From Rhodovulum imhoffii (GTDB taxonomy: Bacteria; Pseudomonadota; Alphaproteobacteria; Rhodobacterales; Rhodobacteraceae): DNA of 46,827 bases. The notes under the pieces were generated by a model. The model saw nothing but the letters and a program-made list of their open reading frames with translations. It did not search any database and was not told the origin of the DNA. This document shows, piece after piece, positions 1 to 46,827 of the stretch. A program made the position numbers and the translations under genes. The stretch lies in the NCBI RefSeq assembly GCF_003046545.1, contig NZ_QAAA01000017.1, positions 1 to 46,827 of the forward strand. Direction: 5' to 3'. Position 1 is the stretch's first letter. The number at the start of each line of letters is the position of its first letter.

Positions 1-88
1 GGTCCGCATCCTCACCTGGTACGACAACGAGTGGGGCTTCTCAAACCGCATGGCAGACACCGCCGTCGCCATGGGAAAACTCATCTGA
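1..88 (+). CDS. gap: Glyceraldehyde-3-phosphate dehydrogenase, 3' end only
   Basis: Only the last 28 codons lie in the window, read in the frame starting at base 2 and ending with TGA at 86-88. The encoded tail contains [11 protein letters not shown], the conserved C-terminal signature of phosphorylating GAPDH. The enzyme interconverts 1,3-bisphosphoglycerate and glyceraldehyde 3-phosphate, the reductive step of the Calvin cycle in this context. It lies just upstream of cbbA and cbbM on the same strand, so it is probably the Calvin-cycle paralogue, but the rest of the gene cannot be seen. Confidence 0.9.
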
Positions 89-98
89 AAAAAAACAA

Positions 99-122
99 GG
101 CAGCCCCAAAAACGGGGCTGCC
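99..122. terminator. Hairpin between gap and cbbA
   Basis: A perfect 9-bp stem (GGCAGCCCC at 99-107, GGGGCTGCC at 114-122) with a 6-base loop lies 10 bases after the gap stop codon. On the plus strand no T tract follows it. An A-rich run lies on the upstream side (87-98), so the classic stem plus U-tract form exists only for minus-strand transcription. For the plus-strand operon it is more likely an mRNA-stabilising or processing hairpin. Confidence 0.5.
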
Positions 123-153
123 CACCTGGTTTCTGCCTGACGGAGGCTACGAC

Positions 154-1218
154 ATGGCACTGATCACCCTGAGACAACTTCTGGACCACGCCGCCGAGAA
201 TGGCTACGGCGTACCGGCCTTCAACATCAACAACATGGAACAGGGGCTGGCAATCATGGAGGCCGCGAAGGCCTGCGACGCGCCGGTCATCATCCAGGCC
301 AGCCGTGGCGCGCGCAACTACGCCAACGACATCATGCTGGCCAAGATGATCGAGGCGCTCGCCGAGATCTACCCCGACATTCCGCTGTGCATGCATCAGG
401 ATCACGGCAACAACGAAGCCACCTGCATGTCGGCGATTCGCCACGGGTTCACCTCTGTGATGATGGACGGATCGCTGGAGGCCGACGCGAAAACCCCGGC
501 GTCCTATGAGTATAACGTCGAGATCACCGAACGTGTCTCACGCATGGCACACTGGGTCGGGGCCTCGGTCGAGGGGGAACTGGGCGTTCTGGGCAGCCTT
601 GAGACCGGCGAAGGCGAGGCCGAGGACGGCCACGGCGCTGTCGGCAAGCTGAGCCATGACCAGTTGCTGACCGACCCGGATCAGGCCGTCGATTTCGTGC
701 GTAAAACGAAGGTCGACGCACTGGCCATCGCCTGCGGTACCAGCCATGGCGCCTACAAGTTCACCCGCAAGCCCGATGGCGAGATCCTTGCCATGAGCGT
801 AATCGAGGAAATTCACAAGAAGCTGCCCGATACGCATCTGGTGATGCACGGATCTTCCTCGGTGCCGCAACACCTGCAAGACATCATCAACGAATATGGC
901 GGCGGCATGCCCCAGACCTACGGCGTTCCGGTCGAAGAGATCGAGCGCGGCATCAAGCACGGTGTGCGCAAGGTCAATATCGATACCGACTGCCGCATGG
1001 CGATGACCGGCCAGTTCCGCAAGATCGCACAGGAAAACCCGGCCGAGTTCGACCCCCGCAAATTCCTCAAGCCGGCGATGGACGCCATGCGCGACCTCTG
1101 CAAGGATCGTCTGGAACGCTTCGGAACCGCAGGGAATGCCTCGAAGATCAAGGTCATCCCGATCGACGACATGGCCAGGCGCTATGCCGGCGGCAGCCTC
1201 GACCCGAAAACCAACTGA
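154..1218 (+). CDS. cbbA: Fructose-bisphosphate aldolase class II, Calvin-cycle subtype
   Basis: The 354-residue product begins [10 protein letters not shown] and has the class II (zinc-dependent) aldolase hallmarks: an early AFNINNMEQ segment, MHQDHGNN with zinc-ligand histidine, SVMMDGS, the glycine-rich [12 protein letters not shown] stretch, and [10 protein letters not shown] and [10 protein letters not shown] in the C-terminal half. It condenses dihydroxyacetone phosphate with glyceraldehyde 3-phosphate or erythrose 4-phosphate in the Calvin cycle. The start at 154 is chosen because GGAGG at 142-146 sits 7 bases upstream. An in-frame upstream start at 31 would run through the gap coding sequence. 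cbbM starts 27 bases after its stop. Confidence 0.95.
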
Positions 1219-1245
1219 ACGGAACGGGTCGAAAGGACTCAAACC

Positions 1246-2634
1246 ATGGACCAATCAAACCGCTACGCACGTCTCGATCTTGACGAGAACACCCTGATCG
1301 AGGGCGGTCGTCACGTTCTGTGCGCCTACACCATGAAACCCAGGGATGGCGGGGATTACCTGGCTACTGCGGCCCACTTTGCCGCCGAAAGCTCCACCGG
1401 CACCAATGTCGAGGTTTGCACGACCGATGACTTCACCAAAGGCGTGGATGCATTGGTTTACGAAATCGACCCGGCCAGGGAGATCATGAAGATCGCCTAC
1501 CCGGTCGAACTTTTCGACCGCAACATCATCGACGGGCGGGCGATGCTGTGCTCTTTCCTGACTCTGACGATCGGCAACAACCAGGGCATGGGCGACGTCG
1601 AACATGCCAAGATGCACGACTTCTACATGCCGCCCGCCTACCTGCGCCTGTTCGACGGTCCGTCGATGAATATCTCCGATATGTGGCGCGTTCTGGGCCG
1701 CGACGTAAATGACGGCGGGATGGTCGTGGGCACGATCATCAAGCCCAAGCTGGGCCTGCGGCCGCAACCCTTTGCCGATGCCTGCTATGAATTCTGGCTG
1801 GGCGGCGACTTCATCAAGAACGACGAACCCCAGGGCAACCAGGTCTTCGCGCCGCTGAAGGAAACGATCCGCCTGGTTGCCGACGCGATGAAGCGGGCCC
1901 AGGATGCAACCGGCGAGGCCAAGCTGTTCTCGGCCAACATCACCGCCGACGACCCGTTCGAGATGATCGCCCGTGGGGAATACATCCTCGAAACCTTCGG
2001 TGAAAATGCCGATCATGTCGCCTTCCTCGTGGATGGCTACGTAACCGGCCCGGCAGCCATCACCACGGCGCGGCGCCAGTTCCCGCACCAGTTCCTGCAC
2101 TATCACCGCGCAGGGCATGGCGCGGTGACCTCGCCGCAGTCGCAGCGCGGCTACACCGCTTTCGTGTTGTCGAAGATGTCGCGCCTGCAAGGGGCCTCGG
2201 GCATCCATACCGGGACAATGGGTTTTGGCAAGATGGAAGGCGACGCTGCCGACAAGAACATCGCCTTCATGCTGGAACGCGACAGCGCCGATGGCCCGTT
2301 TTACCATCAGGAATGGCTGGGAATGAAATCCACCACGCCGATCATCTCGGGCGGCATGAACGCCCTGCGCCTGCCGGGCTTTTTCGACAATCTCGGCCAC
2401 TCGAACGTCATCCAGACTTCGGGGGGCGGCGCGTTCGGCCATGTGGATGGCGGTACTGCCGGGGCGAAATCCCTGCGTCAGGCACACGATGCATGGAAAT
2501 CCGGCATCGGCCTCGTGGAATACGCCAGGGAGCATCGCGAACTGGCCCGGGCCTTCGAAAGCTTCCCCGCCGATGCGGATCGTTTCTTCCCCGGCTGGCG
2601 CGGCAACCTGAATGGCATCATTGCCGCCGAATGA
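1246..2634 (+). CDS. cbbM: Form II ribulose-1,5-bisphosphate carboxylase/oxygenase
   Basis: The 462-residue product has the size and numbering of the Rhodospirillum rubrum form II enzyme. K166 in TIIKPKLG is the catalytic lysine. K191, D193 and E194 in FIKNDEP are the carbamylated lysine and the metal ligands. H287, R288 and H291 lie in HYHRAGH, H321 in HTGT, and loop-6 K329 in MGFGK. It is a cytoplasmic homodimeric-type enzyme that works without small subunits, and no cbbS is nearby. It fixes CO2 in the operon with gap, cbbA, rpe, cbbZ and cbbY. No cbbQ/cbbO activase genes are seen here. All key residues are intact, so the enzyme should be functional. Confidence 0.98.
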
Positions 2635-2645
2635 GTCGCTGATCG

Positions 2646-2667
2646 TCAGGGGCGCCCGCGCCCCTGA
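2646..2667 (+). terminator. Hairpin after cbbM
   Basis: A perfect 9-bp stem (TCAGGGGCG at 2646-2654, CGCCCCTGA at 2659-2667) with a 4-base loop begins 11 bases after the cbbM stop and ends 22 bases before the rpe start. No T run follows. It would therefore act as partial attenuation or as a 3' stabiliser giving more cbbM than downstream message, rather than as a full terminator. Confidence 0.5.
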
Positions 2668-2689
2668 CCAACCACAAGGAGAGCACGAC

Positions 2690-3385
2690 ATGTTCGACCG
2701 TTCCATCAAGATCGCGCCATCTATCCTGTCCGCCGATTTTGCCAATTTCGGTGCGGAAATCCAGGCCATTGAGGCGCAGGGCTGCGACTGGGTGCATGTG
2801 GACGTGATGGATGGGCACTTCGTCCCGAACCTCACCTTTGGCCCGCCGCTGGTGAAGGCGATCCGCAGGCATGTGAAGACCTTCATGGACGTGCACCTGA
2901 TGATCGCTCCCGTCGATCCCTACATCGAAGCCTTCGCCGAGGCCGGGGCGGACATGATCTCCGCCCATGTGGAGGCCGGACCCCATATCCACCGCACCCT
3001 GCAGGCGATCCGTGCCCAGGGGGTCAAGGCGGGCGTGGTTCTCAACCCCGCGACATCCCTGGATACGATCGAACATCTTCTGGACGAAATCGACATGGTG
3101 CTGCTGATGACCGTAAACCCCGGCTTCGGCGGACAGAACTTCATCCGCTCCGGGATCGAGAAAACCCGACGTCTGCGCGCACTGATCGGCGACCGCCCGG
3201 TGCATATCCAGATCGACGGCGGTGTAACCCCCGAAACCGCACCGCTGGTTGCCGCGGCCGGCGCCGACGTTCTGGTTGCCGGATCCGCCGTGTTCAAGGG
3301 CGGCTCGGTCGACAAGCCCGAGGTCTATGGCGAGAACATGCGCGCCATCCGATCCGCCGCAGAAAGCGCCCGCGAAGCGGCCTGA
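2690..3385 (+). CDS. rpe: Ribulose-phosphate 3-epimerase
   Basis: The 231-residue TIM-barrel protein interconverts ribulose 5-phosphate and xylulose 5-phosphate in the regenerative phase of the Calvin cycle. Visible motifs are IAPSILSADFANFG near the N-terminus, WVHVDVMDGHFVPN, MDVHLMI, MTVNPGFGGQ and IQIDGGV, which carry the family's metal ligands and catalytic aspartates. The start at 2690 follows AAGGAG at 2676-2681. An in-frame upstream start at 2612 lies inside cbbM and lacks a ribosome-binding site. It can also be called cbbE from its place in the cbb operon. Confidence 0.96.
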   Translation: MFDRSIKIAPSILSADFANFGAEIQAIEAQGCDWVHVDVMDGHFVPNLTFGPPLVKAIRRHVKTFMDVHLMIAPVDPYIEAFAEAGADMISAHVEAGPHIHRTLQAIRAQGVKAGVVLNPATSLDTIEHLLDEIDMVLLMTVNPGFGGQNFIRSGIEKTRRLRALIGDRPVHIQIDGGVTPETAPLVAAAGADVLVAGSAVFKGGSVDKPEVYGENMRAIRSAAESAREAA

Positions 3386-3402
3386 ACCAGGGAAGGACGG
3401 AC

Positions 3403-3960
3403 ATGGCAGTATCGCCCCCCTTGTGCGACTTCGGCTGGCCCGCACCCGCTTTCACCTTGCCCGGCACCGATGGCAAGACCCGGACGCTCGCCGATATTGC
3501 CGGGGCAAAGGGCACGCTGGTGATGTTCATCTGCAATCATTGCCCCTACGTGATCGCCGTGCGTGACCGTATATTGCGCGATGCCCGAGATCTTCAGGGC
3601 CTTGGCATCGGGGTGGTGGCGATCAGTTCGAACGACGCGACCGCCTACCCGGCGGACAGCTTCGAAAAGATGAAAGAACTCGCGCACGAGCTCAGCCTGC
3701 CCTTCCCTTACCTTTACGACGAAGACCAGGCCGTTGCCCGCGCCTACGGGGCCGCCTGTACACCGGATTTCTTCGGCTTCGATGCGGGGCTTGGCCTGCA
3801 ATACCGCGGGCGGCTGGATGCTTCCCGCAAGGAAGCCGGCCCGCCGGACCTGCGCCGCGACCTTTACGAAGCAATGAAGCAGGTGGCCGAAACCGGCCAG
3901 GGGCCGGCAGAGCAAATCCCCTCCATGGGCTGCTCCATCAAGTGGAAGGAACGCACATGA
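3403..3960 (+). CDS. Thioredoxin-fold redoxin (AhpC/TSA-like) in the cbb operon
   Basis: The 185-residue product has a peroxiredoxin/thioredoxin-like fold. It has an APAFTLPGTDGK start, an active-site-like CNHCPY with C44 and C47, a helix-rich middle, VARAYGAACTPDFFGFD, and a PSMGCSIKWK tail typical of the 'thioredoxin family protein' group found in many bacteria. It lacks a signal peptide, so it should be cytoplasmic. The stop codon overlaps the cbbZ start (ATGA), implying translational coupling within the Calvin operon. Its substrate is unknown; a role in redox control or protection of Calvin enzymes is only a guess. A GGAAGGA ribosome-binding site supports the start. Confidence 0.85.
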   Translation: MAVSPPLCDFGWPAPAFTLPGTDGKTRTLADIAGAKGTLVMFICNHCPYVIAVRDRILRDARDLQGLGIGVVAISSNDATAYPADSFEKMKELAHELSLPFPYLYDEDQAVARAYGAACTPDFFGFDAGLGLQYRGRLDASRKEAGPPDLRRDLYEAMKQVAETGQGPAEQIPSMGCSIKWKERT

Positions 3961-4616
3961 GTGGCCTGATCTTCGACCTTGACGGCACGCTTATCGACAG
4001 CGCGCCCGATGTCCACGCCGCCGTGAACAAAACTCTGGAGGAAATCGGCACAGGCGGATTGCCGCTGGAACAGGTGCGCGGATTCATTGGCAACGGCGTC
4101 GGCGTCCTGATGGAGCGTGTGATCGCCGCCAAAGGGCTGTCCCAGGACGCGCACGCGTCCTTGCTCAGCATTTTTCGCCGTCATTACGACGCCGACCCGG
4201 CAACGCTGACCACGCTTTACCCCAACGTTGCCGAAACCGTGGCGCATTTTCACGCCATGGGGTTGCCCCTTGGGATTTGTACCAACAAGCCCGAAGCTCC
4301 AACCCGTACCATTCTGGAAAGCTTCGGCTTCCTCGGGGCCTTCGACAGCATCGTCGGAGGCGACAGCACATCGGCCCGCAAGCCGGACCCGGTGCCGTTG
4401 CTGACCGCGCGCGACCGTCTTGGGGTGACGGATGTCATCTATATCGGCGACAGTGAGGTCGATGCCGAATGCGCCCAGCGCGCGGGGCTGCCCTTCGCGC
4501 TGTTCAGCGGGGGCTATCACCGTCAGCCGCTGGACGAACTTCCACAATCCGCCCGGTTCGACGACTTTGCCGAACTTCCCGCAATCATCGCCCGCCTGCT
4601 GGCGGAGACGGCATGA
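3957..4616 (+). CDS. cbbZ: Phosphoglycolate phosphatase
   Basis: The 219-residue HAD-superfamily phosphatase has motif I FDLDGTLIDS at its N-terminus, a GFIGNGVG cap segment, ICTNKPE (motif II region), RKPDP (motif III lysine) and YIGDSEVD (motif IV acidic residues). It removes 2-phosphoglycolate made by the oxygenase activity of RuBisCO, which fits its place behind cbbM. The start at 3957 overlaps the preceding stop (ATGA), with GGAAGGA 7 bases upstream. A GTG at 3942 in frame is less likely. Its stop codon overlaps the start of cbbY. Confidence 0.93.
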   Translation: MSGLIFDLDGTLIDSAPDVHAAVNKTLEEIGTGGLPLEQVRGFIGNGVGVLMERVIAAKGLSQDAHASLLSIFRRHYDADPATLTTLYPNVAETVAHFHAMGLPLGICTNKPEAPTRTILESFGFLGAFDSIVGGDSTSARKPDPVPLLTARDRLGVTDVIYIGDSEVDAECAQRAGLPFALFSGGYHRQPLDELPQSARFDDFAELPAIIARLLAETA

Positions 4617-5305
4617 TCCGCGCCCTGATCTTCGACGTGGACGGCACCCTCGCCGAAACCGAGGAGGCCCACCGCCAGGCTTTCAATGAAACTTTCACTG
4701 CGTGGGGGCTGGACTGGCACTGGACACAGGCGGATTACCGCGACCTGCTGAAAATCACCGGCGGGAAAGAGCGGATCCGCACCTATCAGGCGGCGCTGCC
4801 CATCGCGCCGCTGACCGATGCGGACATCGCCCGGATGCATGGGGAAAAGACCGCCCGTTACGGCGAGATCATTGCCTCGGGCGGGTTGACCTTACGCCCC
4901 GGCGTGGGGGAACTGATCGCCGCCGCACGCAAGGCGGGGCTCAAACTGGCGGTCGCGACCACCACGAACCTGCCCAATGTCGAAGCACTGGCCCAGTGCT
5001 GCTGGCGCCGGCCCGCACGGGAAATTTTCGACGTCATCGCCGCAGGTGATGAGGTGGCCGCGAAAAAACCCGCTCCCGACGTCTATGTCCTCGCACTGCA
5101 CCGCCTCGGTCTGCCGGCTGCGGACTGCCTCGCGTTCGAGGACAGCGAGAACGGCCTGCGCGCCGCCCGCGGCGCAGGGCTTCGGGTCCTGATGACCCCC
5201 AGCGCCTATACGGATCACGAACCCCATGAAGGCGCCGCCTGGCGGGTGCCCTCGCTCGAAGCGGCGCACCTTCCGGCGGAACTCTCCGGCCTGCCCTTGC
5301 CTTGA
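4613..5305 (+). CDS. cbbY: CbbY family HAD phosphatase
   Basis: The 230-residue HAD hydrolase starts MIRALIFDVDGTLAETE and shows GGKERI in the cap, ATTTNLPN, AAKKPAPDVY and FEDSENGLRAA. This is the pattern of CbbY proteins, which dephosphorylate the RuBisCO inhibitor xylulose-1,5-bisphosphate. It is translationally coupled to cbbZ (ATGA overlap at 4613-4616), with GGAG just upstream. It is the last recognisable gene of the Calvin operon here. The reaction is known for characterised CbbY enzymes; here it is inferred from motifs and position. Confidence 0.92.
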   Translation: MIRALIFDVDGTLAETEEAHRQAFNETFTAWGLDWHWTQADYRDLLKITGGKERIRTYQAALPIAPLTDADIARMHGEKTARYGEIIASGGLTLRPGVGELIAAARKAGLKLAVATTTNLPNVEALAQCCWRRPAREIFDVIAAGDEVAAKKPAPDVYVLALHRLGLPAADCLAFEDSENGLRAARGAGLRVLMTPSAYTDHEPHEGAAWRVPSLEAAHLPAELSGLPLP

Positions 5306-5307
5306 CA

Positions 5308-5319
5308 ACCCATGTGGGT
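5308..5319. repeat. Short inverted repeat upstream of the TIGR01244 gene
   Basis: ACCCA-TG-TGGGT is a perfect 5-bp inverted repeat directly after a TTGACA-like hexamer and 42 bases before the start codon at 5362. It could be an operator, but no convincing -10 element stands at the right distance and no second copy was noticed. Confidence 0.25.
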
Positions 5320-5361
5320 ATTGTTCCCAAAGCGGCGTGGGAGCCGCCTTGGGGACACGAC

Positions 5362-5814
5362 ATGGATATCAGACCGATCATGCCCGGCTTTGCCGTGGCG
5401 CCTCAGATCGCACCGCAGGATGTGACGGAGATCGCCGCACTGGGGTTCAGGACGCTCATCTGCAACCGGCCTGACGACGAAGCTGACGGACAACCGCCAG
5501 TGGCCGGGATTGCGGCCCGGGCCAGGGCCGCGGGGCTTGCCTTTCACAACCTGCCCTTCAGTCCGGGCAACGTGACGGCAGACCTTGTCGAAGCCTTGCG
5601 GGATCTGCTGAGCCACAGCGAAACCCCGGTGCTGGCCTATTGCCGGTCGGGGACGCGCTCTGCGGCGCTTTGGTCGCTCGCGCAGGCACAGACATACACG
5701 CCCACCACCCTTTTGCAGATGACGGCCGGGGCGGGCTACGATCTTTCCGACCTGCGCCTGCATCTTGAAGCCCTGCACAGGGCCGCATCCCGAACCGATA
5801 CGACAAAGGCTTGA
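5362..5814 (+). CDS. TIGR01244-type sulfurtransferase/phosphatase-like protein
   Basis: The 150-residue product resembles the dual-specificity-phosphatase-like domain named TIGR01244 or 'beta-lactamase hydrolase-like'. It has VAPQIAPQDV, TLICNRPDDE, and a phosphate-binding-type loop AYCRSGTRS with a candidate nucleophilic cysteine. Such domains are linked to sulfide handling in some bacteria (the Blh group) and here lie 16 kb from sox. The start at 5362 is the first that gives only the domain. Upstream, a TTGACA at 5302-5307 abuts an inverted repeat ACCCA-TG-TGGGT (5308-5319), a possible control site. Exact function is unknown. Confidence 0.8.
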   Translation: MDIRPIMPGFAVAPQIAPQDVTEIAALGFRTLICNRPDDEADGQPPVAGIAARARAAGLAFHNLPFSPGNVTADLVEALRDLLSHSETPVLAYCRSGTRSAALWSLAQAQTYTPTTLLQMTAGAGYDLSDLRLHLEALHRAASRTDTTKA

Positions 5815-5862
5815 CGCCGGCCGGTACCATCCTGTCCCCTGTGTGGGCAGGAAAGGCCCGCG

Positions 5863-7077
5863 ATGCAAGATCAGATCGTTCAGTTCGGCTATGCCACCGA
5901 GGGGCGCGCGCCCTTCTCGCAGGTGGAATACGACCGCCGCCTCGGCCTTGTCCGCGCCGCGATGGACGCGCGCGGACTGGATCTTTTATTCGTCGAAGAC
6001 CCGTCCAACATGGCCTGGCTGACAGGCTATGACGGCTGGTCTTTCTACGTGCACCAGGGGGTCCTGGTTTTTCACGATGCCGACCCACTTTGGTGGGGCC
6101 GCGCACAGGATGCGAACGGTGCCGTACGCACGGTCTGGATGGCCGGGGCGCATGTTCTTCACTACCCCGACCACTACGTGCAATCCGACACCTGCCACCC
6201 GATGCAGCACCTCGCCCGGATTGTCGATGAACTTGGCTATGGCGAGAAACGCATCGGGCTGGAACTGGAAAACTACTACTTCACCGCCAAGGCCTACCTG
6301 ACCTTGCGCGATGCCCTGCCACATGCAGATCTTCAGGACGCGACGGCATTGGTCAACTGGCAGCGCACGGTGAAATCCGGCGAGGAACTGACCTTCATGC
6401 GTCGCGCGGCCCGGATTTCGGAAAAGATTATTGACGGCGTGGTGGCGCGCATCGAACCCGGCCTGCCCAAGAACCGTCTCGTGGCCGAGATCTACCGCGA
6501 CGCCCTGACCGGGCTGGCGGAGGATTGGGGGGACTACCCGGCGATCGTGCCTTTGCTGCCCTCGGGGGCCGATGCCGCCGCCCCCCATCTGACATGGAAC
6601 GGGCAACCTTTCGAGACTGGCGAGGCGACGTTTTTCGAAATTTCCGGCTGCTATCGGCGCTATCACGCCCCATTCTGCCGCACGGTATTTCTGGGCGCTC
6701 CGCCGGATTTCCTGCGCCGGGCGGAGGAAGCGCTCATCGCCGGGCTGGAAGCCGGGCTGGAGACGGCCCGCGCAGGCAACCGGGCCTGCGACATCGCCAA
6801 CGCGCTGGCCATCCCCCTGGAAAAGGCCGGGATCGCGCGCGGCGCCCGCTGCGGCTATCCGATCGGGCTGAGCTATCCGCCCGATTGGGGCGAGCGCACG
6901 ATTTCCCTTCGGCCCGAGGACGATACGGTTTTGCAACCGGGCATGACCTTTCACTTCATGCCGGGGTTGTGGATGGAAAACTGGGGCCTCGAAATCACCG
7001 AGCCGATCCTGATCCGGGAGAGCGGCCCGGCGGAAACGCTCTGCAACCGCCCACGCGCGATGTACGTCAAACCCTGA
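5863..7077 (+). CDS. doeA: M24 metallopeptidase, ectoine hydrolase-like (DoeA type)
   Basis: The 404-residue product has the two-domain creatinase/aminopeptidase P (M24) architecture. An N-terminal domain carries DPSNMAWLTGYDGWSFYVHQ and RAQDANGA. A C-terminal pita-bread domain carries YPAIVPLLPSG, ATFFEISGCYRRYH, RTVFLG, GYPIGLSYPPDWGER and GLEITEP. These segments closely match my memory of ectoine hydrolase DoeA. That enzyme opens the ectoine ring to N-acetyl-diaminobutyrate. The usual partner deacetylase doeB and the doeX regulator are not adjacent, so it could also be a related Xaa-Pro-type hydrolase. The start is preceded by AGGAAAGG. Confidence 0.75.
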   Translation: MQDQIVQFGYATEGRAPFSQVEYDRRLGLVRAAMDARGLDLLFVEDPSNMAWLTGYDGWSFYVHQGVLVFHDADPLWWGRAQDANGAVRTVWMAGAHVLHYPDHYVQSDTCHPMQHLARIVDELGYGEKRIGLELENYYFTAKAYLTLRDALPHADLQDATALVNWQRTVKSGEELTFMRRAARISEKIIDGVVARIEPGLPKNRLVAEIYRDALTGLAEDWGDYPAIVPLLPSGADAAAPHLTWNGQPFETGEATFFEISGCYRRYHAPFCRTVFLGAPPDFLRRAEEALIAGLEAGLETARAGNRACDIANALAIPLEKAGIARGARCGYPIGLSYPPDWGERTISLRPEDDTVLQPGMTFHFMPGLWMENWGLEITEPILIRESGPAETLCNRPRAMYVKP

Positions 7078-7242
7078 ACGGCACCTTTTGTCAGACCGCC
7101 ATATCACCCCGCAGCCGTACCGCCTTTCCGGCCCGCACTCGGCATGATGGCATCCCGCCGGGACCGGCACATCCCTCATCCGCGGGACCCTTCTTTCAAT
7201 CCCGGAGCAAATTCCGGACACGGCCCGGAAAACAGACGCCGC
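7078..7242. other. Convergent intergenic region
   Basis: 165 bases lie between the convergent doeA-like and phasin genes. The only structure noticed is a short hairpin TTCCGG/CCGGAA (7212-7217 and 7225-7230). On the minus strand it is followed by a short T run and could serve as a weak terminator of the phasin gene. No coding sequence is supported. Confidence 0.3.
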
Positions 7243-7566
7243 CTAGCCCATGTCGCGCAGGGCGGAGCGAAGCATCAGGTCCCCCATCTGTAAGACCTTG
7301 CCGGTTTCCCCTGCGTAATCTGTCATGGCGGCTTCGAGAAACCCGGCCTGCAACCGGGCAAGCTCCTGCGGATCGCGGCAGGCCATCAGTGCCTGCTGAG
7401 CCTCCAGATCCTTTTGCAGCCGATCGGCGGCGAAATGGGTAAACTCGGTCCCGAACCGGGCCATGTTGTTGAGCATCGTCCCCCCCAGCCATGCAAGAAT
7501 GCCCAGCCCCTCTGCCTGGGCTTTCTGCAACACTTCGAACGGGTCTTGCGAATCTGTCTGGGCCAT
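7243..7566 (-). CDS. Phasin family protein
   Basis: The 107-residue product starts MAQTDSQDPFEVLQKAQAEG and is largely helical and amphipathic, with short repeats of charged residues and no signal peptide. This is the style of small phasins (Phasin_2) that coat polyhydroxyalkanoate granules. An AAGGAG 7 bases upstream fixes the start. It runs in the same direction as phnM, about 57 bases downstream of that gene, and may be co-transcribed with it. No PHA synthase or depolymerase is in view, so the assignment rests on sequence character only. Confidence 0.6.
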   Translation of the reverse strand: MAQTDSQDPFEVLQKAQAEGLGILAWLGGTMLNNMARFGTEFTHFAADRLQKDLEAQQALMACRDPQELARLQAGFLEAAMTDYAGETGKVLQMGDLMLRSALRDMG

Positions 7567-7622
7567 GGCGATTCTCCTTGCAGCCAGGGTAAAACCATAC
7601 CACATCCCGGCGCAGACGGGCA

Positions 7623-8762
7623 TCAGGCCACCCGAAGCCCCTGTACCCAGGTCCCTCGCACAACGGGCGTACCATCGACCCGCGTCACGCGGATCACATC
7701 GGCGCGCGCGCCGGTCTCCAGCCGCCCGCGATCCGGCAGGTTCACCGCATCCGCCGGCGTGCGGGTGACCGTCGCGATGCCGCGGGCCATGTCGTCCCAC
7801 AGATCCCCCAGCATCACCGCCGCCATCAATAAAGACGAGGGCACGTAATCCGAAGACACGATATCCAGCACCCCCGCCTGCGCCAGATCGCTGGCCGCCA
7901 CGTTGCCGGAATGGGATCCGCCCCGGATCAGGTTCGGCGCCCCCATCATCACCGCAATGTCGCTTGCATGGCAAGCGCGGGCCGCTTCATGCGTCGTGGG
8001 AAATTCCGCCAGCCGGATCCCCAGCGCAGCCGAGGCCTGCACATGCGCGGAGGTGGTATCGTCATGGCTGGCCAGCACCGCGCCATAGCGGGCGGCCTCG
8101 GCCACGGCCGCGCGCTCATGGGCATCGCCGAACTGGTCGCGAAGCTCGCGCAAGACGGCGACGTGTTCGATGAACTGGGCTTGCGTGGCATGGTTCTTGC
8201 CCATGAAGTAATCGCGGTACTTGGTGATATTGCGGAACTGCCGCTGCCCTGGCGTGTGATCCATCAGGCTGACGATCCCCACCCGGTCTTCGGGACCGAA
8301 GGCGGCCATTTCCTCGCGCAAAGTCTGGGAGCAGATCTCCGCCCGGAGGTGCAGATAATGACTGATCCGCAGCGCGCCCCTTTCGCGAAGGCTCAGCATC
8401 TCGCTGGCCAGTTGACGCGCATACATCGCATAACGCCCCGCGCCCGTCGGGATGGAGCCCACCCGCATCGCATCGAACACGGTGGTGATACCTACCCCCG
8501 CCAGCTCTGCGTCATGGGCGATGATGGCACTGGCATGGGGCCAGTCCACCTTTGGGCGGGGTTGGATGTGCCGTTCAAGGTTATCCGTGTGCAGTTCGAT
8601 CAGGCCGGGCAGGACCATGTCGCCATCACAGTCGATGGCCCCTTTAGGGACCGATTTCCCCGTGCTTATGCCCGCGATATGCCCGTCGCGCAAAACCATC
8701 GCGCCGGTTACGGTTTCGTCGGGCAATACGAGTGTCGCATTTGCCAGGATGGTTTCGCTCAT
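7623..8762 (-). CDS. phnM: Alpha-D-ribose 1-methylphosphonate 5-triphosphate diphosphatase
   Basis: The 379-residue amidohydrolase-superfamily protein has LPGLIELHTDNLERH (metal-binding histidines), IAHDAELAG, LMDHTPGQRQF, LASHDDTT, EFPTTHEAA, GAPNLIRGGSHSGN and SSDYVPSS, the full PhnM motif set. It removes pyrophosphate from the PhnGHI product before C-P bond cleavage by PhnJ. It is the canonical PhnM of this locus; a second, more divergent copy is at 15407-16588. It is separated from phnN by an oppositely oriented DUF1045 gene. Confidence 0.95.
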   Translation of the reverse strand: MSETILANATLVLPDETVTGAMVLRDGHIAGISTGKSVPKGAIDCDGDMVLPGLIELHTDNLERHIQPRPKVDWPHASAIIAHDAELAGVGITTVFDAMRVGSIPTGAGRYAMYARQLASEMLSLRERGALRISHYLHLRAEICSQTLREEMAAFGPEDRVGIVSLMDHTPGQRQFRNITKYRDYFMGKNHATQAQFIEHVAVLRELRDQFGDAHERAAVAEAARYGAVLASHDDTTSAHVQASAALGIRLAEFPTTHEAARACHASDIAVMMGAPNLIRGGSHSGNVAASDLAQAGVLDIVSSDYVPSSLLMAAVMLGDLWDDMARGIATVTRTPADAVNLPDRGRLETGARADVIRVTRVDGTPVVRGTWVQGLRVA

Positions 8763-8801
8763 TCAGCGTCTCCTTGATACGAGGAGCGGTTTACGGCAGG
8801 A

Positions 8802-8819
8802 CTGTCACAAACTTGTCGT
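8802..8819 (+). promoter_or_regulatory. Candidate Pho box
   Basis: CTGTCAC at 8802-8808, four bases, then TTGTCGT at 8813-8819, gives two half-sites with 11-bp periodicity. This is the layout of the PhoB binding box (CTGTCAT repeats). It sits in the 80-bp divergent region between phnM and the DUF1045 gene. Phosphate-starvation control is expected for C-P lyase genes. Confidence 0.5.
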
Positions 8820-8842
8820 GCGCGCCGGTTAGGGAGCAGCCC

Positions 8843-9532
8843 ATGGAAGGCTACAAGCGTTACGCGATCTATTACACGCCAGAGCCGGGGCCGCTGGCGC
8901 AATTCGGTGCAAGCTGGCTGGGCTGGGACGCCAAGGCCGCCCGGCAGATCGCACACCCAAAAGTACCCGGCCTGCCCCGCCCGGTTTCCCGACTGACGGA
9001 CACACCCCGGAAATACGGATTTCACGCCACGGTCAAGCCCCCCTTCCGTCTGGTGGAGGGCAGCGATATCAGCGTTTTGCACGAGGCGGTGATCGCTCTG
9101 GCCGGGCAGTTGCGCCCGGTGCTCGTGGAAGGGCTGGCGCTGTCGCGCCTGGGCGGTTTTCTCGCGCTGACACCACGCGGAGACATATCGGCGCTGAGCG
9201 CGATGGCCGGCAGCGTGGTCGAGGCGCTGGACGGGTTCCGGGCCCCTCCGACGCAGGCCGAGCTTGCCCGCCGCAACCCCGACCGGCTGAGCGCAACCCA
9301 GGCCCGGCTTCTGACACGCTGGGGCTACCCCTATGTCATGGAGGAATACCGCTTTCACATGACGCTTACCGGAAAACTGCCCGAGGCAGAGGCCGAAAGC
9401 GTGCGTGCAATATTGGCCCCGCGCCTTGCAACGCTGCTTGAGGCACCGCTGCGCATCCGCAGCCTGTGCCTGTTCGGAGAGGCCAGGGACGGGTGTTTCC
9501 ACAATCTTCATCGCTATACCCTCACCGGCTGA
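8843..9532 (+). CDS. DUF1045 phosphonate-associated 2H phosphoesterase-like protein
   Basis: The 229-residue product carries two H-x-T motifs, HAT at 61-63 (YGFHATVKPP) and HMT at 172-174 (YRFHMTLTG). These define the 2H phosphoesterase fold, whose members open cyclic phosphates. DUF1045 genes are regular companions of C-P lyase clusters. No phnP is seen here, so this protein may open 5-phosphoribosyl 1,2-cyclic phosphate, the PhnP step; that is inference. It is encoded opposite to its neighbours, and its 3' end overlaps phnN by 19 bases. The start at 8843 is preceded by AGGGAG. Confidence 0.85.
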   Translation: MEGYKRYAIYYTPEPGPLAQFGASWLGWDAKAARQIAHPKVPGLPRPVSRLTDTPRKYGFHATVKPPFRLVEGSDISVLHEAVIALAGQLRPVLVEGLALSRLGGFLALTPRGDISALSAMAGSVVEALDGFRAPPTQAELARRNPDRLSATQARLLTRWGYPYVMEEYRFHMTLTGKLPEAEAESVRAILAPRLATLLEAPLRIRSLCLFGEARDGCFHNLHRYTLTG

Positions 9533-10056
9533 AGCGCGGCGACAAGCTGCGCGACAGCCCGATCCAGAGGGCCGTCATTGGAGATTTCGCGCACGTTCAG
9601 GCCCAAGGGCAAATCGTGGCCGGCACGGGCAAGCCGCGCCACGATGTCCGCGCGGCTTTCGCGGCCGCGGGCGGCAAGGCGGGCGGCCAGCGTTTCAGGC
9701 CGGGCGGTGACATTCAGCACCGACAACCCCGGATAGCGCGCCTGAGCCGCCGCCAGTATCGCGCGGGAGCCGTTGAACAGCACGTCGCGCCCTTCGGCCA
9801 GAACCGTGTCGATTTGCGCCGGGATGCCGTAATACAGCCCATGCGCCTGCCAGTGCAGCGCAAAGGCCCCGGCCGCGCGGCGGGTATGGAACTCGTCCTC
9901 GGTCACGCTCTCGAAAGGTTCCCCCCCGGCCTCGGCGGGTCGGGTGATGACTCGCCGTGCAAGGTGAAGGGCCGGCAGGCTTTTCGCAGCCTCGGCCATC
10001 AAAGTATCCTTCCCCACGCCCGATGGCCCCACGATGGCAAACACCCGCCCCATCAT
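9514..10056 (-). CDS. phnN: Ribose 1,5-bisphosphate phosphokinase
   Basis: The 180-residue guanylate-kinase-like protein has a Walker A P-loop GPSGVGKDT at its N-terminus and ARRVITRPAEAGGEPFESV typical of PhnN. It phosphorylates ribose 1,5-bisphosphate to PRPP, the last step that returns the ribose unit to metabolism. The start overlaps the phnL stop (ATGA), and a second ATG directly follows, so the protein may begin one residue later. Its 3' end overlaps the DUF1045 gene in the opposite direction. Confidence 0.93.
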   Translation of the reverse strand: MMGRVFAIVGPSGVGKDTLMAEAAKSLPALHLARRVITRPAEAGGEPFESVTEDEFHTRRAAGAFALHWQAHGLYYGIPAQIDTVLAEGRDVLFNGSRAILAAAQARYPGLSVLNVTARPETLAARLAARGRESRADIVARLARAGHDLPLGLNVREISNDGPLDRAVAQLVAALQPVRV

Positions 10057-10733
10057 GCCGCCTTCGGGGCAAAGGCCGACACGTCCACCTGACGGTCGCA
10101 GACACGGTCCCGCGCGATTTCGTCGTGAAAGATGCCGACAATCGCCGCGCCACGCGTCTTTGCGCCCTCGATCAGGCCCAGAACGACCTCGCGGTTTCTC
10201 GCATCGAGACTGGCGGTTGGTTCGTCAAGCAACATCGCAGGGTAATCGTAGGCGAAACCGCGTGCAATGTTGACGCGCTGCTGCTCGCCCCCCGAAAAGG
10301 TCGTGGGGCTGAGCGCCCAGAGCCGCCGCGGAATGTTGAGCCCCGACAACAACGCCCTGGCGCGGGCGCGGGCTTCGTCCACGGGGCGACCGACCGCCAG
10401 CAGCGGCTCGGCCACCACGTCCAGTGTCGGGACACGGGGAACCACCCGCAGGAACTGGCTGACATAGCCCAGCGTGTGGCGGCGCAGCGCGATGATCTCG
10501 CGCGGCTCGGCCCGGGCGACATCCACGCCCCCGACCATGATACGCCCCGCCTGCGTCAGGTAGTTCCCGTAGATCATCCGCATCAGCGTGGACTTCCCCG
10601 CCCCCGAACTGCCCGTCAGAGCCACGCATTCGCCGGGGGCCACGCACAGTTCCGCTCCGGTCATTACCGGGATGACCGCACTGCCCTGATTATGCAGAAC
10701 GAAGTGCTTGGCAACGTTTTCGATCTCGATCAT
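10053..10733 (-). CDS. phnL: C-P lyase ATP-binding protein PhnL
   Basis: The 226-residue ABC-type ATPase has Walker [12 protein letters not shown]-loop YVSQFL, signature FSGGEQQRVNIARGF, Walker B MLLDEPTASLD and an H-loop FHDE. PhnL proteins belong to the C-P lyase complex region rather than to a membrane transporter. No permease is encoded next to it, in keeping with that. It is 12 bases downstream of phnK and overlaps phnN. Confidence 0.95.
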   Translation of the reverse strand: MIEIENVAKHFVLHNQGSAVIPVMTGAELCVAPGECVALTGSSGAGKSTLMRMIYGNYLTQAGRIMVGGVDVARAEPREIIALRRHTLGYVSQFLRVVPRVPTLDVVAEPLLAVGRPVDEARARARALLSGLNIPRRLWALSPTTFSGGEQQRVNIARGFAYDYPAMLLDEPTASLDARNREVVLGLIEGAKTRGAAIVGIFHDEIARDRVCDRQVDVSAFAPKAA

Positions 10734-10745
10734 GTCCGCTTCTCC

Positions 10746-11516
10746 TCAGACCTGCAAAACGGAGCTGACAAGCAACTGCGTGTAGGCGTGCTGGGGGTCG
10801 TCCAGCACCTGGTCGGTCAGACCGGTTTCCACCACATGGCCTGATTTCATCACCATAAGCCGGTCCGCCAACAGGCGCACCACCGCGAGATCGTGGGTCA
10901 CGATGATCGCAGACAGGCCCATTTCCCGCACCAGGCCGCGCAACAGATCCAGCAGGCGCGCCTGTACCGAAACATCCAGCCCTCCGGTAGGCTCATCCAT
11001 GAAGACAAGGCGCGGGCCGGTCACAAGGTTGCGCGCAATCTGAAGCCGCTGCTGCATGCCCCCGGAAAACGCGTCAGGACGGTCATCCACCCGGTCCTCG
11101 GGGATCTCGACCCTGCCAAGCCAGTCGATCGCCTGGGCGCGGATGTCCCCGTAGTGGCGCGCCCCCACGGCCATCAGCCGTTCCCCGACATTGCCCCCGG
11201 CACTGACGCCCATGCGCAGCCCGTCGCGGGCGTGCTGATGGACAAAGGCCCAATCCGTCCGGGCCAGCATGCGGCGTTCGGGTTCGGACATGGTCACGAT
11301 ATCCTTGAGGCCGTCTGTGCGGGTGTCGAACAGGACCTGTCCGCGGTCGGGCGCCAGATGCCCGGCAAGGCAGTTCAGCAACGTCGACTTTCCCGACCCG
11401 CTTTCGCCGACAATGCCCATCACCTCGCCCGGATACAGGTCAAAGCCGACATCGGTACAACCGATCCGCCCCCCATAGAATTTGGCGATATCCTTGACTT
11501 TCAGAAGCGGGGTCAT
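10746..11516 (-). CDS. phnK: C-P lyase ATP-binding protein PhnK
   Basis: The 256-residue ABC ATPase has Walker A GESGSGKSTLLN, a long insertion with VHQHARDGLRMGVSAGGN characteristic of PhnK, signature FSGGMQQRLQIARNL, Walker B VFMDEPTGGLD and H-loop VTHDL. PhnK docks on the PhnGHIJ core complex. The start at 11516 overlaps the phnJ stop (ATGA), which settles it against an upstream in-frame start at 11600. Confidence 0.95.
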   Translation of the reverse strand: MTPLLKVKDIAKFYGGRIGCTDVGFDLYPGEVMGIVGESGSGKSTLLNCLAGHLAPDRGQVLFDTRTDGLKDIVTMSEPERRMLARTDWAFVHQHARDGLRMGVSAGGNVGERLMAVGARHYGDIRAQAIDWLGRVEIPEDRVDDRPDAFSGGMQQRLQIARNLVTGPRLVFMDEPTGGLDVSVQARLLDLLRGLVREMGLSAIIVTHDLAVVRLLADRLMVMKSGHVVETGLTDQVLDDPQHAYTQLLVSSVLQV

Positions 11517-12409
11517 GCCGCGTCCTCCGTTCCGGGGGCGCCCAGGCGGCCCACATGGCCCCCGTCCCGGCGGGTGGTACAGAAATCGGTATCGGAACAA
11601 ACGAACATCCGGCCTCCCGCATCATCCACGATCACCTCGTCGAGATAACTGTTCTGCGCCCCGCACAGATCACAGGCATGATCGGCCTTCGATGGCTCGA
11701 AGGGATAATCCTCGAAATCGAGGCTGACCACACGGGTATAGGGCGGCACCGCATAGATGCGCTGCTCCCGCCCGGCGCCGAAAAGCTGGATAGCGGCCAT
11801 CTCCATCTTCGGGTTGTCGAATTTTGGGATCGGAGACGGATCCATGACATAACGTCCCTCTACCTTTACCGGGTAGGCATAGGCGGTGGCGATGTTGCCG
11901 TGGCGGGCGATGTCTTCGTACAACTTGACGTGCATCAGGCCGTATTCCTCCAGCGCGTGCATCTTGCGGGTTTCGGTTTCGCGCGGCTCCAGAAAGCGCA
12001 GCGGCTCCGGGATCGGGACCTGGTAGACGAGGATCTGATCCTCGGTCAGTTCCGTTTCCGGGATACGGTGACGTGTCTGGATCACGGTGGCCTCGGCGGT
12101 TCGCTCGGTCGTATCCACCCCGGCGGTCCGTTCGAAGAATTTGCGGATGGAAACCGCATTGGTAGTGTCGTCCGCGCCCTGGTCGATGACCTTCATCCTG
12201 TCCTCGGGTGTCAGAACGGCGGCCGAGACCTGCACCCCCCCGGTGCCCCAGCCATAGGGCATGGGCATTTCCCGGCTGGCGAAGGGCACCTGGTATCCGG
12301 GGATGGCCAGCCCCTTCAGCAGCGCCCTGCGGATCATGCGCTTGGTCTGCTCATCGAGATAGGCAAAGTTGTAATGGGTGTCGGTCATGGCCTGGTTCTT
12401 GTCGGTCAT
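11513..12409 (-). CDS. phnJ: Alpha-D-ribose 1-methylphosphonate 5-phosphate C-P lyase
   Basis: The 298-residue radical-SAM C-P lyase cleaves the carbon-phosphorus bond. The four cysteines C246, C249, C271 and C277 follow the PhnJ spacing CX2CX21CX5C. G38 in AIPGYQVPF aligns with the glycyl-radical residue of the E. coli enzyme. ADDTTNAVSIR, VIQTRHRIPET and IPEPLRFLEPRETETR are near identical to that enzyme as I recall it. The start overlaps the end of phnI (ATGA); a second in-frame ATG seven codons on is possible. Confidence 0.98.
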   Translation of the reverse strand: MTDKNQAMTDTHYNFAYLDEQTKRMIRRALLKGLAIPGYQVPFASREMPMPYGWGTGGVQVSAAVLTPEDRMKVIDQGADDTTNAVSIRKFFERTAGVDTTERTAEATVIQTRHRIPETELTEDQILVYQVPIPEPLRFLEPRETETRKMHALEEYGLMHVKLYEDIARHGNIATAYAYPVKVEGRYVMDPSPIPKFDNPKMEMAAIQLFGAGREQRIYAVPPYTRVVSLDFEDYPFEPSKADHACDLCGAQNSYLDEVIVDDAGGRMFVCSDTDFCTTRRDGGHVGRLGAPGTEDAA

Positions 12410-13494
12410 TCTGCGGCCTCCTGCGCTTGTGCAGCTTGCGCCTCGGCGCGGATGCGACGGATGAGTTCCAGTTCCGACTGGAAATCGACGTAGTGAGGCA
12501 GCTTGATATGTTCGAGAAACCCGCTGGCCTGGATGTTATCGGCGTGGCTGAGTACGAATTCCGCGTCCTGCGCAGGTGCCCCGACATTGTCCTCGCCCAG
12601 TTCTTTCCAGCGCAGGGCACGATCGACAAGCGCCATGGAAATGGCCTTGCGCTCACTCTGGCCGAAGACCAGTCCGTAGCCACGGGTGAATTGTGGCGGC
12701 TCCGTTTTTGACCCGGTAAACTGGTTGACGCTTTCGCACTCGGTCAGGGTGATTTCCCCGATCCCGACGGCAAATCCCAGTTCGGGGACGTCCATCTCCA
12801 CCGGGACGGTGCCGATGCGCAACTCCCCCACGAAGGGGTGGTTGCGGGCATAGCCCCGTTGCGTGGAATAGGCCATCCCCAGCACGAAGCCTTCATCCCC
12901 GCGTGTCAGGGACTGCAACCGAAGCGCACGATTGGCCGGAAACTCCATCGGCTCCCGCGTCAGGTCCGGGGGGGTGGTGTCGCTGGCGGGTTCGGGCTGG
13001 ATCAGGCCATCGCGGTTCAGATAATCCGTCACGCGCGGCGTCGGCTCCCCCTGGGCCGGGGCCTGCGGGGCCGTGGGCGTTTCCCCCTCTGCGGCCAGTT
13101 TGAAGTCCAGCAGGCGGTGGGTATAGTCAAAGGTCGGGCCCAGAACCTGCCCCCCCGGGACATCCTTGAACGTGGCCGAAATGCGCCGGTCACAGGCCAT
13201 TTCCCCCGTATCCACCGGGGTCGAAACCCCCAGCCGGGGCAGCGTGGTGCGGTAGGCACGGATCAGGAAGATCGCTTCGATCAGATCGCCTCGCGCCTGC
13301 TTGATCGCCAACGCGGCAAGATCGGGATCAAAAAGCGACCCTTCCGCCATGACCCTGTTCACGGCCAGTGCAAGCTGTTCGCGGATTTGCGGGACGGTCA
13401 GTTCCGCGATGTCGGGGCTGCCCCGGCGTTCCTCGGCCAGCCAGGCATGGGCGTTGTCGATGGCGCGTTCGCCCCCTTTGACGGCTACATACAT
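12406..13494 (-). CDS. phnI: Alpha-D-ribose 1-methylphosphonate 5-triphosphate synthase subunit PhnI
   Basis: The 362-residue PhnI transfers the phosphonate to the C1 of ribose from ATP with PhnG, PhnH and PhnL. It has MYVAVKGGERAIDNAH at the start, LRIGTVPVEMDVPELG, GEITLTECESVNQF, FTRGYGLVFGQSERKAISMA and a C-terminal SGFLEHIKLPHYVDFQSELE, all familiar from PhnI. The region around residues 140-180 is a proline-rich, low-complexity linker. The start overlaps the phnH stop by one base. Confidence 0.97.
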   Translation of the reverse strand: MYVAVKGGERAIDNAHAWLAEERRGSPDIAELTVPQIREQLALAVNRVMAEGSLFDPDLAALAIKQARGDLIEAIFLIRAYRTTLPRLGVSTPVDTGEMACDRRISATFKDVPGGQVLGPTFDYTHRLLDFKLAAEGETPTAPQAPAQGEPTPRVTDYLNRDGLIQPEPASDTTPPDLTREPMEFPANRALRLQSLTRGDEGFVLGMAYSTQRGYARNHPFVGELRIGTVPVEMDVPELGFAVGIGEITLTECESVNQFTGSKTEPPQFTRGYGLVFGQSERKAISMALVDRALRWKELGEDNVGAPAQDAEFVLSHADNIQASGFLEHIKLPHYVDFQSELELIRRIRAEAQAAQAQEAAE

Positions 13495-14063
13495 CAGGCG
13501 GCCTCCACCTTCGTGGTGCGGGGCAGCGCGGCAAGCCGCGCCCCGGCGGTGAAATAAAAATCCAGCCCCCGCGGAAAAAGCGCCGCGTTCCTGCGAAACG
13601 GCTCCAGCTCCGGCAAGGACAGCATCCGGGCGGTTTCAATCCCCGGCCCGGTCAGCCGCGCCCCGGAGGCAGCCAGCGTCGCGACCTCCACGATCAGCGT
13701 CGCAGACCGGTCTGGGTATTCGGGGGTGCCTTTGCGGTAAGGTTCAAGCGGCAGGAGTTCCGTCCAGGTCCCAACCGCAAAGGCGGCTTCCTCACGCGGG
13801 GCAATCGGCACGCCGGTGTGGAAGATCAGCCACGCCCGAAGCTCAGGGGTGTCATGAGCCCCGGCCAGGAATACCGGCGTCCCCGGATCGGCCAGGGTCA
13901 GCAACAATGACCCCGCCGCAGGCGAAAGCGGTGCGGGCGGCATGGCGCCGGAAATATCGTAAACACGGCCCGGACGCGCCATCGCGCTCAGCGCGGCACG
14001 AAACGCGCGGGCCGATTGCACCGGCACATCGCTGAAACCACCGTCAAGGATTTGGGAGGCCAT
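13494..14063 (-). CDS. phnH: C-P lyase subunit PhnH
   Basis: The 189-residue product has the PhnH signature near its N-terminus, FRAALSAMARPGRVYD, followed by LLLTLADPGTPV and FHTG. It lies between phnG and phnI. PhnH is a core subunit of the PhnGHIJ complex. The start at 14063 is the first ATG in the gene-length frame; the upstream extension of the frame runs through phnG and is spurious. The phnG stop lies 2 bases upstream. Confidence 0.95.
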   Translation of the reverse strand: MASQILDGGFSDVPVQSARAFRAALSAMARPGRVYDISGAMPPAPLSPAAGSLLLTLADPGTPVFLAGAHDTPELRAWLIFHTGVPIAPREEAAFAVGTWTELLPLEPYRKGTPEYPDRSATLIVEVATLAASGARLTGPGIETARMLSLPELEPFRRNAALFPRGLDFYFTAGARLAALPRTTKVEAA

Positions 14064-14065
14064 TG

Positions 14066-14509
14066 TCAGTCCTCCCCGCGAACCATGGTGAAGAAATCGA
14101 CCCTGGTGGCCGCCGCACGTTCGGCACGGGCAGAACGGGCGGCCCGGTGACTCTCGGCCAGCGGTTCCAACACCGCTTCCCGCAAGGCATCGGCGCGGGC
14201 GGTCTGCATCAGGGCATCGATCAGGGCGGCGATGCGGGCCTTGGCCTTGTCGCGACCCTGGACATAGGCATGCCCCACCTCGCCGCTTTCCAGACGCAGG
14301 GCGCAGCGTGTCACCGTCATTTCCCCGACGTTGAAGGGGGCGCCGGTCCCCCCCATGCGGCCGCGTATCATCACACCGCCGGTTTCCGGGGGGCGCAGCC
14401 ATTCGAATCCGGGTGGCGCCTTCTGGGTTTCCCACAGCGCGGTCAGCGCCGGCGCGGGGGCTTTTGCAAGAAGGCTCATCCAGCCTTTTCGGGTTGTCAG
14501 GTTTTCCAT
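14066..14509 (-). CDS. phnG: C-P lyase subunit PhnG
   Basis: The 147-residue product starts MENLTTRKGWMSLLAKAP. It carries VGEMTVTRCALRLESGEVGHAYVQGRDKAKARIAALIDALMQ in pieces that match PhnG. It is the first gene of the phnGHIJKLN operon and faces phnF across a 102-base region that holds an inverted repeat. PhnG works with PhnH and PhnI in forming the ribosyl phosphonate. Confidence 0.95.
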   Translation of the reverse strand: MENLTTRKGWMSLLAKAPAPALTALWETQKAPPGFEWLRPPETGGVMIRGRMGGTGAPFNVGEMTVTRCALRLESGEVGHAYVQGRDKAKARIAALIDALMQTARADALREAVLEPLAESHRAARSARAERAAATRVDFFTMVRGED

Positions 14510-14526
14510 TTGGACAGCTTGCCGAT

Positions 14527-14554
14527 TTGTCTATGTTAATATACAACTAGACAA
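14527..14554. promoter_or_regulatory. Inverted repeat, likely PhnF operator
   Basis: TTGTCTA at 14527-14533 and its exact inverse TAGACAA at 14548-14554 are separated by 14 AT-rich bases that include TTAATATA. The site lies centrally between divergent phnG and phnF. GntR-type PhnF repressors bind inverted repeats in such regions, so this is the best operator candidate for control of both directions. Confidence 0.55.
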
Positions 14555-14611
14555 GTCATACCCGGATATCCCCGAGTCGCACAAGACACCCTGATGTGAA
14601 GTTTTTCTGAC

Positions 14612-15322
14612 ATGCCCCGCACCGCGATCTGGAAATCCATCCTGGACACTCTGCGCGCCGAGATCGGCACGGGCCGGTATCGCGTGGGCGACAAGCTGCC
14701 CACCGAGGCCGAACTGTCCCGTCGTTTCGGCGTCAACCGCCATACCGTGCGCCGCGCCCTGGCCGGGATGGCGGAAAGCGGGCTGGTACACCCACGGCGC
14801 GGCGCAGGGGTTTTCGTGGCGGCACCCCCTACCGATTATCCACTGGGGCGGCGGGTCCGGTTCCACCAGAATCTGCGGGCGGCAGGCCAGACCCCGGACA
14901 AGACCATACTGCTGATCGAAACCCGCCTGCCCGACCGCGCGGAAACCACGGCCCTGCACCTGAGGGACGGCGCACAGGTCCACGCCTATGAAGGGATTTC
15001 CCTGGCCAATGGCACCCCGCTGGCCCTGTTTCGCAGCGTCTTCCCGGCAGCCCGCTTCCCAACCTTGCCGCAGGACCTGGAAGAAACCCCCTCGGTCACG
15101 GCTGCGTTGTCCCGCGGGGGCGTGGCCGATTACACGCGCGCGTCAAGCCGGCTGACGGCGAAACTCGCGACCGCGACCCAGGCCCTGCATCTGCGCATAC
15201 GTGAGGGCGCGCCCATCCTGCGGACCATCGGCATCAACGTCGATGAAACCGGCCAGCCTGTCGAATACGGCCACACCTGGTTCGCGGGAGACCGGATCAG
15301 CCTTACGATCGCCCCGGAATAG
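14612..15322 (+). CDS. phnF: Phosphonate metabolism GntR-family regulator PhnF
   Basis: The 236-residue regulator has an N-terminal GntR winged helix (GDKLPTEAELSRRFGVNRHTVRRAL, residues about 28-52) and a C-terminal UTRA/chorismate-lyase-type ligand domain. That domain includes YTRASSRLTA and EGAPILRTIGINVDETGQPVEY. It is divergent from phnG, next to an inverted repeat, and is followed by a second phnM-like gene. It is expected to repress the phn genes and respond to a phosphonate or phosphorylated intermediate. The ribosome-binding site is weak. Confidence 0.93.
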   Translation: MPRTAIWKSILDTLRAEIGTGRYRVGDKLPTEAELSRRFGVNRHTVRRALAGMAESGLVHPRRGAGVFVAAPPTDYPLGRRVRFHQNLRAAGQTPDKTILLIETRLPDRAETTALHLRDGAQVHAYEGISLANGTPLALFRSVFPAARFPTLPQDLEETPSVTAALSRGGVADYTRASSRLTAKLATATQALHLRIREGAPILRTIGINVDETGQPVEYGHTWFAGDRISLTIAPE

Positions 15323-15338
15323 TTTGAAGCCCGGAGGG

Positions 15339-15345
15339 CTGTCAC
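15339..15345 (+). promoter_or_regulatory. Possible Pho half-site
   Basis: CTGTCAC matches one PhoB half-site exactly, 62 bases before the second phnM-like gene. The sequence 11 bases further (GCGATAC) is a poor second half, so this is only a weak candidate. Confidence 0.2.
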
Positions 15346-15406
15346 ACTGGCGATACAGAAACGCAATACCCTTCGGGCAGTTTCCACGCCAACGGCGAGA
15401 GCCACC

Positions 15407-16588
15407 ATGACCCGGACGCTACAGCCTTTGCGCTTTACCGGCGCGACGATCCTGCGAGACGGAGAGATGCAGCGACGCTCGCTTTCCATCGCCGAAGGGC
15501 GCATCACCAAAGGCCCCCTGCCCGAGGTGGACATGTCGGGGTACCAGATTCTGCCGGGAATCGTCGACCTGCATGGCGACGCGTTCGAACGCCACATCGC
15601 GCCCCGTCCCTCGGCGCGGTTCGACCTGTCGACGGGCCTTGCGGCGACAGATCGCGATGCCGCCGCCAACGGGGTGACGACCGCATGGCTGGCGCAGGCC
15701 TGGTCCTGGGAAGGCGGCCATCGCAGCCCCGACCAGGCCTGCGCCATGATGGCCGCGCTGGAGGCCTACCGCCCCCGCATGCTGACGGATTTGCGGCTCC
15801 AGATACGGTGCGAAACGCACATGGTCGACAGCGCCCCCCGCCTTCTGAAGGCCATACGCCGTTATGGGGTCGGCTACGTGGTATTCAACAACCATCTCGA
15901 CGAGGCGCTGGATTACGCGGCCTCCCGCCCCGACCTGATTCGGCTTTGGGCGCGTCAGGCCGGGCGCCCGGTGCGGGAACACATGCGCCTGGTTCACCAG
16001 GCACAGGCCCGCGCCACAGAGGTTCCCCGCCACCTGTGCAAGCTGGCCGAAGCCTTCGACGAACTTGGGGTGCTTTATGGCTCCCACGACGATCCGGACG
16101 GCGAAACCCGTGAGCGGTATTCGATGATCGGGGCGCGGATTGCGGAATTCCCGACCACACGCAAGGCCGCCGCGGCGGCCCGCGCCATGGGGGACCCGGT
16201 GCTTTTGGGTGCGCCGAACGTGGTGCGGGGCGGGTCGCAATCCGGGAACGTCGCCGCATCGGACCTGATTGCGCAGGGGCTTTGTGACGGGCTGGTCTCC
16301 GATTACTATTACCCGGCCCTGACAAATGCGGTCTGGCGTCTCGTGGATCACGGCATCCTGACCCTGCCACGGGCCTGGGCACTGATCTCGGAAAAACCGG
16401 CAGAAATTTTGCGCCTGCCAGACCGGGGACGTCTGGATTTCGGTCGCCGGGCCGATCTGTGCGTTGTCAACGCCCAAACCCGCGCCGTTGAAATGACCAT
16501 TTCGGGCGGGCGGCTGAGCTATCTCGCAGGTGAGGCCGCACACCGTTTCGCACAGCGGATTCATCTTCTGGACATGGCCGCGGAATAA
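15407..16588 (+). CDS. phnM: Second PhnM-like amidohydrolase
   Basis: The 393-residue amidohydrolase is clearly PhnM-like. It has LPGIVDLHGDAFERHIAPRP with metal-binding histidines, NNHLDEAL, LYGSHDDPD, EFPTTRKAA, GAPNVVRGGSQSGNVAASDLI and SDYYYPA. It differs from the first PhnM by HGDAF in place of HTDNL, by WSWEGGHRSPDQ, and by REHMRLVHQAQA. This type is common beside phnF in alphaproteobacteria. It may be a true isozyme or may act on another ribosyl triphosphonate. It lies downstream of phnF on the same strand, with a GAGAG-type ribosome-binding site. Confidence 0.9.
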   Translation: MTRTLQPLRFTGATILRDGEMQRRSLSIAEGRITKGPLPEVDMSGYQILPGIVDLHGDAFERHIAPRPSARFDLSTGLAATDRDAAANGVTTAWLAQAWSWEGGHRSPDQACAMMAALEAYRPRMLTDLRLQIRCETHMVDSAPRLLKAIRRYGVGYVVFNNHLDEALDYAASRPDLIRLWARQAGRPVREHMRLVHQAQARATEVPRHLCKLAEAFDELGVLYGSHDDPDGETRERYSMIGARIAEFPTTRKAAAAARAMGDPVLLGAPNVVRGGSQSGNVAASDLIAQGLCDGLVSDYYYPALTNAVWRLVDHGILTLPRAWALISEKPAEILRLPDRGRLDFGRRADLCVVNAQTRAVEMTISGGRLSYLAGEAAHRFAQRIHLLDMAAE

Positions 16589-16693
16589 AACGCCACCTCA
16601 TGGGGAGCCGGGACCGCCTTTGACCGCGCCACACCCCTGCGGCGAGCGGCCATTTGAGGCGCGCAGGATGGCACCTTCCTTTTCACCCCTTTT

Positions 16694-17311
16694 TTACCCG
16701 CAGTGTTTTTCGAGGAAGGCATGGATGTCTAGGTGCCGGAAATCCTCCAGTGCGGTACACAGCCTGTCATGGGGCCAGTCCCACCACGCAAGCGCCTGAA
16801 GCCTCTGCGCCACTTCCGCCGGAAAGCGGGCACGCAGCGGGGCCGCGGGAACCCCGGCGACGATCATATAGGGGGCCACGTCCTTGGTGACCACCGCCCC
16901 GGCCGCAACCACCGCCCCATCGCCCGCGGCAATCTCCGGGCGCACGATGGCCCCATGACCGATCCAGGTGTCGTGGCCGATCCGGGTGCGACGGGCTGCA
17001 CGGGCGGTAAAGAACGCCGCGTCATCCCGTGCCCCTGCCCAGTAGTCGGCAGAACGATAAAGGAAATGGTGCAGACTGGCACGGTGCATCGGGTGATCGG
17101 TGGGGCCGATACGCGAAAAGCTGGCGATATTGGCGAATTTGCCGACCGCCGTATTGGCGATGTCCGCGTAGCGGTCGGTATAGGCATAATCCCCCATCTC
17201 GCTGTTGAGAAGCCGCGTCCCCCGGCCGATCTCCACGAAGCGCCCCATCTGGCTGTTCGTGATCTCACAATCGGGGTGAAGGACAGGCTCCGCCTCGGAA
17301 AGGCGGGACAT
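16694..17311 (-). CDS. Phosphonate-locus hexapeptide-repeat acyltransferase
   Basis: The 205-residue product folds as a left-handed beta helix. It has repeated I/V-G hexapeptides (VEIGRG, RIGHDTWIGHGAIVRP, AAGDGAVVAAGAVVTKDV, IVAGVPA) and a xenobiotic-acetyltransferase-like HMHR/HHF-type core. It fits the TIGR03308 'phosphonate metabolism, transferase hexapeptide repeat' family. Its start overlaps the phnE stop (TGATG), so it is coupled to the phosphonate transporter. The substrate is unknown. Acetylation of aminophosphonates, the job of GNAT-type PhnO elsewhere, is a reasonable inference. Confidence 0.88.
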   Translation of the reverse strand: MSRLSEAEPVLHPDCEITNSQMGRFVEIGRGTRLLNSEMGDYAYTDRYADIANTAVGKFANIASFSRIGPTDHPMHRASLHHFLYRSADYWAGARDDAAFFTARAARRTRIGHDTWIGHGAIVRPEIAAGDGAVVAAGAVVTKDVAPYMIVAGVPAAPLRARFPAEVAQRLQALAWWDWPHDRLCTALEDFRHLDIHAFLEKHCG

Positions 17312-18627
17312 CAGGACCCTTCCCCCTTTATCAGACGGCGGCGCAAAATGCCCGAAAACCAATCCATCAGCATGACCATCAGAATGATGAGAACGATGTA
17401 ATAGGTTACTTCTTCCCAGTCTTTCTGCGTGATGATCGCCTGGGTCAGCAGCAGCCCGATCCCGCCCCCCGTGATCGCCCCGATAATCGTGGCGCTGCGG
17501 GTATTGGATTCGAGGAAATAGAGCACCTGGCTCAACAGCACCGGAGTGATTTGCGGAATGACACCAAAACGATAGCGCGCCACCACCGGAGCGCCGGTGG
17601 ACTGGACACCTTCGATCTGTTTTTGATCCACGTTCTCCAGCGCCTCGGAGAACATCTTTCCGAAACTTCCGGAATCGGTCAGCAGGATCGCCAGCGCCCC
17701 GGTCAGCGGCCCCGGCCCGAAGGCTCGCGCCAACACGATCGTCCATATCAGGGCGTCGACCCCGCGCACGAAGTCGAACACGCGGCGTATGGCAAAGCGC
17801 ACGGTCATGACCGGCGTAAAGTTCCGCGCCGCAAGGAACGCCATCGGCAAGGCCACCAGCGCCGCCCCCATCGTGCCAAGAAACGCCATCAGGATGGTTT
17901 CGAAGATCGCCCATGCGACATCGCCGTGGCGCCACATGCTGTTGGACCAGAAATCATGCCATGCGCCTTGCAGGTTTGACCGTGCCGGATCGATGCGGCT
18001 GCCGAACAGGATCTCACCCGGCCCGTGGCCATGGTAGGGGCTGTCGAGCGTGAAGAAAAACAGCTCCCAGCCCATGGCATAGCGAAACACCTCCGTGCGG
18101 TTGCGGGTCACGGTCAGGCGCCCGGCCTCCGTGGTTATCGCAAGACGGTTCTTCGACTTGTTGATCCAGTCCGGCAGGTCGCCCTCCAGGTTGGTCACGA
18201 CACCCCCGTCGCGGGTCGGCGTAGCCTCGATCAGGCCAAAACCGGGCATGTCGTAGAAAATCGTCTCCGGGGTGTAAGTGACGATATGTCCCCGCCCAAG
18301 GTCGATGCGCGTGATTTCCCCATCAAACGTGACCCAGCCCGGCGCAGTGCCCTTGGCATAAGTGCCCTTGCGCTCCCCCTCGATGGCAATGGTCACATCA
18401 TGGGTTGCGTTGTCGCGGGTAACATGGGTTTTGTAGCTGTAGCTGTCGGCCACCAGCGCGCGGGCATTATCCATCCGGGCGCGTTCCATCAGGCCCGGCA
18501 GATCGAAGGCGAAAAAGATATAGCCCAGGTAAAACAGCACCAGAAGCGGCAACCCGGCGGCCATCATCCGCTTGCGGGAAAAGAGTGCCTCTGCCTGCGC
18601 CTTGTAGAATGCGGTATCAGACATCAT
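17311..18627 (-). CDS. phnE: Phosphonate ABC transporter permease PhnE, long form
   Basis: The 438-residue permease has one membrane helix at about 22-42. A polar region of roughly 190 residues (45-235) with no helix is followed by a PhnE-type core of about five helices. That core has GSFGKMFSEALENVDQKQIEGVQSTGA (the EAA loop that docks on PhnC) and ATIIGAITGGGIG. A standard PhnE is about 260-290 residues, so the loop is an extra domain, probably periplasmic. It overlaps the preceding phnE by 11 bases and the transferase gene by 1. Confidence 0.9.
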   Translation of the reverse strand: MMSDTAFYKAQAEALFSRKRMMAAGLPLLVLFYLGYIFFAFDLPGLMERARMDNARALVADSYSYKTHVTRDNATHDVTIAIEGERKGTYAKGTAPGWVTFDGEITRIDLGRGHIVTYTPETIFYDMPGFGLIEATPTRDGGVVTNLEGDLPDWINKSKNRLAITTEAGRLTVTRNRTEVFRYAMGWELFFFTLDSPYHGHGPGEILFGSRIDPARSNLQGAWHDFWSNSMWRHGDVAWAIFETILMAFLGTMGAALVALPMAFLAARNFTPVMTVRFAIRRVFDFVRGVDALIWTIVLARAFGPGPLTGALAILLTDSGSFGKMFSEALENVDQKQIEGVQSTGAPVVARYRFGVIPQITPVLLSQVLYFLESNTRSATIIGAITGGGIGLLLTQAIITQKDWEEVTYYIVLIILMVMLMDWFSGILRRRLIKGEGS

Positions 18628-19492
18628 GCGCCCCCCCGGTCAGGCGGTTTCGGTAGTGGCTTGATATCTGGTCGAAAAACACGATGGCCCCGAACAGAAG
18701 AATGAAAATCGCGGCGGCCTCGTCAAACTTTCCCTGCCCCCAGGACATGGCGTTTTTCAGTTCATACCCGATGCCCCCCGCCCCTACGAAACCAAGGATG
18801 GCCGAGGCACGGATGTTGATCTCGAAGCGCAACAGCGCATAGCTGATGTAATTGGGTGCAACCTGCGGAATGATCCCCAGCATCATACGCTGGGCCCAGC
18901 TTGCCCCCACCGATTGCAACCCCTCCACGGGCTTGAGATCCGCGTTCTCGTTGACCTCGGAAAACAGCTTGCCCAGCGCCCCCGCGGTATGAAACGCAAT
19001 GGCGATCATCGCCGGAACAGGCCCGCCCCCCATAACGAAAATCAGCACCAGCGCAATAACGATTTCCGGGATCGCACGCATCACGTCCATGATCCGGCGA
19101 AACAGCGGGATCAGCCGGGGAAACCGCGCCAGACCCCGCGTCGACAGAAGCGACAGGACAAGACCCAGAACTCCCCCCAGCAGCGTGGAAACGGCTGCGA
19201 TGTTGATCGTTTCCAACAGCGCGGGCAGGAACGCGACCAGATGACCGGGCAGAAGGGCAGCCTTTTCGCCGGCCTCGGAAACGACCTGCGCGGGAAAGGC
19301 GAAAATGTTCGGCAGACCTTCCCAGAACCCCCCGGCGTTGCGATCGTTCGCGATCACGAAGCCCGACGCCATCAATGCCAGGAAGACAATCAGGGTCAGG
19401 CCCGAATACATCCGCTTGCGCTGGGCCAGCGCCATGTAGCGGGCGCGTATGTCAAGGCCTCCCGACACGGCGGGAGAGATCATGTCTGCCAT
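18617..19492 (-). CDS. phnE: Phosphonate ABC transporter permease PhnE
   Basis: The 291-residue permease has about six membrane helices and an EAA loop GALGKLFSEVNENADLKPVEGLQSVGA, followed by RASAILGFVGAGGIGYEL. These are PhnE hallmarks. It pairs with the longer PhnE downstream to form the membrane channel fed by PhnD. AAAGGA stands upstream of the ATG at 19492. It is separated from phnD by 66 bases containing a hairpin. Confidence 0.93.
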   Translation of the reverse strand: MADMISPAVSGGLDIRARYMALAQRKRMYSGLTLIVFLALMASGFVIANDRNAGGFWEGLPNIFAFPAQVVSEAGEKAALLPGHLVAFLPALLETINIAAVSTLLGGVLGLVLSLLSTRGLARFPRLIPLFRRIMDVMRAIPEIVIALVLIFVMGGGPVPAMIAIAFHTAGALGKLFSEVNENADLKPVEGLQSVGASWAQRMMLGIIPQVAPNYISYALLRFEINIRASAILGFVGAGGIGYELKNAMSWGQGKFDEAAAIFILLFGAIVFFDQISSHYRNRLTGGAHDV

Positions 19493-19517
19493 CGATGTTG
19501 TCCTTTGGAAACAAGAG

Positions 19518-19542
19518 GCGGCCCCGAACGACGCGGGACCGC
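19518..19542 (-). terminator. Hairpin between phnD and phnE
   Basis: GCGGCCCCG (19518-19526) and CGGGACCGC (19534-19542) pair in a 9-bp stem with one G-T wobble and a 7-base loop. No T run follows on the minus strand. Such hairpins behind a binding-protein gene usually protect its message and lower that of the permeases. Confidence 0.45.
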
Positions 19543-19558
19543 ACGACAGGCGCAGCGC

Positions 19559-20461
19559 CTAGTTGGATTTGGCCTTGCGGGCCTCGACGATCGAGGTATA
19601 GGCCGCGTGGGTGATGGGCATGAAGCCCGCCGCCTCACCTGCGGCGACGTTGTAAAAGCACTCCTTGTCCATGGATTCCAACGATGCCATCAGCGCAGTC
19701 ACCCTGACCTTGACACCTTCCGGCAACGCACGGCGCAATACGATCGGACCTTCCGGGATGGGCTTGGAGCGCCAGATCTCCACCAGGTCGTTCATGTCCA
19801 CCAGGCCGGCATCCACCGCCTTGCGCAAGGCGCCGGAATTGTACCCGTCTTCCCAGTTCCCAAGACCGTCGGCCCAGGTCACGCCGGCGTCCACATCGCC
19901 GTTGGCAACGGCCACGATGGTCTGCTCATGCCCGCCGGTAAAGACGACCTCTCCGAAATAGTCGCCCGACTGCATGGTGGCACCGGTGGCCTGCGGGATT
20001 TCGATGGACGGGATCAGGTAGCCGCTGGTGGAATTCGGATCCCCGAAACCGAACTTCTTGCCCTGCATGTCTTCAAGCGAGGCGATGCCGCTGTCCTTGC
20101 GGGCAAACCCGACCGAGAAATATCCATAGCCGCCATCGTTATTGACCTTGACCAAGACCGGCTCCACCGCTTCGGGGTTTTCCAGATAGGTCTTGGCATA
20201 GCCGGAGGCCCCCAGCCAGGCCATGTCGATGGTCCCGCCCAGCAGGCCCTGGATGACCCCATTATAATCCGCCGGGGCGAAGAGCTTGGTCTCGACGCCC
20301 AGCAGGTCGGCGGCTTTGGTGCGCAGACATTCATAGGAATTCAGGCGATCCTGGGCATTTTCACCCCCGAGAATTCCGATGCGGAACTCCCTGATGTCGT
20401 CGGCCAGGGCGGGGGTGGCCAGGAAGGCCGCCGCAGCAAGCGTGGCAAGAAGATTTTTCAT
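19559..20461 (-). CDS. phnD: Phosphonate ABC transporter substrate-binding protein
   Basis: The 300-residue periplasmic protein starts MKNLLATLAAAAFLATPALA, a Sec signal peptide cut after ALA. It continues with EFRIGILGGENAQDRL, LGGTIDMAWLGASGYAK, FGDPNSTSGYLIPS, FGEVVFTGGHEQTIVAVANGDVDAG and PEGPIVLRRALPEGVK, all characteristic of PhnD. It captures phosphonates such as 2-aminoethylphosphonate for PhnCE. The start at 20461 has GGAGAG upstream. The frame extends further upstream into phnC but without a signal peptide. Confidence 0.95.
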   Translation of the reverse strand: MKNLLATLAAAAFLATPALADDIREFRIGILGGENAQDRLNSYECLRTKAADLLGVETKLFAPADYNGVIQGLLGGTIDMAWLGASGYAKTYLENPEAVEPVLVKVNNDGGYGYFSVGFARKDSGIASLEDMQGKKFGFGDPNSTSGYLIPSIEIPQATGATMQSGDYFGEVVFTGGHEQTIVAVANGDVDAGVTWADGLGNWEDGYNSGALRKAVDAGLVDMNDLVEIWRSKPIPEGPIVLRRALPEGVKVRVTALMASLESMDKECFYNVAAGEAAGFMPITHAAYTSIVEARKAKSN

Positions 20462-20504
20462 CGTTTCTCTCCGGTTGGGAAGGCCCTGCGGGGCCGGGGA
20501 AGGA

Positions 20505-21317
<813 letters not shown>

Positions 21318-21381
21318 GCTCATCCTCATCTTGCTTCGCGGTGTGGCTATCCCCCTGCCACGACGGAACTGTGGCAAAATC

Positions 21382-21399
21382 TTGAAGCTTTCGTGACGA
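21382..21399 (-). promoter_or_regulatory. Weak Pho-box-like site before phnC
   Basis: On the minus strand TCGTCAC, four bases, then GCTTCAA shows Pho-box spacing, with good identity only in the first half. Its place 65 bases upstream of phnC is sensible, but the match is poor. Confidence 0.2.
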
Positions 21400-21465
21400 C
21401 CGGGCCCGGTTGCCCTGCCCGCCCGGATGGCTCATTCTGTGCCCGCCGCAACCGTGAGGATTCCC

Positions 21466-21960
21466 ATGCTTATTTTCTCCCCCGGCCCCGATACCGCGCG
21501 CGCATTCCGCGATGCGCTTGGCACCTTTGCAACGGGTGTAACGGTGGTGACGGTACGGGGGCCGGACGGGCCTCTGGGGATGACCGCGAACAGCTTCGCC
21601 TCGGTTTCGCTGAACCCACCGCTGGTGCTGTGGTCGCCGGCGCGCGCCTCCGCCCGGTTCACAGCCATGACCGGAGCGAAACGCTTCGCAGTGCATGTGC
21701 TTTCTGCCGAGGGCCGGGACACAGCGGCCCATTTCGCAAGATCGGCTCAGATGAAAGGGCTGGACCTTGAAGGAACGGAACCACCATTGCTGTCAACCGG
21801 CTGGCTGGCGCGGTTCATCTGCCAGCGCGAAGCGGTACATGACGGCGGCGATCACGCCATCGTCATCGGCCGGGTGGAGCAATGCGCCCAGCGGGAGGGC
21901 GCACCGCTTGTCTTTTCCGCGGGCCATTTCGGGACCTTTTCGCCCGCGCGCGGGGTTTAG
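21466..21960 (+). CDS. Flavin reductase family protein
   Basis: The 164-residue product is a flavin reductase-like FMN-binding split barrel. It has RDALGTFATGVTVVT near the start, MTANSFASVSLNPPLVLWS in the FMN-binding core, and GGDHAIVIGRVEQ and FSAGHFGTF near the end. Such enzymes supply reduced FMN to two-component monooxygenases; no partner oxygenase is in view. It is divergent from phnC and convergent with soxF, whose stop overlaps by 4 bases. GAGGA precedes the ATG at 21466. Confidence 0.85.
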   Translation: MLIFSPGPDTARAFRDALGTFATGVTVVTVRGPDGPLGMTANSFASVSLNPPLVLWSPARASARFTAMTGAKRFAVHVLSAEGRDTAAHFARSAQMKGLDLEGTEPPLLSTGWLARFICQREAVHDGGDHAIVIGRVEQCAQREGAPLVFSAGHFGTFSPARGV

Positions 21961-23222
21961 CCGAAGATATCCATGGCAATCCCCGCATACCAGCCCAGCG
22001 ATTCCTCGTAGGTGGCCTTGCGCAGGGCGGCATCTTCTCCGGTCTGGCTGATGAACCCGTCCACCTTCGCAATCTTTTCCTCCGTCGGCTGGTAGGACGC
22101 CCCCACCTTGACGCCATCGTCGGTTTCGATCAGCGACCAGCAGGTGTTCGAATATTTCGCCGGGAAGGCACGGCTGCCGGTCAGGGCGGCCCGCACCGCC
22201 ATCGCGGCAACCTTGGCCTGGCTGTTGGCCGAAAATCCGGATTTGGGCATATCCCCTGCGATGCAGGCATCGCCAAGCACATGGATGTTCTCGTCCATCC
22301 GGCTTTGCATCGTGGCGGGGACGATGGGGCAGAACCCACTGCTGTCGGCCAGCCCGGCAAGATGCGCGATATGCCCCGCCTTTTGCGCCGGGATCACGTT
22401 GCAGACATCAACCTTTTCTACTGCGCCGTCGATCACGACCTCCATCGCATCGGGGCGCACCTCCGCGTTGCCGCCGCCAAAATCGGGACCGATGCGGTCG
22501 ATCATGCCGGAATAGTGGCGCTGCCAGCCCTCCTCGAACAGTGCCTGCTTGGAGAACTTCTCCTTCGGGTCGACGATCAGAATCTTCGCGGTCGGGTTTT
22601 GTGCCTTCAGCACATGCGCGATCATCGAAACCCGCTCATACGGTCCCGGCGGGCAGCGGAACGGGTTCGGCGGCGCGACCATGCAGAAAGTGCCGCCTTC
22701 GGGCATTGCCTCGACCTGGTATTTCAAAAGCTGGGTCTGGCTGCCCGCTTTCCAGGCGTGGGGCATTTTGATCTGGGCGTTGAGATCCCAGCCCGGCACA
22801 GACTCATCCACGAAGTCGATCCCCGGCGCGACGACAAGCCGGTCGTAGGCCAGGCTGTGCCCGGAAGCCAGCGTGACGGTCTTCGTATCGCGATCCACGC
22901 CCACGGCCCAGTCATGGACCACGTTGATGCCATAATCGGAGGCCAGCGTGCCATAGGAATGGGCAATGGAGGACAGCTCCCGGAAACCGCCGATATAGAG
23001 GTTCGAGAAGAAACAGGTGAAATAGGTGCGCGTGGGCTCCACCAGCGTCACATCGATGGCGCCTGCACTGTCCTTGGCGATATAGCGCGCGGCGGTCGCC
23101 CCGCCCGCGCCGCCGCCAATGACGACGACCTTCGGCCTGCCCTGCCCCAGCACCGCCGGCGCAGACACTGCCGCCCCGGCTGCCAGCGCGGCGCCAAGGA
23201 AACTCCGTCTGTTCAATGCCAT
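21957..23222 (-). CDS. soxF: Sulfide dehydrogenase flavoprotein subunit
   Basis: The 421-residue flavocytochrome c-type FAD subunit has a Tat signal with NRRSFLG. An FAD-binding VIGGGAGGATAARYI follows it, then YFTCFFSNLYIGG, whose cysteine corresponds to the covalent flavin attachment in FccB. FRCPPGPYERV and SNTCWSLIET carry the two cysteines of the redox disulfide. With the dihaem cytochrome SoxE it oxidises sulfide in the periplasm. It is the last gene of the minus-strand sox operon; soxG and soxH are absent downstream. Confidence 0.95.
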   Translation of the reverse strand: MALNRRSFLGAALAAGAAVSAPAVLGQGRPKVVVIGGGAGGATAARYIAKDSAGAIDVTLVEPTRTYFTCFFSNLYIGGFRELSSIAHSYGTLASDYGINVVHDWAVGVDRDTKTVTLASGHSLAYDRLVVAPGIDFVDESVPGWDLNAQIKMPHAWKAGSQTQLLKYQVEAMPEGGTFCMVAPPNPFRCPPGPYERVSMIAHVLKAQNPTAKILIVDPKEKFSKQALFEEGWQRHYSGMIDRIGPDFGGGNAEVRPDAMEVVIDGAVEKVDVCNVIPAQKAGHIAHLAGLADSSGFCPIVPATMQSRMDENIHVLGDACIAGDMPKSGFSANSQAKVAAMAVRAALTGSRAFPAKYSNTCWSLIETDDGVKVGASYQPTEEKIAKVDGFISQTGEDAALRKATYEESLGWYAGIAMDIFG

Positions 23223-23262
23223 TCTCTCCTCCCTTGGGTTTCAATGCGCGCTTCCAAATTCC

Positions 23263-24000
23263 TTAAAGACCGAGCTTACCAAAATATGCGGCCAGCGCGG
23301 CGATTTCTTCGTCGCTCAGCCGACCGGCCATCATCTGCATCACCGGATGCGGGCGCAGCTTTTGCTTGTAGGCGTGCATGGCCAGCACGAAATCCTCTTC
23401 GGGCCACAAAACGATCGACGGGATGCCCTCGTCGGATCCGTCGCTCTGGTGGCAGGTCTTGCATTCGCTGGAGAGATACTCGCCATAGGCGGTATCCCCG
23501 GCAATCGCCAGCACCTCCGGCGCAAGCGCCGGTACAAGCGCACGCGCGGTCGGCGCGGCCTCGGGGATATTGGCGGGGCTGGCCGAAAAATCCCGCAGAT
23601 AGGCCAGAAGATCGGCCCGTTCCTCCGGGTCGGGCAAACCTTCAAAGCTCATCCGCGTTCCGGAAACCAGCGCCTTGGGATTCTCCAGGTAGGCATCCAG
23701 CGTCTCCAGGGTCCAGATAAGCTGATCCCGCCCGGCCCGCTGCATGGAACGGGAATAGGGAAACTCCGGCACCGACGCCGCACGCCGCCCGAAGATACGG
23801 TTGAGATGCGGGCCGATGCCGTTTTCGGCCCCGGCCCCGATCTGATGGCAGCCGCTGCAAAAAACCCAGACCTCGGCGCCACGCGCGACATCCCCGATCG
23901 GCACGGCGCGCGGGGCCTCCTGCGCCTGCGCGCCGAAGGCCAGACACAGCGCCAGGCCTGTGACACCCCTCTCCCCCATAAGGCGAAGTGCGTGGATCAT
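23263..24000 (-). CDS. soxE: Dihaem c-type cytochrome SoxE
   Basis: The 245-residue exported cytochrome has two haem-binding sites, CSGCH at 48-52 and CKTCH at 180-184, and a signal peptide ending near GAQA. It is the electron-transfer partner of SoxF. The first domain (IGDVARGAEVWVFCSGCHQIG, RMSFEGLPDPEERADLLAYL) looks like the second haem domain of SoxD just upstream, which suggests a local domain duplication. The start at 24000 is uncertain because the ribosome-binding site is weak; ATG at 23979 is an alternative. Confidence 0.9.
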   Translation of the reverse strand: MIHALRLMGERGVTGLALCLAFGAQAQEAPRAVPIGDVARGAEVWVFCSGCHQIGAGAENGIGPHLNRIFGRRAASVPEFPYSRSMQRAGRDQLIWTLETLDAYLENPKALVSGTRMSFEGLPDPEERADLLAYLRDFSASPANIPEAAPTARALVPALAPEVLAIAGDTAYGEYLSSECKTCHQSDGSDEGIPSIVLWPEEDFVLAMHAYKQKLRPHPVMQMMAGRLSDEEIAALAAYFGKLGL

Positions 24001-24026
24001 GATCGCCGCCGGCAAGACAAACCCAC

Positions 24027-25061
24027 CTATTCGGAAAAGCTTCGCAGATAGGCAATGACGGCTTCCCGGTCGCCGGGCTCGCTTAGCCCGCGGAAAGACA
24101 TCCGCCCGCGCGGCACAACATCGGCAGGCCGTTCGAGATAGGCGTCCAACGTCGTCTGGTCCCAAAGCAGTCCGCCCTCACCCGCCTCGGTCATCGCAGG
24201 GGAGTAACGGAACCCTTCCGCCTGCGCCGCCGCACGCATGTAAACGCCGGTCAGGATCGGGCCGACGCGGTGGGTCGCCCCTTCGCCGATACGGTGACAG
24301 GCGGCACATTCGCGAAAAACCTTTTCCCCCTGAGCGACCAGCGCCGGGTCCGGGGCACTGGCCGCGGCAGGCACCGTGGTCTCGGCCACGGCAACCTGCA
24401 CAGCTTCGGATGCTGTTTCCCCGGCTGCGGTCTCGTCGGGGGTGACATCCAGAACCGCCGCGCGCATCGTGATCCCGACGCTGTCCTTGCAGTCGTTCAT
24501 GCACGGAGGCTGGCTAAAGCGCGGCACCTCCACCCCATCGCGGTCATCGACGATGAAGCCCCCTGCATTGGGCATTTCGACCTCCAGGAAATTTTCCTGC
24601 GAAAGCACGAATTCATCGTCCACAAGATAATTGGAATACAGGATATACGCGACAATGGCATATACCTCGTCATCGGAAAGCGTCTGCGCGCCCCCAAACG
24701 GCATGGTGCGATGGACGTAATCCCAAACCGTAGACAGGTACGGCCAGTACGATCCCACGGTCTTCAGCGGGTCTTCACGGGCCAGTGTTCCATCGCCCCC
24801 GGCCAGCTTGGGCCAGTTGTCCACACCCTCGGCGAATTCCCCATGGCAGACAGCACAGTTTTCCGAAAACAGCACCTCTCCATCCGCAACCGATCCGGAC
24901 CCCGGCGGCAGGCCGGCACCATCGGGGCTGACATCCACATCCCAGGCGGCAATTTCCTCAGGCAGGGCGGGGCGCCCCAGGCCCAGCTTCTCCGCCAGTG
25001 CCGGGGCCGCGGCCAGGCTGGCCAGCGCCGTGCAGACCAAAAGGTTACGAAACTTCGACAT
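24027..25061 (-). CDS. soxD: Dihaem cytochrome subunit of sulfane dehydrogenase
   Basis: The 344-residue protein has a Sec signal (to about ALA at 23) and two haem c sites, CAVCH at 69-73 and CAACH at 252-256. An alanine-, threonine- and proline-rich linker at about 205-240 separates the two domains. SoxD forms the sulfane dehydrogenase Sox(CD)2 with SoxC and takes electrons from the SoxY-bound sulfane. Its start overlaps the 3' end of soxC by 17 bases. Confidence 0.95.
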   Translation of the reverse strand: MSKFRNLLVCTALASLAAAPALAEKLGLGRPALPEEIAAWDVDVSPDGAGLPPGSGSVADGEVLFSENCAVCHGEFAEGVDNWPKLAGGDGTLAREDPLKTVGSYWPYLSTVWDYVHRTMPFGGAQTLSDDEVYAIVAYILYSNYLVDDEFVLSQENFLEVEMPNAGGFIVDDRDGVEVPRFSQPPCMNDCKDSVGITMRAAVLDVTPDETAAGETASEAVQVAVAETTVPAAASAPDPALVAQGEKVFRECAACHRIGEGATHRVGPILTGVYMRAAAQAEGFRYSPAMTEAGEGGLLWDQTTLDAYLERPADVVPRGRMSFRGLSEPGDREAVIAYLRSFSE

Positions 25062-26307
25062 TCTCGGCCTCCCCGTCCGGCTTGATCCACCAGGTCTGGA
25101 TACAGTTGTTGTGGTAGATCGAATTCAGCCCACGGACCTCGCGCAGTTGCGCCTTGGTGGGCTGGACATAGCCGGTACTGTCGATCGCCCGCGATTGCAG
25201 CAGCATCTCGGAGCCGTCCCATTCGATCTCAAGGTAAAAGCGCGTCAGCGCCATCGGCTGCGGCGGCGCGGCCAGCCGCGCGCTTTGCCAGTTCCTGCCG
25301 CCATCCAGCGAAACATCGACGCGCTCGATTGCGCCGCGCCCCGACCAGGCCAGCCCGGCAATGACGAGCGGCCCGTGTCCGTGGACAATGGGCGATTGCG
25401 GGCTGGGTGAGGTGATGATCGACTTCGCATCCATCACCCAGGTCCATTTCCGGCTGGTGCCGTCGGCCAGCGTATCGGTGTATTTGCTGGTTTCCTCGCG
25501 GCTTTCGACGGGGCGGTCCATGACCTCGACCCGGCGCAGCCACTTCACCCACATGTTGCCTTCCCAACCCGGCACGCAAAGCCGCACCGGATAACCATGT
25601 TCCATCCGCAAGGCCTCGCCATTGGCTCTGAAGGCAACCAGCACATCGTCCAGCGCCTTCTCCAACGGGATCGAGCGCCCGTTCGAGGACGCATCCGCCC
25701 CCTCGACATAGATCCAGCGTGCGGAGGGCTGAATTCCCGCCTCCTCCAGTAAGGTGCGCAAGGGCACGCCGGTATATTCCATGTTGTGGATCATGCCATG
25801 GGTAAACTGCGCGCCGTTCAACTGTGCGCCCGCCCATTCCATCCCCGTATTCGCGGCACATTCGAGGAAATAGGTGTGGTTCACACGCGGAAAGCGTTCG
25901 AGATCCGCGTAGGTGAAGACCAGCGGCGTATCGACAAGTCCGTTGATCATCAGGCGGTAATCTTCCTTGCGCATGTCGATGGCGCCGGAGTGATGGCGTT
26001 CGAATGCACAGCCCTGGGGCGTGATGGTCCCGTCAAGCGCGTGAATCGGCGTGAAGTTGATCGAACTGATCACATCGGCTGTCAGCCAAGGCACGTTGCG
26101 ACGGATGACGTCAGCCTCGTATTCGATCGGCAGACCGTAGGGGGTGGCGTCCACTCCCGCGCCCAGCCCGGTGGCCCAGGGCTGAACCTCGGTGATCAGC
26201 GGATCGGGGTTCGCCGCGGCCCCGCCCCCCCCAGCGGCCAGCGCCCCCCCGGTGGCAAGCCCGGCCTTGAGAAACCCGCGCCGCGTGGTGTTTGGCGTGT
26301 CGTTCAT
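25045..26307 (-). CDS. soxC: Molybdenum subunit of sulfane dehydrogenase
   Basis: The 420-residue sulfite-oxidase-family protein has a Tat signal (TTRRGFLKAG). C150 in TYFLECAANTGMEW is the molybdenum cysteine ligand. It also has GVPLRTLLEEAGI, YPVRLCVPGWEGNMWVKW and a C-terminal dimerisation region with SLDGGRNW. It oxidises the SoxY-bound sulfane to sulfone with SoxD. Its presence means thiosulfate should be oxidised fully to sulfate without sulfur globules. Confidence 0.96.
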   Translation of the reverse strand: MNDTPNTTRRGFLKAGLATGGALAAGGGGAAANPDPLITEVQPWATGLGAGVDATPYGLPIEYEADVIRRNVPWLTADVISSINFTPIHALDGTITPQGCAFERHHSGAIDMRKEDYRLMINGLVDTPLVFTYADLERFPRVNHTYFLECAANTGMEWAGAQLNGAQFTHGMIHNMEYTGVPLRTLLEEAGIQPSARWIYVEGADASSNGRSIPLEKALDDVLVAFRANGEALRMEHGYPVRLCVPGWEGNMWVKWLRRVEVMDRPVESREETSKYTDTLADGTSRKWTWVMDAKSIITSPSPQSPIVHGHGPLVIAGLAWSGRGAIERVDVSLDGGRNWQSARLAAPPQPMALTRFYLEIEWDGSEMLLQSRAIDSTGYVQPTKAQLREVRGLNSIYHNNCIQTWWIKPDGEAENVEVS

Positions 26308-26328
26308 CTGTGTCCTCCCTGTTGGCGC

Positions 26329-28020
26329 TTACGCCCCCGTCACCTGGACGGACTTGTTCGGGTCCACCCGCACGGTACCTTGCCGGCGGATGTGGTTTTC
26401 GACGACCTCCCAGATGGGCGGCCCCTCGGTGCCTTCATTCACGCTGGCCCAACCCGCGACGACGTAGCTTTTCGCCGGATCGAGCGCCTCCCCCGTCTTC
26501 AAAAGCGTCATGTCGGTGATGCGCCGGCCCTGGGGCCTGGACACGTCGATGCGGTAGCCCATGCCCCCCACGCGCACCATGTCGCCACCCTGCTGATAAT
26601 AGGGATCGGGGTGAAACAGGTTGTCGGCGACATCTTCCAGCACCGTGTGCAACATCTTGCCCGTCATCTCGGTGCGGTAGGCCTGCGGGTAGGACATCGA
26701 AGTCGCGTTGAACAGGTCCTCCCGCGTGATCGGATCACCGGGCAGCAGGCTCGGCCCCCAGCGGAAGCCGGGCGAAAGCGCAATATCGGCCTCACGCTCA
26801 TCGATCAGGGCGTTGCAGATCAGGTCGTCCCAGGTCCCATTGAAATTGCCCCGGCGGTAAAGAAGACTGTCGGTCGTGCCCAACACCTCTTCCAGTTCGT
26901 CCCTGAAGGGCGCCCGCTCGGCCTCGATCAGGGCGGCGATCTCCGGATCTGGCGAGATGACGTCAGCGAAGATCGGGATCAGCTTGTGACGGAATCCCCG
27001 CACCTGCCCGCCCTGCACATCCAGATCCAGCCGGGTCACGAACTTGCCGTTGCTGCCACTGGCGATCAGCATCGTTTTGCCGACCTGCACCGGTTCGGGG
27101 AGGGCATCGTGCGTGTGCCCGGTGAGGATGACGTCGATCCCCGGCACCTGCGCCGCCAGCTTGCGATCGACATCGAACCCGTTATGGGAAAGCAGCACGA
27201 CAAGGTCAGCCCCTGCGGCGCGCACCTCGGCCACGACCTCGGCCATGCGGTCCTCCCGGACACCAAAGGACAGGCCTGGAAACATCCATTTCGGGTTCGC
27301 GATCGGCAGATAGGGGAACGCCTGCCCGATCACCGCGATCTTAGCGCCGCCGCGCTCAAACATCTTGAAGGGGTCATAGGCGGGTTCGTCCCATTCCGCA
27401 TCGAAGATGTTGGCGCCAAGGAACGGGAAAGCAAGGCTGTCGACGATCTCGCTCACACGGGCGAGGCCGAAAGTGAATTCCCAGTGGCTGGTCATCGCAT
27501 CGGGGGCGAGCGCGTTCATCACGTTCACCACATCCTGTCCGGCGGTGCGGTGGGCCGTCAGAGACCCGTGCCACGTATCCCCCCCGTCCAGCAGAAGTGC
27601 GTCTGGCCGGTCGGCGCGAATGGCGGCCAGAACCGTGGCAACGCGATCCAGTCCGCCCATGCGTCCATAGGTGCGGGCAAGTGCGGAAAAGTCCTGATAG
27701 GTCAGCGCGTAAGCCTCGGGGGTGCCAGGGCGCAGGTTGAAAAGGTTCAGAAAATCGTGGCCCGTCACATGGGGCGGCAAACCGTTTGCCGCCCCCACGC
27801 CAAGGTTGACTTCAGGTTCGCGGAACCAGACCGGGCGCATCTGTGCGTGAATGTCCGTGATATGTATCAGCGTGACATTGCCGAACGTGTCGAATTGCAA
27901 AAGCTGGTCCTGGGTCAAAGCCTGCTGCGCGGCGATGCGCGCCCAGTTGCCTGCGCCCGAAGCCCCGTACAGCGCCGTGGCCGCCACGCTGGCTTGCAAG
28001 AAATCGCGTCTTGAAATCAT
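26329..28020 (-). CDS. soxB: Thiosulfohydrolase SoxB
   Basis: The 563-residue dimanganese hydrolase has a Tat signal with SRRDFLQAS. It carries the 5'-nucleotidase-type metal motifs HITDIHAQMRP, LLDGGDTWHGS, SHNGFD and TGHTHDALPEP. It releases sulfate from the SoxY-bound sulfonate. The start at 28020 is taken because AAAGGA stands just upstream and the twin-arginine signal then begins at once; an upstream in-frame start at 28041 adds seven residues. A hairpin with a short T run separates it from soxA. Confidence 0.97.
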   Translation of the reverse strand: MISRRDFLQASVAATALYGASGAGNWARIAAQQALTQDQLLQFDTFGNVTLIHITDIHAQMRPVWFREPEVNLGVGAANGLPPHVTGHDFLNLFNLRPGTPEAYALTYQDFSALARTYGRMGGLDRVATVLAAIRADRPDALLLDGGDTWHGSLTAHRTAGQDVVNVMNALAPDAMTSHWEFTFGLARVSEIVDSLAFPFLGANIFDAEWDEPAYDPFKMFERGGAKIAVIGQAFPYLPIANPKWMFPGLSFGVREDRMAEVVAEVRAAGADLVVLLSHNGFDVDRKLAAQVPGIDVILTGHTHDALPEPVQVGKTMLIASGSNGKFVTRLDLDVQGGQVRGFRHKLIPIFADVISPDPEIAALIEAERAPFRDELEEVLGTTDSLLYRRGNFNGTWDDLICNALIDEREADIALSPGFRWGPSLLPGDPITREDLFNATSMSYPQAYRTEMTGKMLHTVLEDVADNLFHPDPYYQQGGDMVRVGGMGYRIDVSRPQGRRITDMTLLKTGEALDPAKSYVVAGWASVNEGTEGPPIWEVVENHIRRQGTVRVDPNKSVQVTGA

Positions 28021-28097
28021 GGCAACTTTTCCTTTGCGCAAATCTTCCCCGGTCGCTGCCGGGCAGCGGTATCGCCTGTATCTGCGTTAAAATCCGT

Positions 28098-28121
28098 CCC
28101 CGCGCGGCCACCCGCGCGGGG
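28098..28121 (-). terminator. Terminator-like hairpin between soxA and soxB
   Basis: CCCCGCGCGG (28098-28107) and CCGCGCGGGG (28112-28121) form a perfect 10-bp GC stem with a 4-base loop, 5 bases after the soxA stop on the minus strand. It is followed by ACGGATTTT. The short T run allows partial termination, so soxBCDEF may be made at a lower level than soxXYZA. Confidence 0.6.
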
Positions 28122-28126
28122 ATGTG

Positions 28127-28969
28127 TCAGTTCCGCACCGACGGCCCTTCGACCGACAGCCCGTTGCCGCGTGTGGCGACATAAAGCTCCAGCGCCACGA
28201 ATTCCGGCGACCCGGGCGAGAATGTGTGCGCCCGCGTATCGCGGATGCACCCCTTGAACCGGGAATGGACCGAGTTCAGCTTGGCATTCTTCAACCTGTA
28301 TGTGGGGAAGCCGTTGATCTGGCCCTGGCTGAGATGGTCGGCGCGGATGTAGTTATCATAGTTCTCTTCGTGGCAGTTCGCGCAGGACAGTTCCAACTGG
28401 CCATAACGGGTATAGTAGATTTCCTTACCCAGCGCCCAGGTTTCGGAAGCGGGGCCATCGTTTGCCACGTTGACCGGCATGCCGCGCGAAACCGAGGAAA
28501 CCAGCGCCACCATGTTGGTCATGGGATCGCCCGCATAGCTCCATTCGTCGGCCCCCATGCGGGTGGTTCGGCAATCGTTGATCTGCATTTCCAGCGTACG
28601 GACTTCCCCTGCGGTTTCGTTCCACTTCGGATACACGGCCCGCACGCCCTTCATGCCATCGGCCACATCGCCATGGCAATCGGCACAGGACTTGCCCATA
28701 CCGCCTTCGGCGACGGCCCATGCCTCGACCGCCTGCTCGACGAAAACCATGCCGGGGTTGTCAAAGTCGTCCATTTGCAGAGTCTGCGTTTCGCCGGTGC
28801 GAAACGTCCAGCCGGACCGGATCTCGTCGATCGCCTCCATGTGGTCGGGCGCCTGCGTGCGCGTAACCATTTCGATTTCACCATTGACGACGAGTTTCGC
28901 AAACTCGTCCGCCGTCGCCGCCCCCGCGAACGCGACGCCGACCACGATGCCAAGCCAGGCCTGTCTCAT
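28127..28969 (-). CDS. soxA: L-cysteine S-thiosulfotransferase subunit SoxA
   Basis: The 280-residue exported dihaem cytochrome has CADCH at 95-99 and CANCH at 196-200, and C241 in RFKGCIRDTRA. That last cysteine matches the persulfide-modified haem ligand at the active site of SoxAX. With SoxX it couples thiosulfate to the SoxY cysteine. The start at 28969 has GGAGGG upstream and gives a Sec signal to about TADEF. An in-frame ATG at 28996 would overlap the end of the soxZ region and is less likely. Confidence 0.96.
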   Translation of the reverse strand: MRQAWLGIVVGVAFAGAATADEFAKLVVNGEIEMVTRTQAPDHMEAIDEIRSGWTFRTGETQTLQMDDFDNPGMVFVEQAVEAWAVAEGGMGKSCADCHGDVADGMKGVRAVYPKWNETAGEVRTLEMQINDCRTTRMGADEWSYAGDPMTNMVALVSSVSRGMPVNVANDGPASETWALGKEIYYTRYGQLELSCANCHEENYDNYIRADHLSQGQINGFPTYRLKNAKLNSVHSRFKGCIRDTRAHTFSPGSPEFVALELYVATRGNGLSVEGPSVRN

Positions 28970-28999
28970 GCGTTTCCCTCCCTTTGAAACATGCAAGGC

Positions 29000-29329
29000 T
29001 CAGCCGATGGCGATCGATTTGGTCTCCTCGTAGACGGACCCATCGTCGTCATACCAGGTAAATACCATATCGCCCGCCTCCGGAATCGTGGCCTCGAACT
29101 CGAAATAGGGGTTGGTGGAAATTGCCGGTTCCAGCATCACATCCACCACCGTCTCACCGTTGAACACACATGTGAAACGATTGATGATCGCCCGCGGAAT
29201 CGGATTTCCGTCGCCATCCTTGCGCTGTCCCGATTCCATCGGATGGCTGATGAGGGTCTTGATTGTAACGGATTCTCCCGCCGCCGCAGTCGCGGGCGCC
29301 TTCACGCGGGCTCTGACACCTTCTGCCAT
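29000..29329 (-). CDS. soxZ: Thiosulfate-carrier partner SoxZ
   Basis: The 109-residue immunoglobulin-like protein starts MAEGVRARVKAPATAAAGE. It has TLISHPMESGQRKDGDGNPIP, IINRFTCVFNGE and FEFEATIPEAGDMVFTWYDDDG. These are familiar from SoxZ, which holds the SoxY swinging arm. It has no signal peptide and is exported with Tat-borne SoxY. Confidence 0.97.
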   Translation of the reverse strand: MAEGVRARVKAPATAAAGESVTIKTLISHPMESGQRKDGDGNPIPRAIINRFTCVFNGETVVDVMLEPAISTNPYFEFEATIPEAGDMVFTWYDDDGSVYEETKSIAIG

Positions 29330-29350
29330 GTTCTGGTCCTCCCTTTATCC

Positions 29351-29767
29351 TCAGCCGCCGCAGCCGCCGATGGTGACTTTCACGGTGCTCTGGGTACGGG
29401 TAAAGCTGCCATCCCCCATCTTTGCGATGGCAATCACATCCTGCGTCCCCGCGAGACGAATGCGGGTTGAGGCGCGTTGCGCCCCGGCCAGAGACCCGAA
29501 ACTGAAGGTACAGACATCGGGACTGGGGTTGCCCGAGGCCAGCAGCATCACCGCAACCGCGCCGGGGGCATCCACCTCGACGGGCACGGTGTTGCCATTC
29601 TCAGCGATTTCCGGGGCCGTCAGGGTAATCCCCCCCTCGCCCACCGCCGCGCCGGCGGTGAATTCGGCGATCGTATCCTCCAGCGCGGCGCGCGCGGGCA
29701 GCGGCAGCGCCAGGGCTACGGCAAACCCCGTGCCGGTCGCTATCGCCTGTCGTCTTGTGAAAGTCAT
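29351..29767 (-). CDS. soxY: Thiosulfate carrier protein SoxY
   Basis: The 138-residue protein has a Tat signal (FTRRQAIATG) and ends in the GGCGG swinging arm, whose cysteine (residue 136) carries the sulfur intermediates through the Sox cycle. The mid region VGEGGITLTAPEIAENGNTVPVEV is typical of SoxY. It is followed by soxZ after 21 bases. Confidence 0.97.
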   Translation of the reverse strand: MTFTRRQAIATGTGFAVALALPLPARAALEDTIAEFTAGAAVGEGGITLTAPEIAENGNTVPVEVDAPGAVAVMLLASGNPSPDVCTFSFGSLAGAQRASTRIRLAGTQDVIAIAKMGDGSFTRTQSTVKVTIGGCGG

Positions 29768-29794
29768 GTTTTCCTCCCTGACCCGTGCAGGCCG

Positions 29795-30271
29795 TTAATC
29801 CGTGAGTGTCATCAGATAAGCGACGACATCCTCAACCTGTTGCGCCGTCAGCAGTGGGTCTACCGGGCCGTCCTTGGGCTTGCCGGTAAAACCCTCGCCG
29901 GGGCGGATGAACCCGTCTACCTTGTAATAGCTGGGCATCACCGTGCCTTCGAACACGCCCTTGGAATGCGTGACGATCCCGCGGATCATCGCCTCGTCGT
30001 AACGGCTGGCGACCCCGTCCAGAAGCGGGCCGACCTCACCGTGGAAAGGCACATCGGCCATTTCGCTGATCGCATGACAGGAGATACAGTTCCCCTGGCT
30101 TTTCGTCGCCATCACTTTGCGCCCGTTCGCAGGGTCGCCCGGCATGTCGGTCAGTGGGGCCTGCAGATGGCCTGCCTCGTCATAGCTCAGATCCGCGGGG
30201 GCAAGCTCGGCCGCTTGGACCAAACCCATACTGGCTACCAGACAGGCCGCAGCACATGCGGCTTGTTGCAT
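29795..30271 (-). CDS. soxX: L-cysteine S-thiosulfotransferase subunit SoxX
   Basis: The 158-residue monohaem cytochrome has a signal peptide to about QAAE, CISCH at 62-66 and a likely axial methionine M112 in GTVMPSYYKV. It partners SoxA. The ATG at 30271 is chosen because GGAGGAG stands 8 bases upstream; a TTG two codons earlier is possible. It is the first structural gene after the soxW-soxX control region. Confidence 0.95.
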   Translation of the reverse strand: MQQAACAAACLVASMGLVQAAELAPADLSYDEAGHLQAPLTDMPGDPANGRKVMATKSQGNCISCHAISEMADVPFHGEVGPLLDGVASRYDEAMIRGIVTHSKGVFEGTVMPSYYKVDGFIRPGEGFTGKPKDGPVDPLLTAQQVEDVVAYLMTLTD

Positions 30272-30340
30272 CGTCAAGACTCCTCCCAGTGTCTTTCCCT
30301 TCCGTCAGCGTAGCGAACAGCCCCCTTTGCATGCAACAAC

Positions 30341-30362
30341 AAATATAATTTTTTGCATATTT
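30341..30362. promoter_or_regulatory. Candidate SoxR operator, soxW-soxX region
   Basis: AAATAT at 30341-30346 and ATATTT at 30357-30362 form an inverted repeat with a 10-base spacer (AATTTTTTGC). The same arrangement occurs in the soxV-soxS region. It lies about 70-90 bases upstream of soxX in an otherwise GC-rich window. A SoxR homologue is reported to bind sites in these two regions in Pseudaminobacter. Confidence 0.6.
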
Positions 30363-30395
30363 ATGTTTGCACCCCGCAGAGAGCTGATATTGAAA

Positions 30396-30965
30396 TCAAT
30401 TCTTGCCCTGCGCCTCCTCTGCCATGCGGGCGACATACTTCTGGAAGTGTTCTTCCCCCTCGTAGCCCTTATTCAGAACCCATGTCAGAAGCGCCTTTGT
30501 GGTGATCTTTCCGAAGGCGCCGGGCATCGCGACCACCGCGGCATCGGACACCGATTCGAAACCCTCCGCCGACTCGGGCAGGAAGATCAGGGTTGGCGTG
30601 AAAACGACATTCCATCGCTTTGCCATTTCCTTTTCCGGCAAGACCGTTCCATCGAGATCCGTGACCTCCACATCTCCGAAGAGATTCATCTGGATCACAT
30701 GATAGTTGTCATGGATCAATGCTTCGATCTCGGGGGCGGTGAACACCTCCTCGTGCATCTGGCTGCAGTAGATACAGCCGCGCTGCTCCCATAGGATCAT
30801 CAGGCGCTTGCCCTGGGCCGTGGCTTCGGCCAGGTCCTCACGCATGTCCTTGAAGGTGTCGTGCAGCCAGTCGGGCTTGTGCAGGCCGTCGTCACCGACC
30901 GGCACCGCCAGCCCCGGCAGAGCCAGCGCCATGAGTGCAGCAAAAACCAGTGATATCTTCTTCAT
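30396..30965 (-). CDS. soxW: Periplasmic thioredoxin SoxW
   Basis: The 189-residue thioredoxin-fold protein has a Sec signal (MKKISLVFAALMALALPG), an active-site CIYC at 64-67 in WEQRGCIYCSQM and a cis-proline FTPTLIF. SoxV should reduce it from the cytoplasm, so that it can keep Sox protein thiols such as SoxY active. The start at 30965 is the only one giving an export signal. The stop at 30396-30398 leaves 124 bases before soxX. Confidence 0.93.
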   Translation of the reverse strand: MKKISLVFAALMALALPGLAVPVGDDGLHKPDWLHDTFKDMREDLAEATAQGKRLMILWEQRGCIYCSQMHEEVFTAPEIEALIHDNYHVIQMNLFGDVEVTDLDGTVLPEKEMAKRWNVVFTPTLIFLPESAEGFESVSDAAVVAMPGAFGKITTKALLTWVLNKGYEGEEHFQKYVARMAEEAQGKN

Positions 30966-30982
30966 GCTTGTCCTCCCTTCAT

Positions 30983-31720
30983 TCAGCCGAGTTTTGAAAA
31001 CCACGGCACATTGTCGATCATGAACTGGGCGATAACCGCCACGGAGTTCGTGGCGATCAGACCCGCGAAGAGAATCAGCATGACCCCCATCGCCTTTTCG
31101 ACATGGCCCAGATATCTGCGGTTGCGCTGCATCCAGCGCAGGAACGGTTTGGCAAACAGCGCCGCCAGAACGAAGGGCAGCGTCATCGCCAATCCGTAGA
31201 CCAGAAGCAAAAGCCCCCCCCGCCACACATCACCCATGCCGCTGGCGACCATCAGAATCGCCGCCAGCGCCGGTCCGACGCAGGGCGTCCAGCCGAAGCC
31301 GAACGCCAGCCCCATCATGTAAGCCCCCAAAATCGTCGTCGGCTCAGCCTTCGATTCCATCCGCGCCTCCCGATACAGGAACGGGATGCGCACGATGCCC
31401 AGGAAATGCAGCCCGAAAACGAACAGAATCAACGCCGCGAGATAGGACAGTTCTTCCTTCCATGCCCGAAATCCCTGCCCCAGCGCCGTCGCCCCCATCC
31501 CCAGAAGTACAAAGATCGACGTCACCCCAAGGGCGAAAAACACTGCGGAAACACCCAGCCGCCGCACCGCTCCCGGCGCGATACGGTCTTCGCCGCGCAA
31601 CTCGTTCATCGAAATGCCGGCCATGTAGCAAAGGTAAAAAGGAACAATCGGCAGGATACAGGGCGACAGGAACGACAGAAGACCGGCAATCGCGGCACCA
31701 CCGTAGGAAATTTCAAGCAT
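30983..31720 (-). CDS. soxV: CcdA/DsbD-type thiol transporter SoxV
   Basis: The 245-residue membrane protein has six helices and the cysteine pair of CcdA-type reductant transporters, C21 in SFLSPCILPIVPF and one in GWTPCVGPALA. It moves electrons from cytoplasmic thioredoxin to periplasmic SoxW. GGAGGG precedes the ATG at 31720. It is divergent from soxS across a 67-base region with a SoxR-type inverted repeat. Confidence 0.94.
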   Translation of the reverse strand: MLEISYGGAAIAGLLSFLSPCILPIVPFYLCYMAGISMNELRGEDRIAPGAVRRLGVSAVFFALGVTSIFVLLGMGATALGQGFRAWKEELSYLAALILFVFGLHFLGIVRIPFLYREARMESKAEPTTILGAYMMGLAFGFGWTPCVGPALAAILMVASGMGDVWRGGLLLLVYGLAMTLPFVLAALFAKPFLRWMQRNRRYLGHVEKAMGVMLILFAGLIATNSVAVIAQFMIDNVPWFSKLG

Positions 31721-31732
31721 CGGGGCCCTCCC

Positions 31733-31761
31733 TTGCCGTGAATGCAAAAACATATTAAGAT
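31733..31761 (+). promoter_or_regulatory. Candidate soxS promoter
   Basis: TTGCCG (31733-31738), a 17-base spacer and TAAGAT (31756-31761) form a sigma-70-like promoter, 27 bases before the soxS ATG. The -10 element falls entirely inside the spacer of the candidate SoxR operator (31750-31771), the geometry expected for repression. Confidence 0.5.
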
Positions 31762-31771
31762 TTTTATATGT
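31750..31771. promoter_or_regulatory. Candidate SoxR operator, soxV-soxS region
   Basis: ACATAT at 31750-31755 and ATATGT at 31766-31771 are exact inverse arms around a 10-base spacer (TAAGATTTTT). The layout ATAT-N10-ATAT is shared with the soxW-soxX site. It lies between divergent soxV and soxS, so one bound dimer could control both. Confidence 0.65.
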
Positions 31772-31787
31772 AACGGGACAGGTTTCA

Positions 31788-32165
31788 ATGAAACGTTTTT
31801 TCCTGACCCTGGCGGGCCTTGGGGCCCTGGGCGCCCTGTCAGGACCGGCAAGGGCGGATTTACGCCTTGCGATGTTCGAACAGGAGGGCTGCGGGTATTG
31901 CGATCAGTGGCGACAGGAAATCGGCCCGATCTGGCCAAAAACGGACGAGGGCCGCACCGCTCCACTGCAAAGGATTGACATCACCACCCCACTGCCCGCC
32001 GGGATGGTGCTGATCTCACGTCCGGTCTACACACCGACTTTCGTCTTGCTGCGCGACGGGTCGGAAATCGGTCGGCTGGAAGGCTACCCCGGAGAAGCCT
32101 TCTTCTGGACGCTGCTCGGGCAGATGCTGCACACCCAGCCCGAATGGCGGGAGACCGCGCAGTGA
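31788..32165 (+). CDS. soxS: Periplasmic thioredoxin-like SoxS
   Basis: The 125-residue exported protein has a signal peptide to about ARA at 23, a thioredoxin-type CGYC at 35-38 in EQEGCGYCDQW, and YTPTFVLLRDG with the cis-proline. SoxS keeps SoxYZ active by reducing inactive disulfides in known systems. It is transcribed away from soxV and lies upstream of soxR and soxT on the plus strand. Confidence 0.93.
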   Translation: MKRFFLTLAGLGALGALSGPARADLRLAMFEQEGCGYCDQWRQEIGPIWPKTDEGRTAPLQRIDITTPLPAGMVLISRPVYTPTFVLLRDGSEIGRLEGYPGEAFFWTLLGQMLHTQPEWRETAQ

Positions 32166-32188
32166 ACCGTCACCGCAGAAGAGACTTT

Positions 32189-32287
32189 ATGCACGCAGGT
32201 CCCTGCTATACATCAGACCTGCGCCTGCTGGGCGCCTGGGAACAAGAAGGACCAGACCGGCCCACCGATCTGAACGATACGATATGA
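32189..32287 (+). CDS. Possible leader peptide before soxR
   Basis: A 32-codon reading frame starts MHAGPCYTSDLRLL and ends with TGA overlapping the soxR ATG (ATGA at 32284-32287). AGAAGAG lies upstream of its ATG, whereas soxR itself has no visible ribosome-binding site. Translation of this frame could therefore deliver ribosomes to soxR. No homologue is recognised and it may be chance. Confidence 0.3.
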   Translation: MHAGPCYTSDLRLLGAWEQEGPDRPTDLNDTI

Positions 32288-32664
32288 GTGCAGACACAGT
32301 GCAGCCCTTCGATCCGGGGCGCCCCCCCGAAGAGGGCGAAATCCCGCCGGAGGACATGCTCCAGCACGCCGAGACCGCATCGGGCTTTCTCAAGGCGCTG
32401 TCCCATGAAGGGCGTCTGATGATTCTGTGCCACCTCTCCACCGGTGAGAAATCGGTGACCGAACTGGAAACGTTGCTCTCCTCACGGCAGGCGGCGGTCA
32501 GTCAGCAACTGGCGCGGCTCCGGCTGGAGGGGCTGGTCGGATACCGGCGCGAAGGCAAAACGATCTATTATTCTCTGGCCGATGAACGCGCACGGCGTCT
32601 TCTGGAACTGATGTATGACATGTTCTGCAGTCCGAACGCCCCGCCTACGGGGAGAAAGGCGTAG
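32284..32664 (+). CDS. soxR: ArsR-family sox repressor SoxR
   Basis: The 126-residue winged-helix protein has KALSHEGRLMILCHLSTGEKSVTELE, recognition-helix RQAAVSQQLARLRLEGLV and RREGKTIYYSL in the wing. C49 and C115 are 66 residues apart, exactly the spacing of the two sensing cysteines in SqrR (41, 107) and BigR (42, 108). Persulfide-driven disulfide or tetrasulfide formation is thus the likely switch. It should repress soxS and the soxV-soxX promoters through the two inverted repeats noted. It is followed 43 bases later by soxT. Confidence 0.93.
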   Translation: MSADTVQPFDPGRPPEEGEIPPEDMLQHAETASGFLKALSHEGRLMILCHLSTGEKSVTELETLLSSRQAAVSQQLARLRLEGLVGYRREGKTIYYSLADERARRLLELMYDMFCSPNAPPTGRKA

Positions 32665-32707
32665 CAAGGTCCCCGGCAAGGACGGGCATGCGCAAGGGAG
32701 GGAACAC

Positions 32708-33754
32708 ATGGACAGCATCCCGGCAGAAATCTGGGCCGCACTGATCGGGCTGACAACAGGGTGCATCCTTGGGCTGGCGGCCCGCCTGGGGGAATTCTGT
32801 ACGCTTGGCGCGATCGAAAGCGCCGCGTATGGCCATGACCAGCGCCGCCTGCGGATGTGGGGCATAGTTCTGGGCACGGCGATTTCCACGACCTATCTGC
32901 TGGCCGCGCTGGGGCACATCGCCCTGGCCGAATCGCCCTATCACGCCATTTCCTGGAACCCCGCCGCCAGCATCCTGGGGGGGGCGGTGTTCGGCTATGG
33001 CATGGCACTGGCTGGCAATTGCGGGTTCGGAGCACTGGCGCGGTTCGGCGGCGGGGACCTGCGGTCTCTGGTGATCGTGGTGGTGGTTTCCATCTTCGGG
33101 TTCATAACCCTTTCCGGACCACTGTCGCCGCTGCGCGACTGGGCCTTCCCCCAAGTGCCGTCAGGCGGGTTTCAGGGGTTTGCCCATCTCTTGCAACAGG
33201 AAACGGGTATCCCGCCCCTGATCTGGGCCATGGCAGTGGCGACAGGCTTCTTTGCCTGGGCGCTCTCCCACGCGCCGCTGCGGGCCAGCCGCCGGCGAAT
33301 CGGCTGGGGCGTAGCCGCAGGGCTGGCGATCAGCGCGGCCCTGTGGGGAACATCGGCACTGAATGACATGAGTTTCGACGCGATTCCGGTAGAGGGTCAC
33401 ACCTTCACCGCCCCGCTGGGGCGCACATTGATGTGGCTGATGACATCCTCGGCCGGGGGGTTGTCCTTCTCGGTCGGATCGGTTTTGGGGGTGCTTTTGG
33501 GGGCGTGGATCGGCTCCCTCCGCAAGGGCAGCTTCCGCTGGGAGGCCTGCGAAGACCCCCGTGAACTGGGCCGGCAAGTGGCGGGGGCCGCGCTCATGGG
33601 GGTCGGCGGTGTCATCGCGCTGGGTTGTTCCATCGGGCAAGGCGCCACGGCCTTCGCGACATTGGCATGGTCGGCCCCCGTAACGGTCGCCGCGATCTAT
33701 GCCGGGGCTCTGGTCGGGCTGCGCCGGCTGATCGCCGGGTTTCAGCCCGAATGA
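32708..33754 (+). CDS. soxT: YeeE/YedE-family sulfur transporter SoxT
   Basis: The 348-residue membrane protein has about nine to ten helices and the two YeeE-type cysteine motifs, AGNCGFGALARFGGGDL and LGCSIGQGATAFATL. An additional LGEFCTLGAIES lies near the N-terminus. YeeE homologues carry thiosulfate or related sulfur compounds inward, which could signal to SoxR or feed assimilation. The start at 32708 follows GGGAGGGA. The stop directly abuts the stop of the oppositely directed gapR. Confidence 0.88.
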   Translation: MDSIPAEIWAALIGLTTGCILGLAARLGEFCTLGAIESAAYGHDQRRLRMWGIVLGTAISTTYLLAALGHIALAESPYHAISWNPAASILGGAVFGYGMALAGNCGFGALARFGGGDLRSLVIVVVVSIFGFITLSGPLSPLRDWAFPQVPSGGFQGFAHLLQQETGIPPLIWAMAVATGFFAWALSHAPLRASRRRIGWGVAAGLAISAALWGTSALNDMSFDAIPVEGHTFTAPLGRTLMWLMTSSAGGLSFSVGSVLGVLLGAWIGSLRKGSFRWEACEDPRELGRQVAGAALMGVGGVIALGCSIGQGATAFATLAWSAPVTVAAIYAGALVGLRRLIAGFQPE

Positions 33755-34015
33755 TCAGGCCATGCCAAGCGCCTGCTTGTACATCTCAAGCACTGCCTCT
33801 TCCTCTGCGATGTCATCTTTGTCGCGCTTGCGCAGGGCAATGACCTTGCGCATCACCTTGGTGTCGTAGCCACGGCCCTTGGCCTCGGCCATGACTTCTT
33901 TCTGCTGATCGGCGATGTCTTTCTTTTCGGCCTCCAGCCGCTCGAACCGCTCAATGAACTGACGCAATTCGTCGGCGGTAACACGGTAGCTGCTTTCGAT
34001 GCTGGTCTCGTCCAT
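33755..34015 (-). CDS. gapR: GapR-family DNA-binding protein (DUF2312)
   Basis: The 86-residue product is almost wholly coiled coil: VTADELRQFIERFERLEAEKKDI, then EVMAEAKGRGYDTKVMRKVIALRKRDKDDI. This is the DUF2312/UPF0335 family. Its Caulobacter member GapR is a nucleoid-associated protein that binds overtwisted DNA ahead of forks and polymerases. The ATG at 34015 has AAGAGG upstream. No partner function is suggested by the neighbours. Confidence 0.9.
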   Translation of the reverse strand: MDETSIESSYRVTADELRQFIERFERLEAEKKDIADQQKEVMAEAKGRGYDTKVMRKVIALRKRDKDDIAEEEAVLEMYKQALGMA

Positions 34016-34137
34016 CGTCTGCCTCTTGTTCAGGTCTGGCGACGTGGTAGCCGCCTGCTCCGTCTGCCGCAAGCCCTACCCTTGCATGGGGCGGGGGCTT
34101 GGGCTACGCCCGGCGCAAGAAACAAGAGGGCGCAATC

Positions 34138-34353
34138 ATGGAATGGATGATCTGGCTTGGGGCGGCGATTTCCCTGGGAGGACTGGCCGGGCTGGTGTGG
34201 TGCATCCTGCAGGCAGTGCGCGTCCGGCGCGAAGCCCTGCCCGAGGACCGGATGCGCGCGCGGCTCCAAAAGCTGGTGGCGCTGAACATGGCCGCGCTGG
34301 GACTGTCGGCCATTGGCCTGATGCTGGTCGTGATCGGGATCACGCTGGGCTGA
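34138..34353 (+). CDS. Small two-helix membrane protein
   Basis: The 71-residue product has two hydrophobic segments (about residues 3-25 and 49-69). They are joined by a basic loop, VRVRREALPEDRMRARLQKL, which should face the cytoplasm. AAGAGGG precedes the start. Function and family are not recognised. It is divergent from gapR and convergent with the next gene, with only 3 bases between stops. Confidence 0.6.
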   Translation: MEWMIWLGAAISLGGLAGLVWCILQAVRVRREALPEDRMRARLQKLVALNMAALGLSAIGLMLVVIGITLG

Positions 34354-34356
34354 CGC

Positions 34357-34560
34357 CTAGACCGGGAAATTGTCGAAGACATCGTCATCGTCCAACTCTG
34401 CGTAGAGGCGGGCGATGTCTTCGGGAAGAGGCTGGCCGAGGCTCTGGTACTGTGCGATCTTTTCGTGGATCCGGTCCCACAGCGCATGGCGGTCCGCGGG
34501 ACGCTCCTCGACTTCGCGCAGAAGCCGGTCGATTCCGGCTCTGAAATTCTCGACTGTCAT
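34357..34560 (-). CDS. Conserved-looking small acidic protein
   Basis: The 67-residue product starts MTVENFRAGIDRLLREVEERPADRHALWDRIHEKI and ends in an acidic run (LDDDDVFDNFPV). It is soluble and mostly helical. GGGGAGAG precedes the start. It looks like one of the short proteins common in this order, but I cannot name it. It runs with the next two minus-strand genes as a likely operon led by the DksA-type gene. Confidence 0.55.
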   Translation of the reverse strand: MTVENFRAGIDRLLREVEERPADRHALWDRIHEKIAQYQSLGQPLPEDIARLYAELDDDDVFDNFPV

Positions 34561-34580
34561 CTCTCCCCCTGTTCCGGCTC

Positions 34581-34808
34581 TCACCCTGTGCTGCGCTGGT
34601 CCCGCGCCCAGGGGGACCGGCCGCGGGGGGTGGTGTGCCGTATCCCGCCGCGGCCCACCGCTCCGCGCGCCAGCCCCTGCTGCACGCGCTCCGCCACCAA
34701 GCCGGAGCGAAGGACGGATTCGATATGCGCGCGAATCTGATCGCGCGAAGCTGCGTTCTGATAAAGCCCCGAGGCGCGAAGGCCCTGACGGTTGATGTGG
34801 TCTGCCAT
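34581..34808 (-). CDS. Hypothetical small basic protein
   Basis: The 75-residue product starts MADHINRQGLRASGLYQNAASRDQIRAHIESVL and has a basic, glycine-rich tail. The N-terminal two thirds read like a helical protein domain with good codon use. It sits 14 bases downstream of the DksA-type gene and 20 bases upstream of the previous entry, on the same strand. No function is recognised. Confidence 0.5.
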   Translation of the reverse strand: MADHINRQGLRASGLYQNAASRDQIRAHIESVLRSGLVAERVQQGLARGAVGRGGIRHTTPRGRSPWARDQRSTG

Positions 34809-34822
34809 TGTCTTTCCCCAGA

Positions 34823-35140
34823 TCACTTGGCGCAGTGGCGGCAGGTTGGTGTTGCGGGCAACACATCCAGGCGGCTTTCGGAAATGGCGCCCCCGCACTG
34901 TACACACACCCCATACATGCCGTCATCGACACAGCGCAGGGCTGCGCGAATCTGTTCGATTTCTGCCATTCCCGCGGATTCCATCTGTTCCAAAACTCCG
35001 TCGTCTTCCCGTCCGGTCGCGAGAACTTCCCAATCGCGTGCGCAATGTGCATCCAGCTCTCGCCCGACATCCTGCAAGCGATGCTCCAATTCGGGCAGCC
35101 GAGTCAGCAGGGCATCTCGACGCACATCTGAAGGGGCCAT
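34823..35140 (-). CDS. DksA/TraR-type zinc-finger protein
   Basis: The 105-residue product has a helical hairpin N-terminus. A C-terminal four-cysteine zinc finger follows, C79/C82 in YGVCVQCGGAI and C100/C103 in PTCRHCAK. It is shorter than DksA (about 150), nearer to TraR/YbiI-sized members that act at the RNA polymerase secondary channel. GGAG lies 8 bases before the ATG at 35140. A palindrome TTGAC-N4-GTCAA stands about 56 bases upstream, suggesting oxygen- or NO-linked control. Confidence 0.8.
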   Translation of the reverse strand: MAPSDVRRDALLTRLPELEHRLQDVGRELDAHCARDWEVLATGREDDGVLEQMESAGMAEIEQIRAALRCVDDGMYGVCVQCGGAISESRLDVLPATPTCRHCAK

Positions 35141-35195
35141 ATCGCATACTCCACTCACCTGCGGTGCAGGTTGCACTCTCCCCGCCCTCTCATCT

Positions 35196-35209
35196 TTGAC
35201 TTACGTCAA
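35196..35209. promoter_or_regulatory. FNR/Nnr-type box
   Basis: TTGAC-TTAC-GTCAA is a perfect 5+5 palindrome with a 4-base centre. It is close to the FNR consensus TTGAT-N4-ATCAA and the Nnr consensus TTAAC-N4-GTCAA. Its centre is about 62 bases before the DksA-type ATG, compatible with activation at around -41. Confidence 0.5.
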
Positions 35210-35468
35210 GTTGCAACGTGCCCGCCACTACACACGCCGGGGATGAAGTCTCTGTAACAAACCGCTTGAAAAGGGGGCATTCTTTCTCTTTTTTCCTGAT
35301 ACACGGCTCCGTATTCCCTCCGCATGGCCATGAACCGCAGGCAGGAGGGCAGACGCCTGAACCCAAACGGATTTCGAACGCGCCATCTCCCCCCGGCATA
35401 TCCGCATATGCGCGAGACGGCGGCCGACAGGAACAACGCCCCGACCCCGATCCAACCGAAGGGAACGT

Positions 35469-35506
35469 CCGGTCAGGAGTTCCAGGGAACAGGACGGCAT
35501 GACCGG
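35469..35506. repeat. Nested inverted repeat
   Basis: CCGGTCA (35469-35475) pairs with TGACCGG (35500-35506), and inside lies a second perfect hairpin GTTCC-AG-GGAAC (35479-35490). It is 114 bases downstream of the FliM-like gene's stop and could be its transcript end, though there is no clear T run. Confidence 0.35.
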
Positions 35507-35619
35507 CATGTGACGCGACAAACTGCTGCACAGACCTTCCGGCAATGCGCCGGCGCGTTCCACCACACCGTACAAGTCCATACCCGCTTTCGCCCCCCCA
35601 CGATTCGCCAAGGAGGTCA

Positions 35620-36531
35620 TCACCCGCCTTCAGGCTCCCCCAGCCCCTCCTCCGCGAAAGCCAGTTCTCCCACCACGCCCTGCGCAGCCGGTTCCGGCAC
35701 CTGCGCGGCCATTCCCCCCCCCGCGTCCAGCCTGATCGCCTTTTGCCCCTGCGATTGCCCCAGCCGGCCTGTGGCAAGCAGGGTCCGTTCCACGGTTTCA
35801 AGACGCACCGCCTGCAGCGCGCGGGCCGGTACCGGGACAAGATCCCCCACATCGAGACCGCGCAATTGCGCCAACGGCAAGGTTCCACGCCAAAGGATGG
35901 CCTTGCAGGCCATCGGCGCGGCATTAAGATTGTTGCGCATCAACATACGCCACTCCCCGCGCCGATCATCGCGTCTCAGGGCGGGCCGACCCGCCATCGG
36001 TACCGCCAGCCAAAGCACCCCCCGGCGCTGACCAAGCGCAATCGAAACGCCGAACTCCAGCAAACGCAGGCGCGCCTCCCCCATCAGCATGGGCAGCAGG
36101 CGCGGGGTCTCCACCACCGGGCCGCAGCGCAAAACCGGGGACAGTTCACACAGAAGCGGTGTCAGCCCCTCCCGCAACAGGGCGGTTTCAACCCGCGTGG
36201 AGCGGCGCGGCGCGGTCGTCGTGCCAAGGCCCCCGGTCAGACGCTGTTCGATCAGCGCAAGCGCCAGGTCCGCAGACATGCCGGCCAGGCCGATCCCGGC
36301 CTCCCCCCCTTCGACTTCGAACATCAGTGCGGTTTCCGGCACAAGCCGGGCAAGACTTTCCGGCGTTTGTACGCTGATCTGTTTGTCGCTGACGCCCAAT
36401 TCCAACCCGAAAAGCGCCTTCGCCCCCCGCTCCAACGCACGGGCCAGGGCCGCCACCGGCAGGTCGGACCGTTCCGGCCGGCCCGCCCCGGCCTTGGCGC
36501 GCAAGATTTGCTGATGCGTCCTGCCTGTCAT
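35620..36531 (-). CDS. FliM/FliN C-terminal domain protein
   Basis: The 303-residue product has an N-terminal part resembling FliM-type chaperone or switch regions (ALFGLELGVSDKQISVQTPESLARL, EQRLTGGLG). A SpoA-type C-terminal domain follows, RGTLPLAQLRGLDVGDLVPVPARALQAVRLE. This is the fold used in the flagellar switch and in type III secretion rings. No other flagellar gene lies in the window, so its role is unclear. It may be a stray switch component. The ATG at 36531 follows GGAGAGG. It ends in a low-complexity acidic tail. Confidence 0.7.
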   Translation of the reverse strand: MTGRTHQQILRAKAGAGRPERSDLPVAALARALERGAKALFGLELGVSDKQISVQTPESLARLVPETALMFEVEGGEAGIGLAGMSADLALALIEQRLTGGLGTTTAPRRSTRVETALLREGLTPLLCELSPVLRCGPVVETPRLLPMLMGEARLRLLEFGVSIALGQRRGVLWLAVPMAGRPALRRDDRRGEWRMLMRNNLNAAPMACKAILWRGTLPLAQLRGLDVGDLVPVPARALQAVRLETVERTLLATGRLGQSQGQKAIRLDAGGGMAAQVPEPAAQGVVGELAFAEEGLGEPEGG

Positions 36532-36594
36532 CCACCTCTCCACAACGATCTTTGGGGCGGTTTAGCTGGGCAGAGTTTACGAATGGTTGCGCTT

Positions 36595-39279
36595 TCAGGC
36601 CGCGCGGCGGCAGGCCTGGGGCAGGGTCACCCGGAAGGCCGCGCCGCGCTGGCCCGGCAGGTAGATGATCGACCCGCCCAGCTTGGACATCACCTCCCGG
36701 CAAATCGCCAGACCAAGACCTGCGCCGCCGGCGGAACGCGGATCCGTGAGGCGGGAAAACTTCTCGAAGATCAACGCCTGGCTCTTGCGCGGAATACCGG
36801 CGCCGTTGTCAATGAAATCCACCGCCAGACGTCCCCCGGCCTCGCGCACCTCGACACGCAGTTCGGGGACCTCCGCGGCACAGTATTTCTGGGCGTTTGC
36901 AATCAGATTTATGAAGACCTGCGTCAACCGGTCCGTATCGGTAAATATGCGAATCCTCTCACGCGCCGGGTCCCGCCGGATACGGATTCCCCCCGGACCG
37001 CTGCATCCCGCCGCCGCCGCCGCGCGGTCCAGCAAATCGGACAAATCGGCCGCCTGCTCATGCAAGGTGACCTGCCCGTTTTCCAAAACGCTCAGGTCCA
37101 GAAGATCATCGAGCAGGCGGGTCAGGCGCAGGGCTTCCTCGTGGATCACCCTTGAATAGCGGGTGCGTTCCTCGGGGGCGAGATTTTTCGTCTCGATCAA
37201 AATCTCGGAGAACGCGCGGATCGAAGTCATCGGCGTGCGCAGTTCATGGCTGATCTGGCTCAGGAACGCATCCTTCTGGATCGACAGAGCAGTGAGCTTC
37301 TCATTGGCCTCCCGCAACTGGCGGGCGGTACGGGCCAGTTCCTCGGACTTGGCCTCAAGCTGGCTGGAATACTCCATCATCTGGGCGGTCTCGTCAGCCA
37401 CCGCCATCAGATCCCCAACCGAAACCGAAGACCGGCCCACGATCTGCCCCACCATGGCATGCGCCGTCGCCGCCCCGACGGACCCCGCCAGTTCCCGTTC
37501 AAGATGCTGCAAGAACTCGGGCGTAATATCGGGCAGGTAGCCCCCCTTGCCCTGGTCGGCTGCCACCCGGTGAAACAGGGCCTGGGCCTCGGCCGGGCCC
37601 AGAATACGCTGGGCCATCAACAGCAGATCTTCGGCCTCAGCCTGCCCGTGGGTCCAGGCGCGCCCTTCGGCGGAACGTTCGAACACGTTCACGAACTGCG
37701 CCCCCTGCAATCGCTCCATCGGGCCGGGAAACCCCGCAAGAGACCCGCTGAAAAAGGCCAGTACGTTCAGGATCAGGCTCCAGAACACAGCGTGTACGAC
37801 CGGATCCATCTGAACCCCGAAAAGCGCCTGAGGGCGCAACCAGCCGATTCCCCAGGGGCCCTCGGCCAGCAACCGGGCGCTCATCACGGCGCCTTCGCCA
37901 AAGCTGGGCAGGAACAGCGTGTAGGCCCAAAGGGCAAACCCCGTGACCAGACCCGCCAGCGCCCCGCGCCGGGTTGCCCCCCGCCAGAAGATGCCCCCCA
38001 ACAGCGCCGGCAGCACCTGCGCCACACCGGCAAAGGAAATCAGCCCGATCGCCGCCAGCGCCTCCGATCCGCCGGAAAGACGGTAATAAAGATATCCCAG
38101 GAAAAGCACCCCGGCGATGGAGAAACGCCGCGCCCGCAGGACCAGCTTGCGTACATCCCCGGACATCGTCGCGCCTTCGCTTTTCCAGTTCAGGAACAGG
38201 GGCATCACGATATGGTTCGAAACCATCGTCGATAATGCGATCGCCGCCACGATGACCATCGACGTGGCTGAGGAAAACCCCCCCAGGAAAGCCAGGGTGG
38301 CCAAAAGCTCACGTCCCTGATCCAATGGCACGGTCAGCACGAACAGATCCGGGTTGGCCTGCGGCGGCATGACCTCCAGCCCGATCACGGCAATCGGCAC
38401 GACGAACAAGCTCATCAGCATCAGGTACAGCGGAAAGGCCCAGGACGCAGTCGCCAGATGCTTTTCATCGGCATTCTCGACCACCAGGACCTGGAACATG
38501 CGCGGCAGCGTCAGCACCGCCGCCGCCGACAGGAAGGTCAGCCCGATCCACCTTCCGGCCCGGATCTGATCCTGCGCGACGGGTGAGGCGTTGATCCGCG
38601 CCATCATCTCACCCGGTCCGCCCCCCAACCCCCAGACAACGAAAGACCCCACCGCCAGAAGAGCGAAAAGCTTGACCACGGCCTCCACCGCGATGGCCAT
38701 GACGACACCGTGGTGACGCTCATTCGCGTCGAGATTTCTGGTGCCGAACAACACCGTGAACAGCGCCAGCCCCGCCGCCACCGCAACCGCCGTGGCATTC
38801 GGGTCGATCGAAGACCACCGCCCTGCCCCCTGCGGCACGAAGACCGCAAAGGACAGCGTAACCGATTGGAGTTGAAGCGCGATGTAAGGCGTGGTGCCAA
38901 CCACCGCCAGCAGCGTCACGATCACGCCGAGCGTGTTCGACTTCCCGTAGCGCGATGAGATCAGGTCCGCGATCGAGGTGATCCGCTGGGTCTTGCCGAT
39001 ACGCACCAGCTTGCGCAGCGTCCACCACCAGCCGATCAGGACCAGCGTCGGCCCCAGATAAATGGTCACGAACTCCAGCCCGGAGCGCGCCGCGTATCCG
39101 ACGGCTCCGTAAAAGGTCCAGGCCGTGCAATAGACCGACAACGACAGCGTATAAACCAGCGGCGCCCGCAGCCAGTTGTCTCGCCCGGCGGCCGCCCGGC
39201 GCTCGGCCCAGAACGCAACGGCGAACAACACGACCACGTAGGCCAGGCAGATCGCCACAAGCAGGTCATAGGTGATCAT
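36595..39279 (-). CDS. Transporter-histidine kinase of the CrbS type
   Basis: The 894-residue protein has an N-terminal sodium/solute-symporter domain with about 13 helices (residues 1-530). A STAC-like linker (about 545-640, AEDLLLMAQRILGPAEAQALFHR) and a short coiled coil come next. The kinase core has H678 in SQISHELRTP, N box NLIANAQKY, G1 DNGAGIP and G2 GGAGLGLAI. CrbS-type kinases in Vibrio and Pseudomonas control acs, whose start is at the far end of this window. Its ATG overlaps the stop of the small membrane protein (ATGA). It could also sense proline or another symporter ligand. Confidence 0.9.
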   Translation of the reverse strand: MITYDLLVAICLAYVVVLFAVAFWAERRAAAGRDNWLRAPLVYTLSLSVYCTAWTFYGAVGYAARSGLEFVTIYLGPTLVLIGWWWTLRKLVRIGKTQRITSIADLISSRYGKSNTLGVIVTLLAVVGTTPYIALQLQSVTLSFAVFVPQGAGRWSSIDPNATAVAVAAGLALFTVLFGTRNLDANERHHGVVMAIAVEAVVKLFALLAVGSFVVWGLGGGPGEMMARINASPVAQDQIRAGRWIGLTFLSAAAVLTLPRMFQVLVVENADEKHLATASWAFPLYLMLMSLFVVPIAVIGLEVMPPQANPDLFVLTVPLDQGRELLATLAFLGGFSSATSMVIVAAIALSTMVSNHIVMPLFLNWKSEGATMSGDVRKLVLRARRFSIAGVLFLGYLYYRLSGGSEALAAIGLISFAGVAQVLPALLGGIFWRGATRRGALAGLVTGFALWAYTLFLPSFGEGAVMSARLLAEGPWGIGWLRPQALFGVQMDPVVHAVFWSLILNVLAFFSGSLAGFPGPMERLQGAQFVNVFERSAEGRAWTHGQAEAEDLLLMAQRILGPAEAQALFHRVAADQGKGGYLPDITPEFLQHLERELAGSVGAATAHAMVGQIVGRSSVSVGDLMAVADETAQMMEYSSQLEAKSEELARTARQLREANEKLTALSIQKDAFLSQISHELRTPMTSIRAFSEILIETKNLAPEERTRYSRVIHEEALRLTRLLDDLLDLSVLENGQVTLHEQAADLSDLLDRAAAAAGCSGPGGIRIRRDPARERIRIFTDTDRLTQVFINLIANAQKYCAAEVPELRVEVREAGGRLAVDFIDNGAGIPRKSQALIFEKFSRLTDPRSAGGAGLGLAICREVMSKLGGSIIYLPGQRGAAFRVTLPQACRRAA

Positions 39280-39524
39280 GGCCCGGACTCGCCGGGGGGC
39301 GCTGGCGGATCCTCCTGAAGCCGGCGCGACAAAAGCCCCGCCAGCAGGATCAGCCCCGCCCAGGCCAGGAAGAGGTAGGCGATCACCCCCGCCTCCGGGC
39401 GGCCATGCAGCAGCGGCAACAGGAACAACACGATCCCCAGCACCGGCAACAGCCGCGCCATGTCCCGCAGGCGGCGTCGGCGATAGCCTTCCCGCTCCAG
39501 GAACAGGCGCGTACGGCGGGTCAT
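39276..39524 (-). CDS. Small membrane protein of the kinase operon
   Basis: The 82-residue product has a very basic N-terminus (MTRRTRLFLEREGYRRRRLRD) and two hydrophobic helices (about residues 24-40 and 47-66). It is coupled at both ends by ATGA overlaps, to the response regulator upstream and the kinase downstream. That arrangement implies a fixed stoichiometry and perhaps a kinase accessory role. No family name is recognised. Confidence 0.75.
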   Translation of the reverse strand: MTRRTRLFLEREGYRRRRLRDMARLLPVLGIVLFLLPLLHGRPEAGVIAYLFLAWAGLILLAGLLSRRLQEDPPAPPGESGP

Positions 39525-39889
39525 TGGGGGAACAACTCGCGCAGGGCGGCAAGCACCTCGGTGTTGGAGAAAGGCTTGGTCATGAAGCGGCTGGCGCCCA
39601 GACGCTCAGCCATTTCGCGGTCCTTGGCCTGCCCCTTTGCCGTCAGCAACAGGACCGGCAGGCTGCCAATCTCATCCTGTTCGCGGATCTCGCGCAAGAT
39701 GTCGTAACCGGAACGATTGGGCAGCATGACGTCGAGAATCACCACATCGGGGCGGCGGTCCAGCACGGCATCCAGTGCGCTCTGACCGTCCGAATGGGTA
39801 TCCACCCGCCAGCCGTCCCGGCTGAGGATAAAGCGGATCGCCTCGATAATATTCGGCTCGTCCTCGATCAGAAGGACATGCTTGCCCAT
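39521..39889 (-). CDS. Receiver-only response regulator
   Basis: The 122-residue CheY-like protein has the phosphorylation quintet D10/E11, D53 (VVILDVMLPN), T83 and K105 (MTKPFS) and no output domain. CrbR of other species carries a LuxR-type DNA-binding domain, which is missing here, so the signal must pass to another protein. It leads the receiver / small protein / kinase operon. A strong promoter lies upstream at 39927-39955, and GGGGGG precedes the ATG. Confidence 0.9.
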   Translation of the reverse strand: MGKHVLLIEDEPNIIEAIRFILSRDGWRVDTHSDGQSALDAVLDRRPDVVILDVMLPNRSGYDILREIREQDEIGSLPVLLLTAKGQAKDREMAERLGASRFMTKPFSNTEVLAALRELFPQ

Positions 39890-39926
39890 CCGTTTCCCCC
39901 CTGGCCGCACCCGGCATTTGCGCCAT

Positions 39927-39955
39927 TTTATCACCGGATTGGTCCGTGCTGTCAA
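39927..39955 (-). promoter_or_regulatory. Sigma-70-type promoter of the receiver-kinase operon
   Basis: On the minus strand TTGACA (39955-39950), a 17-base spacer and GATAAA (39932-39927) make a near-consensus promoter about 38 bases before the response regulator ATG. The -35 element overlaps the stop codon of the ScfR-family gene, so the operon has its own start despite the tandem order. Confidence 0.6.
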
Positions 39956-41244
39956 AACCCATGCGCGATGATGGAGGGTTCGCGCCGGGCGACACAATCT
40001 TCCCGCGGGCAGATCCGGCACGACGCACCGACCGGCTGTCCCTGCTCTCCGGGCGGAGCGGGCAGGATCAGCATCGACGCCTCGAACACCTGCGGCCCCC
40101 CGAATCCGCCGACGCGACGCGGCAGGCAAAGCGCGTAGGTCAGGAACCGGGCGGACAACCGGCCGGCCAGTTCGATCACCCCGCGCACAGGCATCGTGGG
40201 CCGCGACAGCGCCTGGTACAGCGGCCAAAGCGGACAGGCTGCGCCGAAGCGGGGCGGGTTGAAACCCTCTACCGGCTTGCGAAACGTCAGCGTGCCGGAG
40301 CCGTCGCATATGGCCAGTCCCACCGGCCCCGGCGCCCGTTCCGGCGGCAAGGATGCAAGGCGCCGGAACACCGCCGTCGCCGACACCGCGAACCGGTCCG
40401 CCAACGCGCCGGGATCGGGGCCGAGCACCTCCAGCGCCTCACAGAACGGTTCCAACGGCAGTTTGAGCGCATCGGCCCTGTAGCGGCGCAGATAGGCCAG
40501 CGCAAGGTCCCGTGCGGATGCGGAATCCAACGCGCCCGCCTGCGCGATGACCGTTTCGGGCGACGGCGGATCCGGCCCCTCCAGCACCGCCAGGTGGTAG
40601 GACTGTGCCTTCAGCCACACCTCGACCTCTTCCTGCGGGGAGTTGCGCAACAGGTCGTCCCCGCCGGAATTGTCCAGATAATTCACCAGCGCCTGGGCAC
40701 TTTCCGCCAACCGCGTGCTTTCATCCCCGATGTTGCGATGAAAGCGGCGGCGCCACTCCGGGTCGATATCCTCGGTCTCGATCAGGATCGCCGCGGTGGA
40801 ACGGATCGCCGTCACCGTGGAGAGCACTTCATGCACCGACGCCGACAGGAACGGATCGTGCGTCATGCGGTCGGTCAGCATTTCCACCGTGCGCTCCAGC
40901 CGGCGGATGTGGCGCTGTGTGTCCGCCAGCAATTGCGCCCAGCCGGGAAAGCGGCCGGCAAATTCTTCTATCCGGTCCTGCTCCGCGCTGTCATGGCCCA
41001 CCGCGGCGACGCGCAAACGGTCCAGCATGGCCGCCCCCGCCCCCTCGGTCAGCGCAGCGGCGTCGACCTCGAGCCGGCGGGCAATCTCGTTGAGCAGCTT
41101 ACCCCCGATTCTGCGACGGTTATGTTCGATCAGGTTCAGGTAGGACGGAGAAATACCCACCGCGTGGGCCAGGTCGGCCTGCCGAACTCCCATCATCATG
41201 CGTCTTTCGCGAATCCGGGTGCCTGTCAAAACGTTGCGGGGCAT
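39952..41244 (-). CDS. ScfR-family XRE regulator with a kinase-like DHp segment
   Basis: The 430-residue protein has an XRE helix-turn-helix at about 8-62 (QADLAHAVGISPSYLNLIEH) and a C-terminal short-chain-acyl regulator domain. That domain ends in a cysteine cluster, CRICPREDC, as in RamB/ScfR proteins that control acetate and propionate genes. Residues 128-192 resemble a histidine-kinase dimerisation domain, with H138 in SVHEVLSTVTAIR. This stretch aligns without gaps to the neighbouring kinase (about 23 of 59 identical by hand). There is no ATPase domain. It is divergent from the ABC transporter operon. Confidence 0.85.
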   Translation of the reverse strand: MPRNVLTGTRIRERRMMMGVRQADLAHAVGISPSYLNLIEHNRRRIGGKLLNEIARRLEVDAAALTEGAGAAMLDRLRVAAVGHDSAEQDRIEEFAGRFPGWAQLLADTQRHIRRLERTVEMLTDRMTHDPFLSASVHEVLSTVTAIRSTAAILIETEDIDPEWRRRFHRNIGDESTRLAESAQALVNYLDNSGGDDLLRNSPQEEVEVWLKAQSYHLAVLEGPDPPSPETVIAQAGALDSASARDLALAYLRRYRADALKLPLEPFCEALEVLGPDPGALADRFAVSATAVFRRLASLPPERAPGPVGLAICDGSGTLTFRKPVEGFNPPRFGAACPLWPLYQALSRPTMPVRGVIELAGRLSARFLTYALCLPRRVGGFGGPQVFEASMLILPAPPGEQGQPVGASCRICPREDCVARREPSIIAHGF

Positions 41245-41292
41245 CTGGAAAACTCCATCCTCTCAATGACTTTCTGCGGGTGCAGGAGAAGG

Positions 41293-41409
41293 ATTTTACA
41301 GTTTCTGCATCGCCATAGTCGAAAATTTTACAAGAAAATCTTTTTCAGAAAAGGGATTGTTGCAAGATTTTCGAACCCTCGCGGATACTGGGGGCGCTTT
41401 GTAAAGCAA
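41293..41409. promoter_or_regulatory. AT-rich control region with repeated motifs
   Basis: The divergent region between the ScfR-type gene and the ABC transporter is AT-rich in a GC-rich window. ATTTTACA occurs at 41293-41300 and again at 41325-41332, 32 bases apart. ATTTT-N5-AAAAT spans 41325-41339. CGAAAAT/ATTTTCG arms lie at 41320-41326 and 41367-41373. TTTGTAAAGCAA lies at 41398-41409. These resemble the TTTGCAAA-like sites of RamB-type regulators and are candidate ScfR operators. Confidence 0.4.
41360..41389 (+). promoter_or_regulatory. Possible promoter of the ABC transporter operon
   Basis: TTGCAA (41360-41365), an 18-base spacer and GATACT (41384-41389) form a modest sigma-70-like promoter within the repeat-rich control region, 67 bases before the binding-protein ATG. 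Confidence 0.35.
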
Positions 41410-41456
41410 CGGGAACCGGGCGCAAGCCCCGGCCCACCCACCAACGGGAGGATCAA

Positions 41457-42809
41457 ATGACCAACTCGTACCTGACGCGCCGCGGCGTGCTGAAAACCGG
41501 CGCGGTCGCCGGTGCCGGCGTTGCGCTTCCGACGATTTTCACGGCCGGGCGCGCCTCGGCCTTCACCAACGAGCCCATGGGCGGCACTGTCAAACTGGGC
41601 TTCAACGTCCCCCAGACCGGGCCCTATGCCGAAGAAGGGCTTGATGAACTCCGCGCCCAGGAACTGGCGGTTGAGCATCTCAATGGCATGGGCGATGGCG
41701 GGATGCTGAACACCTTCAGTTCCAAGGCGCTGGACGGAACCGGGATTCTCGGAAAGAAAGTCGAATTCGTCACCGGCGACACCCAGACCAAGTCCGATGC
41801 CGCGCGGGCCTCTGCCAAGTCGATGATCGAGAAGGATGGCGTGGTGATGATCAACGGCGGCTCGTCTTCGGGCGTGGCCGTCGCGGTGCAGGGCCTGTGC
41901 CAGGAAGCCGGTATCATCTTCATGGCCGGCCTGACCCATTCCAACGACACCACCGGCAAAGACCGCAAGCGCAACGGTTTCCGCCATTTCTTCAATGCCT
42001 ACATGTCCGGTGCCGCCCTGGCGCCCGTGCTGGAGAAGGCCTATGGCAACGACCGGCGCGCCTATCATCTGACCGCCGACTATACCTGGGGCTACACTCA
42101 GCAGGAATCCATCCAGGCCTCGACCGAGGCGCTGGGCTGGGAAACCGCCAACAACGTGCTGACGCCGGTCGGCGCAGGCGATTTTTCGTCCTACATCGCG
42201 CCGGTGCTGAACGCGGGCGTGGATGTTCTGGTGCTCAACCACTATGGCGGCGACATGGTCAACTCGCTGACTCAGGCGGTTCAGTTCGGCCTGCGCGACA
42301 AGCAGGTAAACGGCAAGAACTTCGAGATCGTCGTACCGCTCTATTCCGAATTGATGGCCGAGGGCGCGGGCGCCAACATCAAGGGCGTCTACGGCTCGAT
42401 GAACTGGAACTGGCAGCTTCAGGATGAAGGGACCAAGGCCTTCGTGAAATCCTTCGGCGAAAAATACGGCCGCCCGCCATCCAACTCGGCGCACACCTGC
42501 TATGTGCAGGTCCTTCTCTATGCCGACGCGGTGGCGCGGGCGGGGTCGTTCAACCCCTGCGCCGTGGTCGAGGCGCTGGAAGGGTTCGAATTCGACGGCA
42601 TGGGCAACGGTCCGACCACCTATCGTGCCGAAGATCACCAGTGCTTCAAGGATGTGCTGGTCATGAAAGGCGCGGAAAACCCCACCACCCAGTTCGATGT
42701 TCTGGAGGTGGTCGAGGTGACACCGCGCGCCCAGGTCGAATACGCCCCCGAACATCCGATGTTCGGCGGGGCAGAGGCCACCCTGGGCGAGTGCAACAGC
42801 GGCGCCTGA
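41457..42809 (+). CDS. LIV-type ABC transporter substrate-binding protein
   Basis: The 450-residue exported protein has a twin-arginine signal (YLTRRGVLKTGAVAGAG) and a type I periplasmic binding fold of the branched-chain amino acid/amide family. It has LGFNVPQTGPYAEEGLDELRA, INGGSSSGVAVAVQGL and DYTWGYTQQESIQA. The ligand is not readable from sequence. The neighbours (ScfR regulator, CrbS-like kinase, acs) point to a short-chain acid, an amide or another acetate precursor. GGGAGG precedes the start. A strong hairpin follows the gene. Confidence 0.88.
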   Translation: MTNSYLTRRGVLKTGAVAGAGVALPTIFTAGRASAFTNEPMGGTVKLGFNVPQTGPYAEEGLDELRAQELAVEHLNGMGDGGMLNTFSSKALDGTGILGKKVEFVTGDTQTKSDAARASAKSMIEKDGVVMINGGSSSGVAVAVQGLCQEAGIIFMAGLTHSNDTTGKDRKRNGFRHFFNAYMSGAALAPVLEKAYGNDRRAYHLTADYTWGYTQQESIQASTEALGWETANNVLTPVGAGDFSSYIAPVLNAGVDVLVLNHYGGDMVNSLTQAVQFGLRDKQVNGKNFEIVVPLYSELMAEGAGANIKGVYGSMNWNWQLQDEGTKAFVKSFGEKYGRPPSNSAHTCYVQVLLYADAVARAGSFNPCAVVEALEGFEFDGMGNGPTTYRAEDHQCFKDVLVMKGAENPTTQFDVLEVVEVTPRAQVEYAPEHPMFGGAEATLGECNSGA

Positions 42810-42823
42810 AACCTAACGCAACG

Positions 42824-42850
42824 CCTGCCGCGCCACGCCGGCGCGGCAGG
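42824..42850 (+). terminator. Hairpin between binding protein and permease
   Basis: CCTGCCGCGCC (42824-42834) and GGCGCGGCAGG (42840-42850) form a perfect 11-bp stem with a 5-base loop, 14 bases after the binding-protein stop. There is no T tract, so it is probably a 3' stabiliser that lets the binding protein outnumber the membrane parts. Confidence 0.55.
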
Positions 42851-42903
42851 ACCGGCCCCGGATGCAACGTCGGGCGGAGCGGAACTTTCCTGGGGAAGGG
42901 ACG

Positions 42904-43935
42904 ATGGAAGCCATCATTCTTCAAATTCTCAACGGGCTCGACAAAGGCTCGGCCTACGCCCTGATCGCGTTGGGGCTGACACTGATCTTCGGCACGCTGG
43001 GCGTGGTGAACTTCGCCCATGGCGCGCTGTTCATGATCGGGGCCTTCTGCGCCGTAACCATGCAGCGGATTCTGAACCTGTCCTTCGAACAGGTCGACCC
43101 AAGCCGTACCGACTTTCTGGGCAACCCGCTGAAGGTGCAGGTGCCTTACATCGAAAGCTGGTTCGGGCCGGAAACCGGCGGCGCTTTGCTGGACTGGTCG
43201 GTGCCGCTGTCGATCTTTCTGGCGATCCCCGTCATGATCGGGCTGGGCTACGCGATGGAGCGCGGACTTATAAAACATTTCTACAAGCGGCCCCACGCCG
43301 ATCAGATCCTGGTCACCTTTGGGCTTGCCATCGTGCTCCAGGAGATCATCAAGTACTTTTTCGGGGCGAACCCCATTCAGGTTGCCGCCCCTTCGGTATT
43401 TTCAGGCAGCTTCGATTTCGGCGCGATACTGGGCTTCGACCCGAACGTGATCATCTATCCCTACTGGCGCATGGTCTATTTCCTGTTTTCACTGGCGATC
43501 ATCGGCGCGGTCTTTTCCTTCCTGCAGTTCACCACTTTCGGCATGGTGGTACGGGCCGGCATGGCAGACCGCGAAACCGTCGGCCTGCTGGGCATCAATA
43601 TCGACCGTCGCTTTACAGTCATGTTCGGGCTGGCGGCGGCCGTCGCGGGGCTGGCCGGGGTGATGTACACCCCCATCCTCGCCCCCAACTATCACATGGG
43701 AATGGATTTTCTCGTGCTCAGTTTCGTCGTCGTGGTGGTGGGCGGCATGGGGTCCCTGCCCGGCGCGGTTCTGGCGGGGTTTCTTCTGGGCATCCTGCAA
43801 AGCTTTGCCTCGATGAACGAAATCAAGAGCATCATCCCCGGAATCGATCAGGTCATCATCTACCTGATCGCGATCATCATCCTGCTGACCCGGCCCCGCG
43901 GCCTGATGGGTCGCAAGGGCGTGATGGAGGACTGA
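42904..43935 (+). CDS. LIV-type ABC transporter permease (LivH)
   Basis: The 343-residue membrane protein starts MEAIILQILNGLDKGSAYAL. It has GLTLIFGTLGVVNFAHGALFMIG, FGMVVRAGMADRETVGLLGIN, VVVVGGMGSLPGAVLAG and a C-terminal TRPRGLMG, the LivH pattern. GGGAAGGG precedes the ATG at 42904. An ORF extension to 42862 lacks a ribosome-binding site. It forms half of the translocation pathway with the next gene. Confidence 0.92.
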   Translation: MEAIILQILNGLDKGSAYALIALGLTLIFGTLGVVNFAHGALFMIGAFCAVTMQRILNLSFEQVDPSRTDFLGNPLKVQVPYIESWFGPETGGALLDWSVPLSIFLAIPVMIGLGYAMERGLIKHFYKRPHADQILVTFGLAIVLQEIIKYFFGANPIQVAAPSVFSGSFDFGAILGFDPNVIIYPYWRMVYFLFSLAIIGAVFSFLQFTTFGMVVRAGMADRETVGLLGINIDRRFTVMFGLAAAVAGLAGVMYTPILAPNYHMGMDFLVLSFVVVVVGGMGSLPGAVLAGFLLGILQSFASMNEIKSIIPGIDQVIIYLIAIIILLTRPRGLMGRKGVMED

Positions 43936-43938
43936 CCC

Positions 43939-45135
43939 ATGTTCGGACTGAACCCACGAGACACCCGTTTCCTGTTGATCGTCGTCTTCCTGACGCTGGC
44001 CACGCCGCTGCTGCTGCAACCGTTCCCCGAAAGCTCCGGGCTGGCGCAGTTCAATGCCGGTTACCCGGACCTGATGCAGCGCTTCGCGATCTTCGGCATC
44101 TTTGCCATAGGCTTCAACATCCTGTTCGGGCTGACGGGGTATCTGTCCTTCGGACACGCGGCCTTCCTTGGGGTCGGCTCCTACACCGTGGTCTGGATGT
44201 ACAAGCTGCTGGGATACAACATTCTGCCGGGCCTTGTGCTGGCGATGGTGATCTCGGGGCTGTTCGCGCTGCTGATCGGTTTCATCTCGCTGCGCCGCTC
44301 GGGCATCTACTTTTCCATCCTGACGCTGGCCTTCGCGCAGATGAGCTACAACCTCGCCTATTCGGTGCTGACCCCGATCACCAACGGGGAAACCGGGCTT
44401 CAGGTCTACAGCAATGACCCGCAGGTGCTGATGGGCGCCAACGCCCCCACCAGCCCGCACATCTTCGGGCTCGTGATGCGCGACTCGGTGCAGCTGCCGG
44501 TGGGGGATTGGCTTTTCACCTTCAACATCGGCTACTACTTCTGCGCCATCGTCGCGATCCTCGCCTTTTATATCAGCCTGCGGATATTCCGCTCCCCCTT
44601 CGGGATGATGCTGCGGGCAATCAAGACCAACCAGACGCGGCTGAACTACACGGGGCTGAACCCGCGGCCCTATACGCTGGCGGCCTTCGTGATCTCGGGC
44701 ATCTACGCGGGTCTCGCCGGCGGGCTTCTGGCGGCGATGGACCCTCTGGCCGGCGCCGAACGCATGCAGTGGACCGCCAGCGGAGAGGTCGTTCTGATGA
44801 CCATCCTCGGCGGCGCAGGAACCCTGATGGGGCCGGTACTGGGGGCGGGTTTCATCAAGTATTTCGAGAACATCTTCTCGAAAATCAACGATAATGTCCT
44901 GCACGCCTGGTTCGCCTTCCTGCCCGACGGGCTGGAAAACTTCCTGGTGGCATTGATGCATCCCTTCGTGGGCAAGGGCTGGCACCTGACCCTGGGGATC
45001 CTGTTCATGCTGGTCGTGATCTTCCTGCCCGGCGGCCTGATCGAGGGCGGTCAGCGGATCGCGCGTCTGTTCCGTCGCCGCCCCGACAGCGATAGCCGGC
45101 ATCAGCCCAAACCCGCGCCTCATGTCGGCGAATGA
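43939..45135 (+). CDS. LIV-type ABC transporter permease (LivM)
   Basis: The 398-residue membrane protein has [64 protein letters not shown] and [20 protein letters not shown], characteristic of LivM. A loop of about 60 residues ([15 protein letters not shown] to VGDWLFTF region) projects between helices. It follows livH after 3 bases, and the ATP-binding gene begins 13 bases after its stop. Confidence 0.92.
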
Positions 45136-45148
45136 AAAGGACGAAGCC

Positions 45149-45904
45149 ATGGGTATCCTCGAAGTCAAAGGCGTAGGAAAGCGGTTCGGCGGACTTCAGG
45201 CACTGGGGGATGTGAACCTCTCGGTGGCGGAAAACACCGTCCACGCCATCATCGGGCCAAACGGGGCGGGAAAGTCGACGCTGTTGAACTGCCTTGTCGG
45301 CAAGCTGATCCCCGACACCGGAAGCGTCATGTTCGACGGCCAGTCCGTTCTGGGAAGAAAACCACATGAAATCAACCAGATGGGGATATCCCGCGTGTTC
45401 CAGACACCGGAAATCTTCGGCGACCTGACGGTGATGGAAAACATGCTGATCCCCTGTTTCGCCAAGCGTGACGGGGCATTCCGCCTGCATCCCTTCGAAA
45501 CCGTCGCGAATGAGCGCGCCCTGAATGAGCGCGCCCTACAGATGCTGGAAGACCTGAACATGGCCGAAAAGCGCCACATGCACGCCGCCAGCCTGTCTCG
45601 CGGGGACAAGCGGCGGCTGGAAATGGCCATGTGCCTGGTACAGGAGCCCCGCCTGTTGCTGCTGGACGAACCGACCGCCGGCATGGCCCGCGCCGATACC
45701 AACAACACGATCGATTTGCTCAAGCAGATCAAGGAAACGCGCGACATCACCATGGCGATCATCGAACATGACATGCACGTCGTGTTCAGCCTGGCGGACC
45801 GGATCACCGTTCTGGCGCAAGGCACACCGCTGGTCGAAGATGTGCCCGAAAAGATCAAGGGGCATCCGAAGGTACAGGAAGCCTATCTTGGACAAGCGCA
45901 CTGA
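45149..45904 (+). CDS. LIV-type ABC transporter ATP-binding protein (LivG)
   Basis: The 251-residue ATPase has Walker [16 protein letters not shown]-loop VFQTPEIF, a degenerate signature LSRGDKRRLEMAM (LSRGD in place of LSGGQ), Walker B LLLLDEPTAGM and H-loop IEHDMHVV. It drives uptake with the next gene product. AAGGA 8 bases upstream favours ATG 45149 over an in-frame ATG at 45122 that overlaps livM. Confidence 0.92.
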   Translation: MGILEVKGVGKRFGGLQALGDVNLSVAENTVHAIIGPNGAGKSTLLNCLVGKLIPDTGSVMFDGQSVLGRKPHEINQMGISRVFQTPEIFGDLTVMENMLIPCFAKRDGAFRLHPFETVANERALNERALQMLEDLNMAEKRHMHAASLSRGDKRRLEMAMCLVQEPRLLLLDEPTAGMARADTNNTIDLLKQIKETRDITMAIIEHDMHVVFSLADRITVLAQGTPLVEDVPEKIKGHPKVQEAYLGQAH

Positions 45905-45916
45905 GGAGGCGCGGAC

Positions 45917-46672
45917 ATGAACGTCAAACCCGATTTCAACAAACACGCCAACCAGGCGGCCACGGCACCGGCCTACCTGTCGGTCTATGACCTGCACGCA
46001 TATTACGGCGAAAGCTATATCGTGCAAGGCGTCAGCTTCAATGTCCATGAGGGCGAGATCCTTGCCCTGCTCGGGCGAAACGGGGCAGGCAAGACCTCGA
46101 CCCTGCGTGCCATCGCACGGCTCGACGACCCGCAGGTTACCCACGGGGAAATCTGGCTCGACCACAAGCACCTGCATACGATGACCTCGTATGAGGCCAG
46201 CGTACACGGGCTGGCGCTGGTGCCCGAGGACCGGCGCATCATTGCCGGGCTGACAGTGGAGGAAAACCTGCAACTGGCCCAGATCGTGGAGCCGGTCGGC
46301 TGGTCGCTGGAGCGCCTTTACGACCTCTTCCCCCGCCTCGGGGAGCGCCGCAAGCAGGAGGGCGTAACCCTGTCGGGCGGGGAGCAACAAATGCTGGCCA
46401 TCGCCCGCGCGCTGGCCCGCGACATCAAGGTGCTGCTGCTCGACGAACCCTATGAGGGGCTCGCGCCGGTCATCGTCGACGAGATCGAAAAGACGCTCAT
46501 CCATATCAAGGAACAGGGGATCACGACGATCCTCGTGGAGCAGAATGCGATTCGCGCACTGGAACTGGCCGATCGCGCCGTTATTCTGGACACCGGCCAG
46601 ATCGTATTTGACGGCTCCGCAGAGGAAGTTCTCAAGGATGCAGCCCTGCGTGCCGAGTATCTGGCCATCTGA
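45917..46672 (+). CDS. LIV-type ABC transporter ATP-binding protein (LivF)
   Basis: The 251-residue ATPase has Walker A GRNGAGKTSTLRA, PEDRRIIAGLTVEENL, signature LSGGEQQMLAIARAL, Walker B LLLDEPYEGLAP and a final VEQN H-loop variant typical of LivF. It follows livG after 12 bases with GAGG upstream. The next gene on the strand, 44 bases on, is acetyl-CoA synthetase. Confidence 0.93.
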   Translation: MNVKPDFNKHANQAATAPAYLSVYDLHAYYGESYIVQGVSFNVHEGEILALLGRNGAGKTSTLRAIARLDDPQVTHGEIWLDHKHLHTMTSYEASVHGLALVPEDRRIIAGLTVEENLQLAQIVEPVGWSLERLYDLFPRLGERRKQEGVTLSGGEQQMLAIARALARDIKVLLLDEPYEGLAPVIVDEIEKTLIHIKEQGITTILVEQNAIRALELADRAVILDTGQIVFDGSAEEVLKDAALRAEYLAI

Positions 46673-46716
46673 CGTCTGGAGGGCCGTCAGGTCATGCACG
46701 ATGGGAGGATATGGAA

Positions 46717-46827
46717 ATGAAGAACCCGGTCTACCCGCCTTTGGCGGATTTTGCTTTGAGTTCGCACATTGATGCGCCTCGTTATTCTGAGATGTACCGT
46801 TTTTCTGTTGAGGATCCTGAGGGGTTC
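46717..46827 (+). CDS. acs: Acetyl-CoA synthetase, 5' end only
   Basis: The 37 visible codons start MKNPVYPPLADFALSSHIDA and end RFSVEDPEGF, matching the N-terminus of AMP-forming acetate-CoA ligases, in which a YxxMYxxSVxDPEAFW segment precedes the catalytic domain. It would convert acetate, ATP and CoA to acetyl-CoA. GGGAGG at 46703-46708 is 8 bases from this ATG; another ATG at 46711 is too close. 17 of 37 codons end in T, unlike the GC-ending codons of its neighbours. The rest is outside the window. Confidence 0.8.
   Translation, partial: MKNPVYPPLADFALSSHIDAPRYSEMYRFSVEDPEGF

Follow-up and report, generated by a model that had tools for sequence, protein, structure and literature searches.

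A histidine-kinase-like hairpin in an ScfR-type regulator of Rhodovulum imhoffii, a candidate target for a receiver without an output domain

Within a 46,827-nucleotide stretch of the 2.9-Mb genome of Rhodovulum imhoffii (contig NZ_QAAA01000017.1; hereafter, the window), four genes on the minus strand follow one another in the order regulator, receiver, small protein and kinase, with the small protein frame overlapping the receiver and kinase genes by a few bases. The genes at the locus are:

35620-36543, minus strand: FliMN_C-domain protein, immediately downstream of the kinase
36595-39279, minus strand: SLC5-type transporter/histidine kinase, 894 aa, with HisKA and HATPase domains (Pfam)
39275-39524, minus strand: small protein, 82 aa, from the translation, with two membrane helices by eye, in the place of CbrX
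39521-39889, minus strand: receiver-only response regulator, 122 aa (Pfam Response_reg, 95.6 bits)
39952-41244, minus strand: regulator, 430 aa, with an XRE HTH, a coil, a DHp-like hairpin, a shortened middle stretch and an ScfR C-terminal domain
41457-42809, plus strand: Peripla_BP_6 ABC substrate-binding protein (Pfam), divergent from the regulator, a candidate target
41457-46672, plus strand: divergent Peripla_BP_6/branched-chain-type ABC transporter genes

The kinase has a CbrA-related sensor part, as is found among the SLC5/STAC kinases of the CrbS/CrbR, CbrA/CbrB and RpuS/RpuR systems: its residues 7-462 match PDB entry 10ED (E 2.3e-71), a structure of the SLC5-STAC part of CbrA from Pseudomonas together with CbrX (PMC13022988), and Pfam returned no symporter match in the kinase at E<=0.001. 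CbrX, a binding partner of the CbrA SLC5 domain, is encoded just ahead of CbrA (PMC13022988), as the small protein of the window is encoded just ahead of its kinase; the best match of this protein among PDB sequences (E 0.38) is not CbrX, and no similarity to CbrX was detectable. In 104 of 110 loci, an open reading frame homologous to the small protein is found between the receiver and kinase genes, and 93 of the 110 share one downstream gene family, presumably the FliMN_C-domain gene. Whereas CrbR is described as itself activating acs transcription, no output domain was found by Pfam in the window receiver; nor was an ATPase domain found in the regulator, and on both points the initial annotation of the sequence was right.

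We found the regulator to be an ScfR-like variant, with HTH_3 and ScfRs scores above the Pfam cut-offs, that is neither a HisKA protein by the Pfam cut-off nor a kinase. Its parts, and the matching stretch of the kinase, are as follows:

41056-41214, minus strand: HTH_3 DNA-binding domain, regulator residues 11-63 (Pfam, 42.3 bits; cut-off 23)
40858-40947, minus strand: long coil helix, regulator residues 100-129, leading into the hairpin (AlphaFold2 block pLDDT 90, 83, 76)
40663-40854, minus strand: DHp-like hairpin, regulator residues 131-156 and 162-194 (AlphaFold2, segment model, Foldseek, HHalign)
40831-40833, minus strand: codon of H138, the equivalent of kinase H678 (alignment and conservation)
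39970-40323, minus strand: ScfR C-terminal domain, regulator residues 308-425 (Pfam ScfRs, 48.4 bits; cut-off 24)
37084-37278, minus strand: DHp region of the kinase, residues 668-732, the stretch matched by the regulator
37246-37248, minus strand: codon of kinase H678 (alignment)

Regulator residues 128-192, which correspond exactly to positions 40669-40863, where the initial annotation had placed a kinase-type dimerization segment, aligned without gaps to kinase residues 668-732 with 24 of 65 positions identical (24 of the 59 counted from residue 128, against about 23 of 59 in the earlier hand count, whose alignment was correct). The best of the 300,562 other ungapped 65-residue pairings of the two proteins reached 16 identities. 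Homology of the hairpin to the kinase was equally clear from BLASTP (regulator 88-176 against kinase 630-716: 33% of 89 residues, 50 bits, E 1e-10 as a single comparison) and from a profile-profile alignment of both families with HHalign (probability 96.9, E 1.7e-10 for one template, 60 gapless columns), bearing out the proposed kinase derivation of the segment. When a profile of the regulator segment was compared with the 21 HisKA loci encoded in the R. imhoffii genome, the adjacent kinase scored 38.8 bits and the next best 7.8, and throughout that genome only the regulator and the adjacent kinase matched at E<=1e-6. A kinase profile, in turn, matched all 119 regulators of an order-wide set at E<=1e-3, the best of 595 shuffled sequences scoring 5.1 bits; this set holds about one regulator per genus plus six named records, i.e., 122 loci minus L176, which has no regulator, and minus L047 and L190, which are truncated at the ends of their contigs. 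The check with the Pfam HisKA profile that had been suggested came out mixed, in that 33 of the 119 regulator segments matched at E<=1 (best, 7.2e-5), but the window regulator stayed below the gathering score of 26.9 both as a whole (11.9 bits) and as an isolated segment (15.7 bits). Two NCBIfam kinase models, CreC (23.5 bits, residues 113-186) and PnpS (14.9 bits), overlapped the segment at scores far under their cut-offs.

Across 299 genomes of the phylum, the segment profile found matches in 33 genomes outside the class, of which 14 were inspected; in each of these the match was a kinase and not a relative of the regulator. Three of these were nearly full-length relatives of the SLC5-type kinase, the strongest matches being such relatives of 913-935 aa, and in the other 11 the frames continue through the kinase catalytic part; the two in-class matches that were inspected (L369 and L372) were kinases as well. 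Given that the own-genome match was limited to the adjacent kinase and that the inspected outside-class matches were kinases, the hairpin segment most likely derives from this SLC5-type kinase family. The most kinase-like regulators, at L288, L290, L297 and L308, are 43-57% identical to their own kinases, and that of L288 has a near-complete H-box, STSTHELRTFLTSIRSFSEIL. Overall, the identity between regulator and kinase of the same locus (0.305) was not above that between different loci (0.299; n=138, p=0.23), so that the segment resembles the kinase family and not specially its same-locus partner, and we rejected a co-evolution of same-locus pairs. This result also weighs on the idea that the regulator deals with the kinase directly, its hairpin forming mixed dimers with the kinase DHp and acting as a decoy or receiving the phosphoryl group there. 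While the resemblance of the hairpin to the kinase helices would favor such contacts, same-locus pairs are no more alike than pairs from different loci, the kinase is membrane-bound, and the free receiver would be left without an output. We regard direct kinase contact as highly improbable, and the decoy idea, which had been raised in the initial annotation, has little behind it.

The hairpin is an extra element compared with the ScfR proteins MtPrpR, RamB and PccR, with which the regulator shares the HTH, the ScfR C-terminal domain, a CxxCx4C motif with an upstream cysteine, and the habit of a two-box operator (PMC6765138; PMC10370305). In tblastn comparisons with canonical ScfR paralogues, the match ended near residue 132 and restarted near 232-251, and MtPrpR aligned to the regulator profile weakly at positions 58-135 (16 bits) and strongly at 231-428 (99 bits), with a PHEEV stretch placeable near profile position 203 at an insignificant score (-2.1 bits). 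As these matches break off around it, the hairpin is most simply read as sequence added where the coil ends, probably by insertion. That the His-Glu pair at residues 138-139 is left over from the HExxH motif of IrrE is unlikely, since the kinase pattern is followed over 60 columns and the tblastn matches of the ScfR paralogues leave the hairpin uncovered. The position of the hairpin corresponds to that of DII (residues 81-152) in MtPrpR, a region invisible in the crystal (PMC6765138).

About 75 PrpR residues after the hairpin have no counterpart in the regulator, which affects the CoA pocket. Seven CoA-contact residues are named for MtPrpR (F240, K217, H319, R338, K347, K410 and F155; PMC6765138), of which we mapped five, leaving out K410 and F155, the latter misfitting the numbering offset. 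F240 and K217 fall in the stretch that is missing from the window regulator family, and H319, R338 and K347 align to R294, I312 and F321 by an offset taken from the cysteines and H319. MtPrpR-like CoA contacts in the DIII/GAF pocket are hence absent or replaced at all five mapped positions and give no support to the acyl-CoA sensing that the initial annotation had ascribed to the regulator; its link to acetate specifically likewise found no support. By contrast, C337, C409, C412 and C417, which align to PrpR C363, C447, C450 and C455, are invariant in the 119 regulator rows. With much of the CoA pocket altered, acyl-CoA binding by the window regulator is doubtful, and with its Fe-S cysteines invariant, an iron-sulfur cluster is likely. 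Relatives from outside the family, at 480-560 aa, have a longer middle stretch, and 16 of 20 aligned regulators from this outer group have a histidine at the position of MtPrpR H319.

AlphaFold2, run with the 119-row alignment, yielded a regulator model with a mean pLDDT of 90.7, in which a helix at residues 100-129 is followed by a helix at 131-156, a turn and a helix at 162-194, the hairpin continuing the coil. The pLDDT of the hairpin blocks was 87-97 for residues 131-190 and 57 for 191-200, and the segment adopted the same two-helix fold when modeled alone. The predicted fold is thus that of a HisKA/DHp domain, a two-helix hairpin carrying the H-box histidine, as had been expected from the sequence. 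Upon comparing the models with the PDB by Foldseek, we obtained MtPrpR as the best structural match of the whole regulator (E 3.9e-11), and, for the hairpin, nine histidine-kinase chains as the first nine matches, including VC2136 (9p6i), HK853-RR468 (4jav and 3dge), 4jau and the SrrAB kinase (6paj). Their E values were weak (0.08-0.5) at probabilities of 0.95-0.99, with one exception at 0.38, and unrelated helical hairpins ranked directly after the kinases and scored nearly as well.

The arrangement of a DHp-bearing regulator occurs well beyond the window genome. Among 292 genomes of the order, all labeled as the family of the window, regulator and kinase occurred together in 283, the kinase alone in three (G006 and G281, with kinases 43-44% identical, and G118), the regulator alone in none, and neither in six (Fisher p 1e-10, uncorrected for kinship). 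Genomes were taken as regulator-positive at a best E<=1e-30, the other nine giving 3.3e-13 or weaker, or no match. At L176 in G118, the kinase, small protein and receiver are present, and no regulator orthologue was found. The regulator adjoins the receiver in 112 of the 119 loci of the order set; in the other seven, H138 is kept, and the kinase and its adjoining receiver lie elsewhere in the genome, ~6 to 900 kb off. A scan of genome contigs with P0001 gave seven loci. Gene order and co-occurrence, for which the initial annotation had called for a survey, thus both point to a link between the three genes. Of 385 genomes sampled across the class, 45 matched the regulator at E<=1e-40, including 40 from outside the family, and the remaining 340 had no regulator at this threshold. 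From the 40 outer genomes, we took 38 regulators (G525 and G548 left out), of which 37, spanning 20 families, bear the hairpin, and 27 of these 37 (17 families) adjoin the receiver and/or the kinase. Without L298, which has no hairpin, the outer regulators and the order set make up the 156 regulators compared below.

As the initial annotation had proposed, H138 is the counterpart of the kinase phospho-acceptor H678, and we found it conserved in 118 of the 119 regulators of the order set and in 148 of the 156 overall. The eight exceptions are a tyrosine at L058, where the cassette is intact, and seven unlinked loci of three genera, where the residue is Phe (four species of one genus), Gln (two species of a second) or Tyr (one species of a third). 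All seven unlinked genomes keep a kinase (44-48% identical) and an adjacent receiver (40-47%). At L289 and L294-L296, which belong to one genus and have Phe for His, the sequence RLRTLVTSI, which resembles a kinase H-box, is retained, and kinase and receiver lie ~8 kb away. Loss of the histidine was commoner at split loci, in 3 of 13 unlinked genera compared to 1 of 139 linked loci (Fisher p 0.002) or, by locus, in 7 of 17 unlinked compared to 1 of 139 linked. This sorting was made by hand, with L290 and L308 (kinase and receiver in opposite orientation), L301 (receiver only) and L277 (kinase only) counted as linked. We did not accept the losses as proof of coupling, as kinase and receiver persist in those genomes and the observation therefore cuts both ways. 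At L309 (G500), the histidine is kept; no receiver orthologue was found, the best match lying inside a 1133-aa frame, and no kinase lies in the 16 kb covered at this locus.

Because Phe, Tyr and Gln are tolerated at this position, the near-universal histidine is unlikely to be merely a structural residue. This bears on the simplest role that could be given to the hairpin, namely to strengthen the regulator dimer without any dealings with receiver or kinase. DHp domains are dimerization domains, the hairpin continues the coil, and it is kept in the regulators that lack the histidine, all of which would suit such a role. It would, however, leave unexplained why the histidine is present in 148 of 156 regulators despite the tolerated replacements, why the regulator never occurs without the kinase in the 292 genomes, and why the segment is specifically like this kinase family. 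We consider a plain dimerization module improbable.

The residues around H138 differ from those of a kinase. H+1 is Glu or Asp in 110 of the 156 regulators (Glu in the window protein), H+3 is Arg in 6, H+4 is Ser or Thr in 148 (Ser in 114), and the seven commonest residues at H+5 do not include Pro; the window regulator has no HATPase domain, and its H-box reads HEVLST as opposed to the H-E-L-R-T-P of histidine kinases. In four HisKA kinases, the acid at H+1 was needed for kinase activity, and Thr/Asn at H+4 for phosphatase activity (PMC3510030). The drift at H+1 and H+3 of the regulators is hence more in keeping with an acceptor or phosphatase site than with a self-kinase.

More uniform are H+8, H+11 and H+15, which, from PDB titles, we take to be the rewired receiver-interface positions of HK853. 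They are small, small and Ile in 154, 156 and 156 of the 156 regulators and in 140, 140 and 134 of 140 kinases, and this combination occurs in none of the nine other own-genome kinases alignable that far. An analysis of covariation gave a contact-block mean z of 0.61 for the regulator and 0.45 for the kinase (random blocks 0.0, sd 0.19), which we did not count, as it is weakened by the near-invariant alpha-1 columns of the receiver and the strongest pairs lie elsewhere. With a receiver that lacks an output and a regulator that carries the kinase's receiver-binding module with matching contacts, signaling from kinase to receiver to regulator is the simplest reading, and we infer that the receiver quite likely docks on the regulator hairpin.

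Docking might also be all that happens. The phosphorylated receiver would then act as an allosteric partner without a stable phospho-histidine, and H138 with the Ser/Thr at H+4 would mainly dephosphorylate it, the regulator sensing the phosphorylated receiver as a phosphatase or sink and not being phosphorylated itself. Consistent with this, the Ser/Thr at H+4 occupies the HisKA phosphatase position (PMC3510030) and is as frequent as the histidine (148 of 156 each), the small residue at H+11 and the Ile at H+15 are kept throughout (156 of 156), and three genera retain the hairpin without the histidine while kinase and receiver persist. Yet a phosphatase role alone need not demand the histidine in 148 of 156 regulators, as the H371A mutant of CrdS kept most of its phosphatase activity, whereas PleC H610A lost it (PMC3510030), and the Ser at H+4 in 114 of 156 differs from the Thr/Asn proven at the phosphatase position. 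On balance, docking without phosphorylation of the regulator appears rather unlikely.

Upstream of the regulator gene, we found an operator-like pattern, which takes the following form in the window:

41295-41333, no strand assigned: two direct boxes, TTTACAG and TTTACAA, whose starts are 32 bp apart, a candidate autoregulatory operator
41399-41405, no strand assigned: third box, inverted, in the divergent promoter and regulator upstream region

Boxes of the form [TC]TGTAAA, in either orientation, were present upstream of the regulator in 104 of the 119 loci, with two or more in 74, compared to at most one locus with two or more in a shuffled control (20 rough 2-base-block shuffles). Direct pairs exactly 32 bp apart occurred in 52 of the 119 loci. 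In a search of ~10 kb per locus (118 loci, 1,241 kb), all 51 of the 32-bp pairs lay <=250 bp upstream of the regulator start, in loci that share ancestry and hence are not independent. Beside the regulator gene of the seven split genomes, we found a 32-bp pair in four, other boxes in two and none in one, and there were no boxes ahead of the receiver in 10 genomes, where the receiver start was guessed from a motif. Two-box sites are common for ScfRs, with a spacer of 18 bp for RamB (PMC10370305). As the box pairs lie upstream of the regulator gene and stay with the regulator in split genomes, the regulator probably controls its own promoter, and perhaps also the divergent ABC transporter. Transporter clusters on the opposite strand were found upstream of the regulator with a permease in 76 and a binding protein in 68 of 110 loci.

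Overall, the comparisons suggest that the regulator is the missing output of the usually adjacent sensor kinase, and that it may itself be switched by phosphorylation. The membrane transporter-like sensor kinase would phosphorylate the diffusible receiver. Docking of the receiver on the DHp-like hairpin, a module that probably originated as a copy from the kinase and was added where the ScfR coil ends, would bring the signal to the regulator on the DNA. From the receiver, the phosphoryl group would move to H138, and the resulting change in the hairpin would be sent via the coil to the HTH, altering how a two-box operator is occupied at the promoter of the regulator gene and perhaps also at the divergent transporter. 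For this whole chain, from the kinase through the receiver and H138 to altered operator occupancy, we see the chances as about even. Judged separately from the sequence, phosphotransfer from the receiver to H138 is as credible as its opposite, and an effect of the hairpin change on DNA binding is similarly balanced. A phosphorelay that ends on a histidine is unusual, which counts against the relay. Transfer from a receiver to a kinase-like histidine acceptor has precedents in two single-domain receivers of Alphaproteobacteria, MrrA, which gives its phosphoryl group to PhyK (PMC5964349), and SdrG, which gives it to PhyT (PMC5898713). We hypothesize that the locus represents an old alphaproteobacterial design, a His-ended phosphorelay on DNA in which a free receiver phosphorylates a transcription factor via a hairpin from the upstream kinase, the kinase's receiver-docking module having been re-used as a building block of the output; we hold this tentatively, at somewhat under even chances.

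The regulator has in common with ChpT, PhyT and PhyK that the histidine acceptor resides in a kinase-like protein. ChpT is a dimeric histidine phosphotransferase resembling kinases (PMC3433190), and the ChpT of the window genome, found by PF10090, reads ICHDIISPLGAIGNGVELL as compared to VHEVLSTVTAIRSTAAIL, resembling the pattern of the regulator family. PhyT and PhyK forward the phosphoryl group to another receiver protein, whereas the hairpin of the window sits in a DNA-binding protein, with no further receiver seen at the window locus. Pden_1785 of Paracoccus denitrificans, which has been placed in the ScfR network and clustered with a two-component system (PMC10370305), is probably orthologous to the window regulator, and the part of that report covered here mentions neither a hairpin nor a histidine kinase for it. 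In line with the initial annotation, which knew of no such arrangement, our literature search, made mostly of titles and listings with few full texts, turned up no account of an HTH regulator bearing a DHp segment.

A known target is often lacking for receivers without output domains. The conserved family described here offers a candidate target for such a receiver in the form of a transcription factor that carries the kinase's own docking module, and with it a model for signaling by SLC5-type sensor kinases in Alphaproteobacteria. Membership in PF09856 need not mean acyl-CoA sensing, and the re-use of a kinase domain can rewire a metabolic regulator. If true, the proposed relay would make phospho-histidine switching by two-component systems a further means of transcription control.
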